In this document: piece after piece, positions 1 to 64,000 of the stretch
Numbering within the stretch: the stretch's first letter is position 1
Layout of the letters: each line of letters begins with the position of its first letter
Assembly (NCBI GenBank): GCA_018969485.1
Contig: JAGWYG010000002.1
Span: forward strand, 1 to 64,000
DNA length: 64,000 bases
DNA from: Chloroflexota bacterium
GTDB lineage: Bacteria; Chloroflexota; Chloroflexia; Chloroflexales; Roseiflexaceae
Reading direction: 5' to 3'
The notes under the pieces: model-generated
The model's input: the letters and a program-made list of their open reading frames with translations, nothing else
The model's database searches: none
What the model was told of the DNA's origin: nothing
Program-made: the position numbers and the translations under genes

Positions 1-160
1 GGCGCGCGCCCACCGTCACCACACCACCAGATGCACCGCCAGGGCGCCGGTCATGCCCACGCGAGCCACGGCGCGACAGCGCCGCCACGCCCCGGGGCGC
101 CGTCGGCGTCCCGGGGCGGGTGGATCCGGATGGACCACGGCGCCATGCGGAGCGGCGCCG
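1..160. other. Left edge, no gene supported; hairpin downstream of the acyl-CoA dehydrogenase
   Basis: No reading frame here has both a ribosome binding site and recognisable protein content. The strongest signal is an inverted repeat at 90-116: CCCCGGG at 90-96 pairs with CCCGGGG at 110-116. It lies about 45 bases past the stop codon of the minus-strand dehydrogenase and could end its transcript, although no T-run follows. Confidence 0.5.
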
Positions 161-1408
161 TCACGCATTCCAGCGCGCCTCATCGTAGGCCGGCAGTTCA
201 CAGCGCAGCGGCGGATTGCCGCGCAGGTCCAGCGCGAAATCCGCCTGCAGCAACTCCTGCAACTCCCGCGTCCCCTCATAGATGATCGCCCCGCGCGCAT
301 TGCGCAGATAGCGCTCGACCGGATATTCGTCGCTGTAGCCATACGCCCCATGGATCTGGATGGCGTCATCGGCAGCCTCGAACGAACTGACCGTCGCATG
401 CCACTTGGCCAGCGTCGTCTCGCGCGTGTTGCGCCGCCCCTGGTTCTTCATCCAGCCCGCGCGATACACCAGCAGCCGGCTAGTGTCGAGCTTGCGCACC
501 ATGTGGCTGATCATGCGCTTCACCAACTGGTGTTCGGCGATCGGCACACCAAAGGTATGGCGCTGCAGCGCATAGCGCAGGCTGGCCTCGAGCGCAGCCT
601 GCAGCAGGCCGGTCGCCCCGGCGGCGACGGTGAAGCGGCCGCTGTCGATGGCCGACATCGCGATCTTGAACCCCTCACCCTCGGCGCCGAGCCGCCGGTC
701 GGCCGGGACGCGGACGTCCTGCAGCACGATGGAGCCGGTATTGCCGGCGCGCACGCCCAGTTTGCCGTGCAGCGGCGCGCTCGAGAACCCGGGCATGTCA
801 CGGTCGACGATGAAGCAGGAGATGCCACGATTGCCGGCATCGGGATCGGTACGGGCGAACACCAGGAACGTGTCTGCGATGTCGGCCAGGCTGATCCAGA
901 TCTTCTCGCCGTTGAGAATGTAGTCGGTGCCATCGCGCCGCGCCGTCATGCGCAGCGCCCCGGCGTCGGTGCCGCTGTCGGGCTCGGTCAGGCCGTAGGC
1001 CGCGATGCGCTCGCCGGTCGCCTGCGGCACCAGGAAGCGCTGCTTCTGCGCCTCGGAGCCCCACTGGAACAGCGTCATCGAGTTGAGCCCGGTGTGGACG
1101 CTCATGACCACGCGCAGGAAGCTGTCGACGCGCTCGAGCTCCTCGCAGACCACCGCCAGCGCCAGGTAGTCCATGCCGGCGCCGCCGAGGCTGGTGGGGA
1201 AGCAGATGCCCAGCAGACCCAGATCGGCCATGCGGCGCAGCACCGGCCGGATGTGGCCGCGCGTCTCGGCGCCGTCGGCATGGGCGCCGCTACGATCCCA
1301 CTCGCGGATGAAGGGCGCCACCTCGCGTTCGGCATACTCGCGGACGGTACGGCGCAGCAGTTCGTGCTCGTCGCCGAGAAACATGTCGTAGTTGGCAGTG
1401 AAGTCCAT
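161..1408 (-). CDS. Acyl-CoA dehydrogenase
   Basis: A 415-residue FAD enzyme that introduces the alpha,beta double bond in acyl-CoA substrates and passes electrons to an electron-transfer flavoprotein. The three family domains are visible: N-terminal helical domain (about 1-125), beta domain with YGLTEPDSGTDAG at 138-150 and WIS at 171-173 (flavin contact), and C-terminal helical domain with QIHGAYGYS at 351-359. The catalytic base is Glu378 in IIYEGT. Length is normal for the family. HGAYGY and YEGTRE resemble the short-chain and glutaryl-CoA dehydrogenase branch, but substrate cannot be fixed from sequence. The DUF6624-like gene lies 42 bp upstream on the same strand, so the two may share a transcript. 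Confidence 0.93.
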   Translation of the reverse strand: MDFTANYDMFLGDEHELLRRTVREYAEREVAPFIREWDRSGAHADGAETRGHIRPVLRRMADLGLLGICFPTSLGGAGMDYLALAVVCEELERVDSFLRVVMSVHTGLNSMTLFQWGSEAQKQRFLVPQATGERIAAYGLTEPDSGTDAGALRMTARRDGTDYILNGEKIWISLADIADTFLVFARTDPDAGNRGISCFIVDRDMPGFSSAPLHGKLGVRAGNTGSIVLQDVRVPADRRLGAEGEGFKIAMSAIDSGRFTVAAGATGLLQAALEASLRYALQRHTFGVPIAEHQLVKRMISHMVRKLDTSRLLVYRAGWMKNQGRRNTRETTLAKWHATVSSFEAADDAIQIHGAYGYSDEYPVERYLRNARGAIIYEGTRELQELLQADFALDLRGNPPLRCELPAYDEARWNA

Positions 1409-1450
1409 CGCTCTCCCTCAATGCTGTCGGCAGCGGGCGGGCCGGGCGCG

Positions 1451-1945
1451 TCAGGCACGTTCGTCGTCGCGCTGTAGTTGGGCGGCGCTCTGGTGCAGCA
1501 CCCACAGCGGCGGCACCGCATAGAACGCGCGCAGCGCATCGCTCACCGCAGGATCGACCGGCGCCACGACCCAGCGCGCGCCCTGGCGGACGAACTGGGT
1601 GCCAAATCGTTGCTGCTGGCCACGGGCCAGCCGTCCACGATCGACGGCTGCGGCGATGATCGGCCACGCGCGATCCTCGCCGCGCCGCGCCGCGCTGCGC
1701 GCCAGCGTCGCCGCGAGGTCAAAATGTGCTGCTTCGATGCTGTACAGCAAGACGCATGCCGCGTGGTACGCATCGGCACGCGAATCCACCGCGCCAGCGG
1801 CGTAGAGCGCGAGCACCCGGGCGCACCGGCGCGCGCGCGCCGCGCCGCCTCCGGCATCGGCACCGTCGGCATCGTTGGCATCAAGCTGTTCATCGGCAAG
1901 ACGCTCGAGCTCGGCGCTCGGGTCCTCGGGATTCCCTGGATCCAT
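1451..1945 (-). CDS. DUF6624-like hypothetical protein
   Basis: A 164-residue protein of unknown function. The start is the ATG at 1945, preceded by GGAGG about seven bases upstream; the open frame continues further upstream without a better start. The core resembles DUF6624: YHAACVLLYS near residues 60-69 followed by DRGRLARGQQQRFGTQF near 102-118, matching the family pattern of a helix, an Asp-Arg pair and a Gln-x-x-Gly-Thr-Gln turn. The N-terminus is acidic and low complexity. No signal peptide or membrane segment is seen. An extended -10 element lies at 1974-1979. The family match is from memory of the motif, not from a search. Confidence 0.65.
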   Translation of the reverse strand: MDPGNPEDPSAELERLADEQLDANDADGADAGGGAARARRCARVLALYAAGAVDSRADAYHAACVLLYSIEAAHFDLAATLARSAARRGEDRAWPIIAAAVDRGRLARGQQQRFGTQFVRQGARWVVAPVDPAVSDALRAFYAVPPLWVLHQSAAQLQRDDERA

Positions 1946-1973
1946 TCCAGCCCTCCGTGCTGTTGTCTCACCG

Positions 1974-1979
1974 AGTATA
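1974..1979 (-). promoter_or_regulatory. Extended -10 promoter element for the DUF6624-like gene
   Basis: Read on the minus strand this is TGGTATACT, a TATACT box preceded by TG at the extended -10 position, 28 bases upstream of the start codon. No -35 match lies at the usual distance. The same TGGTATAmT word precedes two other minus-strand genes (8329-8334 and 31375-31380). Confidence 0.45.
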
Positions 1980-2210
1980 CCACGGGGGGCGCACGGCGCC
2001 GGCACGGCGGTGTCGTTGCGCGCCGGCCGAACCGCAGCTATGCCACAGCCTGGCGGCGGCAATCGATTCCGCGCGCCTGCCGGCGCGGGAGTTTCGCATA
2101 CGCGCCTGTGGCGCATCAGGCTCATGGATCGCATGCTGCTGCGGAATATCCAATGACAGCGTGCCGCTGGCAACCACTGGCCAACGCCCTTGCGGGGCAG
2201 GTTTTTTTGG

Positions 2211-2300
2211 ATAACGCGGCGAGCCTGGCCAACCGCGGCGCCTGGCGCCCGAGCCCTGGCCGGACATCCCGCGGCACCTGGACGTGCGCTTGCCGCATCG
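2211..2300. repeat. 90-bp direct repeat, copy 1 (copy 2 at 2401-2490)
   Basis: Copies 1 and 2 are offset by exactly 190 bp. The central block from 2214 to 2272 is identical to 2404-2462, and scattered substitutions appear toward the 3' end (for example GCGGCACCTG versus GCAGCACCCG). No coding potential, flanking inverted repeats or transposase is attached. Confidence 0.85.
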
Positions 2301-2400
2301 GGAGACCGTGTCCTCTGCCACTCTGGACAACCCTATCCCCGAACCGGGGATCATCCCGGGCACCCGCACGGTGGGTGACCCGCGTTCGGGAGCTGTTGGG

Positions 2401-2490
2401 ATCACGCGGCGAGCCTGGCCAACCGCGGCGCCTGGCGCCCGAGCCCTGGCCGGACATCCCGCAGCACCCGGACGTACGCTTGCCGCATCA
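2401..2490. repeat. 90-bp direct repeat, copy 2
   Basis: Second copy of the 2211-2300 segment. The sequences diverge right after TTGCCGCATC at the 3' side and just before ATCACGCGGC at the 5' side, so the boundaries are fairly sharp. Confidence 0.85.
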
Positions 2491-2804
2491 GAATGCCTTG
2501 CTTTCTGTATCGATGGGAACACCTGCCCCCGAACACGGCCGGCGCCCCGGGTGGTGCGGCAGGGGCTGTCCCATGCGTGCTGGTGCGGTATGCTGCGGGG
2601 CGCCCAGTGCCACGCACACCGTGATTATGATACCCCGGGGCATGCCCGTTCGCACCAGGCTCCATCCGGCACCGTCTGCTGCGCCGTTCGCCGTTCCGCA
2701 GCCCTGGCCCTGCTCTCGTGGGGCGCGGTCAACGTTCCTGACGCTCTGCCCCCGAGCCCCTGCCGGAGGTGCCGTCGGCGTAGCCCTATGCCCTCGTGGA
2801 TCGA

Positions 2805-2832
2805 TTGACATTACGCCCGCGCACGTTACAAT
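2805..2832 (+). promoter_or_regulatory. Sigma-70-type promoter for the GAF/PAS histidine kinase
   Basis: TTGACA at 2805-2810 and TACAAT at 2827-2832 with a 16-bp spacer. Transcription would start near 2839, just ahead of the AGGAG at 2844-2848, so the kinase mRNA has a short leader. Confidence 0.75.
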
Positions 2833-2880
2833 GGGAATGACCCAGGAGATGGCAGGTTCGTGGGATCAGGTGAGGTTGGC

Positions 2881-4992
2881 ATGCTCGCGACGACACGCTC
2901 CTCCTCATCGCTGACTCTGGTGGCCGACGCGGCTCGGCTGCTGGCGACCGATGGGCCGATCAGCACCCGCGTCGACGGCGTGCTGAAGATCATGCGTCGT
3001 GCGCTGGGATTCCACGACGGCCGCGTCAGCCGGGTCGCCGAAGGGACCGGTCGCGGCGTCCGCGAGCAATGGGTGATCACCAATGGCTGGGACGAGCCGT
3101 GGGTCGACGACGTGCTCGATGCCGCCATCGCTGCACGGGCGCCTATCCGTCGCGTCGTCCGGCGGCGCGGCAGCGACGTGGTGCCCGATGGGCTGATCAC
3201 GCACTATTGTGCGCCGATCGCCTGGGACGGCCAGTTGTGGGGCGCCGTCGAGGTGCGGGCCGCCGGTGGTTCGGCGATCGGGCTCGTCGAACAGACCTCG
3301 ATCGCTGCGCTGGTGCCGCTGCTGGCGGTCGCGCTCGCCGGCGATGCCGGCAATGGCTCGGCGATGCTGGTCGGCGAACTGACCGGTCGGCAGCGCAACT
3401 GGCTGCAGTCGCTGCGCGAGACGATGGAGGCGCCGCTGGCGCTGACCGCGCTGCTCAACCGGCTGCTGGAATGGGCGCTCGAGGCGACGGGCGCCGAGGC
3501 CGGCTCGATCAGCCTGGTCGACCACCAGCGCGGCGAATTGATCCTGCAGGCGCACCAGGGGTATGGTCGCGATCCGCTCGGCTTCGATAGCTACGGCGAG
3601 CCACGCCGCGCCTGGAGTTGGGATCATGGCATCCCCGGGCGGGCCGCCCGGACCGGGCGGCCGCTGGTCGTGCGCGATGTCGGCAGCCTGTCGGACTTCC
3701 AGACAGCCAATCCGGCTGTTCGCGCCGAGCTCGCCGTGCCGATCACCCATGAAGGGCGGGCACTTGCGGTGCTGGTCCTCGACAGCGCCCGCTCCACCGC
3801 CTTCGCCCCGCGCGAGGTGGCCGTCATCACGGCGCTGTGCGAGGCGGCAGTCCAGCCGTTGCGCCGGGCGATCGCCTATCAGGAGTCGCTGGAATCGAGC
3901 ACCCATCTGCGGCAGGTGTTCGACAACCTGCCGATCGGCCTGGCGCTGGTCGACAAGCATGGCCGCGTGCTGCGCCACAATGGCGCCTGGCTCAGCGTGT
4001 GGGGGCTGGGGGCGATCAGCGGTGGCGAGCCGTTTGTGTTGCAGCTCGATCTGGTCGAGCGCCTGCTCCAGCGCATTCCCGATCCGCTGGCATTCACCGA
4101 CTTCTGTACCAGCGGGCAACATGCCCCCGCCGACGTCAAGTCGCTGGCGGTCCGCCTGCATGCACCCCACCAGGACATCCACGTGCTGTCGGTGCCGACC
4201 CGCGACAGCCTCGGCCAGTTGACGGGCCGCGTCTGGATGGTCAGCGATGTCACCCGCGAACGCGAGGCGGATCGCGTGAAGTCGGAATTCATCTCGGTGG
4301 TGTCGCATGAGTTGCGGACGCCGCTGACGTCGATCCTCGGCTACACCGAACTGCTGCTTGAGCGCCAGTTCGCGCCGGCCGAGCAGCGCGAGTTCGTCCA
4401 GACCGTCTATGACGAGGCCAGCCATCTGGCGACGATCGTCGAAGACCTGCTCGGCGTGACGCGTCTCGAGGCTGGTACGATGCGGCTCAACCAGTGGGTG
4501 GTGTCGACCCGCCAACTGATCAACGAGGTGATGAGCCAGATCAAGATTCAGCTCACCAATCGGCATCGGCTGGTGGTCGACATTCCGGCACAGATTCCTC
4601 CGGTGTATGTCGACCGCGATAAGGTCAAGCAGATTCTGTTCAATCTGCTGACCAACGCCGTGAAGTATTCGCCGGCGGGTGGCGAGGTGACGCTGAGCAT
4701 CCGCGAGCCGGCTGCGCTGCCGCCCGATCATCCGCCGGGATCGTTCCTGCTCGTGAAGGTGACCGACCAGGGGATGGGCATTCCGGAGGTCGATCTGCCG
4801 CACATCTGGGAGCGGTTCTATCGGGTGGATAATTCCAACACGCGGCGCATCGGCGGCACGGGGCTCGGGTTGTTCATCGTGAAGGGCCTGGTGGAGCTGC
4901 ACGGCGGCCGGATCTGGGTTACCAGCGCGGTGGGCCGGGGCAGCGTGTTCACCCTGACGCTGCCGGTGGCGACCGAGTTCGTCCGCGCGTGA
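2881..4992 (+). CDS. Soluble sensor histidine kinase (GAF-GAF-PAS-HisKA-HATPase)
   Basis: A 703-residue kinase without membrane segments or signal peptide, so it should sense a cytoplasmic signal. Order: GAF-like domain (about 20-165), second GAF domain (185-335), PAS-like domain (343-460), then HisKA with phospho-acceptor His476 in VSHELRTP. The ATPase domain follows: N box DKVKQILFNLLTNAVKYSP (about 580-598), G1 DQGMGIP (about 631), F box ERFYRVDN (about 644) and G2 GGTGLGLF (about 658). All catalytic boxes look intact. I chose ATG 2881 (GAGG five bases before it); an in-frame GTG at 2860 with an upstream AGGAG is a reasonable alternative adding seven residues. No partner regulator is adjacent, so it is an orphan kinase in this window. 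Confidence 0.9.
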   Translation: MLATTRSSSSLTLVADAARLLATDGPISTRVDGVLKIMRRALGFHDGRVSRVAEGTGRGVREQWVITNGWDEPWVDDVLDAAIAARAPIRRVVRRRGSDVVPDGLITHYCAPIAWDGQLWGAVEVRAAGGSAIGLVEQTSIAALVPLLAVALAGDAGNGSAMLVGELTGRQRNWLQSLRETMEAPLALTALLNRLLEWALEATGAEAGSISLVDHQRGELILQAHQGYGRDPLGFDSYGEPRRAWSWDHGIPGRAARTGRPLVVRDVGSLSDFQTANPAVRAELAVPITHEGRALAVLVLDSARSTAFAPREVAVITALCEAAVQPLRRAIAYQESLESSTHLRQVFDNLPIGLALVDKHGRVLRHNGAWLSVWGLGAISGGEPFVLQLDLVERLLQRIPDPLAFTDFCTSGQHAPADVKSLAVRLHAPHQDIHVLSVPTRDSLGQLTGRVWMVSDVTREREADRVKSEFISVVSHELRTPLTSILGYTELLLERQFAPAEQREFVQTVYDEASHLATIVEDLLGVTRLEAGTMRLNQWVVSTRQLINEVMSQIKIQLTNRHRLVVDIPAQIPPVYVDRDKVKQILFNLLTNAVKYSPAGGEVTLSIREPAALPPDHPPGSFLLVKVTDQGMGIPEVDLPHIWERFYRVDNSNTRRIGGTGLGLFIVKGLVELHGGRIWVTSAVGRGSVFTLTLPVATEFVRA

Positions 4993-5115
4993 GCCCGGGC
5001 GATCGCCGGTGTGGGTCGCGCGCGGCATGCGCACGAACCGCGCGACGCTTGCCAGGATGCGCGTGGCGCCTGTGGCGCCGCCGGGCGTGTGGGCAGACGC
5101 AGACAAGGAGTTGGC

Positions 5116-6360
5116 ATGATGCAGACATCGCTGTTCATGTTTGCCTACGATCTCGTCGATGAAGGCTATGATCAGGTGCTCGAGACGGTGCAGCACCGCG
5201 CCGGCGCGAGCGCCGTCACGCTTGCCTGCAGCTACCATCACGCCCGCGATGTCTTTCCGCACAATCCCCGCCGCAAGGTACGGTTCCTCGAGGGTGGTGC
5301 GTGCTTTTTTCGGCCAGATCCGGGGCGCTACGCCGGATTGCGCATCCAGCCGCAGGTCAGCCGCCTGACCGACGGCGAGGATCCGCTGGAGCGCTGCCTG
5401 GCGGCCGCGCAGCGGCGCGGCATGGCCGTCCGTGCATGGACGACCAATCTCCACAACACGGCGCTCGGAACGCGCTATCCCGATGCGGCGCTGCAGAATG
5501 CCTTCGGTGATCCCTATATCACGTGCCTCTGCCCGGCGAATCCCGATGCACGGGCGTATCTGTGTGCGCTGAGCGCCGACCTGGCGCAGCGCGGTGTTCA
5601 GGCCATCCTGCTCGAGTCCATCGGCTATCACGGATTCGATCACGGCTATCACCACGAGCGCACCTTCGTTCCGTTGAGCCCGGCGATCCGGTTCTTGCTC
5701 GGCCTCTGCTTCTGCGAGCACTGCTGCGCTGCGATGCGCGTCGGTGGCGTCGACGCCGACGGCCTGCGGCGCTTCGTGTGCCACGAGCTCGAGCGCGTCT
5801 TCGACGGCGCATCATCGACCGTCGAGCATCTGCCGGTCGAACGCGACGTGCTCGGGGAGCTGGCGGGCGGCGAGCTCGGCGGGCTGCTCGCCGTCCGGTG
5901 CGAGGTGGTGCGCAGCCTGGTGCACGACATCACCCGGGCGGTGCATGCGGCGGGGCCGGCGCAGTCGATTGCGATGGACATGTCGGGCGCAGCGCTCGGT
6001 TACGCGACCGGCATGCCCGCCGGCCCGCTGGCGCACACGCGGGCCTGGGAGGATGGCCTCGATGTGCCGGCGGTGGCCGCGGCGGCCGACGGACTGGCGG
6101 TGCTGGCGTACGCCCGCGATCCTGCGCGGGTGCAGGCGGATCTTGCGGCGTACCGCGCGCTGCTGCCGCCGGATCGCTCGCTGACCGTCGGCGTCCGCCC
6201 GATGCCGCCGGACTGTCTGTCGGCCGAATCGTTTGCGCCCAAGGCGGCAGTGATCGCCAGCGTGGGTGCGGCGTCGATGGATGTCTATCACTATGGCCTG
6301 ATGCGCCGGCAGCAACTTGACTGGGTGGGCGCGGCGCGGCACGGCGCGCCGCCGGCGTGA
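5116..6360 (+). CDS. Putative TIM-barrel hydrolase-like protein of unknown function
   Basis: A 414-residue protein; ATG 5116 (or the adjacent ATG 5119) follows AAGGAG. It has no signal peptide. The alternating pattern of hydrophobic strands and helices suggests a glycoside-hydrolase-type (beta/alpha)8 barrel. Distinctive motifs are LCPANPDARAYL (138-149), a possible acid at Glu167 in LLESIGYHGF, a His-rich stretch HGYHHERTF (176-184), and the cysteine cluster CFCEHCC at 198-204. Proteins with the CPANP...ESIGY...CFC pattern occur as uncharacterised hypotheticals; I do not know a tested function. The cysteine/histidine cluster could bind a metal. It follows the kinase gene by 123 bp and ends in a hairpin facing the amidase gene. 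Confidence 0.6.
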   Translation: MMQTSLFMFAYDLVDEGYDQVLETVQHRAGASAVTLACSYHHARDVFPHNPRRKVRFLEGGACFFRPDPGRYAGLRIQPQVSRLTDGEDPLERCLAAAQRRGMAVRAWTTNLHNTALGTRYPDAALQNAFGDPYITCLCPANPDARAYLCALSADLAQRGVQAILLESIGYHGFDHGYHHERTFVPLSPAIRFLLGLCFCEHCCAAMRVGGVDADGLRRFVCHELERVFDGASSTVEHLPVERDVLGELAGGELGGLLAVRCEVVRSLVHDITRAVHAAGPAQSIAMDMSGAALGYATGMPAGPLAHTRAWEDGLDVPAVAAAADGLAVLAYARDPARVQADLAAYRALLPPDRSLTVGVRPMPPDCLSAESFAPKAAVIASVGAASMDVYHYGLMRRQQLDWVGAARHGAPPA

Positions 6361-6379
6361 GCCGTGCCGGGCGCACGGC
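6361..6379. terminator. Hairpin between convergent genes
   Basis: GCCGTGC at 6361-6367 pairs with GCACGGC at 6373-6379 around a five-base loop. It starts right after the stop codon of the barrel-type gene. There is no T-run, so it may act with Rho or only as an mRNA 3' stabiliser. The rest of the gap to 6553 shows nothing else. Confidence 0.5.
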
Positions 6380-6553
6380 ACTCGCCGATGTGGATCACCG
6401 CCGCCGGCCACGCGTGCTGCTGTGGCGAAGGGCGGCGGTGCGCCCGCTGGTGCGCGATCCGGGATCGCGGCACGCCGGGGCGTGCTCCGCGCGCCGCGCT
6501 GTGCCCGCCCGGCTCGGCCGTGGGCGGCGCGCGGAGCCGTCGGCGGTACTGGC

Positions 6554-7552
6554 TCACGGATTGGCTGAGGCTGGCGGAGCGATCATCTCATCAGTCGGCA
6601 CGACATCGACGACCGGCACCCAGCCGATGGTTCGCCAACCCCCGCGTACCACCACCTCGTACCAGCCATCGCGGGCGCTGAACACCACCAGCCGGGAATC
6701 TTCGTCGAGCGGCGCCAGGACGCGCGCGTCGTCGCGCGGGGCCGCACGCACCACCACCCCGGCGCGCGCCGGACGCTGCATCGGGTACTCGACCGGCAGC
6801 AGGGCCGCGCCGTCGTTCGGATCGCGCTGGCGCAGATATGCGAGCACGCCCTCGGCGATCGCGCCGGCGACGACATCGGCCTGGTCGATCATGAATGCGC
6901 GGTCGGCCGGATTGGTGAGAAATCCCATCTCCAGGATCACCGCCGGCGTGGTGCGCGCGATGGCATGCACATGGCGCCGGTAGTTGAACGCGTAGTAACC
7001 GCGCATGTTGATCGTGATCGCGTCATCGCGCGGCAGACCGGTCACATCGCCGTAGACCTGGTCGAGCGCGGCCATCAGCGCCGCCGATGCACGCGACGTA
7101 CGCCACGACGTGGCGAGTTTGTAGCCACGTGCCGCACTCCCGGCGACGCCATCGGCGTGCAGCGCGATGAACGCGTCTGCGTCATACGCCGGCGGCACCG
7201 TGGCGGGCAGCACGTCGACGGTCACCCCCTGCGCCGTGAGCAGGGCAGCAGTGCGCTGTGCGATGTCGAGATTGACCTCCCACTCGGCGATGCCGCCGGC
7301 AAATGCCCCGGCGGACGTCCGCAGGCGCTCCAGTTCGTCGGGCAACTCCCGCGACAACCAGTGCCCCGCCTGGAGCCCGACGCGCGGCGCCGTGCCGGCG
7401 GGCCGCGGCGTCGGGGTCGGCTGGATGATCGCTCCGGAGGGGTCGAGCAGGATCGGCTTCATCAACGGCCGCGGCGTGGCGATGGCGGTGGAAGCCAGGA
7501 CGCCGGCGGCGATGCACGCGATTGCGCAGATCCGGGCGGCAAGCGATGTCAT
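6554..7552 (-). CDS. Exported N-acetylmuramoyl-L-alanine amidase (Amidase_3) with SH3-like domain
   Basis: A 332-residue cell-wall hydrolase cutting the amide bond between N-acetylmuramic acid and L-alanine of the stem peptide. It begins with a signal peptide (about 1-25, ending ...STAIA). The Amidase_3 zinc site is complete: His64 in LQAGH, Glu92 in EWEVN, His132 in LHAD, and catalytic Glu208 in ILEMGFL. A C-terminal SH3-type module (about 255-315, with RDGWYEV and GWRTIGWVPV) probably binds peptidoglycan. ATG 7552 overlaps the stop codon of the upstream SURF1 gene by four bases, so the pair is translationally coupled. Linking an amidase to SURF1 looks like shared membrane or export placement rather than pathway. 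Confidence 0.9.
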   Translation of the reverse strand: MTSLAARICAIACIAAGVLASTAIATPRPLMKPILLDPSGAIIQPTPTPRPAGTAPRVGLQAGHWLSRELPDELERLRTSAGAFAGGIAEWEVNLDIAQRTAALLTAQGVTVDVLPATVPPAYDADAFIALHADGVAGSAARGYKLATSWRTSRASAALMAALDQVYGDVTGLPRDDAITINMRGYYAFNYRRHVHAIARTTPAVILEMGFLTNPADRAFMIDQADVVAGAIAEGVLAYLRQRDPNDGAALLPVEYPMQRPARAGVVVRAAPRDDARVLAPLDEDSRLVVFSARDGWYEVVVRGGWRTIGWVPVVDVVPTDEMIAPPASANP

Positions 7553-8322
7553 GGTGCGATTCTCCCGGACGTGGCCGCGGCACGTGTGCGGCGATGGGCG
7601 TTGCGACGGACGATGACGGCATATCCGACGGCAAAAATGATCGCGAAGGAAAACCACTGGATGGCGTAGCCCAGATGGGGGCCGGCGCCCAGATCGCTGA
7701 CGGCTATCGGCCGCGGCAGCGCGTCGGCGCTGGCGGCGTCTGGTTCCTGAACCACATAGAAGGCGGTCAGCGGGTATGGCATCTGCTGCTGCATGCGCTC
7801 GAGGTCCATCCAGAACCAGCGCTCCAGCCGCGGCCGGTCGGCGGTCAGCGGCGGATCGGCCGGCCGTTCGCCACGCTGGGCGATGCGCGACACCCCGGTG
7901 ATGCTGACGTCGCCCGCTGGCGCCGGCAGCAGCGCGCGCTGCGCCGGGTCGGCGAGCGCCAGCGGGATCCAGCCCCGGTCGACCAGCACGACGCGATCGC
8001 TCCCGCTGAGCCGCAGCGGTGTGACCAGATGGTAGCCGGTGGCGCCATCGAGCGACCGGTTGCGCAGCAGCACCTCGTGTGCCGGATCGAACGTGCCGCG
8101 CACCGTGATCCGCCGATAGTCGAGCGCCTGGTCGAGTTCGGACGATTGTGGCGTCAGCACGAGCGGCGCCTGCTGCAGCCCGGCCAGGATGCGCTCGTTC
8201 TGCTGCGCCCGTTCGGCGTGGCGCTCCAGTTGCCAGATGCCCAGCCGGCAGAGCACGCCGATCGCCAGGATGACGACGATGGTGACGGCGCGGCCGCGCC
8301 AGCGCCCCGCTCGTGTGATCAT
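7549..8322 (-). CDS. SURF1 family protein (cytochrome c oxidase assembly)
   Basis: A 257-residue membrane protein of the SURF1/Shy1 family, which assists heme a insertion and assembly of aa3-type cytochrome oxidase. The hallmark two-anchor topology is present: one transmembrane helix at about 12-28, a periplasmic domain containing YRRITVRGTFD, VLVDRGWIP and WFWMDLERM, and a second helix at about 216-239. Family signatures RGW(I/V)P and the leading RLGIWQLER are visible. The gene implies aerobic respiration. ATG 8322 lies only six bases downstream of a -10 element, so the mRNA may be leaderless. Confidence 0.9.
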   Translation of the reverse strand: MITRAGRWRGRAVTIVVILAIGVLCRLGIWQLERHAERAQQNERILAGLQQAPLVLTPQSSELDQALDYRRITVRGTFDPAHEVLLRNRSLDGATGYHLVTPLRLSGSDRVVLVDRGWIPLALADPAQRALLPAPAGDVSITGVSRIAQRGERPADPPLTADRPRLERWFWMDLERMQQQMPYPLTAFYVVQEPDAASADALPRPIAVSDLGAGPHLGYAIQWFSFAIIFAVGYAVIVRRNAHRRTRAAATSGRIAP

Positions 8323-8328
8323 GCAGCC

Positions 8329-8334
8329 AGTATA
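8329..8334 (-). promoter_or_regulatory. Extended -10 element; predicted leaderless SURF1 transcript
   Basis: On the minus strand the sequence reads TGGTATACT, an extended -10. Only six bases separate the box from the A of ATG 8322, so initiation at the usual distance would place the first transcribed base on the start codon. No Shine-Dalgarno sequence fits between them. Confidence 0.5.
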
Positions 8335-8451
8335 CCATGCTGCACGGGCGGCTGCCGGCAGGGTGTGCCGACGGGCGCGCCGGCTCCGGCAGGCCGTGCG
8401 TCAGCCGACGGATGCAATCATAGCCTGCCGGCACACCCCGGCCGTTCACGC

Positions 8452-8457
8452 TATACT
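8452..8457 (+). promoter_or_regulatory. Possible -10 box for the yegD-like gene
   Basis: TATACT lies 39 bases upstream of ATG 8497. There is no convincing -35 hexamer at the standard spacing, so this rests on the -10 box and its position alone. Confidence 0.35.
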
Positions 8458-8496
8458 TTCTGGCTACGGCTCGTTGGCCCAGCGAGGGAGGAACAG

Positions 8497-9840
8497 ATGC
8501 AGATCGGCATCGATTTCGGCACAACCAATTCGAGCGCCGCGGTGTATGACGGCCGGCAGGTTCGCCTGCTGGAGATCGATCCGCGCCATGCCACGCCGAC
8601 GATCATGCGTTCGGCATTATTCATCACCCGCGATGGCGTGCCAATCATCGGGGCCGAGGCGATCGACCGATACCTGTCGGGCAACGTGGGTCGCAGGATC
8701 GAGTACGTCTGGCGCTATGTCGGCGAGGCCGAGATGACCCTGGCGGATGTTGGTACGGTCATGCAGGCGCTCTACGCCCCGGTCGATGCCGATGTGCCGG
8801 GCCGGCTGTTTCAGTCGCTCAAGTCGCACCTGCGCGACCGGAGCTTCATCGGCACGAATGTCTTTGGAGTGCACTACACGCTCGAGACGCTGGTCGCAGT
8901 CGTGCTGCGCGGCATGCTGGAGCGGATTGAGCGACAGCTTGGCGCGCCGGTCGAGCATGTCGTGATGGGGCGCCCGGTACGCTATGCGGCGGACGCGACG
9001 CTCGACGCGCTGGCGCTTGAGCGCATGCGGCTCGCGTGCCGCGCGGCCGGCTTGCCGTCGGTGTCGTTCCTCGCCGAGCCGACGGCTGCGGCCTATGCGT
9101 TTGCGGCCGATGCTGTCGGGCCCAACTGCGTGCTGGTGTTTGATGCGGGTGGTGGCACGATCGATGTGACGGTGATGCGCATCGACGCCGAACGCCACGT
9201 CGAGGTGCTGGCGACCGATGGCGTGCCGATCGGTGGCGACCTGCTCGACCAGCGGCTGGTGATGGGCCGCTTGCTGCATCATTTCGGCGATGGCGCGACG
9301 CTCGGCCCGCGCCGGCTGCCGCTGCCGGCGGTGCTGCTCGAACACCTGGGCGAATGGCAGAGCATCATCGATCTGACGCAGCCGCGCTATCTGGCGATCA
9401 TTGAGGAGGCGATCCGCACCGGCGATCGCCCGCGCGAGTTGCGCCAACTGCAGACGCTGGTGGCGGAGAACTATGGCCTGACGCTGTACGCAGCGGTTGA
9501 GCAGGCCAAGGTGCAACTGAGCAGCGCGCTGGCCGCCGACGTGCGCATCGCGGTGCCTGGCATCGATGTCTGCGAGCGGATCACCCGCCGCGATGTTGAG
9601 CGCCTGATCGGCCCCGATGTCCGCGCAGTGGCCGAGTGCGTCGACCGGGCGCTGCGCACGGCCGGTGTGACGCCGCAGCAGATCGATGTTGTGCTGCGCA
9701 CCGGCGGGTCATCGCGAGTACCGGCGTTTGTGCGGATGCTGGAACAGCGCTTCGGTGCGGCGCGCCTGCGCGAGATGGACGTCTTCACCGGCGTGGCGTC
9801 GGGTCTGGCGATTGCGGCATTCGAGGGGTATCGCGGCTGA
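8497..9840 (+). CDS. Hsp70-family protein, YegD-like
   Basis: A 447-residue actin-fold ATPase. It has the Hsp70 phosphate-1 motif GIDFGTTNSS (4-13), a second phosphate loop DAGGGTIDVTV near 214-224, and the adenosine motif RTGGSSRVP near 400. It stops where the nucleotide-binding domain ends and lacks the DnaK substrate-binding domain and C-terminal lid, which matches the shorter YegD subfamily; its role is not established. The FLAEPTAAAYAF motif is typical of Hsp70 proteins. The start is fixed by GAGGGAGG six to twelve bases upstream of ATG 8497. No DnaJ or GrpE gene is nearby. It converges with the WD40 gene, leaving about 190 bp in which I see no gene. Confidence 0.9.
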   Translation: MQIGIDFGTTNSSAAVYDGRQVRLLEIDPRHATPTIMRSALFITRDGVPIIGAEAIDRYLSGNVGRRIEYVWRYVGEAEMTLADVGTVMQALYAPVDADVPGRLFQSLKSHLRDRSFIGTNVFGVHYTLETLVAVVLRGMLERIERQLGAPVEHVVMGRPVRYAADATLDALALERMRLACRAAGLPSVSFLAEPTAAAYAFAADAVGPNCVLVFDAGGGTIDVTVMRIDAERHVEVLATDGVPIGGDLLDQRLVMGRLLHHFGDGATLGPRRLPLPAVLLEHLGEWQSIIDLTQPRYLAIIEEAIRTGDRPRELRQLQTLVAENYGLTLYAAVEQAKVQLSSALAADVRIAVPGIDVCERITRRDVERLIGPDVRAVAECVDRALRTAGVTPQQIDVVLRTGGSSRVPAFVRMLEQRFGAARLREMDVFTGVASGLAIAAFEGYRG

Positions 9841-10033
9841 GCGGGCCGCGGCAGCATGTGCGGCGCGCCGCGCGAGCATACCCGCGCCGGGCATGCGATC
9901 CGGCGCGTGCCGCCCGGCCGATGCCGCAGCCGCGCCGGGCATGGCGCGCAGCGGTCGTGCGCCGGGCGCCGACGCGGGGTTTGCGTGTTTTCCCATCGAA
10001 CAGACGCACGCAGCGCCTGGCGAGCTGTGTTGC

Positions 10034-12175
10034 CTACCACAATCCCAGGGTATCAGCAAGCGTCCCGCATGCCTCGCAGTGCCGGACGCCTGCCGCGATG
10101 GGATCGCCACATACCGCACAATACACGGGGCGCTCCTCTGGTGGTTCCGTGGGCGACGCGACCTGAAGCTGCCCGAGATTCGGCGGCACGATGCGCCTGA
10201 TGGCCATGCCATCGGCATAGACGAGCTCCATGCCATTGGGCGCGACCGCGATCGCCTGATCCAGACCGCACATCTCGCTGGACACAAGCCACTGCCTGCT
10301 CATGTATCGCCAGAGCCGCATCCGGCGATCGCGCGAGGCACAGGCGAGCCACTGGTCGTCGAAGATGAACCGCAGCTGCATCACCCAGCCGCCAGGCAGC
10401 TTGATCACGTTGATGGCCATGCCGTCGATGACGCGCCAGACGGCGATGTTCCCCTGTTCGTCGCCCGCCGCCAGCGTGGTACCTGCGCCATTGAATGCCA
10501 TGCTGGTGACCGGCGCCTTCAGTCGGTGCAGCACCTGCACAGGCTCGCTTGCCCCCCATTGCCACACGCGCACGGCGCCGTCGCGGCTGCCCGTCGCAAT
10601 GCAGCCCCGGTCGGGATCGATGGCCGAGGCGCTGAGCCCGCCGTCGGGCGTGATGTGCGCGGCAGTCGTGCTGCCGTCGGCGGCGAGCGCGATGCGATGC
10701 AGCGAGTGCTCACCACACCAGAACACGATCCTGCCGTCACTGGTGACGGCCGCCTGGTCACATGGCATGATCGTTCCGGGCGCACTGCAGCCGAGCAGCG
10801 CGCCGTCGCCCAGCGACCACCAGCGGATCGCGCGATCGCGCGAGATGGTCACGGCCAGCGTGTCGGCAGCGCAGATTATCAGCTCGGTGATCCAGCCGCC
10901 GCGCGTGCCGATTGCCCGTCGGCACGATCCCGCCGCGTCCCAGACGCGCAGGACGCCGTCGTCCGCCGCCGAGTACGTGCTGCCGTCGCCGGCGACGGCG
11001 ACCCGACGCACGCGGGATTGATGCACCAGGCGTCGCGCGTGATCCTCCGGTTGATCGGTCGACCAGACGCATACGCTGTTGTCGCTGCTGGCGCTCGCGA
11101 TCCAGCGCCCCCCACTGTCGTAGGCGAGATGACGGACGGCTGCAGTGTGCACGCCGAGCGTCTGGCTCGGGCATAGCTGCACGGAAGCGGCGGCTGGTGC
11201 TTGCGCTTGGGTTGGCCGGGAAGGCTGCTGCGCTTGCTCATCGTTCATCAACGATGGCAGATCGTCCATGTCATCATCACAATGAATCAGATTGCCTGGT
11301 TGAATGCTCGAAATATCAATAGTCGCTTCAATCGTATCAGATGAGATATTCCAGTACATAATTACGCCGGATGATGTGCCAATATAGACTACTTGACCTG
11401 ACTGGTCGAGAGCCATCGATGTTATCCGATTATCTGGGATAGTTCGCGAGAGACATCGTTGTCCACTGCTGATCGACCATCCTTCGATCGTATAGTTCGT
11501 CGTCTTGAGGAAATACATGGAGCAATCGTGAGAAAACACAACATCGATCGTTTCACGAGATTGATGCGGCTTAGTGTAGAGAACAGTATCTTTTTGTAGA
11601 TCAATGACTTTTACCTGACTTTTGCACTGACTTATCAGATATCGACCATTTGGCGCGACATTACTCCGCATGACCCAGCCATCATGCGATGTTATCGTAC
11701 GTACGATCAGGCCTGTTTCTATGTACCATCGGTCAACTTTACGCGTATCAGCCGCTGTGATGACATATGTATCGTCAAGTGTGAAATCAACATCATTGCA
11801 ATCAGATGCATGGGATAAGTTGGCAATGATGGTTTCACTCGCAATATCGATCACATGCACACGATCATCCCATGATGCCGTTGCAATCATCTGATCATTA
11901 TGTGAAATTGCAGCGCCATGCACTTTTCCTGTATGATGGTGTCTGATAATGTGCTTTACTGAACCATTTTGCATATCGACGATTTTGATGTCCCGTCTGT
12001 CGATACAAGCCAGGAATTGCTGGTTGTAAGCGCATTTGACGAGAGAATCAGGACAATCGACGGTCCAGCGTGCAACATAATCACTGGTTGAGAAGTGAGT
12101 AATTTTTCGGCTATTGACTTGAATAATCATACTTTGATGATCAGTAGCTTTGATGAACGTAATGCTGCTTGACAT
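10034..12175 (-). CDS. Double-propeller WD40 repeat protein with C-terminal zinc ribbon; compositional chimera
   Basis: A 713-residue protein of unknown role, probably a protein-binding scaffold. The N-terminal half (about 1-300) carries at least five WD40-like blades ending in patterns such as DDRVHVID and SGVIMYWN. A Gln/Ala/Pro-rich linker spans about 305-335. The C-terminal half (about 340-680) has seven or eight blades (DNSVCVWS, DGVLRVWD, DRAIRWWS, DGAVRVWQ, DRRMRLWR). The end is a four-cysteine zinc ribbon, Cys686, Cys689, Cys700 and Cys703. No signal peptide or membrane segment. The start has GAGGA seven bases upstream. The DNA for residues 1 to about 312 is AT-rich while the rest has the GC content of the window (67% at 10861-10920 against 38% at 11281-11340), so the two halves probably have different histories. 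Confidence 0.85.
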   Translation of the reverse strand: MSSSITFIKATDHQSMIIQVNSRKITHFSTSDYVARWTVDCPDSLVKCAYNQQFLACIDRRDIKIVDMQNGSVKHIIRHHHTGKVHGAAISHNDQMIATASWDDRVHVIDIASETIIANLSHASDCNDVDFTLDDTYVITAADTRKVDRWYIETGLIVRTITSHDGWVMRSNVAPNGRYLISQCKSQVKVIDLQKDTVLYTKPHQSRETIDVVFSHDCSMYFLKTTNYTIEGWSISSGQRCLSRTIPDNRITSMALDQSGQVVYIGTSSGVIMYWNISSDTIEATIDISSIQPGNLIHCDDDMDDLPSLMNDEQAQQPSRPTQAQAPAAASVQLCPSQTLGVHTAAVRHLAYDSGGRWIASASSDNSVCVWSTDQPEDHARRLVHQSRVRRVAVAGDGSTYSAADDGVLRVWDAAGSCRRAIGTRGGWITELIICAADTLAVTISRDRAIRWWSLGDGALLGCSAPGTIMPCDQAAVTSDGRIVFWCGEHSLHRIALAADGSTTAAHITPDGGLSASAIDPDRGCIATGSRDGAVRVWQWGASEPVQVLHRLKAPVTSMAFNGAGTTLAAGDEQGNIAVWRVIDGMAINVIKLPGGWVMQLRFIFDDQWLACASRDRRMRLWRYMSRQWLVSSEMCGLDQAIAVAPNGMELVYADGMAIRRIVPPNLGQLQVASPTEPPEERPVYCAVCGDPIAAGVRHCEACGTLADTLGLW

Positions 12176-12400
12176 TGTGATTCCTCACTACAATGATATT
12201 TTTATGCTTTATCGATCAGGTAACCGCCAATACAAATGTGTGGTGCACCAATGTGAAACATTCTGTATTCAGGTGAATTTCTGGCGCATTGTAGTTTGTA
12301 TAGTGTATTTCACAACATTTAAGCCGGTAAATCTCATATATGAGGCATTATTGAATAGATAAGGCATGAACTGCCGAATGAAACCGAGCCGGAAGTGGAT
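11240..12400. other. AT-rich island spanning the 5' half of the WD40 gene and its upstream region
   Basis: Base composition drops sharply at about 11230-11290 and recovers near 12400. Counted 60-base rows give 38% G+C at 11281-11340 and 40% at 11881-11940, against 67% at 10861-10920. The break lies in the coding sequence for the linker between the two propellers. No insertion-sequence ends, integrase or tRNA gene were seen at either edge. Confidence 0.85.
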
Positions 12401-12797
12401 GGCACAGCAATCATGTCAATGACATCGATCCGGCGCTACCGATCGGAGGGGCAGGATCGTTCACAGCGATCTGGTTGGGCCGTACTGCATACGGCTTCAT
12501 TCTACCCGACCCGGCTGGCGATTGGTACGCCTCTGCTGGAAGATCTGGCACCAATTGAGCAATTATTGCATGCACAGCGTACCAGCGATGCCGTGGGGGA
12601 GTGCGCGAGCCACGCGTGTGCGGGGCAACGCGCTGCCGGTCGCCAGAATGACGGAGTGCTGCCGCGCAAGCCACGCGTGTGCGGGGCAACGCGCTGCCGG
12701 TCGCCAGAATGACGGAGTGCTGCCGCGCGAGCCACGCGTGTGCGGGGCAGCGCGCTGGTGCGGGCGCGGGCGGCCGCGTGCTCAGGCGGATACGCGC
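12176..12797. other. Gene-free spacer: AT-rich stretch, palindrome, then tandem repeat
   Basis: About 620 bp between divergent genes. The first 220 bp are AT-rich and contain a perfect 12-bp palindrome, CTCATATATGAG at 12333-12344. From about 12400 the composition returns to the local norm. A short plus-strand frame at 12395-12712 has no ribosome binding site, and its translation repeats because of the DNA repeat, so I do not call it a gene. The 61-bp tandem repeat occupies 12603-12757. Confidence 0.6.
12603..12757. repeat. 61-bp tandem repeat, about 2.5 copies
   Basis: Units begin at 12603, 12664 and 12725 with GCGCRAGCCACGCGTGTG; the third is incomplete. The first two units differ at only one or two positions. 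Each unit contains GCGCTGCCGG and AGAATGACGGAGTGCTG. It is not CRISPR-like, because there are no variable spacers between short repeats. Confidence 0.9.
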
Positions 12798-12803
12798 TAT
12801 AAT
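12798..12803 (+). promoter_or_regulatory. Possible -10 box for the M1 peptidase gene
   Basis: TATAAT, a perfect -10 hexamer, 19 bases before ATG 12823, leaving room for a short leader with GGGAG. No -35 match is seen at 16-18 bp. Confidence 0.4.
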
Positions 12804-12822
12804 AGTGGTGGGAGTACAGCGA

Positions 12823-14427
12823 ATGAGGCATGCGATGTTCCTGCGCCTGATCCGTCGTGGGCTGCTGCTGGCAGCACTGATCCTCACCTGGAGCGGCTGC
12901 GGCAGCCCGCAGCAATCGCGCGCCATCGTCCAGGCGGCCGAAGCAGCGCCGGCGCGCGCATCGCACGGCACCCGGGCGCCGACGCCGCCGCCAGCCGAGC
13001 CAGCGCCGACGGCGGCACCCGAGCTGCCGGCGCGCATCGCCGAGCACCGGGCCGCCCTGCGTCCGGCGTTTGCCGACGACCTGTGGGGGATGCTGAACGC
13101 GCCCCAGTACCTGATCGAGGCGACCATCGATCCAGACGCGGCGACCATCGCCGGAGTCCAGCAGATCATCTACACCAACCGCGAGCCAGACGCGCTCACC
13201 GAGATTCCGCTGCGCCTGTTCCCCAATCTGCCCGACCTCGGCGGCAGCCTGACGCTCGGTGACATCACCGTCGACGGCGTCGCCGTCACGGCGGCCTCCG
13301 GCGGCGACGGATTTCTCGCGATCGTCCCGCTACCGCAGCCGCTGGCGCCCGGCGCAACCACCACGCTCGGCATGCGCTTCGTCGCGCAGGCGCCAATCAA
13401 TGGCCAGGCCGACTATTACGCCGCCTACAACCGTGGCGGGGACATCTTCGCGCTGGCCAATGCCACCCCGCTCGTCGCCATGCGGCGTGCGGGCGCATGG
13501 GATCTCGAGGTCCCCAGCATCACCGGCGATCTCGTCACCAGCGAGACATCGCTCTACACCGCCGTCCTGACCATCGCCAACGGCTGGAAGCCAGTCACAT
13601 CGGGGAGCATCGTCGCGCAGGATGCGCTCGGCGAGCAGGTCGCGTGGCGCATCGTCAGCGGGCCGCAGCGGGACTTCACGATCGTGGCCACGCCGTGGAG
13701 CGTCATCGAGGCCGATGTCGACGGCACGATGGTGCGGATGCACGTGCCGCCATCGGTGCGCGACGGCGCTGGACGCGCCGGGCTCGACGCCGCAGCTCGT
13801 GCCTTGCGGCTCTTCAACGAGCGCTTCGGCCCATACCCCTTCAGCGACCTCGACCTGGTGCAGATCGATGCGCAGTTCTTTCTCGGCGTCGAATACCCGG
13901 GCGTGCTGCTGCTCGACCGTCGGCTCTTCCGCGAGCTGCGCGAGCTGCTCGATGTCATCGTGGCACACGAGGTAGCCCATCTGTGGTGGTACGCGCTGGT
14001 CGGCAACGACGTCCAGCGCGCCGCCTGGATCGACGAGGGCCTGGCGACATACGCCCAGGTGATCTACCGCGAGGCCTACGGTGGGCCCGACGCGGCGGCG
14101 GCCGAGCTCGCCGACATCCGCCAGGAGTATCTGCGGGTCGCCTCGCGCGGATACGACATGCCGCTCGACCAGCCGGTCGCCGCATTCTCGCCCGGCCTGT
14201 ACTACCAGCTGGTGTACAACAAGGGCGCGCTCTTCTTCGCCGCGCTGCGCCGCCAGATCGGCGACGAGGCTTTCTTCGCCGCATTGCGGCAGCTGGCCGC
14301 CGCGCGACGCTACCAGATCATCGATGGCGCCGATGTGGTGACCACGGCCGGGCAGGCCTGCGCATGCGATGTCACCGGCCTGTACGACCAGTGGATCCGC
14401 CAGGCCGGGCCAGTCGACGTCCCGTGA
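12823..14427 (+). CDS. Lipoprotein M1-family metallopeptidase
   Basis: A 534-residue zinc peptidase of the M1 (aminopeptidase N-like) family, anchored outside the membrane. The N-terminus is a lipoprotein signal with a lipobox ending at Cys26 (LTWSGC), followed by a Pro/Ala/Thr-rich spacer to about residue 75. The zinc motif is HEVAH at 382-386 with the third ligand Glu405 in WIDEGLATY. An exopeptidase GAMEN-type motif is not obvious; the segment FFLGVEYPGVLLLD occupies its place, so strict aminopeptidase activity is uncertain. Start: GGGAG eight bases before ATG 12823; ATG 12835 is possible. The GH4 gene begins 28 bp after the stop, so it may be co-transcribed. Confidence 0.88.
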   Translation: MRHAMFLRLIRRGLLLAALILTWSGCGSPQQSRAIVQAAEAAPARASHGTRAPTPPPAEPAPTAAPELPARIAEHRAALRPAFADDLWGMLNAPQYLIEATIDPDAATIAGVQQIIYTNREPDALTEIPLRLFPNLPDLGGSLTLGDITVDGVAVTAASGGDGFLAIVPLPQPLAPGATTTLGMRFVAQAPINGQADYYAAYNRGGDIFALANATPLVAMRRAGAWDLEVPSITGDLVTSETSLYTAVLTIANGWKPVTSGSIVAQDALGEQVAWRIVSGPQRDFTIVATPWSVIEADVDGTMVRMHVPPSVRDGAGRAGLDAAARALRLFNERFGPYPFSDLDLVQIDAQFFLGVEYPGVLLLDRRLFRELRELLDVIVAHEVAHLWWYALVGNDVQRAAWIDEGLATYAQVIYREAYGGPDAAAAELADIRQEYLRVASRGYDMPLDQPVAAFSPGLYYQLVYNKGALFFAALRRQIGDEAFFAALRQLAAARRYQIIDGADVVTTAGQACACDVTGLYDQWIRQAGPVDVP

Positions 14428-14455
14428 GCGAGTACATGAGATCGGAGAGCATGCG

Positions 14456-15736
14456 ATGAAGATTGTGGTGATCGGCGGCGGCAGCACCTACACTCCCGAG
14501 CTGATCGATGGATTGATCGCGCGTGGCGCGGCGCTCGGCCTCCGCGAGGTCTGGCTGGTCGACCCAAACGTCGAGCGTCTGCGGATCGTGTCGGCATTTG
14601 CCGAACGCATGGTGCACCACGCCGGCGCACGGTTTCGCATCGAGGCCCGCACCGATCGGCGTGCGGCGCTGCCCGATGCCGACTTCGTCCTGACCCAACT
14701 GCGTGTCGGCGGCCAGGCGGCGCGGCACAACGATGAACTGCTGGGCCGGCGACACGACCTGATCGGGCAGGAGACGACCGGCGTCGGCGGCTTTGCCAAG
14801 GCGTTGCGCACGGTGCCGGTGATGCTGGATATCGCCCGTGACATCCGCGAGCTCGCCCCGGGCGCGCGGCTGGTGAACTTCACCAATCCCGCCGGGATCG
14901 TCACCGAGGCGCTCGTGCGCCACGGCGGCGTGCCGGTGGTGGGCCTGTGCAATAATGCGATCACGATGCAGCGCGGCATCGCCCGCATGCTGCAGGTCGA
15001 TCCGGCGACGGTACGGATCGAGCAGGTCGGGTTGAACCACCTGAACTGGGTGCGTCAGGTCACCGTCGGCGGCGATGACGCGACCGATGCGGTGCTGCAG
15101 GCGTACATGGACGTGTTGCGGCACGACGAGGACCCGATCCACCTGCCGCCCTGGATGATCTCGCTGTTGCACGCCATTCCCAGCAGCTATCTCGAGTACT
15201 TCTACCTCGAGAGCCAGATCCGGGAGCGGCAGCGCAGCGGAGCGCCGACGCGTGCCGAGATCGTGATGGACGTCGAGCGCCGTCTGATGGAGCGGTACAC
15301 CGACGTCCATCTGTGCGAGAAGCCCGCCGAGCTGATGGAGCGTGGCGGCGCCTACTACTCGACCGCCGCCGCCGCGCTGATCGAGTCGCTCTGGCTGGGC
15401 GATGGTGCCGAGCATGTGGTGAACACCCGCAACGCGGGCGCCATCCCCAACCTGCCCGATGATGTGGTCGTCGAGCTGCCCTGCCGCGTCGACGCGCGGG
15501 GTGCCGCGCCGCTGGGGGTGGCGCCGCTGGCTGCCGAATTGCACGGCCTGACGTCGCAGGTGAAGGCCTACGAGCTGCTGACCATCCAGGCCGCCGTATC
15601 GGGAGACGAAGCGGCCGCGCTCAAGGCGCTGCTGGCCAATCCGCTGGGGCCCGACGTGGCGCATGTCGAGGCCGTCTGGCATGACCTCAAGCGCACCAAT
15701 GCCGGATTGTTGCCGACGTTCGGAGGGCACGGATGA
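14456..15736 (+). CDS. Family 4 glycoside hydrolase (NAD-dependent 6-phospho-beta-glucosidase type)
   Basis: A 426-residue GH4 enzyme. GH4 members cleave glycosidic bonds by transient oxidation at C3 using NAD and a divalent metal. The NAD fold is GGGSTYTPELIDG (7-19); metal/catalytic positions are Cys165 in GLCNN and His195 in GLNHLNW; FTNPAGIV is at 142-149. Length and these motifs fit the phospho-beta-glucosidase (CelF/LicH) subgroup better than alpha-galactosidases, but no PTS genes are near, so the natural substrate may not be phosphorylated. Start: GGAGAG upstream of ATG 14456. The stop overlaps the next start by four bases (ATGA), which indicates translational coupling. Confidence 0.87.
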   Translation: MKIVVIGGGSTYTPELIDGLIARGAALGLREVWLVDPNVERLRIVSAFAERMVHHAGARFRIEARTDRRAALPDADFVLTQLRVGGQAARHNDELLGRRHDLIGQETTGVGGFAKALRTVPVMLDIARDIRELAPGARLVNFTNPAGIVTEALVRHGGVPVVGLCNNAITMQRGIARMLQVDPATVRIEQVGLNHLNWVRQVTVGGDDATDAVLQAYMDVLRHDEDPIHLPPWMISLLHAIPSSYLEYFYLESQIRERQRSGAPTRAEIVMDVERRLMERYTDVHLCEKPAELMERGGAYYSTAAAALIESLWLGDGAEHVVNTRNAGAIPNLPDDVVVELPCRVDARGAAPLGVAPLAAELHGLTSQVKAYELLTIQAAVSGDEAAALKALLANPLGPDVAHVEAVWHDLKRTNAGLLPTFGGHG

Positions 15737-16947
15737 TGGGCGGGGAGCTTTCGGCCGGCGTGGCGACGCGCGACATCACGCCGCGGCCGGATGGCCGGCC
15801 GGTATTTCTGGCGGGGTACGGCCGCGATCGGCGTGCGACCGCCATCGAATCGCCGCTGCTGGTGCGCGCACTCGCATTGTGCGACGGGCCGCGACTGGCG
15901 GTGATCGTCGCATGCGACCTGATCGGACTGGATCGCTCGGACGTTCTGCTGATCGGTGATGCGCTCGCCGCGCGCGGCATCGACCGCGACGCGGTGATCG
16001 TGGCCTGCACCCACACGCACAGCGGCCCCGACACGCTGGGACTGTGGGGCGCCGACGCAGCGGTCAGCGGCGTCGACGAGGCCTACCTCGCGCAGGTACG
16101 CCACGCGGTCGTCGAGGCCGTCGTCGAGGCGCTGGCATTGCGCTGCCCGGTCACGGTGCGCGGCGGCACGGGCCGGCTGGCCGGCTGGGTCGCCAATTAC
16201 CGCGATCCGGCGATCGTCGACGACGAGGTCGTCGCACTACAGTTCATCAAACCGGATGGCGCGGCGCTGGCGACGCTGGTCAATCTGGCATGCCACCCCG
16301 AGGTCTTCGACGGCACGAGCCTGGTGGTGTCGCCCGATCTGGCCGGCGTAGCCTGCCGCACGATCGAGGCCCAGGCCGGCGGCATGGCGCTGCACGTGTC
16401 CGGCGCGCTCGGCGGCATGCTGTCGCCGCGGACGCCCGACCGCAGCCACGACTCGATGGTGGCGATGGGGCGGGCGTACGCCGCAGCCGCGCTCGCGGCC
16501 CTCGCCGGCAGCGAGGCCGTGCCGGCAGCATTACGCCGGCGCCGCAGCAGCTTCCGGCTGCCGATGAGCAACCCGCTGCTCCGCCAGGCGCACGCCGCCG
16601 GCATCCTGCGGCCGCGGCGCCTGTACGGCGACGACGTCGAGACGACCTGCAGCGTCATCGACCTCGGGCCCATCCAGTTGGTGACCGTACCGGGCGAACT
16701 GCTGCCGGCGCTGGGGTTCGTCCTCAAGGCGGCGATGCCAGGGCCCTGCCGCATCATCATCGGCCTCGCCGACGACGAGATCGGCTATATCCTGCCCGAC
16801 GACCAATATGTTGCGCCGGTCGATTATAATGATCCCGGCAGTCAGTACGAGGAGAGCGTGTCGCTCGGCCCGCAGACGGGCTCGCGCGTCGTCGCGGCGG
16901 CGCTGGCGCTGCTGGCCGCGACCGTCGGGGCAGAGCCAGGTCGCTGA
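15733..16947 (+). CDS. Neutral/alkaline ceramidase-like metal hydrolase
   Basis: A 404-residue protein related to the N-terminal domain of neutral/alkaline non-lysosomal ceramidases. Visible family features are the opening AGVATRDITP (8-17), the metal-binding loop THTHSGPD (93-100), NLACHPE (184-190) and VTVPGELLPALG in the C-terminal part. It lacks the signal peptide and the C-terminal immunoglobulin-like domain of true ceramidases, so it is probably cytoplasmic. In bacteria such short members often sit beside sugar-metabolism genes. Its start is inside the stop of the GH4 gene (four-base overlap). Function is open; an amide or ester bond in a carbohydrate derivative is a reasonable guess given the neighbours. 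Confidence 0.8.
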   Translation: MMGGELSAGVATRDITPRPDGRPVFLAGYGRDRRATAIESPLLVRALALCDGPRLAVIVACDLIGLDRSDVLLIGDALAARGIDRDAVIVACTHTHSGPDTLGLWGADAAVSGVDEAYLAQVRHAVVEAVVEALALRCPVTVRGGTGRLAGWVANYRDPAIVDDEVVALQFIKPDGAALATLVNLACHPEVFDGTSLVVSPDLAGVACRTIEAQAGGMALHVSGALGGMLSPRTPDRSHDSMVAMGRAYAAAALAALAGSEAVPAALRRRRSSFRLPMSNPLLRQAHAAGILRPRRLYGDDVETTCSVIDLGPIQLVTVPGELLPALGFVLKAAMPGPCRIIIGLADDEIGYILPDDQYVAPVDYNDPGSQYEESVSLGPQTGSRVVAAALALLAATVGAEPGR

Positions 16948-16985
16948 TGCCGATGAAGCCGCGAGCATGAGGGAGTGCACACACG

Positions 16986-18218
16986 ATGGGACAGCTGGCA
17001 GTCACCGGCGGTACGCCGGTCCGCACGCAGAAGTATTCGCGCTGGCCGATCTGGGACGAGCGTGAGGTCGAGGCGGTCACCGAGACAGTGCGCAGCGGGC
17101 GTTGGGGCGGTTACCCCGAGCCAGGGCCGCGGGCAGCGGCGTTCGCCAGCGCATTCGCCGAGTTCCACGGCGCGAAGCACGGCATCTGCATGGCCAATGG
17201 CACGATCACGCTGATCATCGCGCTGCGCGCCGCCGGCATCCAGCTCGGCGACGAAGTGATCGTCCCGGCATACACCTTCGCCGCGACCGCCCTGGCGCCG
17301 ATGGAAGCGGGCGCCATCCCGGTGATCGTCGACATCGACCCGGAGAACTACTGCATCGATCCCCGGGCGGTCGAGGCGGCGATCACGCCGCGGACGCGGG
17401 CGATCATGCCGGTGCATCTGGGGTCGCAGGTCGCCGACATGGATGCGATCATGGACATCGCGCGGCGCCATAACCTGATGGTGATCGAGGACTGCGCCCA
17501 TGCGCACGGCGCGCGCTGGCGCGATGCCGGCGTCGGCGCCGTCGGTCATCTGGGCTCGTTCAGCATGCAATCGTCGAAGCTGCTCACCTCGGGTGAGGGT
17601 GGCATCGTGTTGACCAACGACGATCGCCTGGCGCAGCTGTGCCACTCGCTGATCGATTGCGGCCGGCCCAAGGACCCCGAGGGCAAGGAGTACACCTTCG
17701 GCGCGAACTATCGCCTGAGCGAGCTGCAGGCGGCGATCCTCGGCGTCGGCTTCAGCCGGCTCGCCGAGCAGACGGCGACGCGCGAGGCGAACGCGGCGTA
17801 TCTCGACGAGGCGCTGTCGGAGATTGATGGCGTGCGGGTGCTGCGCCGTGATCCGCGGATCACCCGGCGTGCCTGCTACGAGTACATCTTCGCGATCGAT
17901 CCGCAGGCCTTCGCCGGGGCAGCCCATGATCAGGTGTGCGATGCATTGAGCGCCGAGGGCATCCCGGTGTGGCAGGGCTATCCGGCAATGCACAACTACG
18001 ATCTGTTCCAGCCGGGGATGTCGCGCCATCCGATCGCACAGCTGTATGCCGACCGGTTCGACTTCTCGAAGCTGCGCCTGCCCGAGGCGACGCGCGCCGC
18101 CGAGTCGGAGGCGGTGTGGCTGAACCAGCGCGTGCTGCTCGGCGACCGCGCCGGCGTCGACCAGGCGGTCGAGGCGATCCGCAAGGTGCAGCGCCACGCG
18201 CGTGAGCTGACGGCCTGA
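16986..18218 (+). CDS. DegT/DnrJ/EryC1/StrS family PLP-dependent aminotransferase
   Basis: A 410-residue sugar or cyclitol aminotransferase. The PLP-binding Lys198 lies in SFSMQSSKLLTSGEGG, Asp169 (VIEDCAHAHG) contacts the pyridine nitrogen, and NGT at 71-73 begins the phosphate region. The opening AVTGGTPVR...WPIWDEREVE resembles the scyllo-inosose/AHBA-synthase-like branch rather than the dTDP-ketosugar branch, which suggests a cyclitol or keto-sugar acceptor with glutamine or glutamate as donor. It follows the ceramidase-like gene by 38 bp with GGGAG before ATG 16986, and probably ends the operon because a 10-bp hairpin follows. Confidence 0.88.
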   Translation: MGQLAVTGGTPVRTQKYSRWPIWDEREVEAVTETVRSGRWGGYPEPGPRAAAFASAFAEFHGAKHGICMANGTITLIIALRAAGIQLGDEVIVPAYTFAATALAPMEAGAIPVIVDIDPENYCIDPRAVEAAITPRTRAIMPVHLGSQVADMDAIMDIARRHNLMVIEDCAHAHGARWRDAGVGAVGHLGSFSMQSSKLLTSGEGGIVLTNDDRLAQLCHSLIDCGRPKDPEGKEYTFGANYRLSELQAAILGVGFSRLAEQTATREANAAYLDEALSEIDGVRVLRRDPRITRRACYEYIFAIDPQAFAGAAHDQVCDALSAEGIPVWQGYPAMHNYDLFQPGMSRHPIAQLYADRFDFSKLRLPEATRAAESEAVWLNQRVLLGDRAGVDQAVEAIRKVQRHARELTA

Positions 18219-18232
18219 GCGGTCACCAGCGC

Positions 18233-18266
18233 GGGCGGCACGTTGCAGAGCCGCAGCGTGCCGCCC
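18233..18266. terminator. Ten-base-pair hairpin between convergent genes
   Basis: GGGCGGCACG at 18233-18242 pairs perfectly with CGTGCCGCCC at 18257-18266 around a 14-base loop. It sits in the 54-bp gap between the stops of the aminotransferase and glycerate kinase genes and can serve both strands. There is no T-run. Confidence 0.65.
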
Positions 18267-18272
18267 GGTGGG

Positions 18273-19700
18273 TCAGGTCACCACGCAGATCACCAGGTCG
18301 TTGACATTGGTGAGCGTCGGCCCGGGGCGGAGCAGGTCATCGAGTGCGGCGAAGAACGGATACGAGTCGTTGGCGGCCAGCGCTGCGGTGACGTCGAGCC
18401 CGGCCAGCGCCGCCCGGGCTCGGGTCGTACCGTCCACCACCGCACCGGCAGCGTCGGTCGGCCCGTCGCCGCCGTCGGTGGCCAGCGTGATCATCAGTGC
18501 GCCGGCGATGCCGTCGAGTTCGGCGGCGGCGGCGAGCGCCAGCTCCTGGTTGCGCCCACCCCGCCCGTTCCCCCGCAGCGTGACGGTCGTCTCGCCGCCG
18601 AGGATAGCGCAGAACGGCCGCGGCAGCGCCGGATCGCCGGCGATCAGGCGCACTGCCTGGCCGAGCCGGCGGCCGCACTCGCGCGCTTCACCGGTGAGCG
18701 GCGCGCCGAACGCCTGCAATGCCGGCGGAACGGCACATGCACCGGGCGGGGTTGCATAGCTCACCACGCAGGCATGCAGGCCGCGCTCGCAGGCTGCGTG
18801 CCAGGCGCCCAGTGCCGCCGACTGGTTGTTGGCGATCACCACCGCCGCCGCCGCCGCGAACAGCGGATCACCCGGCTTGGGGGTCTCGGCGCGGGCGCCC
18901 GCCAGGCCGGCGCGCAGGTGCGCAGCGATCGAGGCCGGCAGATCAGGCAGCAAGCCATGCCGTCCGATCACCCGCCAGGCATCGGCGAACGTCGTCGGAT
19001 CGGCGACCGTCGGCCCGGATGCGATGACATCGAGCGGATCCCCCAGGACATCGGACAGCACGATGCTCACGACGGTGGCCGGCGCCGCGGCGCGCAGCAA
19101 CCCGCCACCCTTGATCCGATCCAGATGCCGGCGCAGCGTGTTGATCTCGTCGATCGACGCGCCGCATCCGAGCAGCGCCGCCGTGAGCGCCCGCAGATCG
19201 CCCAGCGTGATGCCGGGCTCGGGCGCGCTGACCAGCGCCGAGCCGCCGCCCGAGAGCGCCACCAGCACCAGATCGCGCGCAGTGGTGGTCGCGAGCCGGG
19301 CGAACACCGCCTCGGCTGCCGCAATGCTGCTGGCATCGGGCTGGGGATGCGCCGCCTCGTGCAGCTGTAGCCGGCCATCGACCGGCACCGCGCCAGCATG
19401 CCCCACCTTGGTCACGATCAGCCCGTCGCTCACGACATCGTCGAGGATGGCCACCAGTGCGCTCGCCATCGGGACTGCCGCCTTGCCGATCGCGATCACC
19501 ACCACGCGCTCGTAGGCGGTGAGCACGCCCTGCCACGCGCCGATCGCCAGCCGGTCGCCGGTGCGACGGACCGCACGCTGCACTGCTGCGGCCGGGTCGG
19601 CGGCCCGCAGCGCCGCTGCCAGGATGGCCCCGAGCGTCGCGCCGAGCGGATGCGCCCGCAGGGTGGCGCTCTGGAGCCCTGGCGCGCTCTGGCTGCTCAT
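18273..19700 (-). CDS. Glycerate 2-kinase (GckA/MOFRL type)
   Basis: A 475-residue kinase that phosphorylates glycerate, most likely to 2-phosphoglycerate, feeding glycolysis or a serine/glyoxylate route. The N-terminal domain carries VVIAIGKAA (about 69-77) and the loop ALSGGGSALVSAP; the C-terminal MOFRL domain carries GGETTVTLRGNGRGGRNQE and ATDGGDGPTDAAGA. Length and both signatures fit the GckA class. ATG 19700 overlaps the stop of the upstream TerC gene by four bases, so the two are coupled. Confidence 0.9.
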   Translation of the reverse strand: MSSQSAPGLQSATLRAHPLGATLGAILAAALRAADPAAAVQRAVRRTGDRLAIGAWQGVLTAYERVVVIAIGKAAVPMASALVAILDDVVSDGLIVTKVGHAGAVPVDGRLQLHEAAHPQPDASSIAAAEAVFARLATTTARDLVLVALSGGGSALVSAPEPGITLGDLRALTAALLGCGASIDEINTLRRHLDRIKGGGLLRAAAPATVVSIVLSDVLGDPLDVIASGPTVADPTTFADAWRVIGRHGLLPDLPASIAAHLRAGLAGARAETPKPGDPLFAAAAAVVIANNQSAALGAWHAACERGLHACVVSYATPPGACAVPPALQAFGAPLTGEARECGRRLGQAVRLIAGDPALPRPFCAILGGETTVTLRGNGRGGRNQELALAAAAELDGIAGALMITLATDGGDGPTDAAGAVVDGTTRARAALAGLDVTAALAANDSYPFFAALDDLLRPGPTLTNVNDLVICVVT

Positions 19701-20557
19701 CGCTGCTCCGGGCCACGGCGCATCATGCGGAACGGAAACGTCAGGCCGAGGATGATGCGCTGGATCACGGCGGCGACGAACGCGAACACCGCCAGCACCG
19801 GCCGCAGCGTCCATGGCACCCAGCGTAGCCAGCGCAGCCGCGCCACCGCGATCGTCAGCACCAGGATCCCGGCCGAGATGGCGAACTGGGCGAATTCGCC
19901 GATCTCGAGGTGGACGAACTCCTCGAGCAGCAATTCGGCGCCGATGGCGAACAGCAGCAGATACGCGCCGCTCGACAGCGCCGGCTCCCAGGCGATCATG
20001 CGCGTGAAGATCGTCGCCGCGAACCGCATGATCACGATGCCGATGGCGACGCCGAGCATCACGACCCACAGCTCGTTCGACAACGCCACCGCCGCGACGA
20101 CGTTGTCCACGCTGAATGCCAGATCGGCCAGTTCGATCGCCGCCACCGTCGCCCAGAAACCGCCGAGCACCCGGCCGCCGGCCGAGCCGTGATGCGCGTC
20201 GGCGTCGCCGCGCATCGCATGGTACAGACCGGCGAAATGCTCGACTGCCAGGTACACCAGATAGCTCGAGCCGAGGATACGGACCCACGGGTTGTGGATG
20301 AGCGCGCCGGCAATCACCAGCATCAACGCGCGCCCCAGATATGCGCCCAGCAGGCCAACCTTCAGCGCTGCCTGGCGCTGTGGCCCGAGCACGCGTGCCG
20401 ACCAGCCGGCGAGGAACCGGAGCGGACGCGGCCAGGGGATCGGCTGGTCGGTCGGCAGATGTGCGACCATCGCACCCAGGACGGCGGCATTGTCGATGGA
20501 GAGGATGCCCTCGAGGAAGATGAGCTGGATGACGATCCCGACTGCAGACAGATCCAT
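19697..20557 (-). CDS. TerC/YjbE-family integral membrane protein
   Basis: A 286-residue membrane protein with about seven transmembrane helices. The two family acid motifs are present: LSIDNAAVLGAM near the N-terminus and FSVDNVVAAVAL in the middle; these intramembrane Asp residues are thought to handle metal ions. Members of the family export manganese or support metalation of secreted proteins, and some confer tellurite resistance. ATG 20557 follows AGGAGA. It is the first gene of a pair with glycerate kinase and shares a divergent promoter region with purA. Confidence 0.88.
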   Translation of the reverse strand: MDLSAVGIVIQLIFLEGILSIDNAAVLGAMVAHLPTDQPIPWPRPLRFLAGWSARVLGPQRQAALKVGLLGAYLGRALMLVIAGALIHNPWVRILGSSYLVYLAVEHFAGLYHAMRGDADAHHGSAGGRVLGGFWATVAAIELADLAFSVDNVVAAVALSNELWVVMLGVAIGIVIMRFAATIFTRMIAWEPALSSGAYLLLFAIGAELLLEEFVHLEIGEFAQFAISAGILVLTIAVARLRWLRWVPWTLRPVLAVFAFVAAVIQRIILGLTFPFRMMRRGPEQR

Positions 20558-20656
20558 GATGTCTCCTGCACCATGCCGATGCATGGCGCGATAGGCGCGG
20601 GTGTCGCGGCGATCCGGCCACCGAGGTGGTCCCAGGCACCATCGCCGCGCGTTTAC

Positions 20657-20664
20657 AGTATAAT
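20657..20664. promoter_or_regulatory. Overlapping divergent -10 boxes for purA and the TerC gene
   Basis: On the plus strand TATAAT occupies 20659-20664, pointing toward purA; on the minus strand TATACT occupies 20662-20657, pointing toward terC. The two boxes share four base pairs, so polymerase binding for one gene should exclude the other. No clear -35 hexamers were seen. Confidence 0.5.
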
Positions 20665-20789
20665 CACATTCGGGAGCCGTGCAGCACGAGGGCGTGCCGA
20701 TCGGCCCGATCGTGCGGGGACCGGCGCGCCGGCCCACCAGCCATCATGTGCCGCGGCGTCCGATGCGTGGCACCAGAAAGGGAAGCCTG

Positions 20790-22097
20790 ATGTCGGTCGT
20801 GGCGGTCATCGGTGCACAATGGGGCGACGAAGGCAAAGGCCATATCGTCGACGTCCTGGCCGAGCGCGCACGCCTGGTCGTGCGCTACGGCGGCGGGAAC
20901 AACGCAGGTCATACCGTCGTCAACCGGCGCGGAACATTCAAGCTGCACACGGTGCCGTCGGGCATCTTCGACCCATCGACCGTGAATGTCATTGGCAACG
21001 GCGTGGTGATCGATCCGGCCGTGCTGGTGCGCGAGCTCGACGAACTCCAGGCGCGCGGCGTGTCGGTCGACGGGCTGTTCATCAGCGAGCGGGCGCACGT
21101 GGTGATGCCGTACCACGTGCTGCAGGATCAGCGCGATGAGGCGCAGCGGGGCGATGCGCGCATCGGGACGACCGGGCGCGGCATCGGGCCGGCGTATGCC
21201 GACAAGATGGCGCGGACTGGCATTCGCGTCGGCGATCTGCTCGACGAGGCCGGATTGCGCGACCGCCTCACGACGGTGCTGGCGTTGAAGCGCTGGCTCT
21301 CGGACGACGATAGCACCGCCGCAGCCCTTGATCCGGTGACGATCGCCGCGCGCTACGCCGCGTATGGCGTGCGGCTGGCGCAGCACATCACCGACAGCTA
21401 TCCGATCGTGCAGCAGGCGCTCGAGCGGGGGGCGCCGATCCTGCTCGAGGGCGCGCAGGGTGCGCTGCTCGACATCGATCACGGCACGTATCCCTACGTC
21501 ACCTCGTCGGCGCCCGGCACCGCCGGCGCCGCGCAGGGCTCGGGCATCGCCCCGACCGCGATCGACACGGTGCTCGGCGTGTTCAAGGCCTATGCCACGC
21601 GCGTCGGCGCCGGCCCGTTCCCCACCGAGGTCGACGGTGATGCGGCGGCAGTGCTGCGGCAGATCGGCACGCCGTGGGCGGAGGTCGGCACGACGACCGG
21701 CCGGCTGCGCCGCGTCGGCTGGTTCGACGCGGTGCTGGCGCGCTACGCAGTGCGCCTGAACGGCATCGATACCTTCGCGCTGACCAAGCTCGACGTGCTG
21801 GATACCCTGGCAGAGATCCCGGTGTGCGTCGGCTATCGGCTCGACGGTGCGCCGGTGATGCATCCGCCGATGCGCGCCGGCGAGCTCGCCCGGATCGAGC
21901 CGGTCTATGAGGTCATGCCGGGCTGGCAACAGCCGACGACGGCGATCCGGCACATCGGGGCGTTGCCGGCGGCGGCACAGGCGTATCTCGGGCGGATCGG
22001 CGATCTGATCGGCGCCCGGCCGGCGCTGGTCTCGGTCGGCCCGGCCCACGATCAGATCATCGAGCTCCTGCCGCTGCTGCCGGCGACCGCCGGGTGA
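20790..22097 (+). CDS. purA: Adenylosuccinate synthase
   Basis: A 435-residue GTP-dependent enzyme joining IMP and aspartate, the first committed step to AMP. Signature sequences are complete: GAQWGDEGKGHIVD near the N-terminus (catalytic Asp and phosphate loop), GGGNNAGHT, GRGIGPAYADK, the HGTYPYVTSS loop and the GTTTGRLRR segment near the C-terminus. Length is normal for bacteria. ATG 20790 follows AAGGGAAG. It stands alone, between a divergent promoter and a terminator-like structure. Confidence 0.96.
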   Translation: MSVVAVIGAQWGDEGKGHIVDVLAERARLVVRYGGGNNAGHTVVNRRGTFKLHTVPSGIFDPSTVNVIGNGVVIDPAVLVRELDELQARGVSVDGLFISERAHVVMPYHVLQDQRDEAQRGDARIGTTGRGIGPAYADKMARTGIRVGDLLDEAGLRDRLTTVLALKRWLSDDDSTAAALDPVTIAARYAAYGVRLAQHITDSYPIVQQALERGAPILLEGAQGALLDIDHGTYPYVTSSAPGTAGAAQGSGIAPTAIDTVLGVFKAYATRVGAGPFPTEVDGDAAAVLRQIGTPWAEVGTTTGRLRRVGWFDAVLARYAVRLNGIDTFALTKLDVLDTLAEIPVCVGYRLDGAPVMHPPMRAGELARIEPVYEVMPGWQQPTTAIRHIGALPAAAQAYLGRIGDLIGARPALVSVGPAHDQIIELLPLLPATAG

Positions 22098-22117
22098 GGT
22101 GCCCGGGCACGCCACGC

Positions 22118-22153
22118 AGCGATCCCGGCGGGCCTGCCGGGATCGGGATCGCT
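22118..22153. terminator. Two alternative hairpins between convergent purA and glutaredoxin genes
   Basis: Stem A is GATCCCGGC (22121-22129) with GCCGGGATC (22136-22144). Stem B is AGCGATCCCG (22118-22127) with CGGGATCGCT (22144-22153). They use the same left arm and cannot form together. Either could terminate both convergent transcripts, and no T-run is present. Confidence 0.6.
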
Positions 22154-22190
22154 GGGGGTGATGGCCGTACGGGACGTCGTGGCCGGAACG

Positions 22191-22445
22191 TCAGAGGCCG
22201 AGCGCGTCGAGATGTGCGCCGAGCACCGCGTTCGATGGTTCGACCAGAACTGAGCCATCGGGGAAGATGATCGTCGGCACGCTCTGGTTGCCCTGATTGA
22301 TCTCGATGACCCGCTGCCGTGCGGCGTCGTCGGTTTCGATGTCGATGTACTGATAGGCGACCTGGCGCTGGTCGAGCAGCCGGCGCGAGCGGCGGCAGTC
22401 GCCACACCAGGGCGTGCCATACATGATGGGGGTCGGTGCATTCAT
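22191..22445 (-). CDS. Glutaredoxin-like protein (mycoredoxin type)
   Basis: An 84-residue thioredoxin-fold disulfide reductase. The redox motif is CGDC at 14-17 in YGTPWCGDCRRS, the cis-proline loop is SVPTIIFPDGS, and the C-terminus is helical. The WCxxC with following Arg-Arg is closer to mycoredoxins than to classic CPYC glutaredoxins; in organisms lacking glutathione these reduce mixed disulfides with other thiols. I chose ATG 22445 so the protein begins just before the first strand; a longer start at 22490 lacks a ribosome binding site and would add 15 non-conserved residues. Confidence 0.88.
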   Translation of the reverse strand: MNAPTPIMYGTPWCGDCRRSRRLLDQRQVAYQYIDIETDDAARQRVIEINQGNQSVPTIIFPDGSVLVEPSNAVLGAHLDALGL

Positions 22446-22559
22446 CGCAGTTGGAGTCCTTCGGTTCAGATCAATGGTTCGTCGCGCCATACGGGCGCCC
22501 GATCAGTGTACACGGATGTGGCGCCGCTGGCAATGGCGCCGGTCCAGCGGAGGGGTGGC

Positions 22560-23594
22560 ATGGGAAGTGACGACGGACCGCCGGCGTTGAGTGCGGCAGA
22601 AGCCCTGTCGGCCTACACCGTCATGGTGCAGGCGCGCGCCGTCGATGATCGGCTGTGGCAACTGAGCCGCCAGGGTCGGGCGCACTTCGTCATCACCTCG
22701 GCAGGCCACGAGGCGACGCAGGTCGGCATGGCGCTGGCGATCCGCGCCGGTCACGACTACGTGGTGCCGTACTACCGCGACATGGCGCTGGTGCTGGCGC
22801 TGGGCCAGACGCCACGCGACCTGCTGCTGCATGCGATGGGCCGGGCCGCCGATCCGGCGAGCGGTGGCCGGCAGATGTACGGCCATTTCAGCAGTCGCGC
22901 GCGGCGCATCGTGAGCGGCTCGAGCAGCGTCGGCAGCCATCTGGTCCATGCAGTGGGGCTGGCGTTCGCCCTGCGCATCGGTGGCGAACGCGACACCGCG
23001 GTGGTGACGAGCTTTGGCGAGGGCGCCACGGCCGAGGGGGCCTGGCACGAGGCGCTCACCATCGCCGGCATCCAGCGCCTCCCGGTCGTGTTCGTCTGCG
23101 AGAGCAACCAGTACGCCATCTCGATGCCCCATCACGCCGAGGTGCCGGTCGCCGATGTCGCGCTCAAGGCGGCAGGCTACGGCATGCCGGGCGAGGTGGT
23201 CGACGGCAATGATCTGCGCGCCGTGGCGCTGGCGATGCGGCGCGCGATGGCGCGGGCGCGCGCCGATGGCGGGCCGACCCTGCTCGAATGCAAGACGTAC
23301 CGACTGCGACCGCATTCGAATGCCGACGATGATCGCCGCTACCGCGCCGCTGCCGAGGTCGATGCCTGGCGGGCCCGTGATCCGATCGGGCGCTTCGGCG
23401 AGGTGCTGGTCCGCGAGTATGGCGTCGCGCCGGCGGTGCTCGCGCAGATCGCCGGGCAGGCGCGCGCCGAGGTCGATCAGGCGACGCTCGATGCGGACGC
23501 CGCGCCGGCGCCGCATCCGGCCACGATCGCCGATCATGTCTTCGGCACGGTGGCCGGCGCCGCGCCGCGGAGTGAGGATCAGCGGCATGCCTGA
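22560..23594 (+). CDS. 2-oxoacid dehydrogenase E1 component, alpha subunit
   Basis: A 344-residue thiamine-diphosphate subunit of a pyruvate or branched-chain 2-oxoacid dehydrogenase. The TPP/metal motif reads FGEGATAEGAWHEAL...ESNQYAIS; the usual leading GDG is GEG here, so one metal ligand is Glu instead of Asp, while the Asn is kept. SAGHEATQVG and YYRDMALVLALG match the branched-chain E1 alpha group. The start is ATG 22560 with GGAGG eight bases upstream; frames beginning earlier lack a binding site. The beta subunit follows after 111 bp. No E2 or E3 gene is in the window. Confidence 0.9.
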   Translation: MGSDDGPPALSAAEALSAYTVMVQARAVDDRLWQLSRQGRAHFVITSAGHEATQVGMALAIRAGHDYVVPYYRDMALVLALGQTPRDLLLHAMGRAADPASGGRQMYGHFSSRARRIVSGSSSVGSHLVHAVGLAFALRIGGERDTAVVTSFGEGATAEGAWHEALTIAGIQRLPVVFVCESNQYAISMPHHAEVPVADVALKAAGYGMPGEVVDGNDLRAVALAMRRAMARARADGGPTLLECKTYRLRPHSNADDDRRYRAAAEVDAWRARDPIGRFGEVLVREYGVAPAVLAQIAGQARAEVDQATLDADAAPAPHPATIADHVFGTVAGAAPRSEDQRHA

Positions 23595-23705
23595 TGGAAC
23601 TGTGGTGGCGCTGTCGGGCGCCGCGTCATGCCGGCGCGGCGTGGCGCGGTGTGGTGGTCCGGCGCGCCGGCGCTGCCGGGGCGTGGCGCAAGGGGGCACA
23701 GCGAG

Positions 23706-24698
23706 ATGACGACGACCGAACAGACGCTGCTCGAAGCGATCCGGGGTGCGATGCACGACGCGCTGGCATGGGACGCGCGGGTGGTCGTCCTGGGTGAGGA
23801 TGTCGCGGTGAAGGGCGGCGTGTTTCTCGCCACCGATGGCCTGCTGGAGCGCTTCGGTGCGCTGCGGGTGATCGACATGCCGATCGCCGAGGCGGGCATC
23901 GTCGGCGTGGCGATCGGCATGGCGTTGCATGGGCTGCGCCCGGTGGCCGAGATTCAGTTTGCCGACTACCTGTACCCGGCGATCGATCAGATCCTCAACG
24001 AGGCGGCGCGCATGCGCTATCGCTCGAATGGCGACTGGAACTGCCCCCTGGTGATCCGCGCCCCGTTCGGCGGCGGCATCCACGGCGCGCTGTACCACTC
24101 CCAGAGCGTCGAGGCGCTGTTCACCAGCACCCCCGGCCTCAAGGTCGTCGTGCCGGCGACGCCCCACGATGCCCGCGGGCTGCTGCTCGCCGCCATCGCA
24201 GACCCCGATCCGGTCCTGTTCCTCGAGCACAAGCGGCTCTACCGCACGCTGCGCGGTCCGGTCGCCACCGGCCAGGGCGCGACGGTGCCGCTCGGCGTGG
24301 CGGCCTGCCGTCGCCCGGGGCGCGATGTCAGCATCATCACCTACGGCGCGATGGTTCACGAGAGCCTGCGCGCCGCCGATGCGCTGGCGCACGAGGGCGT
24401 CGATCTCGAGGTGATCGATCTGCGCACGCTGGTGCCGCTCGACCGTGATGCGGTGCTGGCGACCGTCCGTCGTACCGGTCGGGCGCTGATCGTGTCCGAA
24501 GACAACCTCACCGGCGGGTTCGCCGGTGAGATCGCGGCAGTGATCGCCGAGCACGGATTCGCCGATCTCGATGCGCCGGTGCGCCGGCTGGCGGCACCCG
24601 ACGTGCCGGCCGTCCCCTTCAGCGAGACGCTCGAGGACGCATTCATGGTCAGCGCGGCGAAGATCATGACGGCGGCGCGTGAGCTCGCACGCTACTGA
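23706..24698 (+). CDS. 2-oxoacid dehydrogenase E1 component, beta subunit
   Basis: A 330-residue partner of the alpha subunit, forming the alpha2beta2 E1 that decarboxylates the oxoacid and acylates lipoyl-E2. Conserved segments are VLGEDVAVKGGVF, RVIDMPIAEAGIVG (with the Glu that activates TPP), PVAEIQFADYLYPAIDQI, and the C-terminal domain with EVIDLRTLVPLD and SEDNLTGGFAGE. Length is typical. The ATG at 23706 lies downstream of AAGGGGG. The next gene starts within 40 bp of the stop. Confidence 0.92.
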   Translation: MTTTEQTLLEAIRGAMHDALAWDARVVVLGEDVAVKGGVFLATDGLLERFGALRVIDMPIAEAGIVGVAIGMALHGLRPVAEIQFADYLYPAIDQILNEAARMRYRSNGDWNCPLVIRAPFGGGIHGALYHSQSVEALFTSTPGLKVVVPATPHDARGLLLAAIADPDPVLFLEHKRLYRTLRGPVATGQGATVPLGVAACRRPGRDVSIITYGAMVHESLRAADALAHEGVDLEVIDLRTLVPLDRDAVLATVRRTGRALIVSEDNLTGGFAGEIAAVIAEHGFADLDAPVRRLAAPDVPAVPFSETLEDAFMVSAAKIMTAARELARY

Positions 24699-24735
24699 CA
24701 TGACAGGCGATGGTGCGAAGATCGGAAGCAGACGC

Positions 24736-25725
24736 ATGCGACGAGTTCCCTGGTCGGCAATCCTGGCGGTGGTCGTCATCGGAGCACTGGGCCTGCTGGC
24801 ATATCAGAGTCGACACGAAGTCCTGGCGGCGCTGGCGCTCCTGCGTGGTGCCCAGCCGGTGTGGCTCGCCGCCGCGCTGCTGCTGGTCATCGCCGGCTTC
24901 GTCTGCGCCGGCCAGATCTACGGCCGGGTGCTGGCGGCGCTGGGGCACCGCGCCAGCGTCCTCTGGCTCTCCGGCACGGCGCTGGTCGCCATTCTGATCA
25001 ACCAGGCGCTGCCCGGCGGCAGCGTCGCCGCATATGCGTTTCTGGTCGCCAGCCTGCGGCGGCGTGGCTTCCCGGTCGCGAGCGTCGCGATGGTCGCCGG
25101 CACGGAACTGCTCAGCTGGAACGGTGCGGTGCTGATCGCCTTCGGCTACGGCCTGATCTATCTGATCGCGACCCACGGCCTCACCGGGGCGTCGGTGAGC
25201 TACGGCGCCGCCGGCCTGGCGCTGCTGATCACCGGCGCGCTGCTCTACGCCGGATCGCGGCCCGATGCCACGCTGCACCGCTGGGGACTCTGGCTGAAGG
25301 GCATCGTCAACCGGGCCTTCGGCCCGATCTGGACCCAACCCCAGGTCGCGCAGGTGGTCGACGAGATCGTGGCCAGCCGGCGGATGCTGCTCGAGCAGCC
25401 GGGACGCATGGCCGTCCTGGTGGTGCTGCAGCTCCTGGTGTTCGCGTGCCACAGCCTGGCCCTGCTCGCCATCCTGACCGGGCTCGGCGTCGCTGTCACG
25501 GCGCCGGTGGTCGGCGCGGCGTATGGCCTGGCGCTGATCGTGAGCACCTTCGTGGTGCTGCCCGGCGGCGGCGGTGCGGTCGAGACCGCGCTGGCGGTGG
25601 CGCTGGGCGTGCAGGGTGTGCCGACCGAGGCGGCGATCGGCGCGGCGGTCGTGTTTCGCCTGCTGAGCTTCTGGCTGCTCTTGCCATTCGGGGTCGTCCT
25701 GTCGCGTCGGCTGACGCGCCGGTGA
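24736..25725 (+). CDS. Flippase-like / lysylphosphatidylglycerol-synthase-type membrane protein (UPF0104)
   Basis: A 329-residue polytopic membrane protein with about eight predicted helices, resembling the UPF0104/AglD family that includes the flippase part of MprF. Typical motifs are INQALPGGSVAAYAFL and the late FVVLPGGGGAVETAL, where the paired Gly/Pro loops and the Glu are characteristic. It lacks the soluble aminoacyl-transfer domain of MprF, so it probably moves a lipid or lipid-linked substrate. ATG 24736 has GGAAG upstream; ATG 24700 is possible. It is close behind E1 beta and is followed after 15 bp by a small membrane protein. Confidence 0.8.
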   Translation: MRRVPWSAILAVVVIGALGLLAYQSRHEVLAALALLRGAQPVWLAAALLLVIAGFVCAGQIYGRVLAALGHRASVLWLSGTALVAILINQALPGGSVAAYAFLVASLRRRGFPVASVAMVAGTELLSWNGAVLIAFGYGLIYLIATHGLTGASVSYGAAGLALLITGALLYAGSRPDATLHRWGLWLKGIVNRAFGPIWTQPQVAQVVDEIVASRRMLLEQPGRMAVLVVLQLLVFACHSLALLAILTGLGVAVTAPVVGAAYGLALIVSTFVVLPGGGGAVETALAVALGVQGVPTEAAIGAAVVFRLLSFWLLLPFGVVLSRRLTRR

Positions 25726-25740
25726 TGCGGGAGATGCGCC

Positions 25741-26010
25741 ATGACGTTCTGGATCGTGCTGGGTGTGGTGATCGCAGTGGCCGCCGCCATGGTCTTCGCC
25801 GGCGTCGGTGGGCTGGTGCTGCTCGGAGGGTGGGACGCCACGCGCGCCGAATTGCTGCCGGGGCTGGCCCGTGACCGGGCTGGCCCGGCGTGGCGTCTCG
25901 GCGAGCTCGTGCTGATGTGGGGCCCGCTGCTGATCTTGGCTGGCTTCGCCGTGGCGACTGGTGCGCGCTTCGTGGCGCTGGCGCTGGCGGCGCTGACCGC
26001 GGTGCGCTGA
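25741..26010 (+). CDS. Small two-helix membrane protein, hypothetical
   Basis: An 89-residue protein with two hydrophobic helices (about 4-28 and 58-80) separated by a charged loop (DATRAEL...RDRAGPAWR). No family is recognised. GGGAG precedes ATG 25741, and it follows the flippase-like gene by 15 bp, so it is probably co-transcribed and may be a membrane accessory. A strong hairpin follows the stop. Confidence 0.65.
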   Translation: MTFWIVLGVVIAVAAAMVFAGVGGLVLLGGWDATRAELLPGLARDRAGPAWRLGELVLMWGPLLILAGFAVATGARFVALALAALTAVR

Positions 26011-26041
26011 TCCCGATCCGCCCCCCACACCATGCGCGGCC

Positions 26042-26059
26042 GCGCCCCCATCGGGGCGC
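26042..26059. terminator. Seven-base-pair GC hairpin between convergent genes
   Basis: GCGCCCC at 26042-26048 pairs with GGGGCGC at 26053-26059 around a four-base CATC loop. It lies in the 91-bp gap between the small membrane protein and opcA stops and could serve both. Confidence 0.6.
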
Positions 26060-26101
26060 CGCAGCGTACCGCGACCGTCCATGGGGGCGGCGTGGCCGTC
26101 G

Positions 26102-27190
26102 TCACACCATCGCCGCCGCGGTGCGCAGCGCTGCGACGTAGCTGTGATCGATGCCGAGGAGTTGCACCTCACGGCCGAGCAGCGCGGCGGCATCGAGCAC
26201 ATCGAGGCGTGCCGACTGACGCATCTGGCGGCGCCCGCCAATCTGCACCGACACCGTCGCGCGATCGGGCAGCGCATCACCGAAGACGCCGAAGCGCGCG
26301 CGGGCGCACGAGAGCTCCAGCGCGACGATCGCCGCCGACGCGTCGGCGCGCGGCCGCAGTTCGACGCGGACCGGCTGGCGTTGCTGCCGCATCCAGATCA
26401 CGCCGCCGTGCTCGTGACTGACGATCTGCCAGTCGAGGCACGACGCCAGCCACCCCGCCAGCAGCAGCGCCTGGGCATGCGCGGCGTCGTCGCCAGCATG
26501 ATCGATGGTCACCCGATAGATGCCGCCGAGATGCTCGCGGTGATCCGCCGCATCGAACAGCCCCGCCATCAGTTCGCGCCACGCGGTCAGCCGGCCCCAG
26601 GCGATGTCGCTCAGCGCCATGCCGCGCGCCGTCAGTTCGGCCAGCGTGCGGAGCCGGTCGAGCGGCCGGGATGCCGTCATGCTGTCGACGATCACCCGAT
26701 CCGCCAGCCGCTGCACGCGCTGGCTCAGTGGCTGGTCCAGGGCATCGCATGCTGGCAGCCACAGCATCACCGGCAGATCGGGAACCAGCAGCGGCAGCAT
26801 CAGCCCGCTCAGCGCCTGGCCGGCTGCCGCACCACGCGCCTCGATCGTGATCTGCTCGCCACATACCTGTGGCCGCCCCGGCGCCGGCAGTTGGCAGTGC
26901 GCCTGCACCCAGGCATCGAGGTACGGCACAGCCGCCTGGGCATCGACGCCGACGACGACCGCACGGTTCGGGTGCTGCGCCGTCAGGCGGTCGATGACGG
27001 CCGTCGCCGGCTCCACCCCGCGCATCCCGTCGAATGTCAGCACGACCAGGTTCAGCACGCACGTGCGCGTCACCGAGGTGCGCGCCGGCTCGCGCTCGTC
27101 GGCGGCGCTGCGCCAGATGGCCGACAGTTCGCGTTCGATCGTCCGCACATCGACATGGATCTGGTCAAGTGGCAGGCGGTTGGCAGTCAT
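26102..27190 (-). CDS. opcA: Glucose-6-phosphate dehydrogenase assembly protein OpcA
   Basis: A 362-residue protein. OpcA activates or assembles glucose-6-phosphate dehydrogenase and occurs in Cyanobacteria, Actinobacteria and Chloroflexota. Characteristic stretches are the early TRTCVLNLVVLT, DLPVMLWLPAC, RVIVDSM followed by LARL-type helices (here LRTLAELTARG), and DIAWGRLTAWRELMAGLFD. ATG 27190 follows GGAGG with five-base spacing; the GTG one codon earlier is too close to that site. It lies 12 bp downstream of zwf, the expected arrangement. Confidence 0.92.
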   Translation of the reverse strand: MTANRLPLDQIHVDVRTIERELSAIWRSAADEREPARTSVTRTCVLNLVVLTFDGMRGVEPATAVIDRLTAQHPNRAVVVGVDAQAAVPYLDAWVQAHCQLPAPGRPQVCGEQITIEARGAAAGQALSGLMLPLLVPDLPVMLWLPACDALDQPLSQRVQRLADRVIVDSMTASRPLDRLRTLAELTARGMALSDIAWGRLTAWRELMAGLFDAADHREHLGGIYRVTIDHAGDDAAHAQALLLAGWLASCLDWQIVSHEHGGVIWMRQQRQPVRVELRPRADASAAIVALELSCARARFGVFGDALPDRATVSVQIGGRRQMRQSARLDVLDAAALLGREVQLLGIDHSYVAALRTAAAMV

Positions 27191-27202
27191 CACATCCTCC
27201 GG

Positions 27203-28738
27203 CTAGAGTCGCCGCCACTTCGCACCGATCCGCCCGATGAAGGCATCGGCCTCCGCCGGTCCCCAGCTGCCAGCCTCATACCGTGGCAGCGGTCGCGCAT
27301 CGCCAGCCCATCCATGCAGCACCGGTGTGATCAGCGACCAGGACGCCTCGACCTCGTCGCTGCGGGTGAACAGCGTCGAATCGCCCAGCAATGCATCGAG
27401 CAGCAGGCGCTCATAGGCTTCGGGCGACTCCACGCCGAACGAGGCGTTGTAGCGGAAATCCATCGTCACCGGGCGGATGTGGGTCGTCTGGCCGGGCACC
27501 TTGGAGTTGAACCGGAGCGTGATGCCTTCTTCGGGCTGAATGCGGATCGTCAGCATGTTGGGATCGATGTCATTCAGCGGCCCGGCCTCGAAGATCATCA
27601 ACGGGACGGAGCGGAACTGGATGGCAATCTCGCTGACGCGCTTGGGCAGGCGTTTGCCGGTGCGCAGATAGAACGGGACGCCAGCCCAACGCCAGCTGTC
27701 GATCAGGCATTGAAGTGCGACATATGTTTCGGTGCGCGATTGTCCCGCGACGCCCGGCTCGGCATGATACCCGGCGACGGTCTGGCCACCCTCGGCGCCG
27801 GCGGCATACTGGCCGCGCACCGTGAACTGGTCGACATGCTCGGGCGCGATCGGCCGGATCGCACGCAGCACCTTGACCTTCTCGTCGCGCACGGTGTCGG
27901 CGCGGTAGCTCGATGGCGGCTCCATCGCCGTGAGCGCCAGCAGTTGCAGCAGATGATTCTGCACCATGTCGCGCAGCGCGCCGGCGCCCTCGTAGTAGCC
28001 GCCGCGCCCCTCGACGCCGACGCGCTCGGCGACGGTGATCTGCACATGATCGACGTACCGCCGGTTCCACAACGGCTCGAAGATGCCGTTGGCGAAGCGG
28101 AACACCAGGATGTTCTGGACGGTCTCCTTGCCCAGGTAGTGATCGATGCGATAGATCTGGGCTTCCTCGAACACCTCGTGGATGGCGATGTCGAGCGCAC
28201 GCGCGCTGGCGAGGTCGTGCCCGAACGGCTTCTCGACGATGATGCGCGTCCAGCCACCACGCGGCGAGCGATTGAGCCCTGCGGCGCCGAGCTGGCGTAC
28301 GATCTCGACGTACGACTCGGGTGGCGTCGCAAGGTAGAACAATCGGTTGCCGCCGGTGCCACGCTGGGCATCAAGATCGTCGAGGCGCCGCGACAGCGCC
28401 TGGTAGCCGGCGGGGTCATCGAAGGGTGCACGGATGTAGCTGCATCCTTCGGCAAAATCGTCCCAGATCGACGACTGAATCTCGCTGCGCGAGTAGCGCT
28501 CGGCGCCTTCATGCAGCGTCTGGCGAAAATACGCATCGCTCCAGTCGCGTCGGGCAAACCCGACGACGCTGAACCCCGGCGGCAGCAGGCGCTCACGCTG
28601 CAGGTTGTACAGCGCCGGCACCAACTTGCGATGGGTCAGATCGCCGGTCGCCCCAAAAATCACCACGGTCGCCGGCGCCGGCGTACGCTGCATGCGCAAT
28701 CCGGCCCGGAGTGGATTGACCGTCGTCGAATGTTCCAT
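27203..28738 (-). CDS. zwf: Glucose-6-phosphate 1-dehydrogenase
   Basis: A 511-residue oxidoreductase that converts glucose 6-phosphate to 6-phosphogluconolactone and yields NADPH, opening the oxidative pentose phosphate pathway. The coenzyme motif is [10 protein letters not shown] (29-38), EKPFG is at 169-173, and the substrate site is RIDHYLGKE (197-205) with the catalytic His-Asp pair. Length fits the bacterial family. ATG 28738 is preceded by GAGGTG; an in-frame GTG at 28762 would add eight residues and overlap the upstream stop. It forms an operon with opcA and follows the pseudophosphatase gene by 20 bp. Confidence 0.95.
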
Positions 28739-28758
28739 GATGTGCGACACCTCGATCG

Positions 28759-31341
28759 TCACGGTGATGGCAATGGCATCGTCGTCGGCGTCGCCGTCCC
28801 CGCGCGGCCGCCGAACGGCCGCGGGCGATCAGGGAGCGATCCACGGATGACCTCGCCGCCGTTGACGATATACAAGATCGGCCTGACGCTACTTTCGTCG
28901 ACGTACAGGTCAATCATCTGATCAAGGACGATGCTATCCGTCGGTTGCGCGCGAATCTGCTGAATGAACGAGCCAGTCTCTTTGTCGAGCTGAATGATGC
29001 GCGAAGTGCCGCTCTCGAGCAGGAAAATCGATCCTGTCGTCGAGCTCGACACATAGAACCGTGAGGCGCTGATGACCGGCGGATCGACGGGTGGGATATC
29101 AAAGGCCCGATCAAAGACGCGTTCACCTGTCGGCAGCATCGCGAAGATCAGCACGCGCCCATCCGGCTGCAGCAGGTAGATCTTGCCGTCGACCGCCAGA
29201 TCGACCACGCCCTCGAGATCGCGGCCGCCATCGTTCTGGATCCATGGCAGCGGAAAGTTGCCGTATTCGCCGCTCAGGTAGCGCAGCACGTTGTCGCGCG
29301 TCGCGCCCCACACGTACAGATTGCCCTGGTAGTTCGCGATCCGGAAGCGATCCGACACGCGGCCCCATTCCTCGCTGCCCGCGAGGATGCTGTAGCTCCA
29401 GCGCTCACGGTTCCGGAAATAGAACGTGAACGGGCCGTTATCGCCCGACTGCGCCACAGCGACGATATTGTCGAAGCGCCAGTCCATCCCGCGCACATTA
29501 CCGACCGGCACCGGCCCGACGATATCCTCGGGGCGCAGGATCGGTCGCGCCTCGCGGCCACCCTCCTTCGATGCGCTGTACAGCACGCCACCATTCCGAT
29601 CGAGCACATAGACCGCACCAAACGCGACGGTGTCGGTGATGTCGCTCGGGGGTGGTGGCACGACGACGCTGTCGAAGAGCCCGCCGGGCAGCGGATGGGT
29701 CGTGACGGACTCCAGATCCTCAAAGTAGGTCAGTTTCTGGATCGCCGCCTGGGCACGGACGAACTCGCGGTTGAGCTCCTCGAACCGACGCTGGCTCTCG
29801 ACGGTCGCAGTGATCCGGCCGGTCGCGCGCACCGCATCGAGGGCATTCTCGGCGGTCTGCAGCAGTTCGCGCGCCGCGGCCTCGTTTGGGGCATCGCGCA
29901 GCGCGGCCATCGCCTGTTCGGCCGAGACCAGGATGTTGTCGGTGTTGCGGATCTCGGTCTCGCGCGAGATGTTGGTACCGTACAGGATCAGGACGGCGAC
30001 GACGGCGACGATCAGCAGCAGGAGTTGCCAGGGAAACGGTGCCGACTGACGCCGATAGCTGAGGCCCTGCGGCCGGGCGACGCTGGTCACCGCATTGGTG
30101 GCGCGGCGGTCGTTGCGCCGCCGGCGGCGCAGCCGGTCGGTCAGGCCATCGCCGACGCGCTCGAGGATGGACTGCCGCGGCAGGTTGGTGCCCAGCGGGC
30201 CTTCGCCGATGCCATTGCGCGCCCCACCACGCTGCATCACCGGGGCGATGTCGGCGACATCGCGCACCTCGCTGCGCCGCTCGGGCATGCCATCGTAGAG
30301 ATCCTCGCCGAGCAGCGCCGATGGCGGGACGCGCGCGGCGATGCGCTCGGGAATCGTCGGGCCGAGATCGAGTGGCTGCGGCGCCGGTGGTCGCGACCGG
30401 AAATCCGGCGGATCCTCGGGCAACTCCTGCAGCCGCTGTTGCTCGGCTTCCTCGCGCGCACGGCGCGTCTCGGCGCGGCGCGCGCTGGCCTGGGCGACCG
30501 GGCTGCGAACGATGTCGAGCACCCGGTTGGCCGCCTGCGCGAACTGGTGCGACAGCCGGCGAAAGCCCACGGTGAGGCGGGTGCCGACGCTGTTGGTCGC
30601 GGCGTCGGGCTCGTCGGCTGCTGCGGCCAGCGGCAGATGCATCGACAGCGTCAGCACGTGGGCGTCGAGCAGATCGTGCTCACGACAGCGGGTTCGCAGG
30701 ACATTTGCCAGCGATGCGGCATCGTGATGCCGCAGCAATCGCAGCACCTCGGGCCGGTCGAGCGTGGCGGCGAGGTTGCTGCTGCAGCAGAACGCGGCGT
30801 CGCCGGGCAACATGCGCGAGCGGAAGAACTCGGGCTCGACCGTCAGGCTGGCGCCGAGCGCGCTGAGCTTCACCTGGCTGAGTTGTGGGACAGCCCCCCA
30901 CGTGCCGCTGGCAGGGATCGCCCGCAGGCTGCCGCCGGCCAGCACGTAGGAGTGCGCGGGCGCGATCTGGGCGATGTACATGTCGTGCTCTTTCAGCACG
31001 ATGCAGGTCAGCCCGATCAGCGCACGGCGCTCGGCAGGCGCATGGAAGTTCTGCTCGTACAGGACCCGGTTGGCCGAAATGATCGCCTTGCGCAGCGATG
31101 CCGTCACGCTGAACGACGTGTCCTCGTAGAATTGCCGCCGGATGGTTCGCATGATCAACTGGCAGGCCTCGTGACCGCGCAGCGCGTTCTCGAGCACCTC
31201 GGCGACGATGTAAAGCTGCCCTTTTCGCGATTCGGGGGAGAAGAGTGCGGCAGGTGGCGCGACCATCACGAGATCACTCTCGCTGCGCGCGACACCGCTG
31301 ATGATCCCGAAGTGCCCGGCGCGCGTCTCGTACCTTGGCAT
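28759..31341 (-). CDS. PPM-phosphatase-like membrane protein with extracytoplasmic beta-propeller (likely pseudophosphatase)
   Basis: An 860-residue protein in three parts. Residues about 1-250 follow the PP2C/PPM fold, but the metal motif (DGxGG in active enzymes) reads IVAEVLEN and the later SDG motif reads CCSSNLA, so the metal-binding Asp residues are missing. A basic, Pro-rich linker follows. One transmembrane helix lies at about 435-457. The exterior part has a coiled region (about 465-540) and a propeller-like domain with [13 protein letters not shown] and repeats such as [17 protein letters not shown] and [15 protein letters not shown]. It probably relays or scaffolds a signal across the membrane. 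Start ATG 31341; a promoter lies at 31375. zwf and opcA follow closely. Confidence 0.78.
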
Positions 31342-31374
31342 GGACGAAGCCTCGTTCGTAGCCGTTATGCGGTC

Positions 31375-31380
31375 ATTATA
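31375..31380 (-). promoter_or_regulatory. Extended -10 element (TGGTATAAT) for the pseudophosphatase/zwf/opcA unit
   Basis: On the minus strand TATAAT is preceded by TGG, a full extended -10, 33 bases upstream of ATG 31341. The hexamer at the usual -35 position does not match consensus. Confidence 0.55.
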
Positions 31381-31742
31381 CCACCGACCGGCGCGGCTGG
31401 CTGAATGGCAGATCACAGGTGCCGGCGTGGTGCGGCAGGGCACCGGCCCGCTGCGCCCCCCCCGCGCCGGATGCCCAGGCCTTCGCGCGAGCCGCCGGCC
31501 CCAGGCCAGCGATCACGCCCGGCCGAGGACGCCCGAGGCTGGTGCGGGGAATCGTGATGCGGATTGTGCTGAAGCCAGCGCTGTGCTACGGTTCGGCAGC
31601 GCTTGGTCTCGGGCGGTGTGCGTTCGCGCGCGTCACCCGACAGCATGGCACACGACAGTCGCACGGCCGCGCGGCTGTGCGCCGCAGCTGATTCTCGGCG
31701 TCGCCCGCAGCCGCGCGTCAGTCCCGGGAGCGAAACATACGG
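31381..31742. other. Gene-free divergent spacer
   Basis: About 360 bp between the divergent pseudophosphatase and CapD-type genes. It contains a run of nine C near 31456 and nothing else that I recognise. Frames crossing it have no binding site and change content at real gene boundaries. Confidence 0.55.
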
Positions 31743-31748
31743 TATACT
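31743..31748 (+). promoter_or_regulatory. -10 box for the CapD-type gene
   Basis: TATACT, 39 bases upstream of ATG 31788. The -35 region is not obvious. Confidence 0.4.
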
Positions 31749-31787
31749 GGCGGGCAACCAACACATATGCAGTGGAGCACGACAGGC

Positions 31788-33665
31788 ATGTGGGTACCTC
31801 GGGGCCGATACCTCCTCATCTACGATCTGGTCGCGATTCCGATCGCTGTCTATGCCAGCTTCATCCTGCGGCTGGAGGCGTGGGATCTCGGGCAGTTCAC
31901 CTACGGTGGCATCGGGTTCGTCGCCAGCGCGGCGTTCATCGTTCCGCTCTTCCTGATCGGAAGCCACAGCTATCGGCAACACTGGGCGTTCGCCTCGGTC
32001 GCCGAGTTTGTGCGCCTTGCCATCGCCGTCACGTCGTCGGTCGCGCTGCTTGGCCTGGGCATCTTTCTGCTCGGCACCGAGGTCGACCTGTTTCAGATAC
32101 CGCGCTCCGTTCCGCTCATCGCGCTCCCCACCGTCGTCGGCGTGGTCGCGGCTCCGCGGCTGCTGCTGCGCATCATGCTGCGCCGGCGGCCACAGCCAGC
32201 GCCACAGGACACGACGCCGGTAGTCGTCTATGGCGCGGGCAATGCCGGTGCGATGGTCGTGCAGGAGCTGCGCCAGAATCCGCAGCTCAAATTGCGGATT
32301 ATCGGCATCATCGACGACAACCCGCGCACGCATGGCCTGACGATCCACGGTGTGCGCGTCCTCGGCGGTCGCGGCGCCCTACCGGAGGTGGTGCGGACGG
32401 GCACCGTGCGCAAGGTGATCATCGCGATGCCCCGCGCGCCCGGGAAGGAGATCCGCGCGATTCACGCGTTCTGCGCCGGGCTCGGCGTCGCCGCGCTGAC
32501 AATCCCCGGGATGTACGAACTCCTCGATGGCAGCGCGCGGGTGAGCGAGCTTCGGCCGATCGAAGTGACTGATCTGCTGCGGCGTGAACCGATCGAGACA
32601 GATCTCGAGCGGGTGCGGACGTTGCTGACCGGCCAGATTGTGCTGATCACCGGCGCCGGCGGCTCGATCGGGAGCGAGCTGTGTCGGCAGATCTTTCGCT
32701 GCCAGCCGGCACGGCTGATCCTCCTCGGCCATGGCGAGAACAGCATCTTCGAGATCCAGGGAGAGCTGGAACGCCTCGGGCGACAGCTGTCGATCGCGAC
32801 CGAGATCATCGCCGTGATTGCAGACTCGCGTGACCGCGAGCGCATCGATGCCATCTTTGCACGCCATCGACCGGTGCTCGTGTTTCATGCTGCGGCACAC
32901 AAACACGTGCCGCTGATGGAGCAGAATGTGGTCGAAGCGGTGAGCAACAACATCCTCGGTACCCGCAACATCGTCGCGGCTGCGGCACAGCATGGCGTCG
33001 AGCGGTTTGTCATGATCTCGACCGACAAAGCGGTGAACCCGACGAGCGTGATGGGAGTATCGAAGCGCGTCGCCGAACTGATCGTGCATGAGACGGCGCT
33101 GGCGGTCGGGCGGCCATATGTGGCGGTGCGCTTTGGCAACGTGCTCGGCAGCCGTGGCAGCGTCATTCTGACCTTCCGCCGACAGATCGCCGCCGGCGGA
33201 CCGGTGACGGTGACTGATCCCGAGATGCGGCGGTATTTCATGACGATCCCGGAGGCGGTTCAGTTGGTGTTGCAGGCGGGTGCGCTCGGGACGCCGGGCC
33301 TGATCTTCATGCTGGATATGGGCGAGCCGGTACGCATTGTTGATCTGGCGCGCGACATGATTCGCCTGTCGGGCCTGCAGGAGGGCCGTGATATCGACAT
33401 CGTCTTCACTGGCCGTCGCCCGGGCGAGAAGGTGTTCGAGGAGCTATTTGCGCCAAATGAGCGCTACCGTCCGACGCTGCATCAACATGTGTTCATTGCC
33501 GAGCGCGTCGAGCCGCACGTGGGAATGACGCTCGATGCGGCGATCGCCGGGTTCGAGGCGGTGGTCCGCGCCAACGACGACGTGGCGGCGCGGGCGTTGC
33601 TTCAGCAGATCGTGCCGGAGTTCACGGGCACTGAGGCGATCAGCCAGGCTGTGCCACAGCGCTAG
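31788..33665 (+). CDS. CapD/FlaA1/WbpM-type membrane nucleotide-sugar 4,6-dehydratase
   Basis: A 625-residue enzyme for surface-polysaccharide precursors. The N-terminal part has about four transmembrane helices (to about residue 125), then a first Rossmann-like domain with VVYGAGNAGAMV (about 145-156). The catalytic SDR domain starts with ITGAGGSIGSEL (about 284-295) and contains STDKAVNPTSVMGVSKR (about 409-425), where Met-x-x-x-Lys replaces the usual Tyr-x-x-x-Lys of short-chain dehydrogenases, as in WbpM/FlaA1. EKVFEELF near 548 is also typical. Likely reaction: dehydration of UDP-GlcNAc to a 4-keto-6-deoxy sugar. ATG 31788 has GGAG ten bases upstream; ATG 31767 is also possible. No other polysaccharide genes adjoin. 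Confidence 0.9.
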   Translation: MWVPRGRYLLIYDLVAIPIAVYASFILRLEAWDLGQFTYGGIGFVASAAFIVPLFLIGSHSYRQHWAFASVAEFVRLAIAVTSSVALLGLGIFLLGTEVDLFQIPRSVPLIALPTVVGVVAAPRLLLRIMLRRRPQPAPQDTTPVVVYGAGNAGAMVVQELRQNPQLKLRIIGIIDDNPRTHGLTIHGVRVLGGRGALPEVVRTGTVRKVIIAMPRAPGKEIRAIHAFCAGLGVAALTIPGMYELLDGSARVSELRPIEVTDLLRREPIETDLERVRTLLTGQIVLITGAGGSIGSELCRQIFRCQPARLILLGHGENSIFEIQGELERLGRQLSIATEIIAVIADSRDRERIDAIFARHRPVLVFHAAAHKHVPLMEQNVVEAVSNNILGTRNIVAAAAQHGVERFVMISTDKAVNPTSVMGVSKRVAELIVHETALAVGRPYVAVRFGNVLGSRGSVILTFRRQIAAGGPVTVTDPEMRRYFMTIPEAVQLVLQAGALGTPGLIFMLDMGEPVRIVDLARDMIRLSGLQEGRDIDIVFTGRRPGEKVFEELFAPNERYRPTLHQHVFIAERVEPHVGMTLDAAIAGFEAVVRANDDVAARALLQQIVPEFTGTEAISQAVPQR

Positions 33666-33731
33666 CCACGCGGGCCGCCCCCGCGGCGGCGGCTCCCGCC
33701 CGTTGCGCCGGTTGTCCACGTGGCGCCCACC

Positions 33732-33751
33732 CCTGCCGGCATCGCGGCAGG
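33732..33751. terminator. Hairpin downstream of the CapD-type gene
   Basis: CCTGCCG at 33732-33738 pairs with CGGCAGG at 33745-33751 around a six-base loop, followed by TT. It lies in the 177-bp gap between convergent genes. Confidence 0.55.
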
Positions 33752-33786
33752 TTGCACGGCGATCGCATTGCCCCTAGTACGCCGCA

Positions 33787-33811
33787 GGGCCAGACGCAAT
33801 GCGCCTGGCCC
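33787..33811. terminator. Hairpin downstream of rpsA
   Basis: GGGCCAG at 33787-33793 pairs with CTGGCCC at 33805-33811; within the loop CGC and GCG can extend the stem. It is 32 bp past the rpsA stop codon on the minus strand and makes a convergent pair with the 33732 hairpin. Confidence 0.6.
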
Positions 33812-33842
33812 CGCGGGTTCCGACGTCCACCGCGGCGCGGGC

Positions 33843-34997
33843 TCAGCCCTGCGACGCAGCACCGGTCGCATCATCGGCGCGCGGCTCCTGGGTGCGACGC
33901 AGGCTCAGGCCCATCCGCTGGCGCTGCTTGTCCAGGCTGATGATCCGCGCAGTGACCACCTGACCCGACTGTAGCAGATCGCGCGGCTGCGTCTGCGAAT
34001 CGCCATCGAGCTCGCTGGCATGAATCAGCCCCTCGACGGCGTCCTCGATCTGCACGAATGCACCAAACGGTGCCACATTCGTCACCGGCCCGCTCACCAT
34101 CTGGCCGATCGAATAGCGCTGGTCGATCGTCTCCCATGGGTTGGGCAGCAGGCGCCGCAGGCTGAGGCCGATGCGCTCGCGGCTCGGGTCGATCTCGACC
34201 ACCATCACGCGCACTTCCTGGCCCTTCTTGAGGACATCGTTCGGATCGTTGACGCGATGCCACGCCAGCTCGGAGATATGCGCCAGCCCATCTGCGCCAC
34301 CCAGATCGATGAAGGCGCCGAACTTGGGCAACTCGCTGACGCGACCGGTGAGGATATCGCCCGGCTTGAGCTCGTTGAGCAGCCGCTGCTTCTGCGCCCG
34401 GCGCCACTCCTGCGTCGCACTGCGCTCCGACAGCACCAGCCGGTTGCGCTCGCGGTCGACCTCGATGACCTTCAGCGGGATGGTCTGGCCGACCATGCAC
34501 TGCAGCGCGTGCTGCCGGTCGCCTGTGGCGGTACGGCCATGCAACTGGGCTACCTGCGAAGCGGGGACGAAGCCGCGGATACGGTTGAACTGCACCAGCA
34601 GGCCGCCCTTGTTGTAGCCGATCACCAGACCCTGCACCACGCCACCCTCGGTGCTGAGCCGTGCAGCTTCCTCCCAGTCGCGGGCGACCTGGACCATCGT
34701 CAGCGAGAGAATCAGCTCGCCTTCGCGGTTCTCGGGGTCCTGGATGTACACCTGGATGCTGTCGCCAACCCGCAGGTTATCGGTAACATCGGCGCCGATT
34801 GCACGCAGATCCTGCTGCGGAATGATGCCCTCGCGCTTGCTGCCGATCGATACGAGCGCCCCGCTCTCCTCGATCTTCATGACAATGCCCTCGCGTACCT
34901 CGCCGCGCTGCGGGCGCGCGTAATCGTACACGTCGAGCAGCTGTGTCCAGTCTGGTTCGGATTGATTCAGATCCGCATCGTGTGGTGTGGTGGTCAT
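33843..34997 (-). CDS. rpsA: 30S ribosomal protein S1 (four S1 repeats)
   Basis: A 384-residue RNA-binding protein with four S1/OB-fold repeats at roughly 32-105, 120-190, 208-275 and 292-362. Each shows the pattern G-x(3)-G-x-V...FGAFV(D/Q)...GL(I/A)H-x-SEL, clearest in repeats 3 (PKFGAFIDLGGADGLAHIS) and 4. Six-repeat S1 is the enterobacterial form; four-repeat forms are common elsewhere. It binds mRNA leaders on the small subunit. ATG 34997 follows GGAGG by nine bases. It is monocistronic with a 138-base leader behind a perfect-consensus promoter, as expected for a highly expressed gene. Confidence 0.9.
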   Translation of the reverse strand: MTTTPHDADLNQSEPDWTQLLDVYDYARPQRGEVREGIVMKIEESGALVSIGSKREGIIPQQDLRAIGADVTDNLRVGDSIQVYIQDPENREGELILSLTMVQVARDWEEAARLSTEGGVVQGLVIGYNKGGLLVQFNRIRGFVPASQVAQLHGRTATGDRQHALQCMVGQTIPLKVIEVDRERNRLVLSERSATQEWRRAQKQRLLNELKPGDILTGRVSELPKFGAFIDLGGADGLAHISELAWHRVNDPNDVLKKGQEVRVMVVEIDPSRERIGLSLRRLLPNPWETIDQRYSIGQMVSGPVTNVAPFGAFVQIEDAVEGLIHASELDGDSQTQPRDLLQSGQVVTARIISLDKQRQRMGLSLRRTQEPRADDATGAASQG

Positions 34998-35141
34998 CGA
35001 GTGAACCTCCGACGGGTGAATGCTTGCCGACGAGCCGCCGCGCCGCCGGGCACGAATACGCTGCCCCATGTGGGGCTCGTGGCGTCGGCGGACGCCACGG
35101 GTACAGCATCGTCAGAGGACGTGGCTGAACACTGGAGGGGA

Positions 35142-35170
35142 ATTATACGATCTGGCGGTGAGCGTGTCAA
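35142..35170 (-). promoter_or_regulatory. Full-consensus sigma-70 promoter for rpsA
   Basis: On the minus strand: TTGACA (35170-35165), a 17-bp spacer and TATAAT (35147-35142), all consensus. Transcription should start near 35135, giving a leader of about 138 bases before ATG 34997. A leader of that length on an S1 gene could hold an autoregulatory structure, but I did not identify one by eye. Confidence 0.88.
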
Positions 35171-35191
35171 TGCGCGTGCGAGGGGGGCGGG

Positions 35192-36458
35192 CAGGGCTCA
35201 TGCAACGTCAGGGGCGGAAGAGCCATCGATCCACCGTCGCCGCCAGCGCGCGCTGGCGGGCTGTCAGGTTCGTCACACCGGCGCGGGCGGCGAGCGCACC
35301 GACGAGGTTGCTGGGGCGCGCGACGACCTGGGGCGCAGCGCCGCGTCGGACGGGCGAGGCGTCTTCATCCGGCGTCGCATCCCGGCGATAGTGGAGGCCG
35401 TTCTCAATCTGCCGGTGGCGCCGAACCACGGTGAGCACGTCGCCGGCAGGAAGCGCGGTGGCCGGTGCACTCGTGATGCCGTAGCGGACCTCGCGCGCGC
35501 AGCGGCGGGAGCGTTCGGTGGTCCGGACAACCTGGAAGGCCTGCGCCAGATACGGCCAGCCCTGATCGTCAGCCAACAGGCTGCTGGTCGTGATGACCCG
35601 TTCGTCCCATCGTCCGTGGGTGCGCTCGACCGTGCGGACGGTCAGGACGTCGTCTGGCAGCGGGTTGGTCCCGGGGAGCGCTTCCGGCTGTGGCCCGAAG
35701 AGGGGCCGCAGGTCATCGTACAGGGGCTTCTGGTTCTCCTTGACGATCCAGCAGGAGTCGCCACCGGCCTCGACAAGCTGAATGCTCAGGTCACGCCGGG
35801 CAGACATCGCATCGCCGGTGACGATGACGCCTGCGAGCGGGAGGCCGGTCAGGAGTATGGGCGCGACCGTCAGTTCGTTGGCTTTGCGCGGCACGGCGAC
35901 CTGCTGGAGGGTGACCTGCCGCGTGACGCGATAGGCGCTCACCGGCTGGACACCCTGCCCGGTGCGGGCGGGGATGGTCTTTCCATCCGGTGCGACCTGC
36001 GGACTCGCCCGCGGCGCCACCGCGGGCGATGGCACGGGCTGGAGCAGCGGCGCCACGGCGGTGTCAATCGCTGCCGCCGCTACGCCAAATCCGAGCACCC
36101 GGCGCCACGTCGTCGGATGCGGCATCCGTGTGCGGGAGAGGCCAAACACCTGCGCCGGTTCGGCGGCGCGTTCGTGTGCCCAGTCGGCACTGTGATGGAC
36201 CTGACTGGCGACGCTGTGCGGCGCCAGCACCGCCAGGGGATAGCGCACGCCACGGCGTTTGCGCGGGTCAGGGATGGCCTGCAACTGCACCCGCGGCGCC
36301 GGCAGATCGACGGTGATCGGCTGATCGGTCCCACGGGGCATACCCGTGAATGTGAGAGGATCCATGGTGAACACCTCGTTGCACTGATTATGTGGTTGGC
36401 GCCCCAATCATCGCAGTGAGGTGTTCTTCTTCATGTTCCCGACTGTGCATCAACCCTG
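35192..36458 (-). mobile_element. ISAs1-family insertion sequence, 1267 bp, apparently intact
   Basis: The ends are imperfect inverted repeats: CAGGGCTCATGCAACGTC from 35192 inward and, on the other strand, CAGGGTTGATGCACAGTC from 36458 inward, matching at 14 of 18 positions. Both start with CAGGG, as in the ISAs1 family. A single transposase gene fills the element. The ten bases outside each end (GGGGGGCGGG and TGTGACGTAC) do not match, so no target duplication remains visible, which suggests an old insertion or later rearrangement. Confidence 0.85.
35208..36365 (-). CDS. ISAs1-family DDE transposase
   Basis: A 385-residue transposase. The N-terminal associated domain is seen in IPDPRKRRGVRYPLAVL (31-47). 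The catalytic triad is Asp127 in VAPDGKT, Asp185 in VTGDAMSARR and Glu321 in RQIENGLHYRRD. KANEL at 161-165 and GGDSCWIVKENQ at 201-212 are further ISAs1 landmarks. Length is full, with no frameshift or internal stop, so it could be active. ATG 36365 has GAGGTG upstream. The stop codon lies inside the right-hand terminal repeat. Confidence 0.9.
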   Translation of the reverse strand: MDPLTFTGMPRGTDQPITVDLPAPRVQLQAIPDPRKRRGVRYPLAVLAPHSVASQVHHSADWAHERAAEPAQVFGLSRTRMPHPTTWRRVLGFGVAAAAIDTAVAPLLQPVPSPAVAPRASPQVAPDGKTIPARTGQGVQPVSAYRVTRQVTLQQVAVPRKANELTVAPILLTGLPLAGVIVTGDAMSARRDLSIQLVEAGGDSCWIVKENQKPLYDDLRPLFGPQPEALPGTNPLPDDVLTVRTVERTHGRWDERVITTSSLLADDQGWPYLAQAFQVVRTTERSRRCAREVRYGITSAPATALPAGDVLTVVRRHRQIENGLHYRRDATPDEDASPVRRGAAPQVVARPSNLVGALAARAGVTNLTARQRALAATVDRWLFRP

Positions 36459-37135
36459 TGTGACGTACAGCTGCAGCGCAGGCGCGAGCACCGGCCGCCT
36501 GGCGTGGCGAGATAGCGCAGCTGAATCGGTCGTTCGGGCTTTCATGGCCAACGCATCAATAATCCATGCCAAACCGATGTCGGGCATGACCGTGGCCGTT
36601 GGAGTTCTGCCAGACATCGTGGGCGCAGTGCGTGGGTGCGGATGGGTGCATTGGGCGCGGGCCGCCAAGCAACTCCACGACGAGACCTGGCACACTCCCG
36701 ATAGATACATCAGGCGGGGAGCCAGAAACGACGCTCGGCGGCGCTGCATCTGACAGCACCCGCTCACCGTGGCACAGCGCCGGGGCCCATACGCATCACA
36801 TGAAGCCCGTGATGGTCGTGGTCAGAGTGTGTATCAAGCGACGTCGTGGAGACAGCAAGCGGACCAGTCGTGTGCGCAGCACTGCCGTGAGTACCTGGCC
36901 AGACACAGGCGACCGCCGGGGCAGGAACACGCTCGCACGCGCCGTGTGGCGTGATCGTGGCGTCACGGTCGGCAGTCGTGCCGGCCAGTTGCTCCATCCG
37001 GGCGTCGGGATGCGCCAGCCAGGAACGAGCGATTGCACAAGCTACGCGCCGGTCTGGCGATACCGTCCATGCAATCCCGTATGCGTGGCAGACTGCTGGA
37101 CGATGGTCGTCACGATCTCCCGCATCATCGCGGTA

Positions 37136-37224
37136 GTCGGTGGCATGCCCGGGATTGGGCGCCCCCGGCGGGCATCGTGATGTGGTACTCCCAGTGATGC
37201 CGGAGGTGCCTGCCGTCGTGATGC
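37136..37224. repeat. Dispersed direct repeat, copy 1 (copy 2 at 37520-37613)
   Basis: Starts GTCGGTGGCATGCCCGGG and runs through GGGCATCGTGATGTGG and CCCAGTGATGCCGGAGG to the end. The second copy is 384-385 bp away; they differ by a one-base insertion and a few substitutions. Confidence 0.85.
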
Positions 37225-37250
37225 GCCCGGGCCTACGCCGTGCGAGCCGC

Positions 37251-37334
37251 AGGCCCACGCACCCAGGCCGGCGCTTTGCTGACCGAGCTAGGGCTGTCGC
37301 AGGACACCGGAGGCCCACGCACCCAGGCCGGCGC
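37251..37334. repeat. 24-bp direct repeats 60 bp apart
   Basis: AGGCCCACGCACCCAGGCCG plus four more bases occurs identically at 37251-37274 and 37311-37334. The 36 bases between are not repeated within the window. Confidence 0.8.
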
Positions 37335-37519
37335 GGGAGCGCACCACGCCACGCCTGCGCCGCGACGCATGGCATGCGCCCGGCATCCGCTCGCGGTACC
37401 GCTGCCTGAGCGCGCCGCCCTGGTGCTGACTGGCACGGCGGCCGTCGCCGGCATCTGGGGGCATGGCGCGCCGGCGCGGTCGACTGGCTCCGCTGACGCT
37501 GCCTGTCCGTCGGTCTCAC

Positions 37520-37613
37520 GTCGGTGGCATGCCCGGGATTGGGCGCTCCCTGGCGGGCATCGTGATGTGGTACTCCCAGTGATGCCGGAGGTACCTGCTG
37601 TACCGTGATGCGG
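37520..37613. repeat. Dispersed direct repeat, copy 2
   Basis: Second copy of the 37136-37224 element, ending about 50 bp from the hsp20 stop codon. It may form part of the 3' region of the hsp20 transcript. Confidence 0.85.
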
Positions 37614-37663
37614 ATGGCGCAGGGGCCCCTGCCGGACAGGCCGCCCGGCAGGGGCCAGCGATC

Positions 37664-38104
37664 TCAGTTGCCGGCGTCGACCGCCACCGCGATGCGGCGC
37701 GGCTTGACATCGGCGGACTTCGGCACCTCGATCGCCAGCACGCCCTCGCGCAGCGTCGCGCGGATGCTCTCGGCGTCGACCCGCCCGGGCAGGCTCACCG
37801 CCCGACGGAAGCGACCGGCCGTGCGCTCGACCCGATGGTAGGTGCGCTCACCGGCCGGCGCCTCACGGCGAACCTCGCCCTGGATCGTCAGCACGCCCTG
37901 CTCGAACGTCAGTTCGAGGTCCTCGGCGCGCAACCCCGGCACCGCCAGCTCCAGATGATATGCCTCGCCGCTCTCGCTCACGTCGAGCGCCGGCGCGAAG
38001 CGGCGCGTCCCGCTGCGCGTCAGCGCGCCATCCAGCAGCTGATCCATCGTCTCGTGCAGCATCACCAGGTCCGACATGCCATTCCGGCGCATGATCGTGC
38101 TCAT
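37664..38104 (-). CDS. Small heat-shock protein, Hsp20/alpha-crystallin family
   Basis: A 146-residue ATP-independent holdase. The alpha-crystallin domain spans about 35-135: RFAPALDVSESGEAYHLELAVPGL opens it, and GRFRRAVSLPGRVD...ATLREGVLAIEVPK closes it with the family A-x-x-x-G-V-L signature. Start ATG 38104 has AAGGAACC upstream. It diverges from the histidine-kinase operon, whose products (SppA, CnoX) also serve protein quality control. A TATACT box at 38182-38187 on the minus strand is a candidate -10. Confidence 0.93.
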   Translation of the reverse strand: MSTIMRRNGMSDLVMLHETMDQLLDGALTRSGTRRFAPALDVSESGEAYHLELAVPGLRAEDLELTFEQGVLTIQGEVRREAPAGERTYHRVERTAGRFRRAVSLPGRVDAESIRATLREGVLAIEVPKSADVKPRRIAVAVDAGN

Positions 38105-38181
38105 GGTTGGTTCCTTTACTCGGGTGCCGGGTGCCACCGCTCCGTCGGATGGCTCACTCGTCCGTTCACCCGTCTGAGTTC

Positions 38182-38205
38182 AGTATAGGCACACCGTGTT
38201 AGAAT
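38182..38205. promoter_or_regulatory. Divergent promoter region of hsp20 and the kinase operon
   Basis: TATACT on the minus strand (38187-38182) points to hsp20, and TAGAAT on the plus strand (38200-38205) points to the kinase operon. The boxes are 12 bp apart. I saw neither good -35 hexamers nor a CIRCE-type inverted repeat. Confidence 0.4.
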
Positions 38206-38261
38206 GGCATCAGTCGACTGCTAGCACGGCATTAGAGCATCATCAGCCGGATCGCAACGCC

Positions 38262-39899
38262 ATGGACCGCGAGACACAACTGCGGCAGCGCGAGAGCCTG
38301 CTGCGCATCAGCCGGGCACTCACCGCACAGCTCGAACTCGACAGCGTCCTGGCGCTGGTCATCGACGTCGCCGTCGAGCTCCTGGCCGGCACCACCGGCC
38401 TGATCGCCCTGCGCGAAGACGATGGCCAGCTCCGGGTGCGCGCCGCCACCAACATGCCTGCGGCGTCCTGGCCGGTCTTCGACGCGCTGCTCGCGACGCC
38501 GCTCGATGACCGGCCACAGCTCCAGGCGGCGTTGCACCAGGTGAGCATCGGCGCCGGCATGCCGCTCCGCCACATGACTGCGCTGCCGATGCTGTTCCGG
38601 CACACCAGCGTCGGCGTCATCTACGTCTTCCGTGCCGCCGTGAACCTCGAGTTCACCGCCGAGGAGGGCGACCTGCTCAGCGCGTTTGCCCAGCAGGCCG
38701 CGATCGCCGTCAGCAACGCACGCCTGTTCCAGAGCGTCGTCCGCGAGAAGCAGCACCTCGCGGCGCTCATCGAGCAGAGCGCCGACGGCGTCATGATCAT
38801 CGATGCGCGCTGGCGCATCACCAGCTTCAACCGGGCGATGGAGCAGCTCACCGGCACCGAGCGCAGCGCCGCCATCGGCCGGCCCTGCGCCGAAGTCGTC
38901 GGCATCACCAGCCCACAGGGCGTCAACCTGTGCCTGAGCGACTGCCCGCTGCAGCGGCGGCCGCTCGCCGGCGAGCCAGTCATCGCCGGTTGGGTCAGCG
39001 CCGGCGACGGTCGGCGGCGATATGTCCAGAGCCGCTATGCCGCCCAGATCGGCGCCAACGGCGAATTGCTCGGCGCGATCGCCAACGTACGCGACATCAC
39101 GTCGCAGCGTGCCGAGGAAGAGATGCAGACCAGCTTCATCTCGGTGATGTCGCATGAGCTCAAGACTCCGGTGAGCATCATCAAGGGCTATGCCGAGATG
39201 CTGGCGCGTGAGGATGCCCAGTGGGACCTGGCGACGATCCGCGACGGGCTGCACGTAATCGTCGATGAAGCCGACCGGCTGACCCGGCAGATCAATGCGC
39301 TTCTCGAAGTCTCGCGCCTCCACGCCGACGGCATGCGCCTCGCGTTGCACGAGTGGGCGCTGCCGCCGCTGGCGCATCAGGTCATCGAGCGGCTCGCGCC
39401 ACACGCCGGCCCGCAGTTCACCTTCGAGCTACGCTTCGCCGACGACTTCCCTGCGGTGGTCGGCGATGAGGAGCGGACGCGCACCGTGCTGGAGAATCTG
39501 GTGACCAATGCCATCAAATACAGTCCCGACGGTGGTATGATTCGCGTGACGGGGCGCGTCGCCGGCGACGAGGCGGTCATCGCGGTGAGCGACCAGGGCA
39601 TCGGCATCGCCGCCGCCGACCAGGCGCAGATCTTTGGGCGCTTCTACCGCGTCGACAACCGCCTGCGTCGTGCGACCCAGGGCGCCGGGCTGGGGCTGTT
39701 CCTGTGCCGTGGCATCGTCGAGGCGCAGGGCGGCACGATCTGGGTCGAGAGCCAGCCTGGCCGGGGATCGCGCTTCTCGTTCACCATGCCACTGGCGCGT
39801 CGCCGCCTGACCGGTGGCGCACCGCTGCCACCGCGGCCCGCAAGCGGCGTGGTGCGCCTGCTCGAGGACCATACGAGCCACGGAACTGACCATGACTGA
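38262..39899 (+). CDS. Soluble sensor histidine kinase (GAF-PAS-HisKA-HATPase)
   Basis: A 545-residue kinase without membrane segments. GAF domain at about 20-155, PAS domain at about 165-285 (with [20 protein letters not shown]), then HisKA with phospho-acceptor His298 in [11 protein letters not shown]. ATPase boxes: N in [17 protein letters not shown]1 in DQGIGI, F in GRFYRVDN, G2 in [12 protein letters not shown] CxxxxxxxC pair in the PAS region ([10 protein letters not shown]) could respond to redox state, which is an inference. ATG 38262 has only a weak binding site; a GTG at 38196 would add 22 unconserved residues and lies upstream of the likely -10. The stop overlaps the regulator start by eight bases. 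Confidence 0.9.
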
Positions 39900-40611
39900 T
39901 CTGAACAACCGACGCATCCTGGTCGTCGACGATGAACCCCGCATGGTGAACTTCATGCGGATGAACCTCGAACTCGAAGGCTGCCACGTGATCACCGCGA
40001 CCAATGGTCGCGAGGCGCTGGAGCGTGCCCGCGACGACATGCCCGACGTGATGTTGCTCGACATCATGATGCCGGGGATGGATGGCTTCGAGACGCTCCG
40101 CCGACTGCGTCAGGCCTCGCAGTTGCCGGTGCTGGTGCTGACGGCGAAGGATGGCGAGGAAGATCGCATCAAGGGGCTGGAGTTGGGCGCCGACGACTAC
40201 ATCGGCAAGCCCTTCAGCCATCGCGAGCTGGTCAGCCGCATCCGGGCGGTGCTGCGCCGCCATTATGCACCGCCGCCGGCGATGCAGACGGCGATCCGGA
40301 TCGATGATCGCCTGACGGTCGATTTCGCACGCCATGAGGTGCTGGTGCGCGGCGAGCGGATCAACCTGCGGCCCACGGAGTATCGGCTCCTGTACCACCT
40401 GGTCCAGAACGCCGGCTATGTGATGAATCATGAGACCTTGCTGACGCGGGTGTGGGGGCCAGAGTATCGCGACGAGACGCACTATCTGCGGCTGTACGTG
40501 ACGTACCTGCGCCAGAAGCTCGAGGAAGATCCGGCCAACCCGACGTACATTCTGACCGAGCGCGGCGTAGGATATCGCTTCCGCGATCTCCCGCCCCGCA
40601 CCGAGGGGTAG
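39892..40611 (+). CDS. OmpR/PhoB-family response regulator
   Basis: A 239-residue DNA-binding regulator. The receiver domain has the acidic pocket DDE at 13-15, phospho-acceptor Asp57 in [11 protein letters not shown], the Thr in VLTAKDG and the Lys in GKPF. A winged-helix domain (about 135-235) follows with [16 protein letters not shown] and [16 protein letters not shown]. It overlaps its cognate kinase gene by eight bases, so they form a two-component pair. The operon continues into sppA three bases after its stop. Confidence 0.95.
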
Positions 40612-40614
40612 CTG

Positions 40615-42297
40615 ATGCCACAACGACCGCTGGCGCGACTGCGGCGCACACTGGTGAATCACTGGCGTCGGCTCTGGCGGCGCGAACTGGGGGTCATCCG
40701 GCTGCGCATCAGCGCGCCGCTGCCGCTGGTCGGCGCGCAGCCGGTGTGGTGGCAGCGCCGCGTGCTGGGCCAGGCACCGGCGATGACGCTCGACTCGTGG
40801 CGTTCGCTGGTCGACCGGATCATCGCCGATCCGCGCAGCCACACGGTGCTGATCGAGATCGAGGCAGCGCCGGGCGGCTGGGCCACCATCACGAGCCTGC
40901 GCAGCGAACTGGCGCGGCTGCGCGCAGCCGGCCGCCGGGTGGTAGCGCGCCTGCACCAGGCCGATCTGCCATGCTACGCGCTGGCATGCGCGGCCGAGCA
41001 GATCGTGCTGCCCCGCGAGTCGCTCTTCGCAGCCGTCGGGCTGCGCCTCGAGGTCCGGTTCCTCGCCGCGGCGCTCGCCAGCGTGGGCATCGCAGCCGAC
41101 GTCGCGGCGGTCTCGCCCTACAAGTCCGGCGGCGACACATTCACCCGACGGACATGCTCGCCCGAGGCCCGCGAGCAACTCGAGCGCCTGCTGGATGGGC
41201 GCTATGCCGCCGCCCTGGCGATGATCGCCGACGGTCGCGGCATGGCCGTCGCGCGGGTGCAGCAGTTGATCGATGGCGCGCCCTACGGCGCCGACGCCGC
41301 GCGTGACGCCGGGCTGGTCGATGCCGTGTGCTACGACGACGAGCTGCCCGCGCTGCTCGGCCGCGGTGGCCGCCCGGCGACATTCATCGCCGACGCGGCG
41401 CTGGAGCGCCAGTTGTGCCTGCCGCCGGTGTCGCGCAGCCGCCCGCTCGCCGTGATCAGCATCGCCGGCACCATCGCACGCGGCGCGGATCGCCGCATCC
41501 CGCTGCCGCTGCCGCTGTTCGGCGGCGCCGCGGCCGGTGCGCTCAGCGTCAGCGCGGCGCTGCGCGCCGCCGAAGCCGACCGCCGCGTCGCCGCGGTCGT
41601 GCTCGCGATCGACTCACCGGGAGGTGATGCGTTCGCCAGCGACCAGATCTGGCGTGAGGTCGAGCGCGTGCGCCGACGCAAGCCGGTGATCGCGCTGCTG
41701 GGCGACGTGGCGGCATCGGGCGGCTATTATGTCGCTGCGGCGGCCAACCACATCGTAGCGCAGCCCGGGACGATCACCGGCAGCATCGGGGTCTTCGTGC
41801 TGCGCCCGACGATCGCCGGCCTCTACCAGCGGATCGGCGTCGATCACGACGTCCTCGGGCGCGGCGCCAACCACGGCTTCTTCGAGCCGACGACGCCGCC
41901 CGATGCGACGGAGCGCGACGCCATCGCGCGGCTGCTCGACGACACCTACCAGGCCTTCCTGCGCCGCGTGGCCGATGGTCGGGCGATCGCCGCCGATGAA
42001 CTGGCCACACTGGCCGGCGGGCGCGTCTGGCTCGGCAGCGAAGCCCACGCGCATCGCCTGGTCGACACGCTGGGCGGCCTGGCGGATGCCATCGCCGCCG
42101 CACAGCGCCTGGCCGGTCTGCCTGGCGATCCCGCGGCGCCGCTCCGGCTGGTGCGCGTGGCCGGAGCGCCGCCCGCTGCGCCGCCCTTCCCCGACGCCGC
42201 ACGCCTGCTCGGCGAACTGGTCCGCCCGGCGGTCTGGCTGGCTGCGCCGATCGACCTGCAGTTCGACCATCCTGCATCCTGCGAGAGACCATCATGA
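40615..42297 (+). CDS. sppA: Signal peptide peptidase SppA, 67-kDa type
   Basis: A 560-residue Ser/Lys protease of the S49 family with the tandem architecture of long SppA. The general base Lys170 lies in the N-terminal repeat (SPYKSGGDTF) and nucleophile Ser368 in the C-terminal repeat (VAASGGYYVAAAA), a spacing close to that of the E. coli enzyme. DSPGG (around residue 340) forms the oxyanion region. Unlike E. coli SppA, no N-terminal transmembrane anchor is evident; the first 70 residues are basic (RRTLVNHWRRLWRR), so it may be cytoplasmic or membrane-peripheral. ATG 40615 follows the regulator gene by three bases and the stop overlaps cnoX by four. Confidence 0.92.
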   Translation: MPQRPLARLRRTLVNHWRRLWRRELGVIRLRISAPLPLVGAQPVWWQRRVLGQAPAMTLDSWRSLVDRIIADPRSHTVLIEIEAAPGGWATITSLRSELARLRAAGRRVVARLHQADLPCYALACAAEQIVLPRESLFAAVGLRLEVRFLAAALASVGIAADVAAVSPYKSGGDTFTRRTCSPEAREQLERLLDGRYAAALAMIADGRGMAVARVQQLIDGAPYGADAARDAGLVDAVCYDDELPALLGRGGRPATFIADAALERQLCLPPVSRSRPLAVISIAGTIARGADRRIPLPLPLFGGAAAGALSVSAALRAAEADRRVAAVVLAIDSPGGDAFASDQIWREVERVRRRKPVIALLGDVAASGGYYVAAAANHIVAQPGTITGSIGVFVLRPTIAGLYQRIGVDHDVLGRGANHGFFEPTTPPDATERDAIARLLDDTYQAFLRRVADGRAIAADELATLAGGRVWLGSEAHAHRLVDTLGGLADAIAAAQRLAGLPGDPAAPLRLVRVAGAPPAAPPFPDAARLLGELVRPAVWLAAPIDLQFDHPASCERPS

Positions 42298-43184
42298 CAC
42301 AGACTGGATCATCTTCCGGCACCACCGCCAGCACCTTCATCATCGATACCGGCGAGCGCGATTTCCGCCGCGATGTCCTCGAGCGTTCGCACGAGGTGCC
42401 CGTCGTCGCCGACTTCTGGGCGCCGTGGTGCGGTCCCTGCAAGACGCTCGGCCCGATTCTCGAACGACTGGCCGTCGCCGGCGACGGCAGTTTCATTCTC
42501 GCGCGCATCAATGTCGACCAGAACCAGCGGCTGGCGCAGACATACGGCGTCCAGGGCATTCCGGCGGTCAAGGCGTTCCGCGACGGTCGGGTGGTCGATG
42601 AGTTCACCGGAGCACAGCCCGAGTCGCGCGTGCGCGCCTGGCTCGCGAAGATCGCCGCACCGCCGCGTACGGCGACCGATCTGCTGGTCGAACGTGCGGC
42701 TGCGCTCGAGGCGACGGACCTGGCTGCGGCGGCAGATGCATATCGTCTGGCGCTCGGGCAGGAACCGGGGCACGCGGCGGCGTGGCTGGGGGCGGGCCGC
42801 ACCGCGGCGATGCTGGGCACGGCGGATGCCGCCGAGACGCTGCGCCGGGTTCCGCAGGGCACGCCGCAGTGGGCTCAGGCGCAGGGTTGGCAGGCGCTCG
42901 CGCCGCTGCTGGCGGCCAGGAGCGCGCCGGCGCCGGCCGATGCGCTGGCGCGCGTGGCGCAACTGCCCGACGATGCCGCCGCACGCTACGCGCTGGCGGC
43001 GCATGCGGTGTGTGCGCAGCAGTACGCCGAGGCGATCGAGCACCTGCTGGCGATCGTGGCGCGCGACCGGGCGTTCGGCGGCGATGCGGGGCGGCGGGCG
43101 TTGCTGGCGCTGTTCGCCGCGCTCGGCGAGCGCCATCCGCTCAGCATCGACGGCAGCCGACAGCTCGGACGGCTGCTGTTCTGA
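42294..43184 (+). CDS. Thioredoxin domain-TPR protein of the CnoX/YbbN type
   Basis: A 296-residue protein: thioredoxin domain (about 15-125) with WCGPC at 45-49 and cis-Pro in QGIPAVKAF, then a helical TPR-like region (about 130-290). The family includes E. coli CnoX, a chaperedoxin that protects substrates from oxidation and hands them to GroEL or DnaK. Here the motif is an ordinary CGPC, so redox activity should be present, unlike E. coli CnoX (SQHC). It overlaps sppA by four bases and is the last gene of the kinase-regulator-protease operon. Confidence 0.9.
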   Translation: MTQTGSSSGTTASTFIIDTGERDFRRDVLERSHEVPVVADFWAPWCGPCKTLGPILERLAVAGDGSFILARINVDQNQRLAQTYGVQGIPAVKAFRDGRVVDEFTGAQPESRVRAWLAKIAAPPRTATDLLVERAAALEATDLAAAADAYRLALGQEPGHAAAWLGAGRTAAMLGTADAAETLRRVPQGTPQWAQAQGWQALAPLLAARSAPAPADALARVAQLPDDAAARYALAAHAVCAQQYAEAIEHLLAIVARDRAFGGDAGRRALLALFAALGERHPLSIDGSRQLGRLLF

Positions 43185-43216
43185 CGCGGCGCGCCCGCCC
43201 CCGGAGCACTCCGCCG

Positions 43217-44308
43217 TCACGCACCACCGACCGCGCGGTGGTACGCCTGCTCGACGCGGTCGAGCATCACGCGCCGGTCGAACTGCTCCAGCGCCCGCGC
43301 CCGCGCCGCCGTGGCCATCTGCTGGCGCAGCCCCGGGTCCGCGAGGAGCCGGCGGATGGCGTCGGCCAGCGCAGTGGCATCCCCCGGCGGCACGACCAGC
43401 CCGGTCGTGCCGTGCTGGTTGACCCACGACGTGCCGGTTCCCAGCTCGGTCGAGATGCACGGAACGCCCGACGCCAGCGCTTCGGCGAGCACGATGCCGA
43501 AGGCTTCGGCGCGCAGGTGCGACGGCAGGACGAACAGATCGAGGCTCCGGTAGAATGCTGGCAGCTCGGATTCGGCGACGTCGCCGACGAACCGCAGCCG
43601 GCTGGCGACGCCGCGCGCGTGGGCCTGGCGCTCGAGCGCGGCGCGCCCGGGGCCGTCGCCGGCGATCAGGCACTCGACGGTCTCGGGAAGCTGTGCGCAC
43701 GCATCGATCAGCGTCGGCAACCCCTTGTAGTAGCGCAGTCGGCCGACGAATCCGATGCGCGGCGCGTGGTGCACGCGCGTACCCGGGGCGAACCGCGACA
43801 CATCGACGCCGAGTGGGACGATGGCGCAGCGCTGGCGGTGCGGCGCCAGCCACGGCGATGAGTCCAGCAGGCGCGGGTTCGACACCATGATGCCGCGGGC
43901 GCGCTGCAGTGTCTGCTCGAGCAGCGGCCGATACCACGCCAGCAGCCGGCGCTGCCTGACGACATCGCTCTGATAGCTCACGACCAGCGCCGGCGCGCCG
44001 GCCACCAGGCGCGCCGCGAGGTCGCCCGGCGGATAGGGCATCTGCAGATGAACCACGTCGGCCGACAGCCGCCGCGCCCACCACAGCTGCATCAGGCTCA
44101 GCGGCGTCGAGGCCAGCGTCGCCAGCCCGGCCGCCGTGATCAGCCGCACGCCGCCGCGATCGGTGATCCGCGTGCGCCGACCCGGCGCCACCGTCAGGGC
44201 AGTCACCTGATGGCCGCGCGCCGCCAGTCCCTCGCACAGATCGCGCAGATGCTGCTCGATGCCGCCAAACACGGGCGGGTACGCCTTGTACAGATGCACG
44301 ATGCGCAT
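43217..44308 (-). CDS. Glycosyltransferase family 4 (GT-B fold)
   Basis: A 363-residue GT4 enzyme. The N-terminal acceptor domain has the opening HLYKAYPPVFGGIEQHLRD, typical of mannosyl/glucosyl transferases. The C-terminal donor domain contains RIGFVGRLRYYKGLPTLI, CLIAGDGPGRAALE and the E-x(7)-E signature in EAFGIVLAEALASGVP. Donor and acceptor sugars cannot be told. ATG 44308 follows GGGAG. It stands alone, facing the CnoX gene with only 32 bp between stops. Confidence 0.92.
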   Translation of the reverse strand: MRIVHLYKAYPPVFGGIEQHLRDLCEGLAARGHQVTALTVAPGRRTRITDRGGVRLITAAGLATLASTPLSLMQLWWARRLSADVVHLQMPYPPGDLAARLVAGAPALVVSYQSDVVRQRRLLAWYRPLLEQTLQRARGIMVSNPRLLDSSPWLAPHRQRCAIVPLGVDVSRFAPGTRVHHAPRIGFVGRLRYYKGLPTLIDACAQLPETVECLIAGDGPGRAALERQAHARGVASRLRFVGDVAESELPAFYRSLDLFVLPSHLRAEAFGIVLAEALASGVPCISTELGTGTSWVNQHGTTGLVVPPGDATALADAIRRLLADPGLRQQMATAARARALEQFDRRVMLDRVEQAYHRAVGGA

Positions 44309-44768
44309 GCCGGCTCCCTCATGCCACCCGGCCGGTGACCGCTGCAGTATGCCACACCGCCACATCCAGACGCATGCCCGCATCCCGGCGATGGCGCCAC
44401 TCGCGCACCGCGCGGCAGGGGAAGCATGATGCGATGCGCTGATGACGGGCAGCGGTGCCCTCGCGCGGGGCGGCGCGCCGGCGGATGAGCGCCGCGCGGG
44501 TACGCCCGCGCCGGTGGCGGTGCATTGGTGGGGCGCACGCGTACGCCGACGGGCCCGGCGCTCCCGCGCGGCGCGGCAGCGCGACCAGGCATGCGTGCCG
44601 CCGCCGACGCGCGGCATCCGTCTGCGTCACCATGCCACCGCACATGCATCGGCAGCATCCGGCACAGGGGCAGGTCGGGCGCCCTATGGCACCACCGTGC
44701 GAGCGACCGCGAGCGGCAGGGGCACCCGGCCGTGCGTCCAGCCGCAGCGCCCGCCGGGCGACCAGCGT
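44309..44768. other. Gene-free spacer
   Basis: About 460 bp of very GC-rich DNA between two minus-strand genes. I found no convincing open reading frame, promoter or repeat. Short frames crossing it are shadows of neighbouring genes. Confidence 0.5.
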
Positions 44769-46310
44769 TCAGGACGTCACCGCGTGATGTGCGGGGGCGC
44801 GCAGCGTGCGCACGATGGCTACGAGCGCCGCCACCAGCGCCACGCCGAGTGCGGCGGCCGCACCCCACCAGGGGAGCCGGGCCCGATCGTCGGCGACGAT
44901 GCGAAACCCGATGTTCTGCTGCCGCACTGCAATCCGATGCGCCTGGCGGGATGCGCAGCCCGCCGTGACGCCCGGCGTGTCGAAACCACCGCCGCGCACA
45001 ACATCGTCGCCCCCGGCATCGACCCACTCCCACACATTGCCGACGAGGTCGTAGGCGCCTTCACGGCTGGCGCCGCCGGGCAGCCGGCCGACGGCGCCGG
45101 CATCGGCGGCATCGAGCGTGGCGCGGCTGGCGTCCGGCAGCATCGCCCCCCAGGGCTGCGGCTGCCCGTCGCTCGCACATGCCTGCTGCCATTCCGCCTC
45201 GCCCGGCAGCCGCCCGCCCGCCCAAGCCGCGTACTCACGGGCCTGGCGGATCGTGACGTAGACCACCGGCCACCCGGCGTAGGCCGGATCATCGATGCGC
45301 GTGGCATCGTACGGCCGCGTGCAGCCGCGCGCCGCCAGACACGCGGCATATTGCGCGTTGGTCACCTCGGTGCGCGCAATGCGAAACGCCGCCACGCCCG
45401 CGCTCGCCGGCACCTCGACCCAGCCATGATCGACCGCCGGCGCGAGCGCCTGGCTCAGGGCGAACGCCAGCATGACGCCGAGCACGCCCAGCAACACGAC
45501 CAGCGGCGCGACATTCGGACGCTTGATCCTCCGGGTGGAGTCGAGAGAGGGCTTGGTTGGTTCGTCAGGCAAGACGATCGTCGCCTTGCCGGCGGCACGC
45601 GGCAAGAGCTTCCGGAACGCGGCAACGTCCGCCGGGCGGTCATCGGGGCGCAACGCCAGGCCGGCGTCGATCGCAGCACGCCACGGTTCCGGGATTCGAT
45701 CACGGTCCAGCGGCTCGCCACCTGCCCGCTGGCTCGCCATCGGCGGCGGCCGGCCGGTCAGCACGTGGTAGAGCGTCGCGGCGAGGGCGTAGACATCAGA
45801 CCTGGCATCGAGTGACCCTTCAGGTGCATGATAGACAGTCGTCACGCGGCGCGGCACGCCGACGTCGAACAGGAGCAGCCCCCCGTCATCAGCCAGCCAC
45901 AGATTGGCCGGCCTGAGCTCGCCGTGCCACCGCGGCGGTTGCTGCCGGTGCAGGTATTCGAGCACATCGCACAGGGCCGCGGCATAGCGCGCAGCAGCAT
46001 TGGGCTCCGGCGGCGTGCCGTCACGGAGCCGATCGACCATCCGGCGGCCGCATACGTATGCGAAGACCAGATACTGCGATGATCCGACGACAAATGCCTC
46101 GATCATCCTGGGGAGGCTGGCATGGTGCAATGGCTCCAGATCCTGCCGCAGCGTCAGCGCCGACCAGCCGGCAGGCGGGTGATGAATCGCGTCGATGAAG
46201 ACCTCTGCGCCGGCAGGATCGTGCGCACGATACAATGCGGCACCACGCGATGTCTCGAGAACCTGATCAATCGTGTAGCGGCCGAGAGAATCGCCGGGAC
46301 CCGTCATCAT
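44769..46310 (-). CDS. Pseudokinase-formylglycine-generating-enzyme (SUMF1) domain fusion, membrane anchored
   Basis: A 513-residue fusion. Residues about 10-240 have the Ser/Thr-kinase fold (DVLEYLHRQQPPRWHGELRPANLWL, YHAPE, RSDVYALAATLYHVLTGRPP), but catalysis is lost: the ATP lysine site reads VFIDAI, HRD is HGE (129-131), DFG is FDVG (148-151), and there is no glycine-rich loop. A transmembrane helix lies at about 262-285. A SUMF1/FGE-type domain follows (about 290-470) with WVEVPASAGVAAFRIARTEV, GRLPGEAEWQQA and GNVWEW. A last helix is at about 480-503. Most bacterial SUMF1 domains of this kind are not true formylglycine formers, so the outer domain may be a ligand or carbohydrate binder. 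GGGAG precedes ATG 46310. Confidence 0.82.
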   Translation of the reverse strand: MMTGPGDSLGRYTIDQVLETSRGAALYRAHDPAGAEVFIDAIHHPPAGWSALTLRQDLEPLHHASLPRMIEAFVVGSSQYLVFAYVCGRRMVDRLRDGTPPEPNAAARYAAALCDVLEYLHRQQPPRWHGELRPANLWLADDGGLLLFDVGVPRRVTTVYHAPEGSLDARSDVYALAATLYHVLTGRPPPMASQRAGGEPLDRDRIPEPWRAAIDAGLALRPDDRPADVAAFRKLLPRAAGKATIVLPDEPTKPSLDSTRRIKRPNVAPLVVLLGVLGVMLAFALSQALAPAVDHGWVEVPASAGVAAFRIARTEVTNAQYAACLAARGCTRPYDATRIDDPAYAGWPVVYVTIRQAREYAAWAGGRLPGEAEWQQACASDGQPQPWGAMLPDASRATLDAADAGAVGRLPGGASREGAYDLVGNVWEWVDAGGDDVVRGGGFDTPGVTAGCASRQAHRIAVRQQNIGFRIVADDRARLPWWGAAAALGVALVAALVAIVRTLRAPAHHAVTS

Positions 46311-46487
46311 GTCGCTCCCTTCGGATCAATCACCACAGCATCGCACAGCGATGATTGCTTCCATCATAGCAGACCGGTGATCGGATTGGCCATTGCGGCA
46401 CATGCCGCGGCGTCGCCGACCGCAGCGGTGATGCGGCAGATCGCAGCGCCCGGCGCGCGACACGCGCCACACCGCGCGCTGCCGGAG

Positions 46488-46493
46488 TAGAAT
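46488..46493 (+). promoter_or_regulatory. Possible -10 box for the HAS-barrel gene
   Basis: TAGAAT, 39 bases upstream of ATG 46533, without a clear -35. The remaining 46311-46487 between divergent genes shows nothing else. Confidence 0.3.
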
Positions 46494-46532
46494 GAGTGAC
46501 GCAGGGATGGCGCAGACGACAGGAGGCGACAG

Positions 46533-47141
46533 ATGCCACAGCGCATTGGTGAGATCATCGAGGCATCGACGACCGGGTTCGTCAGCGGGGCATACGAGCT
46601 CCTGGCCGCGCCACCCTTCGGCAGCCTGGTGCGGGCGCAGTCGCGCGATCCCGGAACCGTCATCTACGGTCTGGTGTACGATATCCGCACCGGCAGCCGG
46701 GATCCAGGCGGCCGCGCGGCCGTCCGGGGCCGCAGCTATTCCGGTCGCGAGCTCTTCGACGACGAGATCTACCGTGAGCATCCCGACCTGGCCGAAGTCC
46801 TGCAGACCGAATTCACGGCGATCACCGTCGGATTCGGCGCGGGTGGCGCGATAGCGCACCATCTGCCGGCACAACCGCCGCCAGTGCATTACAGCGTGTA
46901 CGGCTGCACGGTCGATGAGCTCTGCCGGTTCAGCGACGCGCACGCCTTCTACCGAACGGTCCTCGCGGCATCACAACTGCCGGCCGACGAACTGATCGCC
47001 GCAGCCGTTCGGGCCGCCGCCGCAGTCCACGCGGATGCCGCTGCGTACCGCGTTCGCGCCGGCCGTGCGCTGGCCGCCCTGCTGGCCGATGACCACGGGC
47101 GGCTGCGCGCGATCCTGCAGCGCATCGCACCGCTGCATTGA
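46533..47141 (+). CDS. HAS-barrel-like conserved protein of unknown function
   Basis: A 202-residue protein. The N-terminal part (RIGEIIEASTTGFVSGAYEL, then FGSLVRAQ and VIYGLVYDI) has the look of a HAS barrel, the beta-barrel shared by HerA helicases and F1 ATP synthase subunits. It continues with FDDEIYREHPDLAEVLQTEF, VHYSVYGCTVDEL and a helical end. Similar stand-alone proteins occur in Cyanobacteria and Chloroflexota beside nuclease or helicase genes; none is adjacent here. AGGAGG lies six bases before ATG 46533. The family assignment is from the pattern, not a search. Confidence 0.68.
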   Translation: MPQRIGEIIEASTTGFVSGAYELLAAPPFGSLVRAQSRDPGTVIYGLVYDIRTGSRDPGGRAAVRGRSYSGRELFDDEIYREHPDLAEVLQTEFTAITVGFGAGGAIAHHLPAQPPPVHYSVYGCTVDELCRFSDAHAFYRTVLAASQLPADELIAAAVRAAAAVHADAAAYRVRAGRALAALLADDHGRLRAILQRIAPLH

Positions 47142-47323
47142 GCGACGCCAGCAGGGCTGCCGCCGGCGACGCCCGTCACGGTTCGGCGTCGGGCGCGGTC
47201 AATAGCTATCCACCGATCGCGGCAGTCGGCGTCCGGAGATGGGCGCGGGGCGCCGTGGCCGAACGCCGGCGCGGGGCGAGGCGTTCAGCGGGCGAGGCAG
47301 GCCCGCACAGCACGAGGAGCACC

Positions 47324-47995
47324 GTGGCCGCACCGACGCTGATCATCGTCCATCCACAGCCGCTGGTCCGCACCGAACTCACGGCGCGCGCCGTACGCAG
47401 CGGCGCCGCGCGCGTCGTCGGATCGGCCGGGCACGCGCATCACGCCATCCGGCTGGTCCACCGCCATGCGCCCGACGTGCTCGTCATCGCCGCGGCGCTG
47501 CCGGGCGTCAGCGGGCTGACCGTTGTCAATGCCGTGCGGCACGACCTGCCGGCGCTCCGCGCGATCCTGTTGCATCAGCAGCCGACGCCGTGGGAACTGG
47601 CGGCAGCCGCGCGTGCCGGCATCGCCGCGTGGGTACCGCCGCTCCCGGGCGACGCACTGCCAGCAGCGATTCAGACCGTCATCGCCGGCCGCTGGCCGAT
47701 CCTCGAGAACCTGCGCGTCGCGCCGTGGGTGCTCTGGCAGCTGTGCATCACCGCGCGCGACGCGCCCGATCCGCTGGCGCCGCATGAACGGAGCATCCTG
47801 TGCGGCATCGCCGCCGGGCAGAGCGACCGACAGATCGCCGCAGCGACGGCGCTCAGCCTGGCAGCCGTCAAAGTCCGCGCCGGCACCCTGCGGCGGCGTC
47901 TGCAGGCATCAAGCCGGCGCCGCGCGATCGTGCACGCCAGGGCATGGGGCCTGCTCGGCAGCGAGGCAGCCGAACGAAGTCAGACAGGAGGATAG
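47324..47995 (+). CDS. NarL/LuxR-type regulator with a degenerate receiver domain
   Basis: A 223-residue protein starting at GTG 47324, which has GAGGAG five bases upstream; earlier in-frame starts lack a site. Residues about 1-120 follow a receiver fold, but the phospho-acceptor position reads VLVIAAALPGVSGL, with Ala where DxxMPG would have Asp, and the N-terminal acidic pair is missing (IIVHPQPLV). The C-terminal helix-turn-helix (about 150-205) reads LAPHERSILCGIAAGQSDRQIAAATALSLAAVKVRAGTL. It probably binds DNA without phosphorylation. The hyuA-type gene starts two bases after the stop. Confidence 0.75.
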   Translation: MAAPTLIIVHPQPLVRTELTARAVRSGAARVVGSAGHAHHAIRLVHRHAPDVLVIAAALPGVSGLTVVNAVRHDLPALRAILLHQQPTPWELAAAARAGIAAWVPPLPGDALPAAIQTVIAGRWPILENLRVAPWVLWQLCITARDAPDPLAPHERSILCGIAAGQSDRQIAAATALSLAAVKVRAGTLRRRLQASSRRRAIVHARAWGLLGSEAAERSQTGG

Positions 47996-47997
47996 TC

Positions 47998-50067
47998 ATG
48001 GGCGACATGCTCGGCATCGATATCGGCGGCACCTTCACCGACTTCGTGTTGGTACGGGCGGGGCGCATCACCATCTTCAAGCGGCTCAGCAGCCCCGACG
48101 ACCCGGCGCGCGCCCTGATCGACGGCGTCGCCAGCATCGGCGCGCCGCCGCTGGTCATTCACGGCACCACCGTCGCCACCAACGCACTGCTCGAGCGTCA
48201 CGGCGCCGCCACCGCGCTGGTCACCACCGTCGGGTTTGCCGACGTCCTCGAAATCGGCCGGGGAGATCGTCAGTCGCTGTACGATCTGGCAGTTCATCGT
48301 GCGCCGCCGCTCGTGCCGCGCCCCTGGCGGCTCGAGATCGCCGGCCGGCGCGCCGCCGACGGTCACGAAGTCGAGCCGATTCCGCCCGCAGCGCTCGACG
48401 ATCTGATCGCCCGGGTGCGGGCGCTGCCTGTTGCATCGCTCGCCATCTGCCTGCTCCACGGCGACGCCGATCCAACCCACGAGCGTGCGGTAGCGCAGGC
48501 GCTGCGCCACGCGCTGCCGCAGCTTGCCATCTCACCGGCCCACGCCATCGCCGCCGAGCCGCGCGAATACGAGCGCACCAGCACCGCCGTCGTGAATGCC
48601 TACCTCATGCCCCTGCTCGACCAGTACATCGCCCGGCTGAGCGCAGCGCTCGGCGCGCTCGGCGTCCGGTCGCTGCGCATCATGAGCTCGGACGGCGGCG
48701 CGATGGGGCCGGCGACGGCGCGCGCCCTGCCGGCGCGCGCGACGCTGTCGGGCCCTGCCGGCGGGCTGGTCGCCGCGCATCATCTGGCACGGCGTGCCGG
48801 CTTCCGGCGGATCATCAGCTTCGACATGGGCGGCACCTCGACCGACGTCGCCTGGTGTGCCGACGGGCTGCCGCGCAGCGCGGCATCGGCCGTCGGTGGG
48901 CTGCCAGTGAGTCTGCCCGCCCTCGACATCCACACCGTAGGCGCCGGCGGCGGCTCGCTCGCGCGCCTCGACGCCGGCGGGGCGCTGCGCGTCGGGCCCG
49001 AGAGCGCCGGCGCAGACCCCGGCCCGGCATGTCACGGGCGCGGCACGCGCCCGACCGTCACCGACGCCAACCTGCTGCTCGGCCGGCTACAGCCCGATGA
49101 TTTTCTCGGCGGTGCGCTGCGGCTGGATCCGGCGCGGGCAGCGGCAGCCTTCGCACCGCTGGCAGCAGCGCTCGGCGGCACCCCCGATGGCGCGCTCGCG
49201 CTGCGGCGCGCCGCGCTCGGCGTGATCCGCGTCGCCGATGCCGCGATGGAGCGTGCCATCCGCCAGATCACCATCGAGCGGGGCGAAGACCCGCGCGATG
49301 CCACCCTGGTCGCCTTCGGTGGGGCCGGCCCGCTGCACGCCGCAGCGCTGGCGACGGCGCTGCGCATTCCCCGGGTGCTGGTACCGCGCCACCCCGGCGT
49401 CCTCTCGGCGCTCGGCATGGTGCTGGCCGACGTGACGCGCGCCGCCGCGGTGACGATGCTGCGACCCCTCGCCGCGCTCCGGGCCGCAGACATCGCACAG
49501 CAGATCGCGGCGCTGGCGCAGCCGCTGCGTCAGGCGCTGGTGGCCGACGGTGCGCCCGAATCGGCGATCAGCTTCGAGGCCGAGCTCGACATGCGCTATC
49601 AGGGGCAGTCGTACGAACTTGCCACGCCGCTGGAGCTCGATCCGCAGCTCGACACCACCACGGTGGCGCTCCAGCAATCCGCCGCCTGGTTCCACCAGCA
49701 CCACGAGCGGCGCTACGGCCACCGACGCGACGAGCACCCCCTCGAAGTCGTGACGCTGCGCCTGCGGGCGCGGGCGCCCCAGCCCGACGCGCCGGCGGCC
49801 ACCGCAGCGCCCGCCGCCACGCTCCCCGAGCCGATACGCATCATCGATGCGGTGCTCGACCCGGTCACCGGCGAGCTCGCCGCCGTGCCGGTCTACCAGC
49901 GCGACGCGCTCGGCGTCGGCGCCACGCTCATCGGCGGCGCCGTCGTGGTCCAGCTCGACGCCACCACGATCGTGCCGTCCGGCTGGATCGCGCGGGTCGA
50001 TTCCGCGCTCAACCTGGTGCTGTCGCGGGCAGACGCGGCACCAGCGCAGGCGGACGGTGCGCGGTGA
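47998..50067 (+). CDS. Hydantoinase/oxoprolinase family protein, HyuA type
   Basis: A 689-residue ATP-dependent hydrolase subunit related to N-methylhydantoinase A, 5-oxoprolinase and acetophenone carboxylase. Landmarks are DIGGTFTDF at the N-terminus, HGTTVATNALLER, SFDMGGTSTDV, GAGGGSLARLD, ESAGADPGPACHGRG and VAFGGAGPLHA. Partner HyuB-type subunits are usually next door, but none is present; a HAS-barrel and a LuxR-type gene lie upstream instead. ATG 47998 follows AGGAGGA, two bases after the regulator stop, so they are probably co-transcribed. Confidence 0.88.
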   Translation: MGDMLGIDIGGTFTDFVLVRAGRITIFKRLSSPDDPARALIDGVASIGAPPLVIHGTTVATNALLERHGAATALVTTVGFADVLEIGRGDRQSLYDLAVHRAPPLVPRPWRLEIAGRRAADGHEVEPIPPAALDDLIARVRALPVASLAICLLHGDADPTHERAVAQALRHALPQLAISPAHAIAAEPREYERTSTAVVNAYLMPLLDQYIARLSAALGALGVRSLRIMSSDGGAMGPATARALPARATLSGPAGGLVAAHHLARRAGFRRIISFDMGGTSTDVAWCADGLPRSAASAVGGLPVSLPALDIHTVGAGGGSLARLDAGGALRVGPESAGADPGPACHGRGTRPTVTDANLLLGRLQPDDFLGGALRLDPARAAAAFAPLAAALGGTPDGALALRRAALGVIRVADAAMERAIRQITIERGEDPRDATLVAFGGAGPLHAAALATALRIPRVLVPRHPGVLSALGMVLADVTRAAAVTMLRPLAALRAADIAQQIAALAQPLRQALVADGAPESAISFEAELDMRYQGQSYELATPLELDPQLDTTTVALQQSAAWFHQHHERRYGHRRDEHPLEVVTLRLRARAPQPDAPAATAAPAATLPEPIRIIDAVLDPVTGELAAVPVYQRDALGVGATLIGGAVVVQLDATTIVPSGWIARVDSALNLVLSRADAAPAQADGAR

Positions 50068-50104
50068 GACCCGCTGCCAGCGCGCACAGACCAGGCATGC
50101 CGCA

Positions 50105-50494
50105 TCAGCGGCGGCGCCGCAGCACCAGCCAGATCCCCGCCACCACCAGCACCAGCGGCAGCGCAATCCGTCCGATCGGCGCGCTCGCCACCAGGCTGAT
50201 CATGAGCGCCACACCGATCAGCAGCAGGATCTGGCCCAGCCAGCGCTGGCGCTGGGTGAACTGCTCATCGCCGGCGGCTGCCGTCTGCGCCAGCAGCCGG
50301 CGCGCCGTCGCACCCGGCGTGATGATCCACAGCATCGGATAGAGCACGATCCCCGGGCCAGCGAAGCACAGCATCACAAACGCCAGGCGGATGAAGACCG
50401 GATTGATCCGGACATACTCGGCAATACCGCCGGCAACCCCAGCGATGACGCGGTCATCGCGGCTGCGCATGAGACGTGGGACGAGCGGATCCAT
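50105..50494 (-). CDS. PspC-domain membrane protein
   Basis: A 129-residue protein with a PspC domain (about 8-65: RLMRSRDDRVIAGVAGGIAEY, then RLAFVMLCFAGPGIVLYPMLWIITP) and two further hydrophobic helices at the C-terminus. PspC proteins sense membrane stress and can partner with DNA-binding or phage-shock proteins, but none is adjacent. ATG 50494 follows GGGAG by seven bases; the longer open frame has no binding site. Convergent with the hyuA-type gene, 37 bp apart. Confidence 0.85.
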   Translation of the reverse strand: MDPLVPRLMRSRDDRVIAGVAGGIAEYVRINPVFIRLAFVMLCFAGPGIVLYPMLWIITPGATARRLLAQTAAAGDEQFTQRQRWLGQILLLIGVALMISLVASAPIGRIALPLVLVVAGIWLVLRRRR

Positions 50495-50620
50495 CTCGTG
50501 CTCCCTGGACGCTACCTGCGCCAGCCGCCGCCGCCCACACGGCAGCCGGCCGGCGCGATCAACCGAACTCATCACCGCTGAGACGCCGTCATCGCGCAGC
50601 CGGTTGCGACCGCATCATGC

Positions 50621-50626
50621 TATACT
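50621..50626 (+). promoter_or_regulatory. Possible -10 box for the gene at 50675
   Basis: TATACT lies 48 bases before ATG 50675. A TTGCGA further upstream is too close (11 bp) to serve as its -35. Confidence 0.35.
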
Positions 50627-50674
50627 CTGTCGCAGGGAGTTCCGCCGCGGCAATCCCGGGGCATCGGAGGCACG

Positions 50675-51811
50675 ATGGCACACGAAGCACGCCGCATCCA
50701 GTTTCCGCCGGTCGTGAGCGACGCGGTGATGGTCGTCGAGCGTCACCTGCCCGCGCGCGCCGAAGCCTTCATCGAAGTCGGCCAGCCCGTCACCCCCGAC
50801 GACCCCATCGCCCACGTGCGGCGCACGCCACCGCTGCACCGGCTCGCCGTCGCGCGGCAGATCGGCATCGACCCTGGCGACTTGCCGGGCGCGCTCGAGG
50901 TCGAGGTCGGCGACACCATCGAGGAAGGCACCGTCCTCGCCCGTGCCGGCTGGCCGATCGCGCGCACCTTCCGGGCGCCATTTCCCGGCATCATCGGCGC
51001 CATCGACGACATCACCGGATACCTCACCATCGTCGGCCGCCCGTCGATCAGCGACATCACCGCGCGCGTGCGCGGCACCATCGTCGAGCGCAGCCCGACC
51101 GGCGTCCGCATCGAGTCTGTCGCCGCGCACGTGATGGGGGCATTCGCCATCGGGCGCGAGTGCAGCGGGCCCCTGCGCATCATCGCGCGTCAGGCCGGCG
51201 ATCATCTCGACGTCGAGGCCATCGACGAGCACTGCCGCGGCACGCTCATCGTCGGCGGCAGCGGCGTCAGCGCCGCCGCCGTCCGGGCCGCACGGCTGCT
51301 CGGCGCACGCGGCATCATCGTCGGCGGCATCGATGCCGACGTCCTGGCCGAACTCCTCGGCGTCCGCCGCGTCGACATCCGCGACATCGCCCGTGGCATC
51401 TGCCGCATCCCGGGCGACGGCGACCCCTTCACCCTGATCGTCGTCGAAGGCTTCGGCGAGCGTGCGATGATGCAGGCCGCCTTCGACGTCCTGACGCTCC
51501 ACCAGCGACACGACACCTTCGTCGACGTGCCAGTACCATCAGCGGGTGAGCCAGGCCGGCCGCGCATCATCATTCCGCTCGCCGCGCGCACCGCCATGAC
51601 GCGGCCCAACGCCCAGCGCGCCGCCCTGCGCCAGGGCGCCGTGGTCCGCCTGCTCAACCCCGAGCATCTCGGCATGCAGGCGCGCGTGCGTGCCGTACCG
51701 CTCCAGCCCGGGCGCAGCGGCGCGCGCGTCCGCACCGCGCTCGTCCATCTGGTCTGCGATGACGGCAGCATGCTGACCGTACCGCAGTCAGCGATCGAGG
51801 TCATCGGATGA
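50675..51811 (+). CDS. Conserved hypothetical protein with barrel-sandwich-hybrid-like and KOW-like segments
   Basis: A 378-residue soluble protein. Two segments have the look of a barrel-sandwich hybrid (biotinyl/RnfC-like) fold: FIEVGQPVTPDDPIAHV near 32-48 and EVEVGDTIEEGTVLARAG near 75-92. A central part (about 180-290) has a Rossmann-like flavour: GTLIVGGSGVSAAAVRAARLLGARGIIVGGID. The C-terminus (about 310-378, LRQGAVVRLLNPEHLGMQARV) resembles a KOW/SH3 barrel. No signal peptide or membrane helices. GGAGG precedes the ATG. It lies just upstream of the ATP synthase operon but has its own -10 box and stop. Function unknown. Confidence 0.72.
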   Translation: MAHEARRIQFPPVVSDAVMVVERHLPARAEAFIEVGQPVTPDDPIAHVRRTPPLHRLAVARQIGIDPGDLPGALEVEVGDTIEEGTVLARAGWPIARTFRAPFPGIIGAIDDITGYLTIVGRPSISDITARVRGTIVERSPTGVRIESVAAHVMGAFAIGRECSGPLRIIARQAGDHLDVEAIDEHCRGTLIVGGSGVSAAAVRAARLLGARGIIVGGIDADVLAELLGVRRVDIRDIARGICRIPGDGDPFTLIVVEGFGERAMMQAAFDVLTLHQRHDTFVDVPVPSAGEPGRPRIIIPLAARTAMTRPNAQRAALRQGAVVRLLNPEHLGMQARVRAVPLQPGRSGARVRTALVHLVCDDGSMLTVPQSAIEVIG

Positions 51812-51956
51812 CCCACGCGCGACCGGCACACATCCACCCGCAGCGGCACCACGTAGAGCACAGTATGGTCGACAGGCGGCCGCGGGCACGCACGCCGCGC
51901 ATCGCAGGCAGCAGCGCCGCGCGGGTCCGCGCGGCAGATGTCACGATGTCTCACGG

Positions 51957-51985
51957 TTGCACCACTTCTGCCCATATGCTATACT
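51957..51985 (+). promoter_or_regulatory. Promoter of the ATP synthase operon
   Basis: TTGCAC (51957-51962), a 17-bp spacer and TATACT (51980-51985). Transcription would start near 51992, giving a leader of about 100 bases before atpB. Confidence 0.8.
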
Positions 51986-52094
51986 CGCGGCGCGGTATCG
52001 CAACCGTGCGAGCCGCCCGAGCACACCGACGAGCGGTGACCGGAGTCGCCCAACGCACGGCGAGACGTTCTCGTGAATACGGAGGGGGGAAGCG

Positions 52095-53084
52095 ATGCGC
52101 CAGCGCATCCTGATCGTGATGGGCATCCTGCTCGTCGTCGGCATCGCGCTGTATCTGGTGGGGGTCCGATCGACAAAGCTGCACATCTCGGTCGTCGCCG
52201 AGCCGATCGTATGCATCGGTGGCGAGCGCGCCAGCCTTGAGCAGTGTGCCAGCGGCTTTCCGTTCACCAACGGGCTGCTCACCACCGTGATCGTCGACGT
52301 ACTGCTGGTGCTGACGGCGTTTTTCACCGCGCGGCGCATGCAGTTGATCCCACGTGGCATCCAGAACACAGTCGAAGCGATCGTCGAAGGGTTTTACAAC
52401 TTCGCGAAGGGCGTCGATGCCAAAAACGTCGCCAAATTCTTCCCCTTCGCCGCATCAGCCTTCTTCTTCATGCTGTACGCCAACCTTCTCGGCCTCGTGC
52501 CGGGGGTCGGCAGCGTCGGCGCGTGCGTGCACGTCGACAAGGCGCACAACGAAGCCGTCGCACGCGGCCCAGTCGCCGACGTCGCGCCAGCCGCCGGCGA
52601 GAGCGAGGCGCCCGACTTCTTCGCCAGTTGGCCGGCCTCATGCCCGAAGGGCACCACGCTGGTCCCATACTTCCGGTCGCCGAGCGCCGATCTCAACAAC
52701 ACGCTGGCATTCGCCCTGATCGCCGTCTTCCTGGTGCAGGTCTTCGGCTTCCAGGCGCTGGGGCTTGGCTATCTCACCAAGTTCTTCAACTTCAAGGAAG
52801 GCGGGCTAGGCGTCTTCCTCGGCATCCTCGAGCTCATCTCCGAGATCGTACGCATCATCTCGTTTGCCTTCCGACTCTTCGGCAACATCTTCGCCGGGGA
52901 AGTCATTCTCGTCGTGATGGCATTCCTCTTCCCATACCTGTTGCCGGCGCCGTTCTACGCCTTCGAGATCTTTGTCGCCGTCATGCAGGCCATCGTCTTC
53001 GCCGTACTCTCGCTCGTATTCATGTCGCTCGCCACCCAGGCCCACGGCGGCCACGACGACAAGGGACACGCAGCGGCACACTGA
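52095..53084 (+). CDS. atpB: ATP synthase F0 subunit a
   Basis: A 329-residue membrane subunit forming the proton half-channels. The essential Arg is Arg260 in ISFAFRLFGNIFAGE, followed by the last helices. It is longer than common bacterial a subunits (about 240-270 residues) because of a hydrophilic insertion at about 140-200, after LLGLVPGVG, and an extended N-terminal outer segment. Cys40, Cys51, Cys144 and Cys183 all fall in these presumed extracytoplasmic parts. The C-terminus is His-rich (HGGHDDKGHAAAH). GGAGGGGG lies before ATG 52095. First gene of the atpBEFHAGDC order; no atpI precedes it. Confidence 0.94.
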   Translation: MRQRILIVMGILLVVGIALYLVGVRSTKLHISVVAEPIVCIGGERASLEQCASGFPFTNGLLTTVIVDVLLVLTAFFTARRMQLIPRGIQNTVEAIVEGFYNFAKGVDAKNVAKFFPFAASAFFFMLYANLLGLVPGVGSVGACVHVDKAHNEAVARGPVADVAPAAGESEAPDFFASWPASCPKGTTLVPYFRSPSADLNNTLAFALIAVFLVQVFGFQALGLGYLTKFFNFKEGGLGVFLGILELISEIVRIISFAFRLFGNIFAGEVILVVMAFLFPYLLPAPFYAFEIFVAVMQAIVFAVLSLVFMSLATQAHGGHDDKGHAAAH

Positions 53085-53159
53085 CCGGTCGGCACCGTCA
53101 TTCCCGGTTCGGATGCAACACCTGGTAAATGGACTAGACATCGATGGAGGACACCAGTC

Positions 53160-53393
53160 ATGACTGACGAAGGGGCGCGCATGATCGCGATGGCGCTGGC
53201 GGTGGGCCTTGGCGCAATCGGGCCCGGCGCAGGCATCGGCATCATCTTCAACGGCGCGCTGCAGGCGATGGGCCGCAATCCAGAGGCCGAAGGGACGCTG
53301 CGCACGTACATGTTCCTCGGGTTCGCGCTGGCCGAGTCGCTGTTCATCTTCGGCCTGGTGATTGGTCTGTTGATCGGCTTCAACATCATCTGA
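53160..53393 (+). CDS. atpE: ATP synthase F0 subunit c
   Basis: A 77-residue hairpin protein of two membrane helices forming the rotor ring. The Gly-rich first helix reads LGAIGPGAGIGII, the polar loop is GRNPEAEG, and the proton-carrying Glu is in GFALAESLFIFG. The sequence around the Glu does not show a sodium-specific set that I can be sure of, so proton coupling is assumed. GGAGG lies nine bases before ATG 53160. Confidence 0.95.
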   Translation: MTDEGARMIAMALAVGLGAIGPGAGIGIIFNGALQAMGRNPEAEGTLRTYMFLGFALAESLFIFGLVIGLLIGFNII

Positions 53394-53434
53394 GTCGCCT
53401 GCGCCCCGCGCGGGCCTGATGGAGGAGCACAGCC

Positions 53435-53926
53435 TTGGAACAGCTAGGAATCAACTGGGGCCTGCTGGTCGCACAGATCTTCAATGTCGCATTCGTCATC
53501 TGGCTGCTCTCGCGATTGCTGTATCAGCCAGTGCTGAAGATGTTGAACGAGCGCACCGAGCGCATCCAGCAAAGCCTGCAGGAAGCCGACCGCGTGAAGG
53601 AGCAGATGGCCGGCGCGAACCGCGAGTACGAGACCGAGCTCGCCCGTGCCCGCCAGGAAGCGGCAGCGATTGTGGCCCAGGCGCAGGAGCGCGCCAGGAC
53701 CCAGGAAGCCGAGATCGTCGCCCAGGCGCGCCAGGAAGCCGAGCGCATCCGCCGCGACGCCCGGGAGCAACTCGACCGCGAGCGCGAGCAGATGCTGCGC
53801 GATCTCAAGGGCCAGGTGGCCGATCTGGTCACCATCACCGCCTCGAAGGTCCTCGCCGCCGAGCTCAAGGGCCGGCACGATGCGCTGATCGAGGAGTCGC
53901 TGGCAGGCCTGGGCCGAAACAATTAG
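53435..53926 (+). CDS. atpF: ATP synthase F0 subunit b (TTG start)
   Basis: A 163-residue stator subunit: one N-terminal membrane helix (about 8-28, [20 protein letters not shown]) and a long charged coiled coil rich in Glu, Gln, Arg and Ala. The start is TTG 53435, chosen because GGAGGAG lies seven bases upstream and it gives the correct hydrophobic N-terminus; the nearby ATG 53419 is in a different frame. 41 bp after atpE. Confidence 0.93.
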
Positions 53927-53989
53927 CATGCGGCGGAGCATGGTCGCGCCACGTCCGTGGCGCGTTCCGTCGCGTGCAGGAGGGACGAT

Positions 53990-54478
53990 GTGAGTACAGG
54001 GGAAGCCCAGATCGCCGCCCGTGCGCTCTACGACGTGGTGACGCGCGGGATGCTCAAGGGGCTGCGCGACGCCGACGCGGTGCGCGCTGCGCTGGGCGAC
54101 GGCGCGAGCGCCACGCAGGTGCTGGCGGCATTGCCGGCGGGTGTCGCACCCGAGGTGCGCAACCTCGTCGCCTCGCTGGCCCAGAGCGACGCGCTCGACC
54201 AGCTCCCGGCGATTGTGCGGTCATTCGAAGGGTTGGTGGGTGGTTCGGCGCAGCGGGTGCTCGACGGCGAGGTGACGAGTGCGATCGCGCTCGACAGCGC
54301 GCAGCAGGCACACATCCTCGCCGACTTGACGCAGCGCTACGGCGACCGGATCGTGGTGCGGTTCTCGGTCGATGAGTCGTTGATCGGCGGCCTGATCGTC
54401 CGCGTGGGCGACCGGGTGCTCGACAACAGCCTGCGCACGCGGCTGGCGGCGTTGCAGCGCAACATGATCGTCGGGTGA
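53990..54478 (+). CDS. atpH: ATP synthase F1 subunit delta (GTG start)
   Basis: A 162-residue subunit linking F1 to the b dimer. The N-terminal helical domain is followed by the conserved C-terminal stretch [37 protein letters not shown]. The start is GTG 53990 with AGGAGG about six bases upstream; the longer frame from 53957 has no site. N-terminal conservation is weak, as usual for delta. Confidence 0.92.
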
Positions 54479-54509
54479 CAGCGAGCACAGAGTAAAAGAG
54501 GAGCCGGCG

Positions 54510-56081
<1,572 letters not shown>

Positions 56082-56100
56082 GCCTGAGCTGAGGTGACAG

Positions 56101-58438
<2,338 letters not shown>

Positions 58439-58463
58439 CATCGCACGCATGAGCGACCGCAAC

Positions 58464-58506
58464 GCCGCAGCGACCCGGCGGGCTACCGTCGTCGGGTCGC
58501 TGCGGC
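58464..58506 (+). promoter_or_regulatory. 14-bp perfect hairpin between atpD and atpC
   Basis: GCCGCAGCGACCCG at 58464-58477 pairs without mismatch with CGGGTCGCTGCGGC at 58493-58506 around a 15-base loop. It ends about 14 bases before the atpC binding site. It could partly terminate, block ribosome movement or protect the upstream mRNA from 3' decay, and so set epsilon lower than beta. Confidence 0.8.
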
Positions 58507-58530
58507 GCACCTGCGGCGATGGGGGAGATG

Positions 58531-58950
58531 ATGCCGTTCCACCTGGAGATCGTGACCGCCGAGCGCGTGGTGCTCTCGGATGATGTCGATCAGATCAATG
58601 TGCCCACGAAGGACGGCCGGATCGGCATTCTGCCGCGCCACATGCCGCTGTTGACGATCCTCGATGTCGGCGAGCTCGATATCATCAAGAATGGCACGAC
58701 GAGCGCCTATGTCGTGACCGGTGGCTTCATGGAAGTGCTGCCGACGCGGGTGACCATCCTCGCCGATGCGGCCAACCGCGATGATGAGATCGACCAGTCC
58801 CGCGCCGAAGAGGCGCGACGCCGCGCCGAGGCGATCCTGGCGCAGCGTCGCAGCGATCAGGAGATGGCGCTGGCAGAAGCCGAGCTTCGGCGCGCCCTGA
58901 TTGAGCTGAAACTCGTCTCGCTGCGCAACCTGAAGGGGCGCAATCAGTAG
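58531..58950 (+). CDS. atpC: ATP synthase F1 subunit epsilon
   Basis: A 139-residue regulatory rotor subunit. The N-terminal beta sandwich contains LEIVTAERVVLSDDVDQINVPTKDGRIGILPRHMPLLT, and the C-terminal helical hairpin starts near EEARRRAEAIL. Starts at ATG 58531 after GGGGGAG; ATG 58519 and 58528 are too close to or ahead of that site. Last subunit gene of the operon; a small hairpin GCCCTC/GAGGGC (58951-58966) follows. Confidence 0.94.
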   Translation: MPFHLEIVTAERVVLSDDVDQINVPTKDGRIGILPRHMPLLTILDVGELDIIKNGTTSAYVVTGGFMEVLPTRVTILADAANRDDEIDQSRAEEARRRAEAILAQRRSDQEMALAEAELRRALIELKLVSLRNLKGRNQ

Positions 58951-58966
58951 GCCCTCCCACGAGGGC
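58951..58966 (+). terminator. Short hairpin after atpC
   Basis: GCCCTC at 58951-58956 pairs with GAGGGC at 58961-58966 around a four-base loop, starting right after the atpC stop. It is weak and has no T-run, so read-through into mreB is likely. Confidence 0.4.
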
Positions 58967-59004
58967 GCAACGCGACGCGTGATCGCGTGCGGTAGGAGCA
59001 CCAC

Positions 59005-60015
59005 ATGGCGCGAAAGATCGGTATCGACCTGGGAACGGCAAACGTGCTGGTCAATGTCAGGGGACGCGGCATCGTCTTGTCGGAACCGTCGGTCGTCGCC
59101 CTGTCGACCAAAGACAACCGCATCAAGGCGGTCGGTGCCGATGCGCTGGCAATGCTCGGTCGCGAACCGGAGAGCATCGAGGTGATCCGTCCGTTGCGCA
59201 ATGGCGTGATCGCCGACTATGACATCACTGAGGCGATGCTGAAGTATTTCATCCGGAAGGCGAGCGGTCCAATCAACATCAGCAAGCCGGATGTGATGAT
59301 CTGCATTCCTGCCGGCGTGACGACGGTGGAGATGCGCGCGGTGCGCCAGGCTGCACTCACCGCCGGGGCGCGCGTCGCCTATCTGATCCGCGAGCCGCTT
59401 GCTGCGGCGATCGGTGCGAATATTCCGGTGGCACAGCCCTCGGGCAACATGATCATCGACATCGGCGGCGGAACGACCGAGGTTGCGGTGATCTCGCTGA
59501 ATGATATCGTCGCGAGCCACTCGGTGCGCGTCGGCGGCAACAAGTTCGATGAGACGATCGCCGGCTACATCAAGCGGAAGTACAACGTCCTGATCGGCGA
59601 GCGGACTGCCGAGAGCATCAAGATCGAGATCGGTGCGGCGCTGCCGCTCGAGCGGCCGCTGACGATGCAGGTGCGCGGTCGCGATCAGGTGGCGGGTCTG
59701 CCCCGTACCATCGAGGTCAATTCGAACGAGATCACCGAGGCGATCCAGGAGCCGCTCGAGGCGGTGATCAATGCGGTGCGCATGGTGCTGGCCGAGACGC
59801 CGCCCGAATTGTCGTCGGACATCATCGACAAGGGCATGATCATGAGTGGCGGCGGCTCGATGCTGCGCCGCATCAATGAGCTACTCACCGAAGTGACTGG
59901 CGTGCCGTGCTATGTGGCCGATCAGCCGGCGAACTGTGTCGCGATCGGCACCGGATTGGCGCTCGAGTATATCGACATTCTGCGCGACAGCTTGTCGGGA
60001 GATGATCTCGGCTGA
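59005..60015 (+). CDS. mreB: Rod-shape-determining protein MreB/Mbl
   Basis: A 336-residue bacterial actin. It shows the phosphate-1 loop [11 protein letters not shown], connect-1 [12 protein letters not shown], phosphate-2 [13 protein letters not shown], and the adenosine motif [11 protein letters not shown]. It polymerises under the membrane and guides lateral wall synthesis; the amphipathic N-terminal membrane helix of Gram-negative MreB is absent. AGGAG precedes ATG 59005. No mreC or mreD is nearby. The stop and the next start share one base (TGATG). Confidence 0.94.
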
Positions 60016-60710
60016 TGCGACAGAGCTTCAACCCGCCGGCGACCGGCCTGGTGCTGGAGATCGGCAGCGGCGACAATCCGAATCCGCGCTCGAATGTGCT
60101 GGTGGATCGCTTCCTCGGGAGCGATAACCGCGAGCGCGGCGGCGATCTGGTGGTCGACCGGCCGTTTGTGGTGGCGGACGCACATCATCTGCCGTTCCGC
60201 GACGGCGCGTTCGCGTATACGATCTGCTCGCATATCCTCGAACACATGGATGACCCGGCGCAGTTTGCCCGCGAACTGTCGCGGGTCAGTCGTGCCGGCT
60301 ATGTCCAGAGCCCGTCGGAGATTGCCGAGCGGCTGTTTCACTGGTCGTTCCACCGCTGGTATGTGAACCGCGTCGGCGATACGCTGGTGCTGCATCCGCG
60401 TGATCCCGATGAGCCGTTCGGCGAGTTCTTCGATTACCTCTACGAGTACAACCCGGCGTACTACTACTTTCAGCGCAGCATGCCGGACCTGTTCTGGGTT
60501 GAGCTTGAGTGGCACGACCGGTTGCACGTCGAGGTGCGCGATGCGTCGCCGCTGCCGCTGCGCGATCCGGCGGCACTGCGGCGCCTGGTGCAGCCGCGCC
60601 TGTCGCTGGTTGGCCAGGTTCGGCTGTTCATCACGACGCTGCTGGCGCGCAGCGTGCGCGCCGAGACGCGGCGACGCCTGCGGGCCGTGTTCGGCCGCAG
60701 CTATGTCTGA
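60015..60710 (+). CDS. SAM-dependent methyltransferase (type 11-like)
   Basis: A 231-residue class I methyltransferase. The SAM motif is LEIGSGDNPNP (14-24), acidic motif VADAHHLPFRDGAFAY (about 54-69), and ILEHMDDPAQFARELSRV (about 75-92) is typical of type 11 enzymes. The C-terminal part, rich in Trp and Tyr (FHWSFHRWYVN, YYYFQRSMPDLFW), is specific and may bind an aromatic or lipid substrate, which is unknown. It overlaps mreB by one base and the next gene by eight. Confidence 0.85.
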   Translation: MRQSFNPPATGLVLEIGSGDNPNPRSNVLVDRFLGSDNRERGGDLVVDRPFVVADAHHLPFRDGAFAYTICSHILEHMDDPAQFARELSRVSRAGYVQSPSEIAERLFHWSFHRWYVNRVGDTLVLHPRDPDEPFGEFFDYLYEYNPAYYYFQRSMPDLFWVELEWHDRLHVEVRDASPLPLRDPAALRRLVQPRLSLVGQVRLFITTLLARSVRAETRRRLRAVFGRSYV

Positions 60711-61185
60711 TCCAGCCTGGGTGCAGGTCGCGCTGCTGAAACCACGCAAGCGCCAGACCGTGCGCTATCCTGCCGAGGTGCTGTGGCGTACGGCGACCAG
60801 CATCGCGGTGCGGGCCGCGTGGAGTCGTGGCACGGTCGATCTGGGCTACCTGTGTTTCGAACCGGGCGACTCGCTGATCGAGTACTTCTACAGCGACCGC
60901 TGGTTCAACGTGTTTGCCATCTATGGCGCCGATGGCCGCCACAAGGGTTGGTACTGCAACGTCACACGGCCAGCATCGCTGGCGGCGGCCGAGGTGGTCT
61001 CGGAGGATCTGGAGTTGGATCTCTTCGTGACGCCTGATCGGGCGACGCTGCTGCGCCTCGACGTCGATGAGTTCGAGTCGTGCGGGTTCGCACAGCACGA
61101 CCCCGCAACCTATCGGGCGGCGTATGCGGCGCTGGCCGACCTCGAGGCGCTGGCGCGTGCTGGCGCCGCGCCGTTTGACGCGTGA
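60703..61185 (+). CDS. DUF402 (FomD/NtdP-like) protein
   Basis: A 160-residue protein of the DUF402 family, which includes nucleoside tri/diphosphatases and FomD hydrolases acting on nucleotide-linked phosphates. The signature FSDRWFNVFAIY...HKGWYCNV (about 66-88) and the acidic SEDLELDLFVTPD (about 100-112), which binds a divalent metal in the family, are present. ATG 60703 overlaps the methyltransferase stop by eight bases, so mreB, the methyltransferase and this gene are one translationally coupled unit. Confidence 0.85.
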   Translation: MSDPAWVQVALLKPRKRQTVRYPAEVLWRTATSIAVRAAWSRGTVDLGYLCFEPGDSLIEYFYSDRWFNVFAIYGADGRHKGWYCNVTRPASLAAAEVVSEDLELDLFVTPDRATLLRLDVDEFESCGFAQHDPATYRAAYAALADLEALARAGAAPFDA

Positions 61186-61196
61186 GCCACGTCCCC

Positions 61197-61216
61197 GCGG
61201 GAGCGCGGCGTCCCGC
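61197..61216. terminator. Hairpin between convergent genes
   Basis: GCGGGA (61197-61202) pairs with TCCCGC (61211-61216) around an eight-base loop, in the 91-bp gap between DUF402 and rhodanese stops. No T-run. Confidence 0.5.
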
Positions 61217-61276
61217 GCCCGCTGATGCCACGCGCCGCGATCCGCACCAGATCCCCGAGGCGCGGTCATCAGCGCG

Positions 61277-62122
61277 TCATGGCTCGTCGCCGGTGGCGAT
61301 CGGCCGCGCCGGATCGCTCGACCAGTCGCTCCACGACCCGGGATAGAGCAGCGCATCGCGACCGAGCAGGTGCAGCGCGAACACCGTGTGGGTTGCACTG
61401 ACCCCCGAGCCACAGTAGCAGATGACCTGCGTCGCATCGGCGACGCCGAGCGCAGCGTAGCGCGCTGCCAGCGCCGCAGCCGGCTTGAGTCGGCCATCGG
61501 CGGTGACATCGCCGCTGAAGTGGGCCGAGCGCGCGCCGGGGATGTGGCCGGCGCGCGAATCCAGCGGCTCAACGCGGCCGGCATAGCGCTCAGCCGCCCG
61601 CGAATCCAGCAGCAGCGTTCCGGGAGCCGCGCACGCCTGCGCGACACCATCGGCATCGATGGTGAGCCCGTCGCGCCAGCGTGGCACGAAGACCGCACGG
61701 GGCGGCGCAACCGGCTGGTCGCTGGTGGGGAACCCCGCCGCACACCACGCCTGCCAGCCGCCGTCGAGGATCGAGACCGCTGCGTGGCCATATGCGCGCA
61801 GCAGCCACCACAGCCGCGTCGCCGCCATGCCGCCGGGCAGGTCATAGGCGACCACGTGAACATCGGCGCCGATGCCGACACGCGATGCCGTCGCCGCAAA
61901 CGCGTCGGCATCCGGCAATGGGTGCCGGCCCGGCCCGCTGCCGGGTGGGCCCGACAGATCAGCGGCGACATCAAGGTAGACGGCGCCGGGGATGTGGCTG
62001 CCACCGTACTCGGCAGCGCCACGCTGCGGTTCCAGCAAGTACCAGCGCGTGTCGACGATCCGGACGCGTGGATCGTCGCAGTGCGCCGCGAGCCAGTCGA
62101 CGCTCACCAGGGGTTCAATCAT
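61277..62122 (-). CDS. Two-domain sulfurtransferase (thiosulfate/3-mercaptopyruvate type)
   Basis: A 281-residue rhodanese with tandem domains. The active cysteine is Cys237 in CYCGSGVSATH of the C-terminal domain; the N-terminal domain is inactive (AYDLPGGMAATR has no Cys). DTRWYLLEPQRG...YGGSHIPGAVYLD is the usual opening. The CGSGV(S/T)A loop is near the mercaptopyruvate form, though the donor cannot be settled. It starts at ATG 62122 and follows the MBL-fold gene by 81 bp. Confidence 0.92.
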   Translation of the reverse strand: MIEPLVSVDWLAAHCDDPRVRIVDTRWYLLEPQRGAAEYGGSHIPGAVYLDVAADLSGPPGSGPGRHPLPDADAFAATASRVGIGADVHVVAYDLPGGMAATRLWWLLRAYGHAAVSILDGGWQAWCAAGFPTSDQPVAPPRAVFVPRWRDGLTIDADGVAQACAAPGTLLLDSRAAERYAGRVEPLDSRAGHIPGARSAHFSGDVTADGRLKPAAALAARYAALGVADATQVICYCGSGVSATHTVFALHLLGRDALLYPGSWSDWSSDPARPIATGDEP

Positions 62123-62203
62123 GATCGGTCTCCTCCGGCATCTCGCCGGTCCATCAGTGCTGCCTGACCGCCACGCCTGCCGGGGCGCTTCGGCAGCGCC
62201 GGC

Positions 62204-63214
62204 TCAGCCGAGCATGTAGCGGGGCGGGGCGTCGGGATCATCATAGAGTTGATCGGCATTGGTGATGCGCAGCTCACCGCGGGTATCCAGGTACTCCACA
62301 TACGCACCAATCTTCTGCAGCCCGAGCAGCAGATTGAAATCACGAATGCGCGGATGCACCGCCTCAGTGATCTCGGCGATGGTGCGTGGCACCGCACACG
62401 CATGGCGCACGCGCTCGAGGCGGCGTCGCTGGTCGCGTTCCATGTCATCGATCGCTGATCCCAGATCGGGCATCGGATCATCATGCCCACCGAGCGCCAT
62501 CGTCACCCCCGTGACCCGTCGCAGCCGCTCCAGCGACGCCAGGTAATGCATCAGCCCGCTCGACGGCGCGAGGTGCTCCGGAGCGAGAAACATCGCCGTC
62601 GTCGGCAGGATCTGGTCCGCCGTCAGCAACAGATCATCGAGCAGCAGGCAGACGTGTCCGGCACAATGCCCTGGCGTGTGAATCACCTGGAACCGGTCGT
62701 CGAGCCGCTCACCATCGTGCAGGATGCGTTCCGGCGCGACAGAGGGATACCCCGCACGGCCACCGCCATGAAACTGCTCCAGATGGACACGCTGCGCCGG
62801 AGCGACGCCGGCGAAGCGCAGATAGTCGCGCATGGTGCGCACGCTCAGCGCGTGGCGCTCGTCATAGGCGGCGATGATGCTGCGATCGAGGACATGGATC
62901 GCGACTGGCGCTGCGGTACGGCGGCGCACATGCCCCAGGCCGCCATAGTGATCGATATGACCATGAGACACCACAATCCGGCTGAGGTGCGACCACTCGA
63001 CCGGCTCGCCCCAGTCATCGCGCACGCTCGCCAGCCCGGCATCCAGGTCGGCGTCGCTGGTTCCACGGCCACTCCCGACGTCGATCAGCGCGCAATACGC
63101 GCCATCGACCACCAGATACGCATACCCGATCATCCAGGGAAAGACGTGGAGCGGCAGGCGGTAGACGCGCGCGCCGCCGGCGCTGAGATAGCGGGTAACC
63201 GATGGGGTCGTCAT
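62204..63214 (-). CDS. MBL-fold metallo-hydrolase
   Basis: A 336-residue metallo-beta-lactamase-fold hydrolase. The zinc motif is HGHIDH at 84-89 in IVVSHGHIDHYGGLGHV, with further ligands in TPGHCAGHVCLLL and the late GGHDDP. After the domain (to about 235) comes a helical segment and a winged-helix-like end (RTIAEITEAVHPRIRDFNLLLGL...YLDTRGEL), the LACTB2-like arrangement. Possible substrates include thioesters or nucleic acids. It starts at ATG 63214, 12 bp after the menA stop, so it is probably co-transcribed with menA. Confidence 0.9.
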   Translation of the reverse strand: MTTPSVTRYLSAGGARVYRLPLHVFPWMIGYAYLVVDGAYCALIDVGSGRGTSDADLDAGLASVRDDWGEPVEWSHLSRIVVSHGHIDHYGGLGHVRRRTAAPVAIHVLDRSIIAAYDERHALSVRTMRDYLRFAGVAPAQRVHLEQFHGGGRAGYPSVAPERILHDGERLDDRFQVIHTPGHCAGHVCLLLDDLLLTADQILPTTAMFLAPEHLAPSSGLMHYLASLERLRRVTGVTMALGGHDDPMPDLGSAIDDMERDQRRRLERVRHACAVPRTIAEITEAVHPRIRDFNLLLGLQKIGAYVEYLDTRGELRITNADQLYDDPDAPPRYMLG

Positions 63215-63226
63215 GAATGATCCGTC

Positions 63227-64000
63227 CTATGTTCGGGGCAACACCAGCGCCAGCAGCCAGCCGGCGACCATCAGGACGCCGGTCTGCAGGTGCAGTTGCG
63301 CCGCCAGCGGAACGATCGGCTGCAGGCGGCCCGGTTCGCTCTCGGCCGCAGCGATGCGCATCAGGCGCACCGCGACCGGCAGCGTGAGCAGGCCGAGCAG
63401 CGTCGGCCACGGGGCGACGCCTGCGGCCACCAGTGCGACCAGCGCCACGTACGCGCCGATGAGCAGCGCATACAGCTCGATCCTGGCGCCCTCGCGGCCC
63501 AGGATCGTCGCCAGCGTGCGTTTGCCGCTGCGCCGATCGCCGTCAAGATCGCGCAGATTGTTGGCGTGCAGGATCGCCGCCACCAGCAGGCCCACCGGCA
63601 GGGCCGCCAGGATCACCCCGAGCGGCGCATCGCGCCGCTGCACGTAATACGCGCCGACGACGATCATCGGCCCCATGAAGATGAACACCGCCAGTTCGCC
63701 GAGGCCATGATATGCCAGCGCGAACGGGCCGGCCGTATAGAAGAATCCGACGGCTACGCTGATGATGCCGATCCAGAGGATCAGCGGACCACTGACGCTG
63801 ACCAGATACAGGCCAATCGACGCCCCCACGCCAAACGCCGCGATTCCGCCGATCAGGACCTGCCGCGGCGTCAGCGCCCCTTGCAGCAGCGCATCACCAG
63901 TCCCAATCGAACCCGGCTGGTCTGTGCCCTTCTGGTAATCGTAGTAGTCGTTCACCAGATTCGTACCGCCCTGGATCGCCACCGAGCCGATCAGCGTCAG
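63227..64000 (-). CDS. menA: 1,4-dihydroxy-2-naphthoate prenyltransferase (MenA), 5' end beyond the window
   Basis: A UbiA-superfamily membrane prenyltransferase that attaches the polyprenyl tail to DHNA in menaquinone synthesis. 257 residues are present; the frame is open to the right edge, so the first tens of residues are missing. The two Asp-rich sites are visible: NLVNDYYDYQKGTD and NNLRDLDGDRRSGKRTLA. About seven membrane helices follow. The GTG near 63982 lies inside the protein (LTLIGSVAIQGGTNL) and is not the start. Menaquinone is expected in Chloroflexota respiration or phototrophy. Confidence 0.92.
   Translation of the reverse strand: MTLIGSVAIQGGTNLVNDYYDYQKGTDQPGSIGTGDALLQGALTPRQVLIGGIAAFGVGASIGLYLVSVSGPLILWIGIISVAVGFFYTAGPFALAYHGLGELAVFIFMGPMIVVGAYYVQRRDAPLGVILAALPVGLLVAAILHANNLRDLDGDRRSGKRTLATILGREGARIELYALLIGAYVALVALVAAGVAPWPTLLGLLTLPVAVRLMRIAAAESEPGRLQPIVPLAAQLHLQTGVLMVAGWLLALVLPRT

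Follow-up and report, generated by a model that had tools for sequence, protein, structure and literature searches.

The open reading frame P0001, located in the window (the whole stretch of DNA analysed here, 64,000 nucleotides long), codes for a kinase fold which has lost its glycine loop, β3 lysine, αC glutamate and HRD aspartate, and which is joined through a membrane helix to a domain of the formylglycine-enzyme (FGE/SUMF1) type. The losses in the N-lobe are shared with a syntenic ortholog of a congeneric species and this lobe is under purifying selection, and paralogs of the same architecture with intact catalytic residues are present in the same genome. Taken together, these observations would be best explained by a binding receptor with a non-catalytic kinase fold serving as co-receptor of its paralogs, a reading which, as a whole, we hold with a little less than even confidence.

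P0001 is an intact frame of 513 codons, read on the minus strand from 46310 to 44769, and a GGGAG sequence resembling a ribosome-binding site stands just 5′ of its start. The order kinase fold, membrane helix and FGE/SUMF1-like domain, proposed in the initial annotation, was recovered by Pfam and hydropathy analysis. The Pkinase profile matches residues 59-194 with 38.4 bits (cut-off 31.7) and the FGE-sulfatase profile residues 303-472 with 91.9 bits (cut-off 23.3), both matches being far above chance. The membrane helix of that annotation is found at residues 267-285, and hydropathy revealed a second one at residues 482-500 which had been overlooked, so that the FGE-like domain forms a loop between two helices. 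According to the positive-inside rule, the RRIKR sequence preceding the first helix and the RTLR sequence following the second suggest that both ends of the protein are inside, with the FGE-like domain outside the cytoplasm. The coordinates of these features and of those described below are collected in Table 1.

Table 1. Features of P0001 in the window, and FGE paralogs with DGR-like (diversity-generating retroelement-like) segments in the same genome (G000) and in the congener (G001), the latter given as contig:position.
Feature	Coordinates	Strand	Basis
Whole ORF P0001, 513 aa	44769..46310	-	ORF call and upstream GGGAG; GC3 0.80
Pseudokinase domain, residues 1-240 (about)	45591..46310	-	Pfam Pkinase, AlphaFold, Foldseek PknB/PknI
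Degenerate glycine-rich loop LETSRGAALYRA, residues 18-29	46224..46259	-	Alignment with intact relatives
β3 motif VFIDAI, residues 37-42, Lys to Asp40	46185..46202	-	Alignment
Catalytic loop HGELRPANL, residues 129-137, HRD to HGE, Asn136 kept	45900..45926	-	Alignment
DFG-position motif D149-V150-G151, Asp kept	45858..45866	-	Alignment
Shortened activation segment, D149 to E164	45819..45866	-	16 residues against 27 in C142, about 11 short
Transmembrane helix 1, residues 267-285, preceded by RRIKR	45456..45512	-	Hydropathy 2.71 over 19 residues
FGE/SUMF1-like (C-type-lectin-type) domain, residues 295-475 (about)	44886..45428	-	Pfam FGE-sulfatase, AlphaFold, Foldseek
Transmembrane helix 2, residues 482-500, followed by RTLR	44811..44867	-	Hydropathy 2.39; helix in AlphaFold model
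DGR-like FGE paralogs, G000	C142:19887, C115:3347, C90:38847, C90:40944, C21:156, C202:14369		Flanks and codon pattern
DGR-like FGE paralogs, G001	C115:2338, C359:202		Flanks and codon pattern

Structure prediction agreed with the retention of the kinase fold. The AlphaFold model of residues 1-262, whose input alignment was made of 34 kinases from viral contigs, is a confident bilobal fold (mean pLDDT 89.9, pTM 0.86); a first search of viral contigs with the P0001 kinase domain had given no match. In the Foldseek search, the nearest solved structures are two kinases of M. tuberculosis, PknB and PknI, together with the PknB of S. aureus (E 2.7e-16 for PknB). The model of residues 286-513 is weaker (pLDDT 74.7) and its Foldseek matches are FGE, CalU17, ToxD and EgtB, with TM values of about 0.5-0.6. 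Equivalog identities as LanL, EgtB or PknB were rejected, their scores being far below the NCBIfam cut-offs, as is that for MAD6 (43 bits against 460). In the comparison with known anti-phage defence kinases (PD-T4-6, MAD6 and PglW), PADLOC matches cover the kinase part alone, the best one being PD-T4-6 with 71 bits.

The catalytic motifs were read by aligning P0001 with about 30 kinase domains from its own genome, family and order, and a domain was considered as a pseudokinase when at least one of the β3 lysine, HRD aspartate and DFG aspartate is lost. By comparison with intact relatives, all three glycines of the glycine loop are lost in LETSRGAALYRA. The β3 lysine is replaced by Asp40 in the VFIDAI motif (one further alignment, A4, shifts the lysine column by one residue, to Ala41), and HRD is replaced by H129-G130-E131. 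These three alterations had been recognized in the initial annotation; two others are added here, namely the replacement of the αC glutamate by Leu54 and that of the Lys168-equivalent after HRD by Arg133. At the DFG position, the motif is indeed altered, to DVG, but the FDVG register given earlier is displaced, the alignment setting D149-V150-G151 at DFG. The earlier statement that every catalytic element is altered goes too far, the DFG aspartate (D149) and the catalytic-loop asparagine (N136) being retained. The activation segment, counted directly on both sequences from the DFG aspartate to the APE glutamate, contains 16 residues in P0001 and 27 in the paralog C142. In the whole N-terminal sequence, no lysine is found before residue 234, so that none could stand in for the lost one in the manner of WNK kinases. 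With the β3 lysine and the HRD aspartate lost and the DFG aspartate retained, the pseudokinase assignment stands, the glycine loop and the αC glutamate being lost as well, and P0001 very probably lacks normal kinase activity.

Since Asn136 and Asp149 are kept, nucleotide or metal binding by P0001 is still conceivable and may occur. The protein could then be a switch which binds nucleotide without phosphorylating, or a very weak non-canonical kinase, in which these two residues would bind metal and ATP would control the conformation; sequence is moreover an unreliable predictor of nucleotide binding by pseudokinases (PMC4718504). However, the loss of the glycine loop, of the β3 lysine (with an aspartate in its place) and of the αC glutamate, as well as the lack of any lysine before residue 234, make such a switch improbable.

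In the congener, the one further species of the genus examined, contig G001:C83 matches window 51266-46510 in its gene neighbourhood, with 77.6% identity over 4780 bases, and carries the first 123 codons of a syntenic P0001 ortholog. This contig stops before the catalytic loop, and the comparison covers the N-lobe portion, which is N-terminal to HGE, DVG and the activation segment. Within this portion, the glycine loop is likewise degenerate (LETSRDAALYRA), the β3 motif VLVDAI shows an aspartate at the lysine position as in P0001, a leucine also occupies the αC glutamate position and the DAIHHPPAGWS stretch is common to both proteins. The dN/dS ratio between the two sequences over these 123 codons is 0.26 (95% interval 0.14-0.42, codon resampling). 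The N-lobe of P0001 is under purifying selection and, since its losses are shared with the syntenic ortholog, the gene is not a decaying one. A functionless former receptor kinase in the course of decay would account for the degenerate motifs and would be one of several kinase-FGE paralogs; nevertheless, this explanation is very improbable in view of the intact 513-codon frame and FGE domain, of the N-lobe losses common to the congener at the syntenic site and of the dN/dS of 0.26 with its upper bound of 0.42. A class-wide search, covering 158 genomes with a threshold of E 1e-28, revealed no ortholog outside the genus, although more diverged ones would fall below this threshold; in G048 and G078, it matched kinase-FGE fusions whose motifs are intact. 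An ortholog search of the genome contigs yielded two distant FGE relatives only.

The initial annotation counted homologs with the same fusion and intact HRD and DFG residues against the pseudokinase reading, and in part these were found. Kinase-FGE fusions with intact lysine, HRD aspartate, asparagine and DFG aspartate are encoded by the same genome (C142, C16 and C125), by the congener (C495) and by G048, G033 and G078 elsewhere in the order; in one genus of family f3 (L020 and relatives), the fusion keeps these four residues with DLG at the DFG position. The kinase-FGE architecture as such is thus not that of a pseudokinase. The status of P0001 itself is unaffected, since its N-lobe losses are shared with the syntenic ortholog and lie in a region under purifying selection. 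The domain order is the same as that of P0001 in C142, C16, C125, G048, G033 and G078, and a membrane helix between the kinase and FGE domains is shared by C16, C125 and G033; over the full length, C16 and C125 are, respectively, 36% and 33% identical to P0001. In contrast to P0001, these relatives keep the four catalytic residues and a full activation segment, and hydropathy scanning revealed the second, C-terminal helix in none of those scanned.

The origin of P0001 was analysed with two kinase trees. When all columns were used, P0001 joined kinase-TM-WD40 pseudokinases distributed over the order with a support of 99/97. When the glycine-loop, lysine, HRD and activation-segment columns were omitted, together with the long branch of an SH3-pseudokinase, P0001 grouped with the kinase-FGE paralogs of its own genus with moderate support (80/91). 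Independent loss of the motifs seems to lie behind the first grouping, and the motif-free tree is, with moderate confidence, taken as the better estimate; descent from kinase-FGE paralogs also agrees with the identity of about 50% which the FGE domain shows to its counterparts elsewhere in the genome. The kinase domain might instead come from the WD40 pseudokinases, the FGE domain replacing the WD40 repeats, as the all-column tree indicated. This origin, which loses its support once the motif columns (and the SH3-pseudokinase row) are removed, is doubtful at best, given that no gene neighbourhood is common to the two and that the P0001 FGE domain resembles those of paralogs in its own genome. 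The WD40 pseudokinases themselves are proteins of about 1000 residues from several genera of the order (L123:2300-5350, L124:3055-6240, L125, L126, L127 and L128), in which the lysine is lost, HRD reads LGD and DFG is lost.

In the outer domain, the segment from GGGF to ASR (VVRGGGFDTPGVTAGCASR) contains a single cysteine, C452, and the catalytic pair equivalent to Cys336/Cys341 of human FGE is absent. P0001 has the FGE fold in common with FGE/SUMF1, which, unlike P0001, has the catalytic cysteine pair, and with SUMF2 (pFGE), which is among the closest solved relatives listed. SUMF2 is a human FGE paralog which is not known to have FGE activity. The genome of P0001 contains 37 FGE-sulfatase matches. 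The lack of catalytic cysteines and the membership of this 37-member family, some members of which carry DGR-like variable regions, favour ligand binding over catalysis as the probable role of the domain.

These variable regions were observed in at least six FGE paralogs of the genome and in two of the congener, all of which end in a segment with nearly identical DNA flanks. Within the variable segments, codon positions 1 and 2 vary and position 3 stays C or T. Such an NNC/NNT pattern combined with conserved flanks is the sequence signature of a diversity-generating retroelement (DGR) variable region. DGR-diversified proteins with kinase domains occur in cyanobacteria (PMC7517822), and C-type-lectin DGR targets of the FGE type in multicellular bacteria (PMC10907252); these sensors, bearing kinase or NTPase domains, join a ligand-binding domain to a signalling domain as P0001 does, and the FGE paralogs of its genome carry variable regions of their type. 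P0001 itself was rejected as a DGR target, since the NNY codon pattern and the matching flank are both absent from it. Neither a DGR reverse transcriptase nor a template repeat was detected in the two genomes, both of which are draft assemblies. The sole RVT_1 match of the P0001 genome (L100, on contig C161) was discarded as the DGR enzyme because it looks CRISPR-associated, Cas2-like and CARF-like frames adjoining it in a by-eye reading; the congener gave no RVT_1 match. The expansion of FGE domains with retroelement-like variable regions suggests a diversifying pressure on the sensor side. The contig carrying the intact kinase-FGE paralog C142 (G000:C142:20313-21695, L041) ends inside the FGE domain, exactly at RGGAF. 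A variable region would begin at this very point, so that the FGE domain joined to this active-looking kinase may be a diversified one.

From these data we propose that P0001 would be a two-helix membrane receptor whose FGE-like domain acts as the binding domain outside. Its cytoplasmic kinase fold would not transfer phosphate and would be retained as a protein-interaction module, the protein having presumably arisen among the active kinase-FGE receptors of its own genus. Once a ligand is bound or the proteins cluster outside, the pseudokinase would pack differently against the kinase domain of an active paralog inside. An extracellular binding event and a scaffold role, as put forward in the initial annotation, are what we infer for P0001. 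Co-occurrence and ancestry point to a partnership with the active paralogs, and P0001 could be their co-receptor or regulator, a role to which we give a confidence somewhat short of even. The neighbouring genes give no clue to the partner. P0001 is flanked by a GT4 glycosyltransferase and a HAS-barrel protein, the region also coding for a thioredoxin-TPR protein, an S49 peptidase, a LuxR-type regulator and a hydantoinase/oxoprolinase; the active kinase-FGE paralogs are on other contigs, hence there is no operon link.

By analogy with MviN, which recruits FhaA, P0001 could alternatively be a stand-alone receptor-scaffold with its own cytoplasmic partner, an FHA protein or another adaptor. Bacterial pseudokinases which span the membrane and have a shortened activation loop are known to act in this manner (PMC12599244), and the kinase fold of the P0001 AlphaFold model is intact. 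No adaptor gene is adjacent, however, the neighbours being those named above, and a simpler partner is offered by the paralogs sharing its architecture, whose kinases look active; we therefore consider the stand-alone scaffold unlikely, although less so than the nucleotide switch. P0001 resembles the ActPs3/MviN-type proteins by its activation-loop deletion and by a membrane helix after the kinase domain (PMC12599244). It differs from them by its FGE-like outer domain and by the retention of N136 and D149, the canonical catalytic motifs being completely lost in ActPs3/MviN, and MviN is not among the best 50 Foldseek matches listed for the kinase model. The EssB/YukC pseudokinase is likewise a membrane protein with a degraded glycine loop and a reduced activation loop (PMC12599244); unlike P0001, it is a component of type VII secretion without an FGE domain, and it does not appear among the Foldseek matches listed. 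A 2025 review of bacterial pseudokinase families makes no mention of FGE, formylglycine, SUMF1 or Chloroflexota, and a limited literature search returned no description of a pseudokinase combined with a SUMF1/FGE domain. Kinase-FGE fusions are a known class, of which further relatives were found in this analysis. Transmembrane bacterial pseudokinases are likewise already known, and it is the combination of both in P0001 which was not found described.

Returning to the co-receptor reading, active kinase-FGE receptors with retroelement-diversified outer domains might in this genus be paired with an invariant pseudokinase-FGE co-receptor. This extension is speculative and we regard it as highly unlikely; if true, such a pairing would be a bacterial counterpart of the pairs formed by receptors and pseudokinases in the immunity of animals and plants. 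The presence in one genome of P0001 and of active-looking paralogs of the same architecture would make the question of a dead-partner co-receptor for bacterial receptor kinases directly testable by pairwise interaction assays. Bacterial pseudokinases have been little studied, and the same genome contains a second degenerate kinase, the 543-residue open frame L122:1614-3242 (G000:C178), in which a bacterial SH3 domain and a hydrophobic stretch accompany a region matching Pkinase weakly, with 24 bits.
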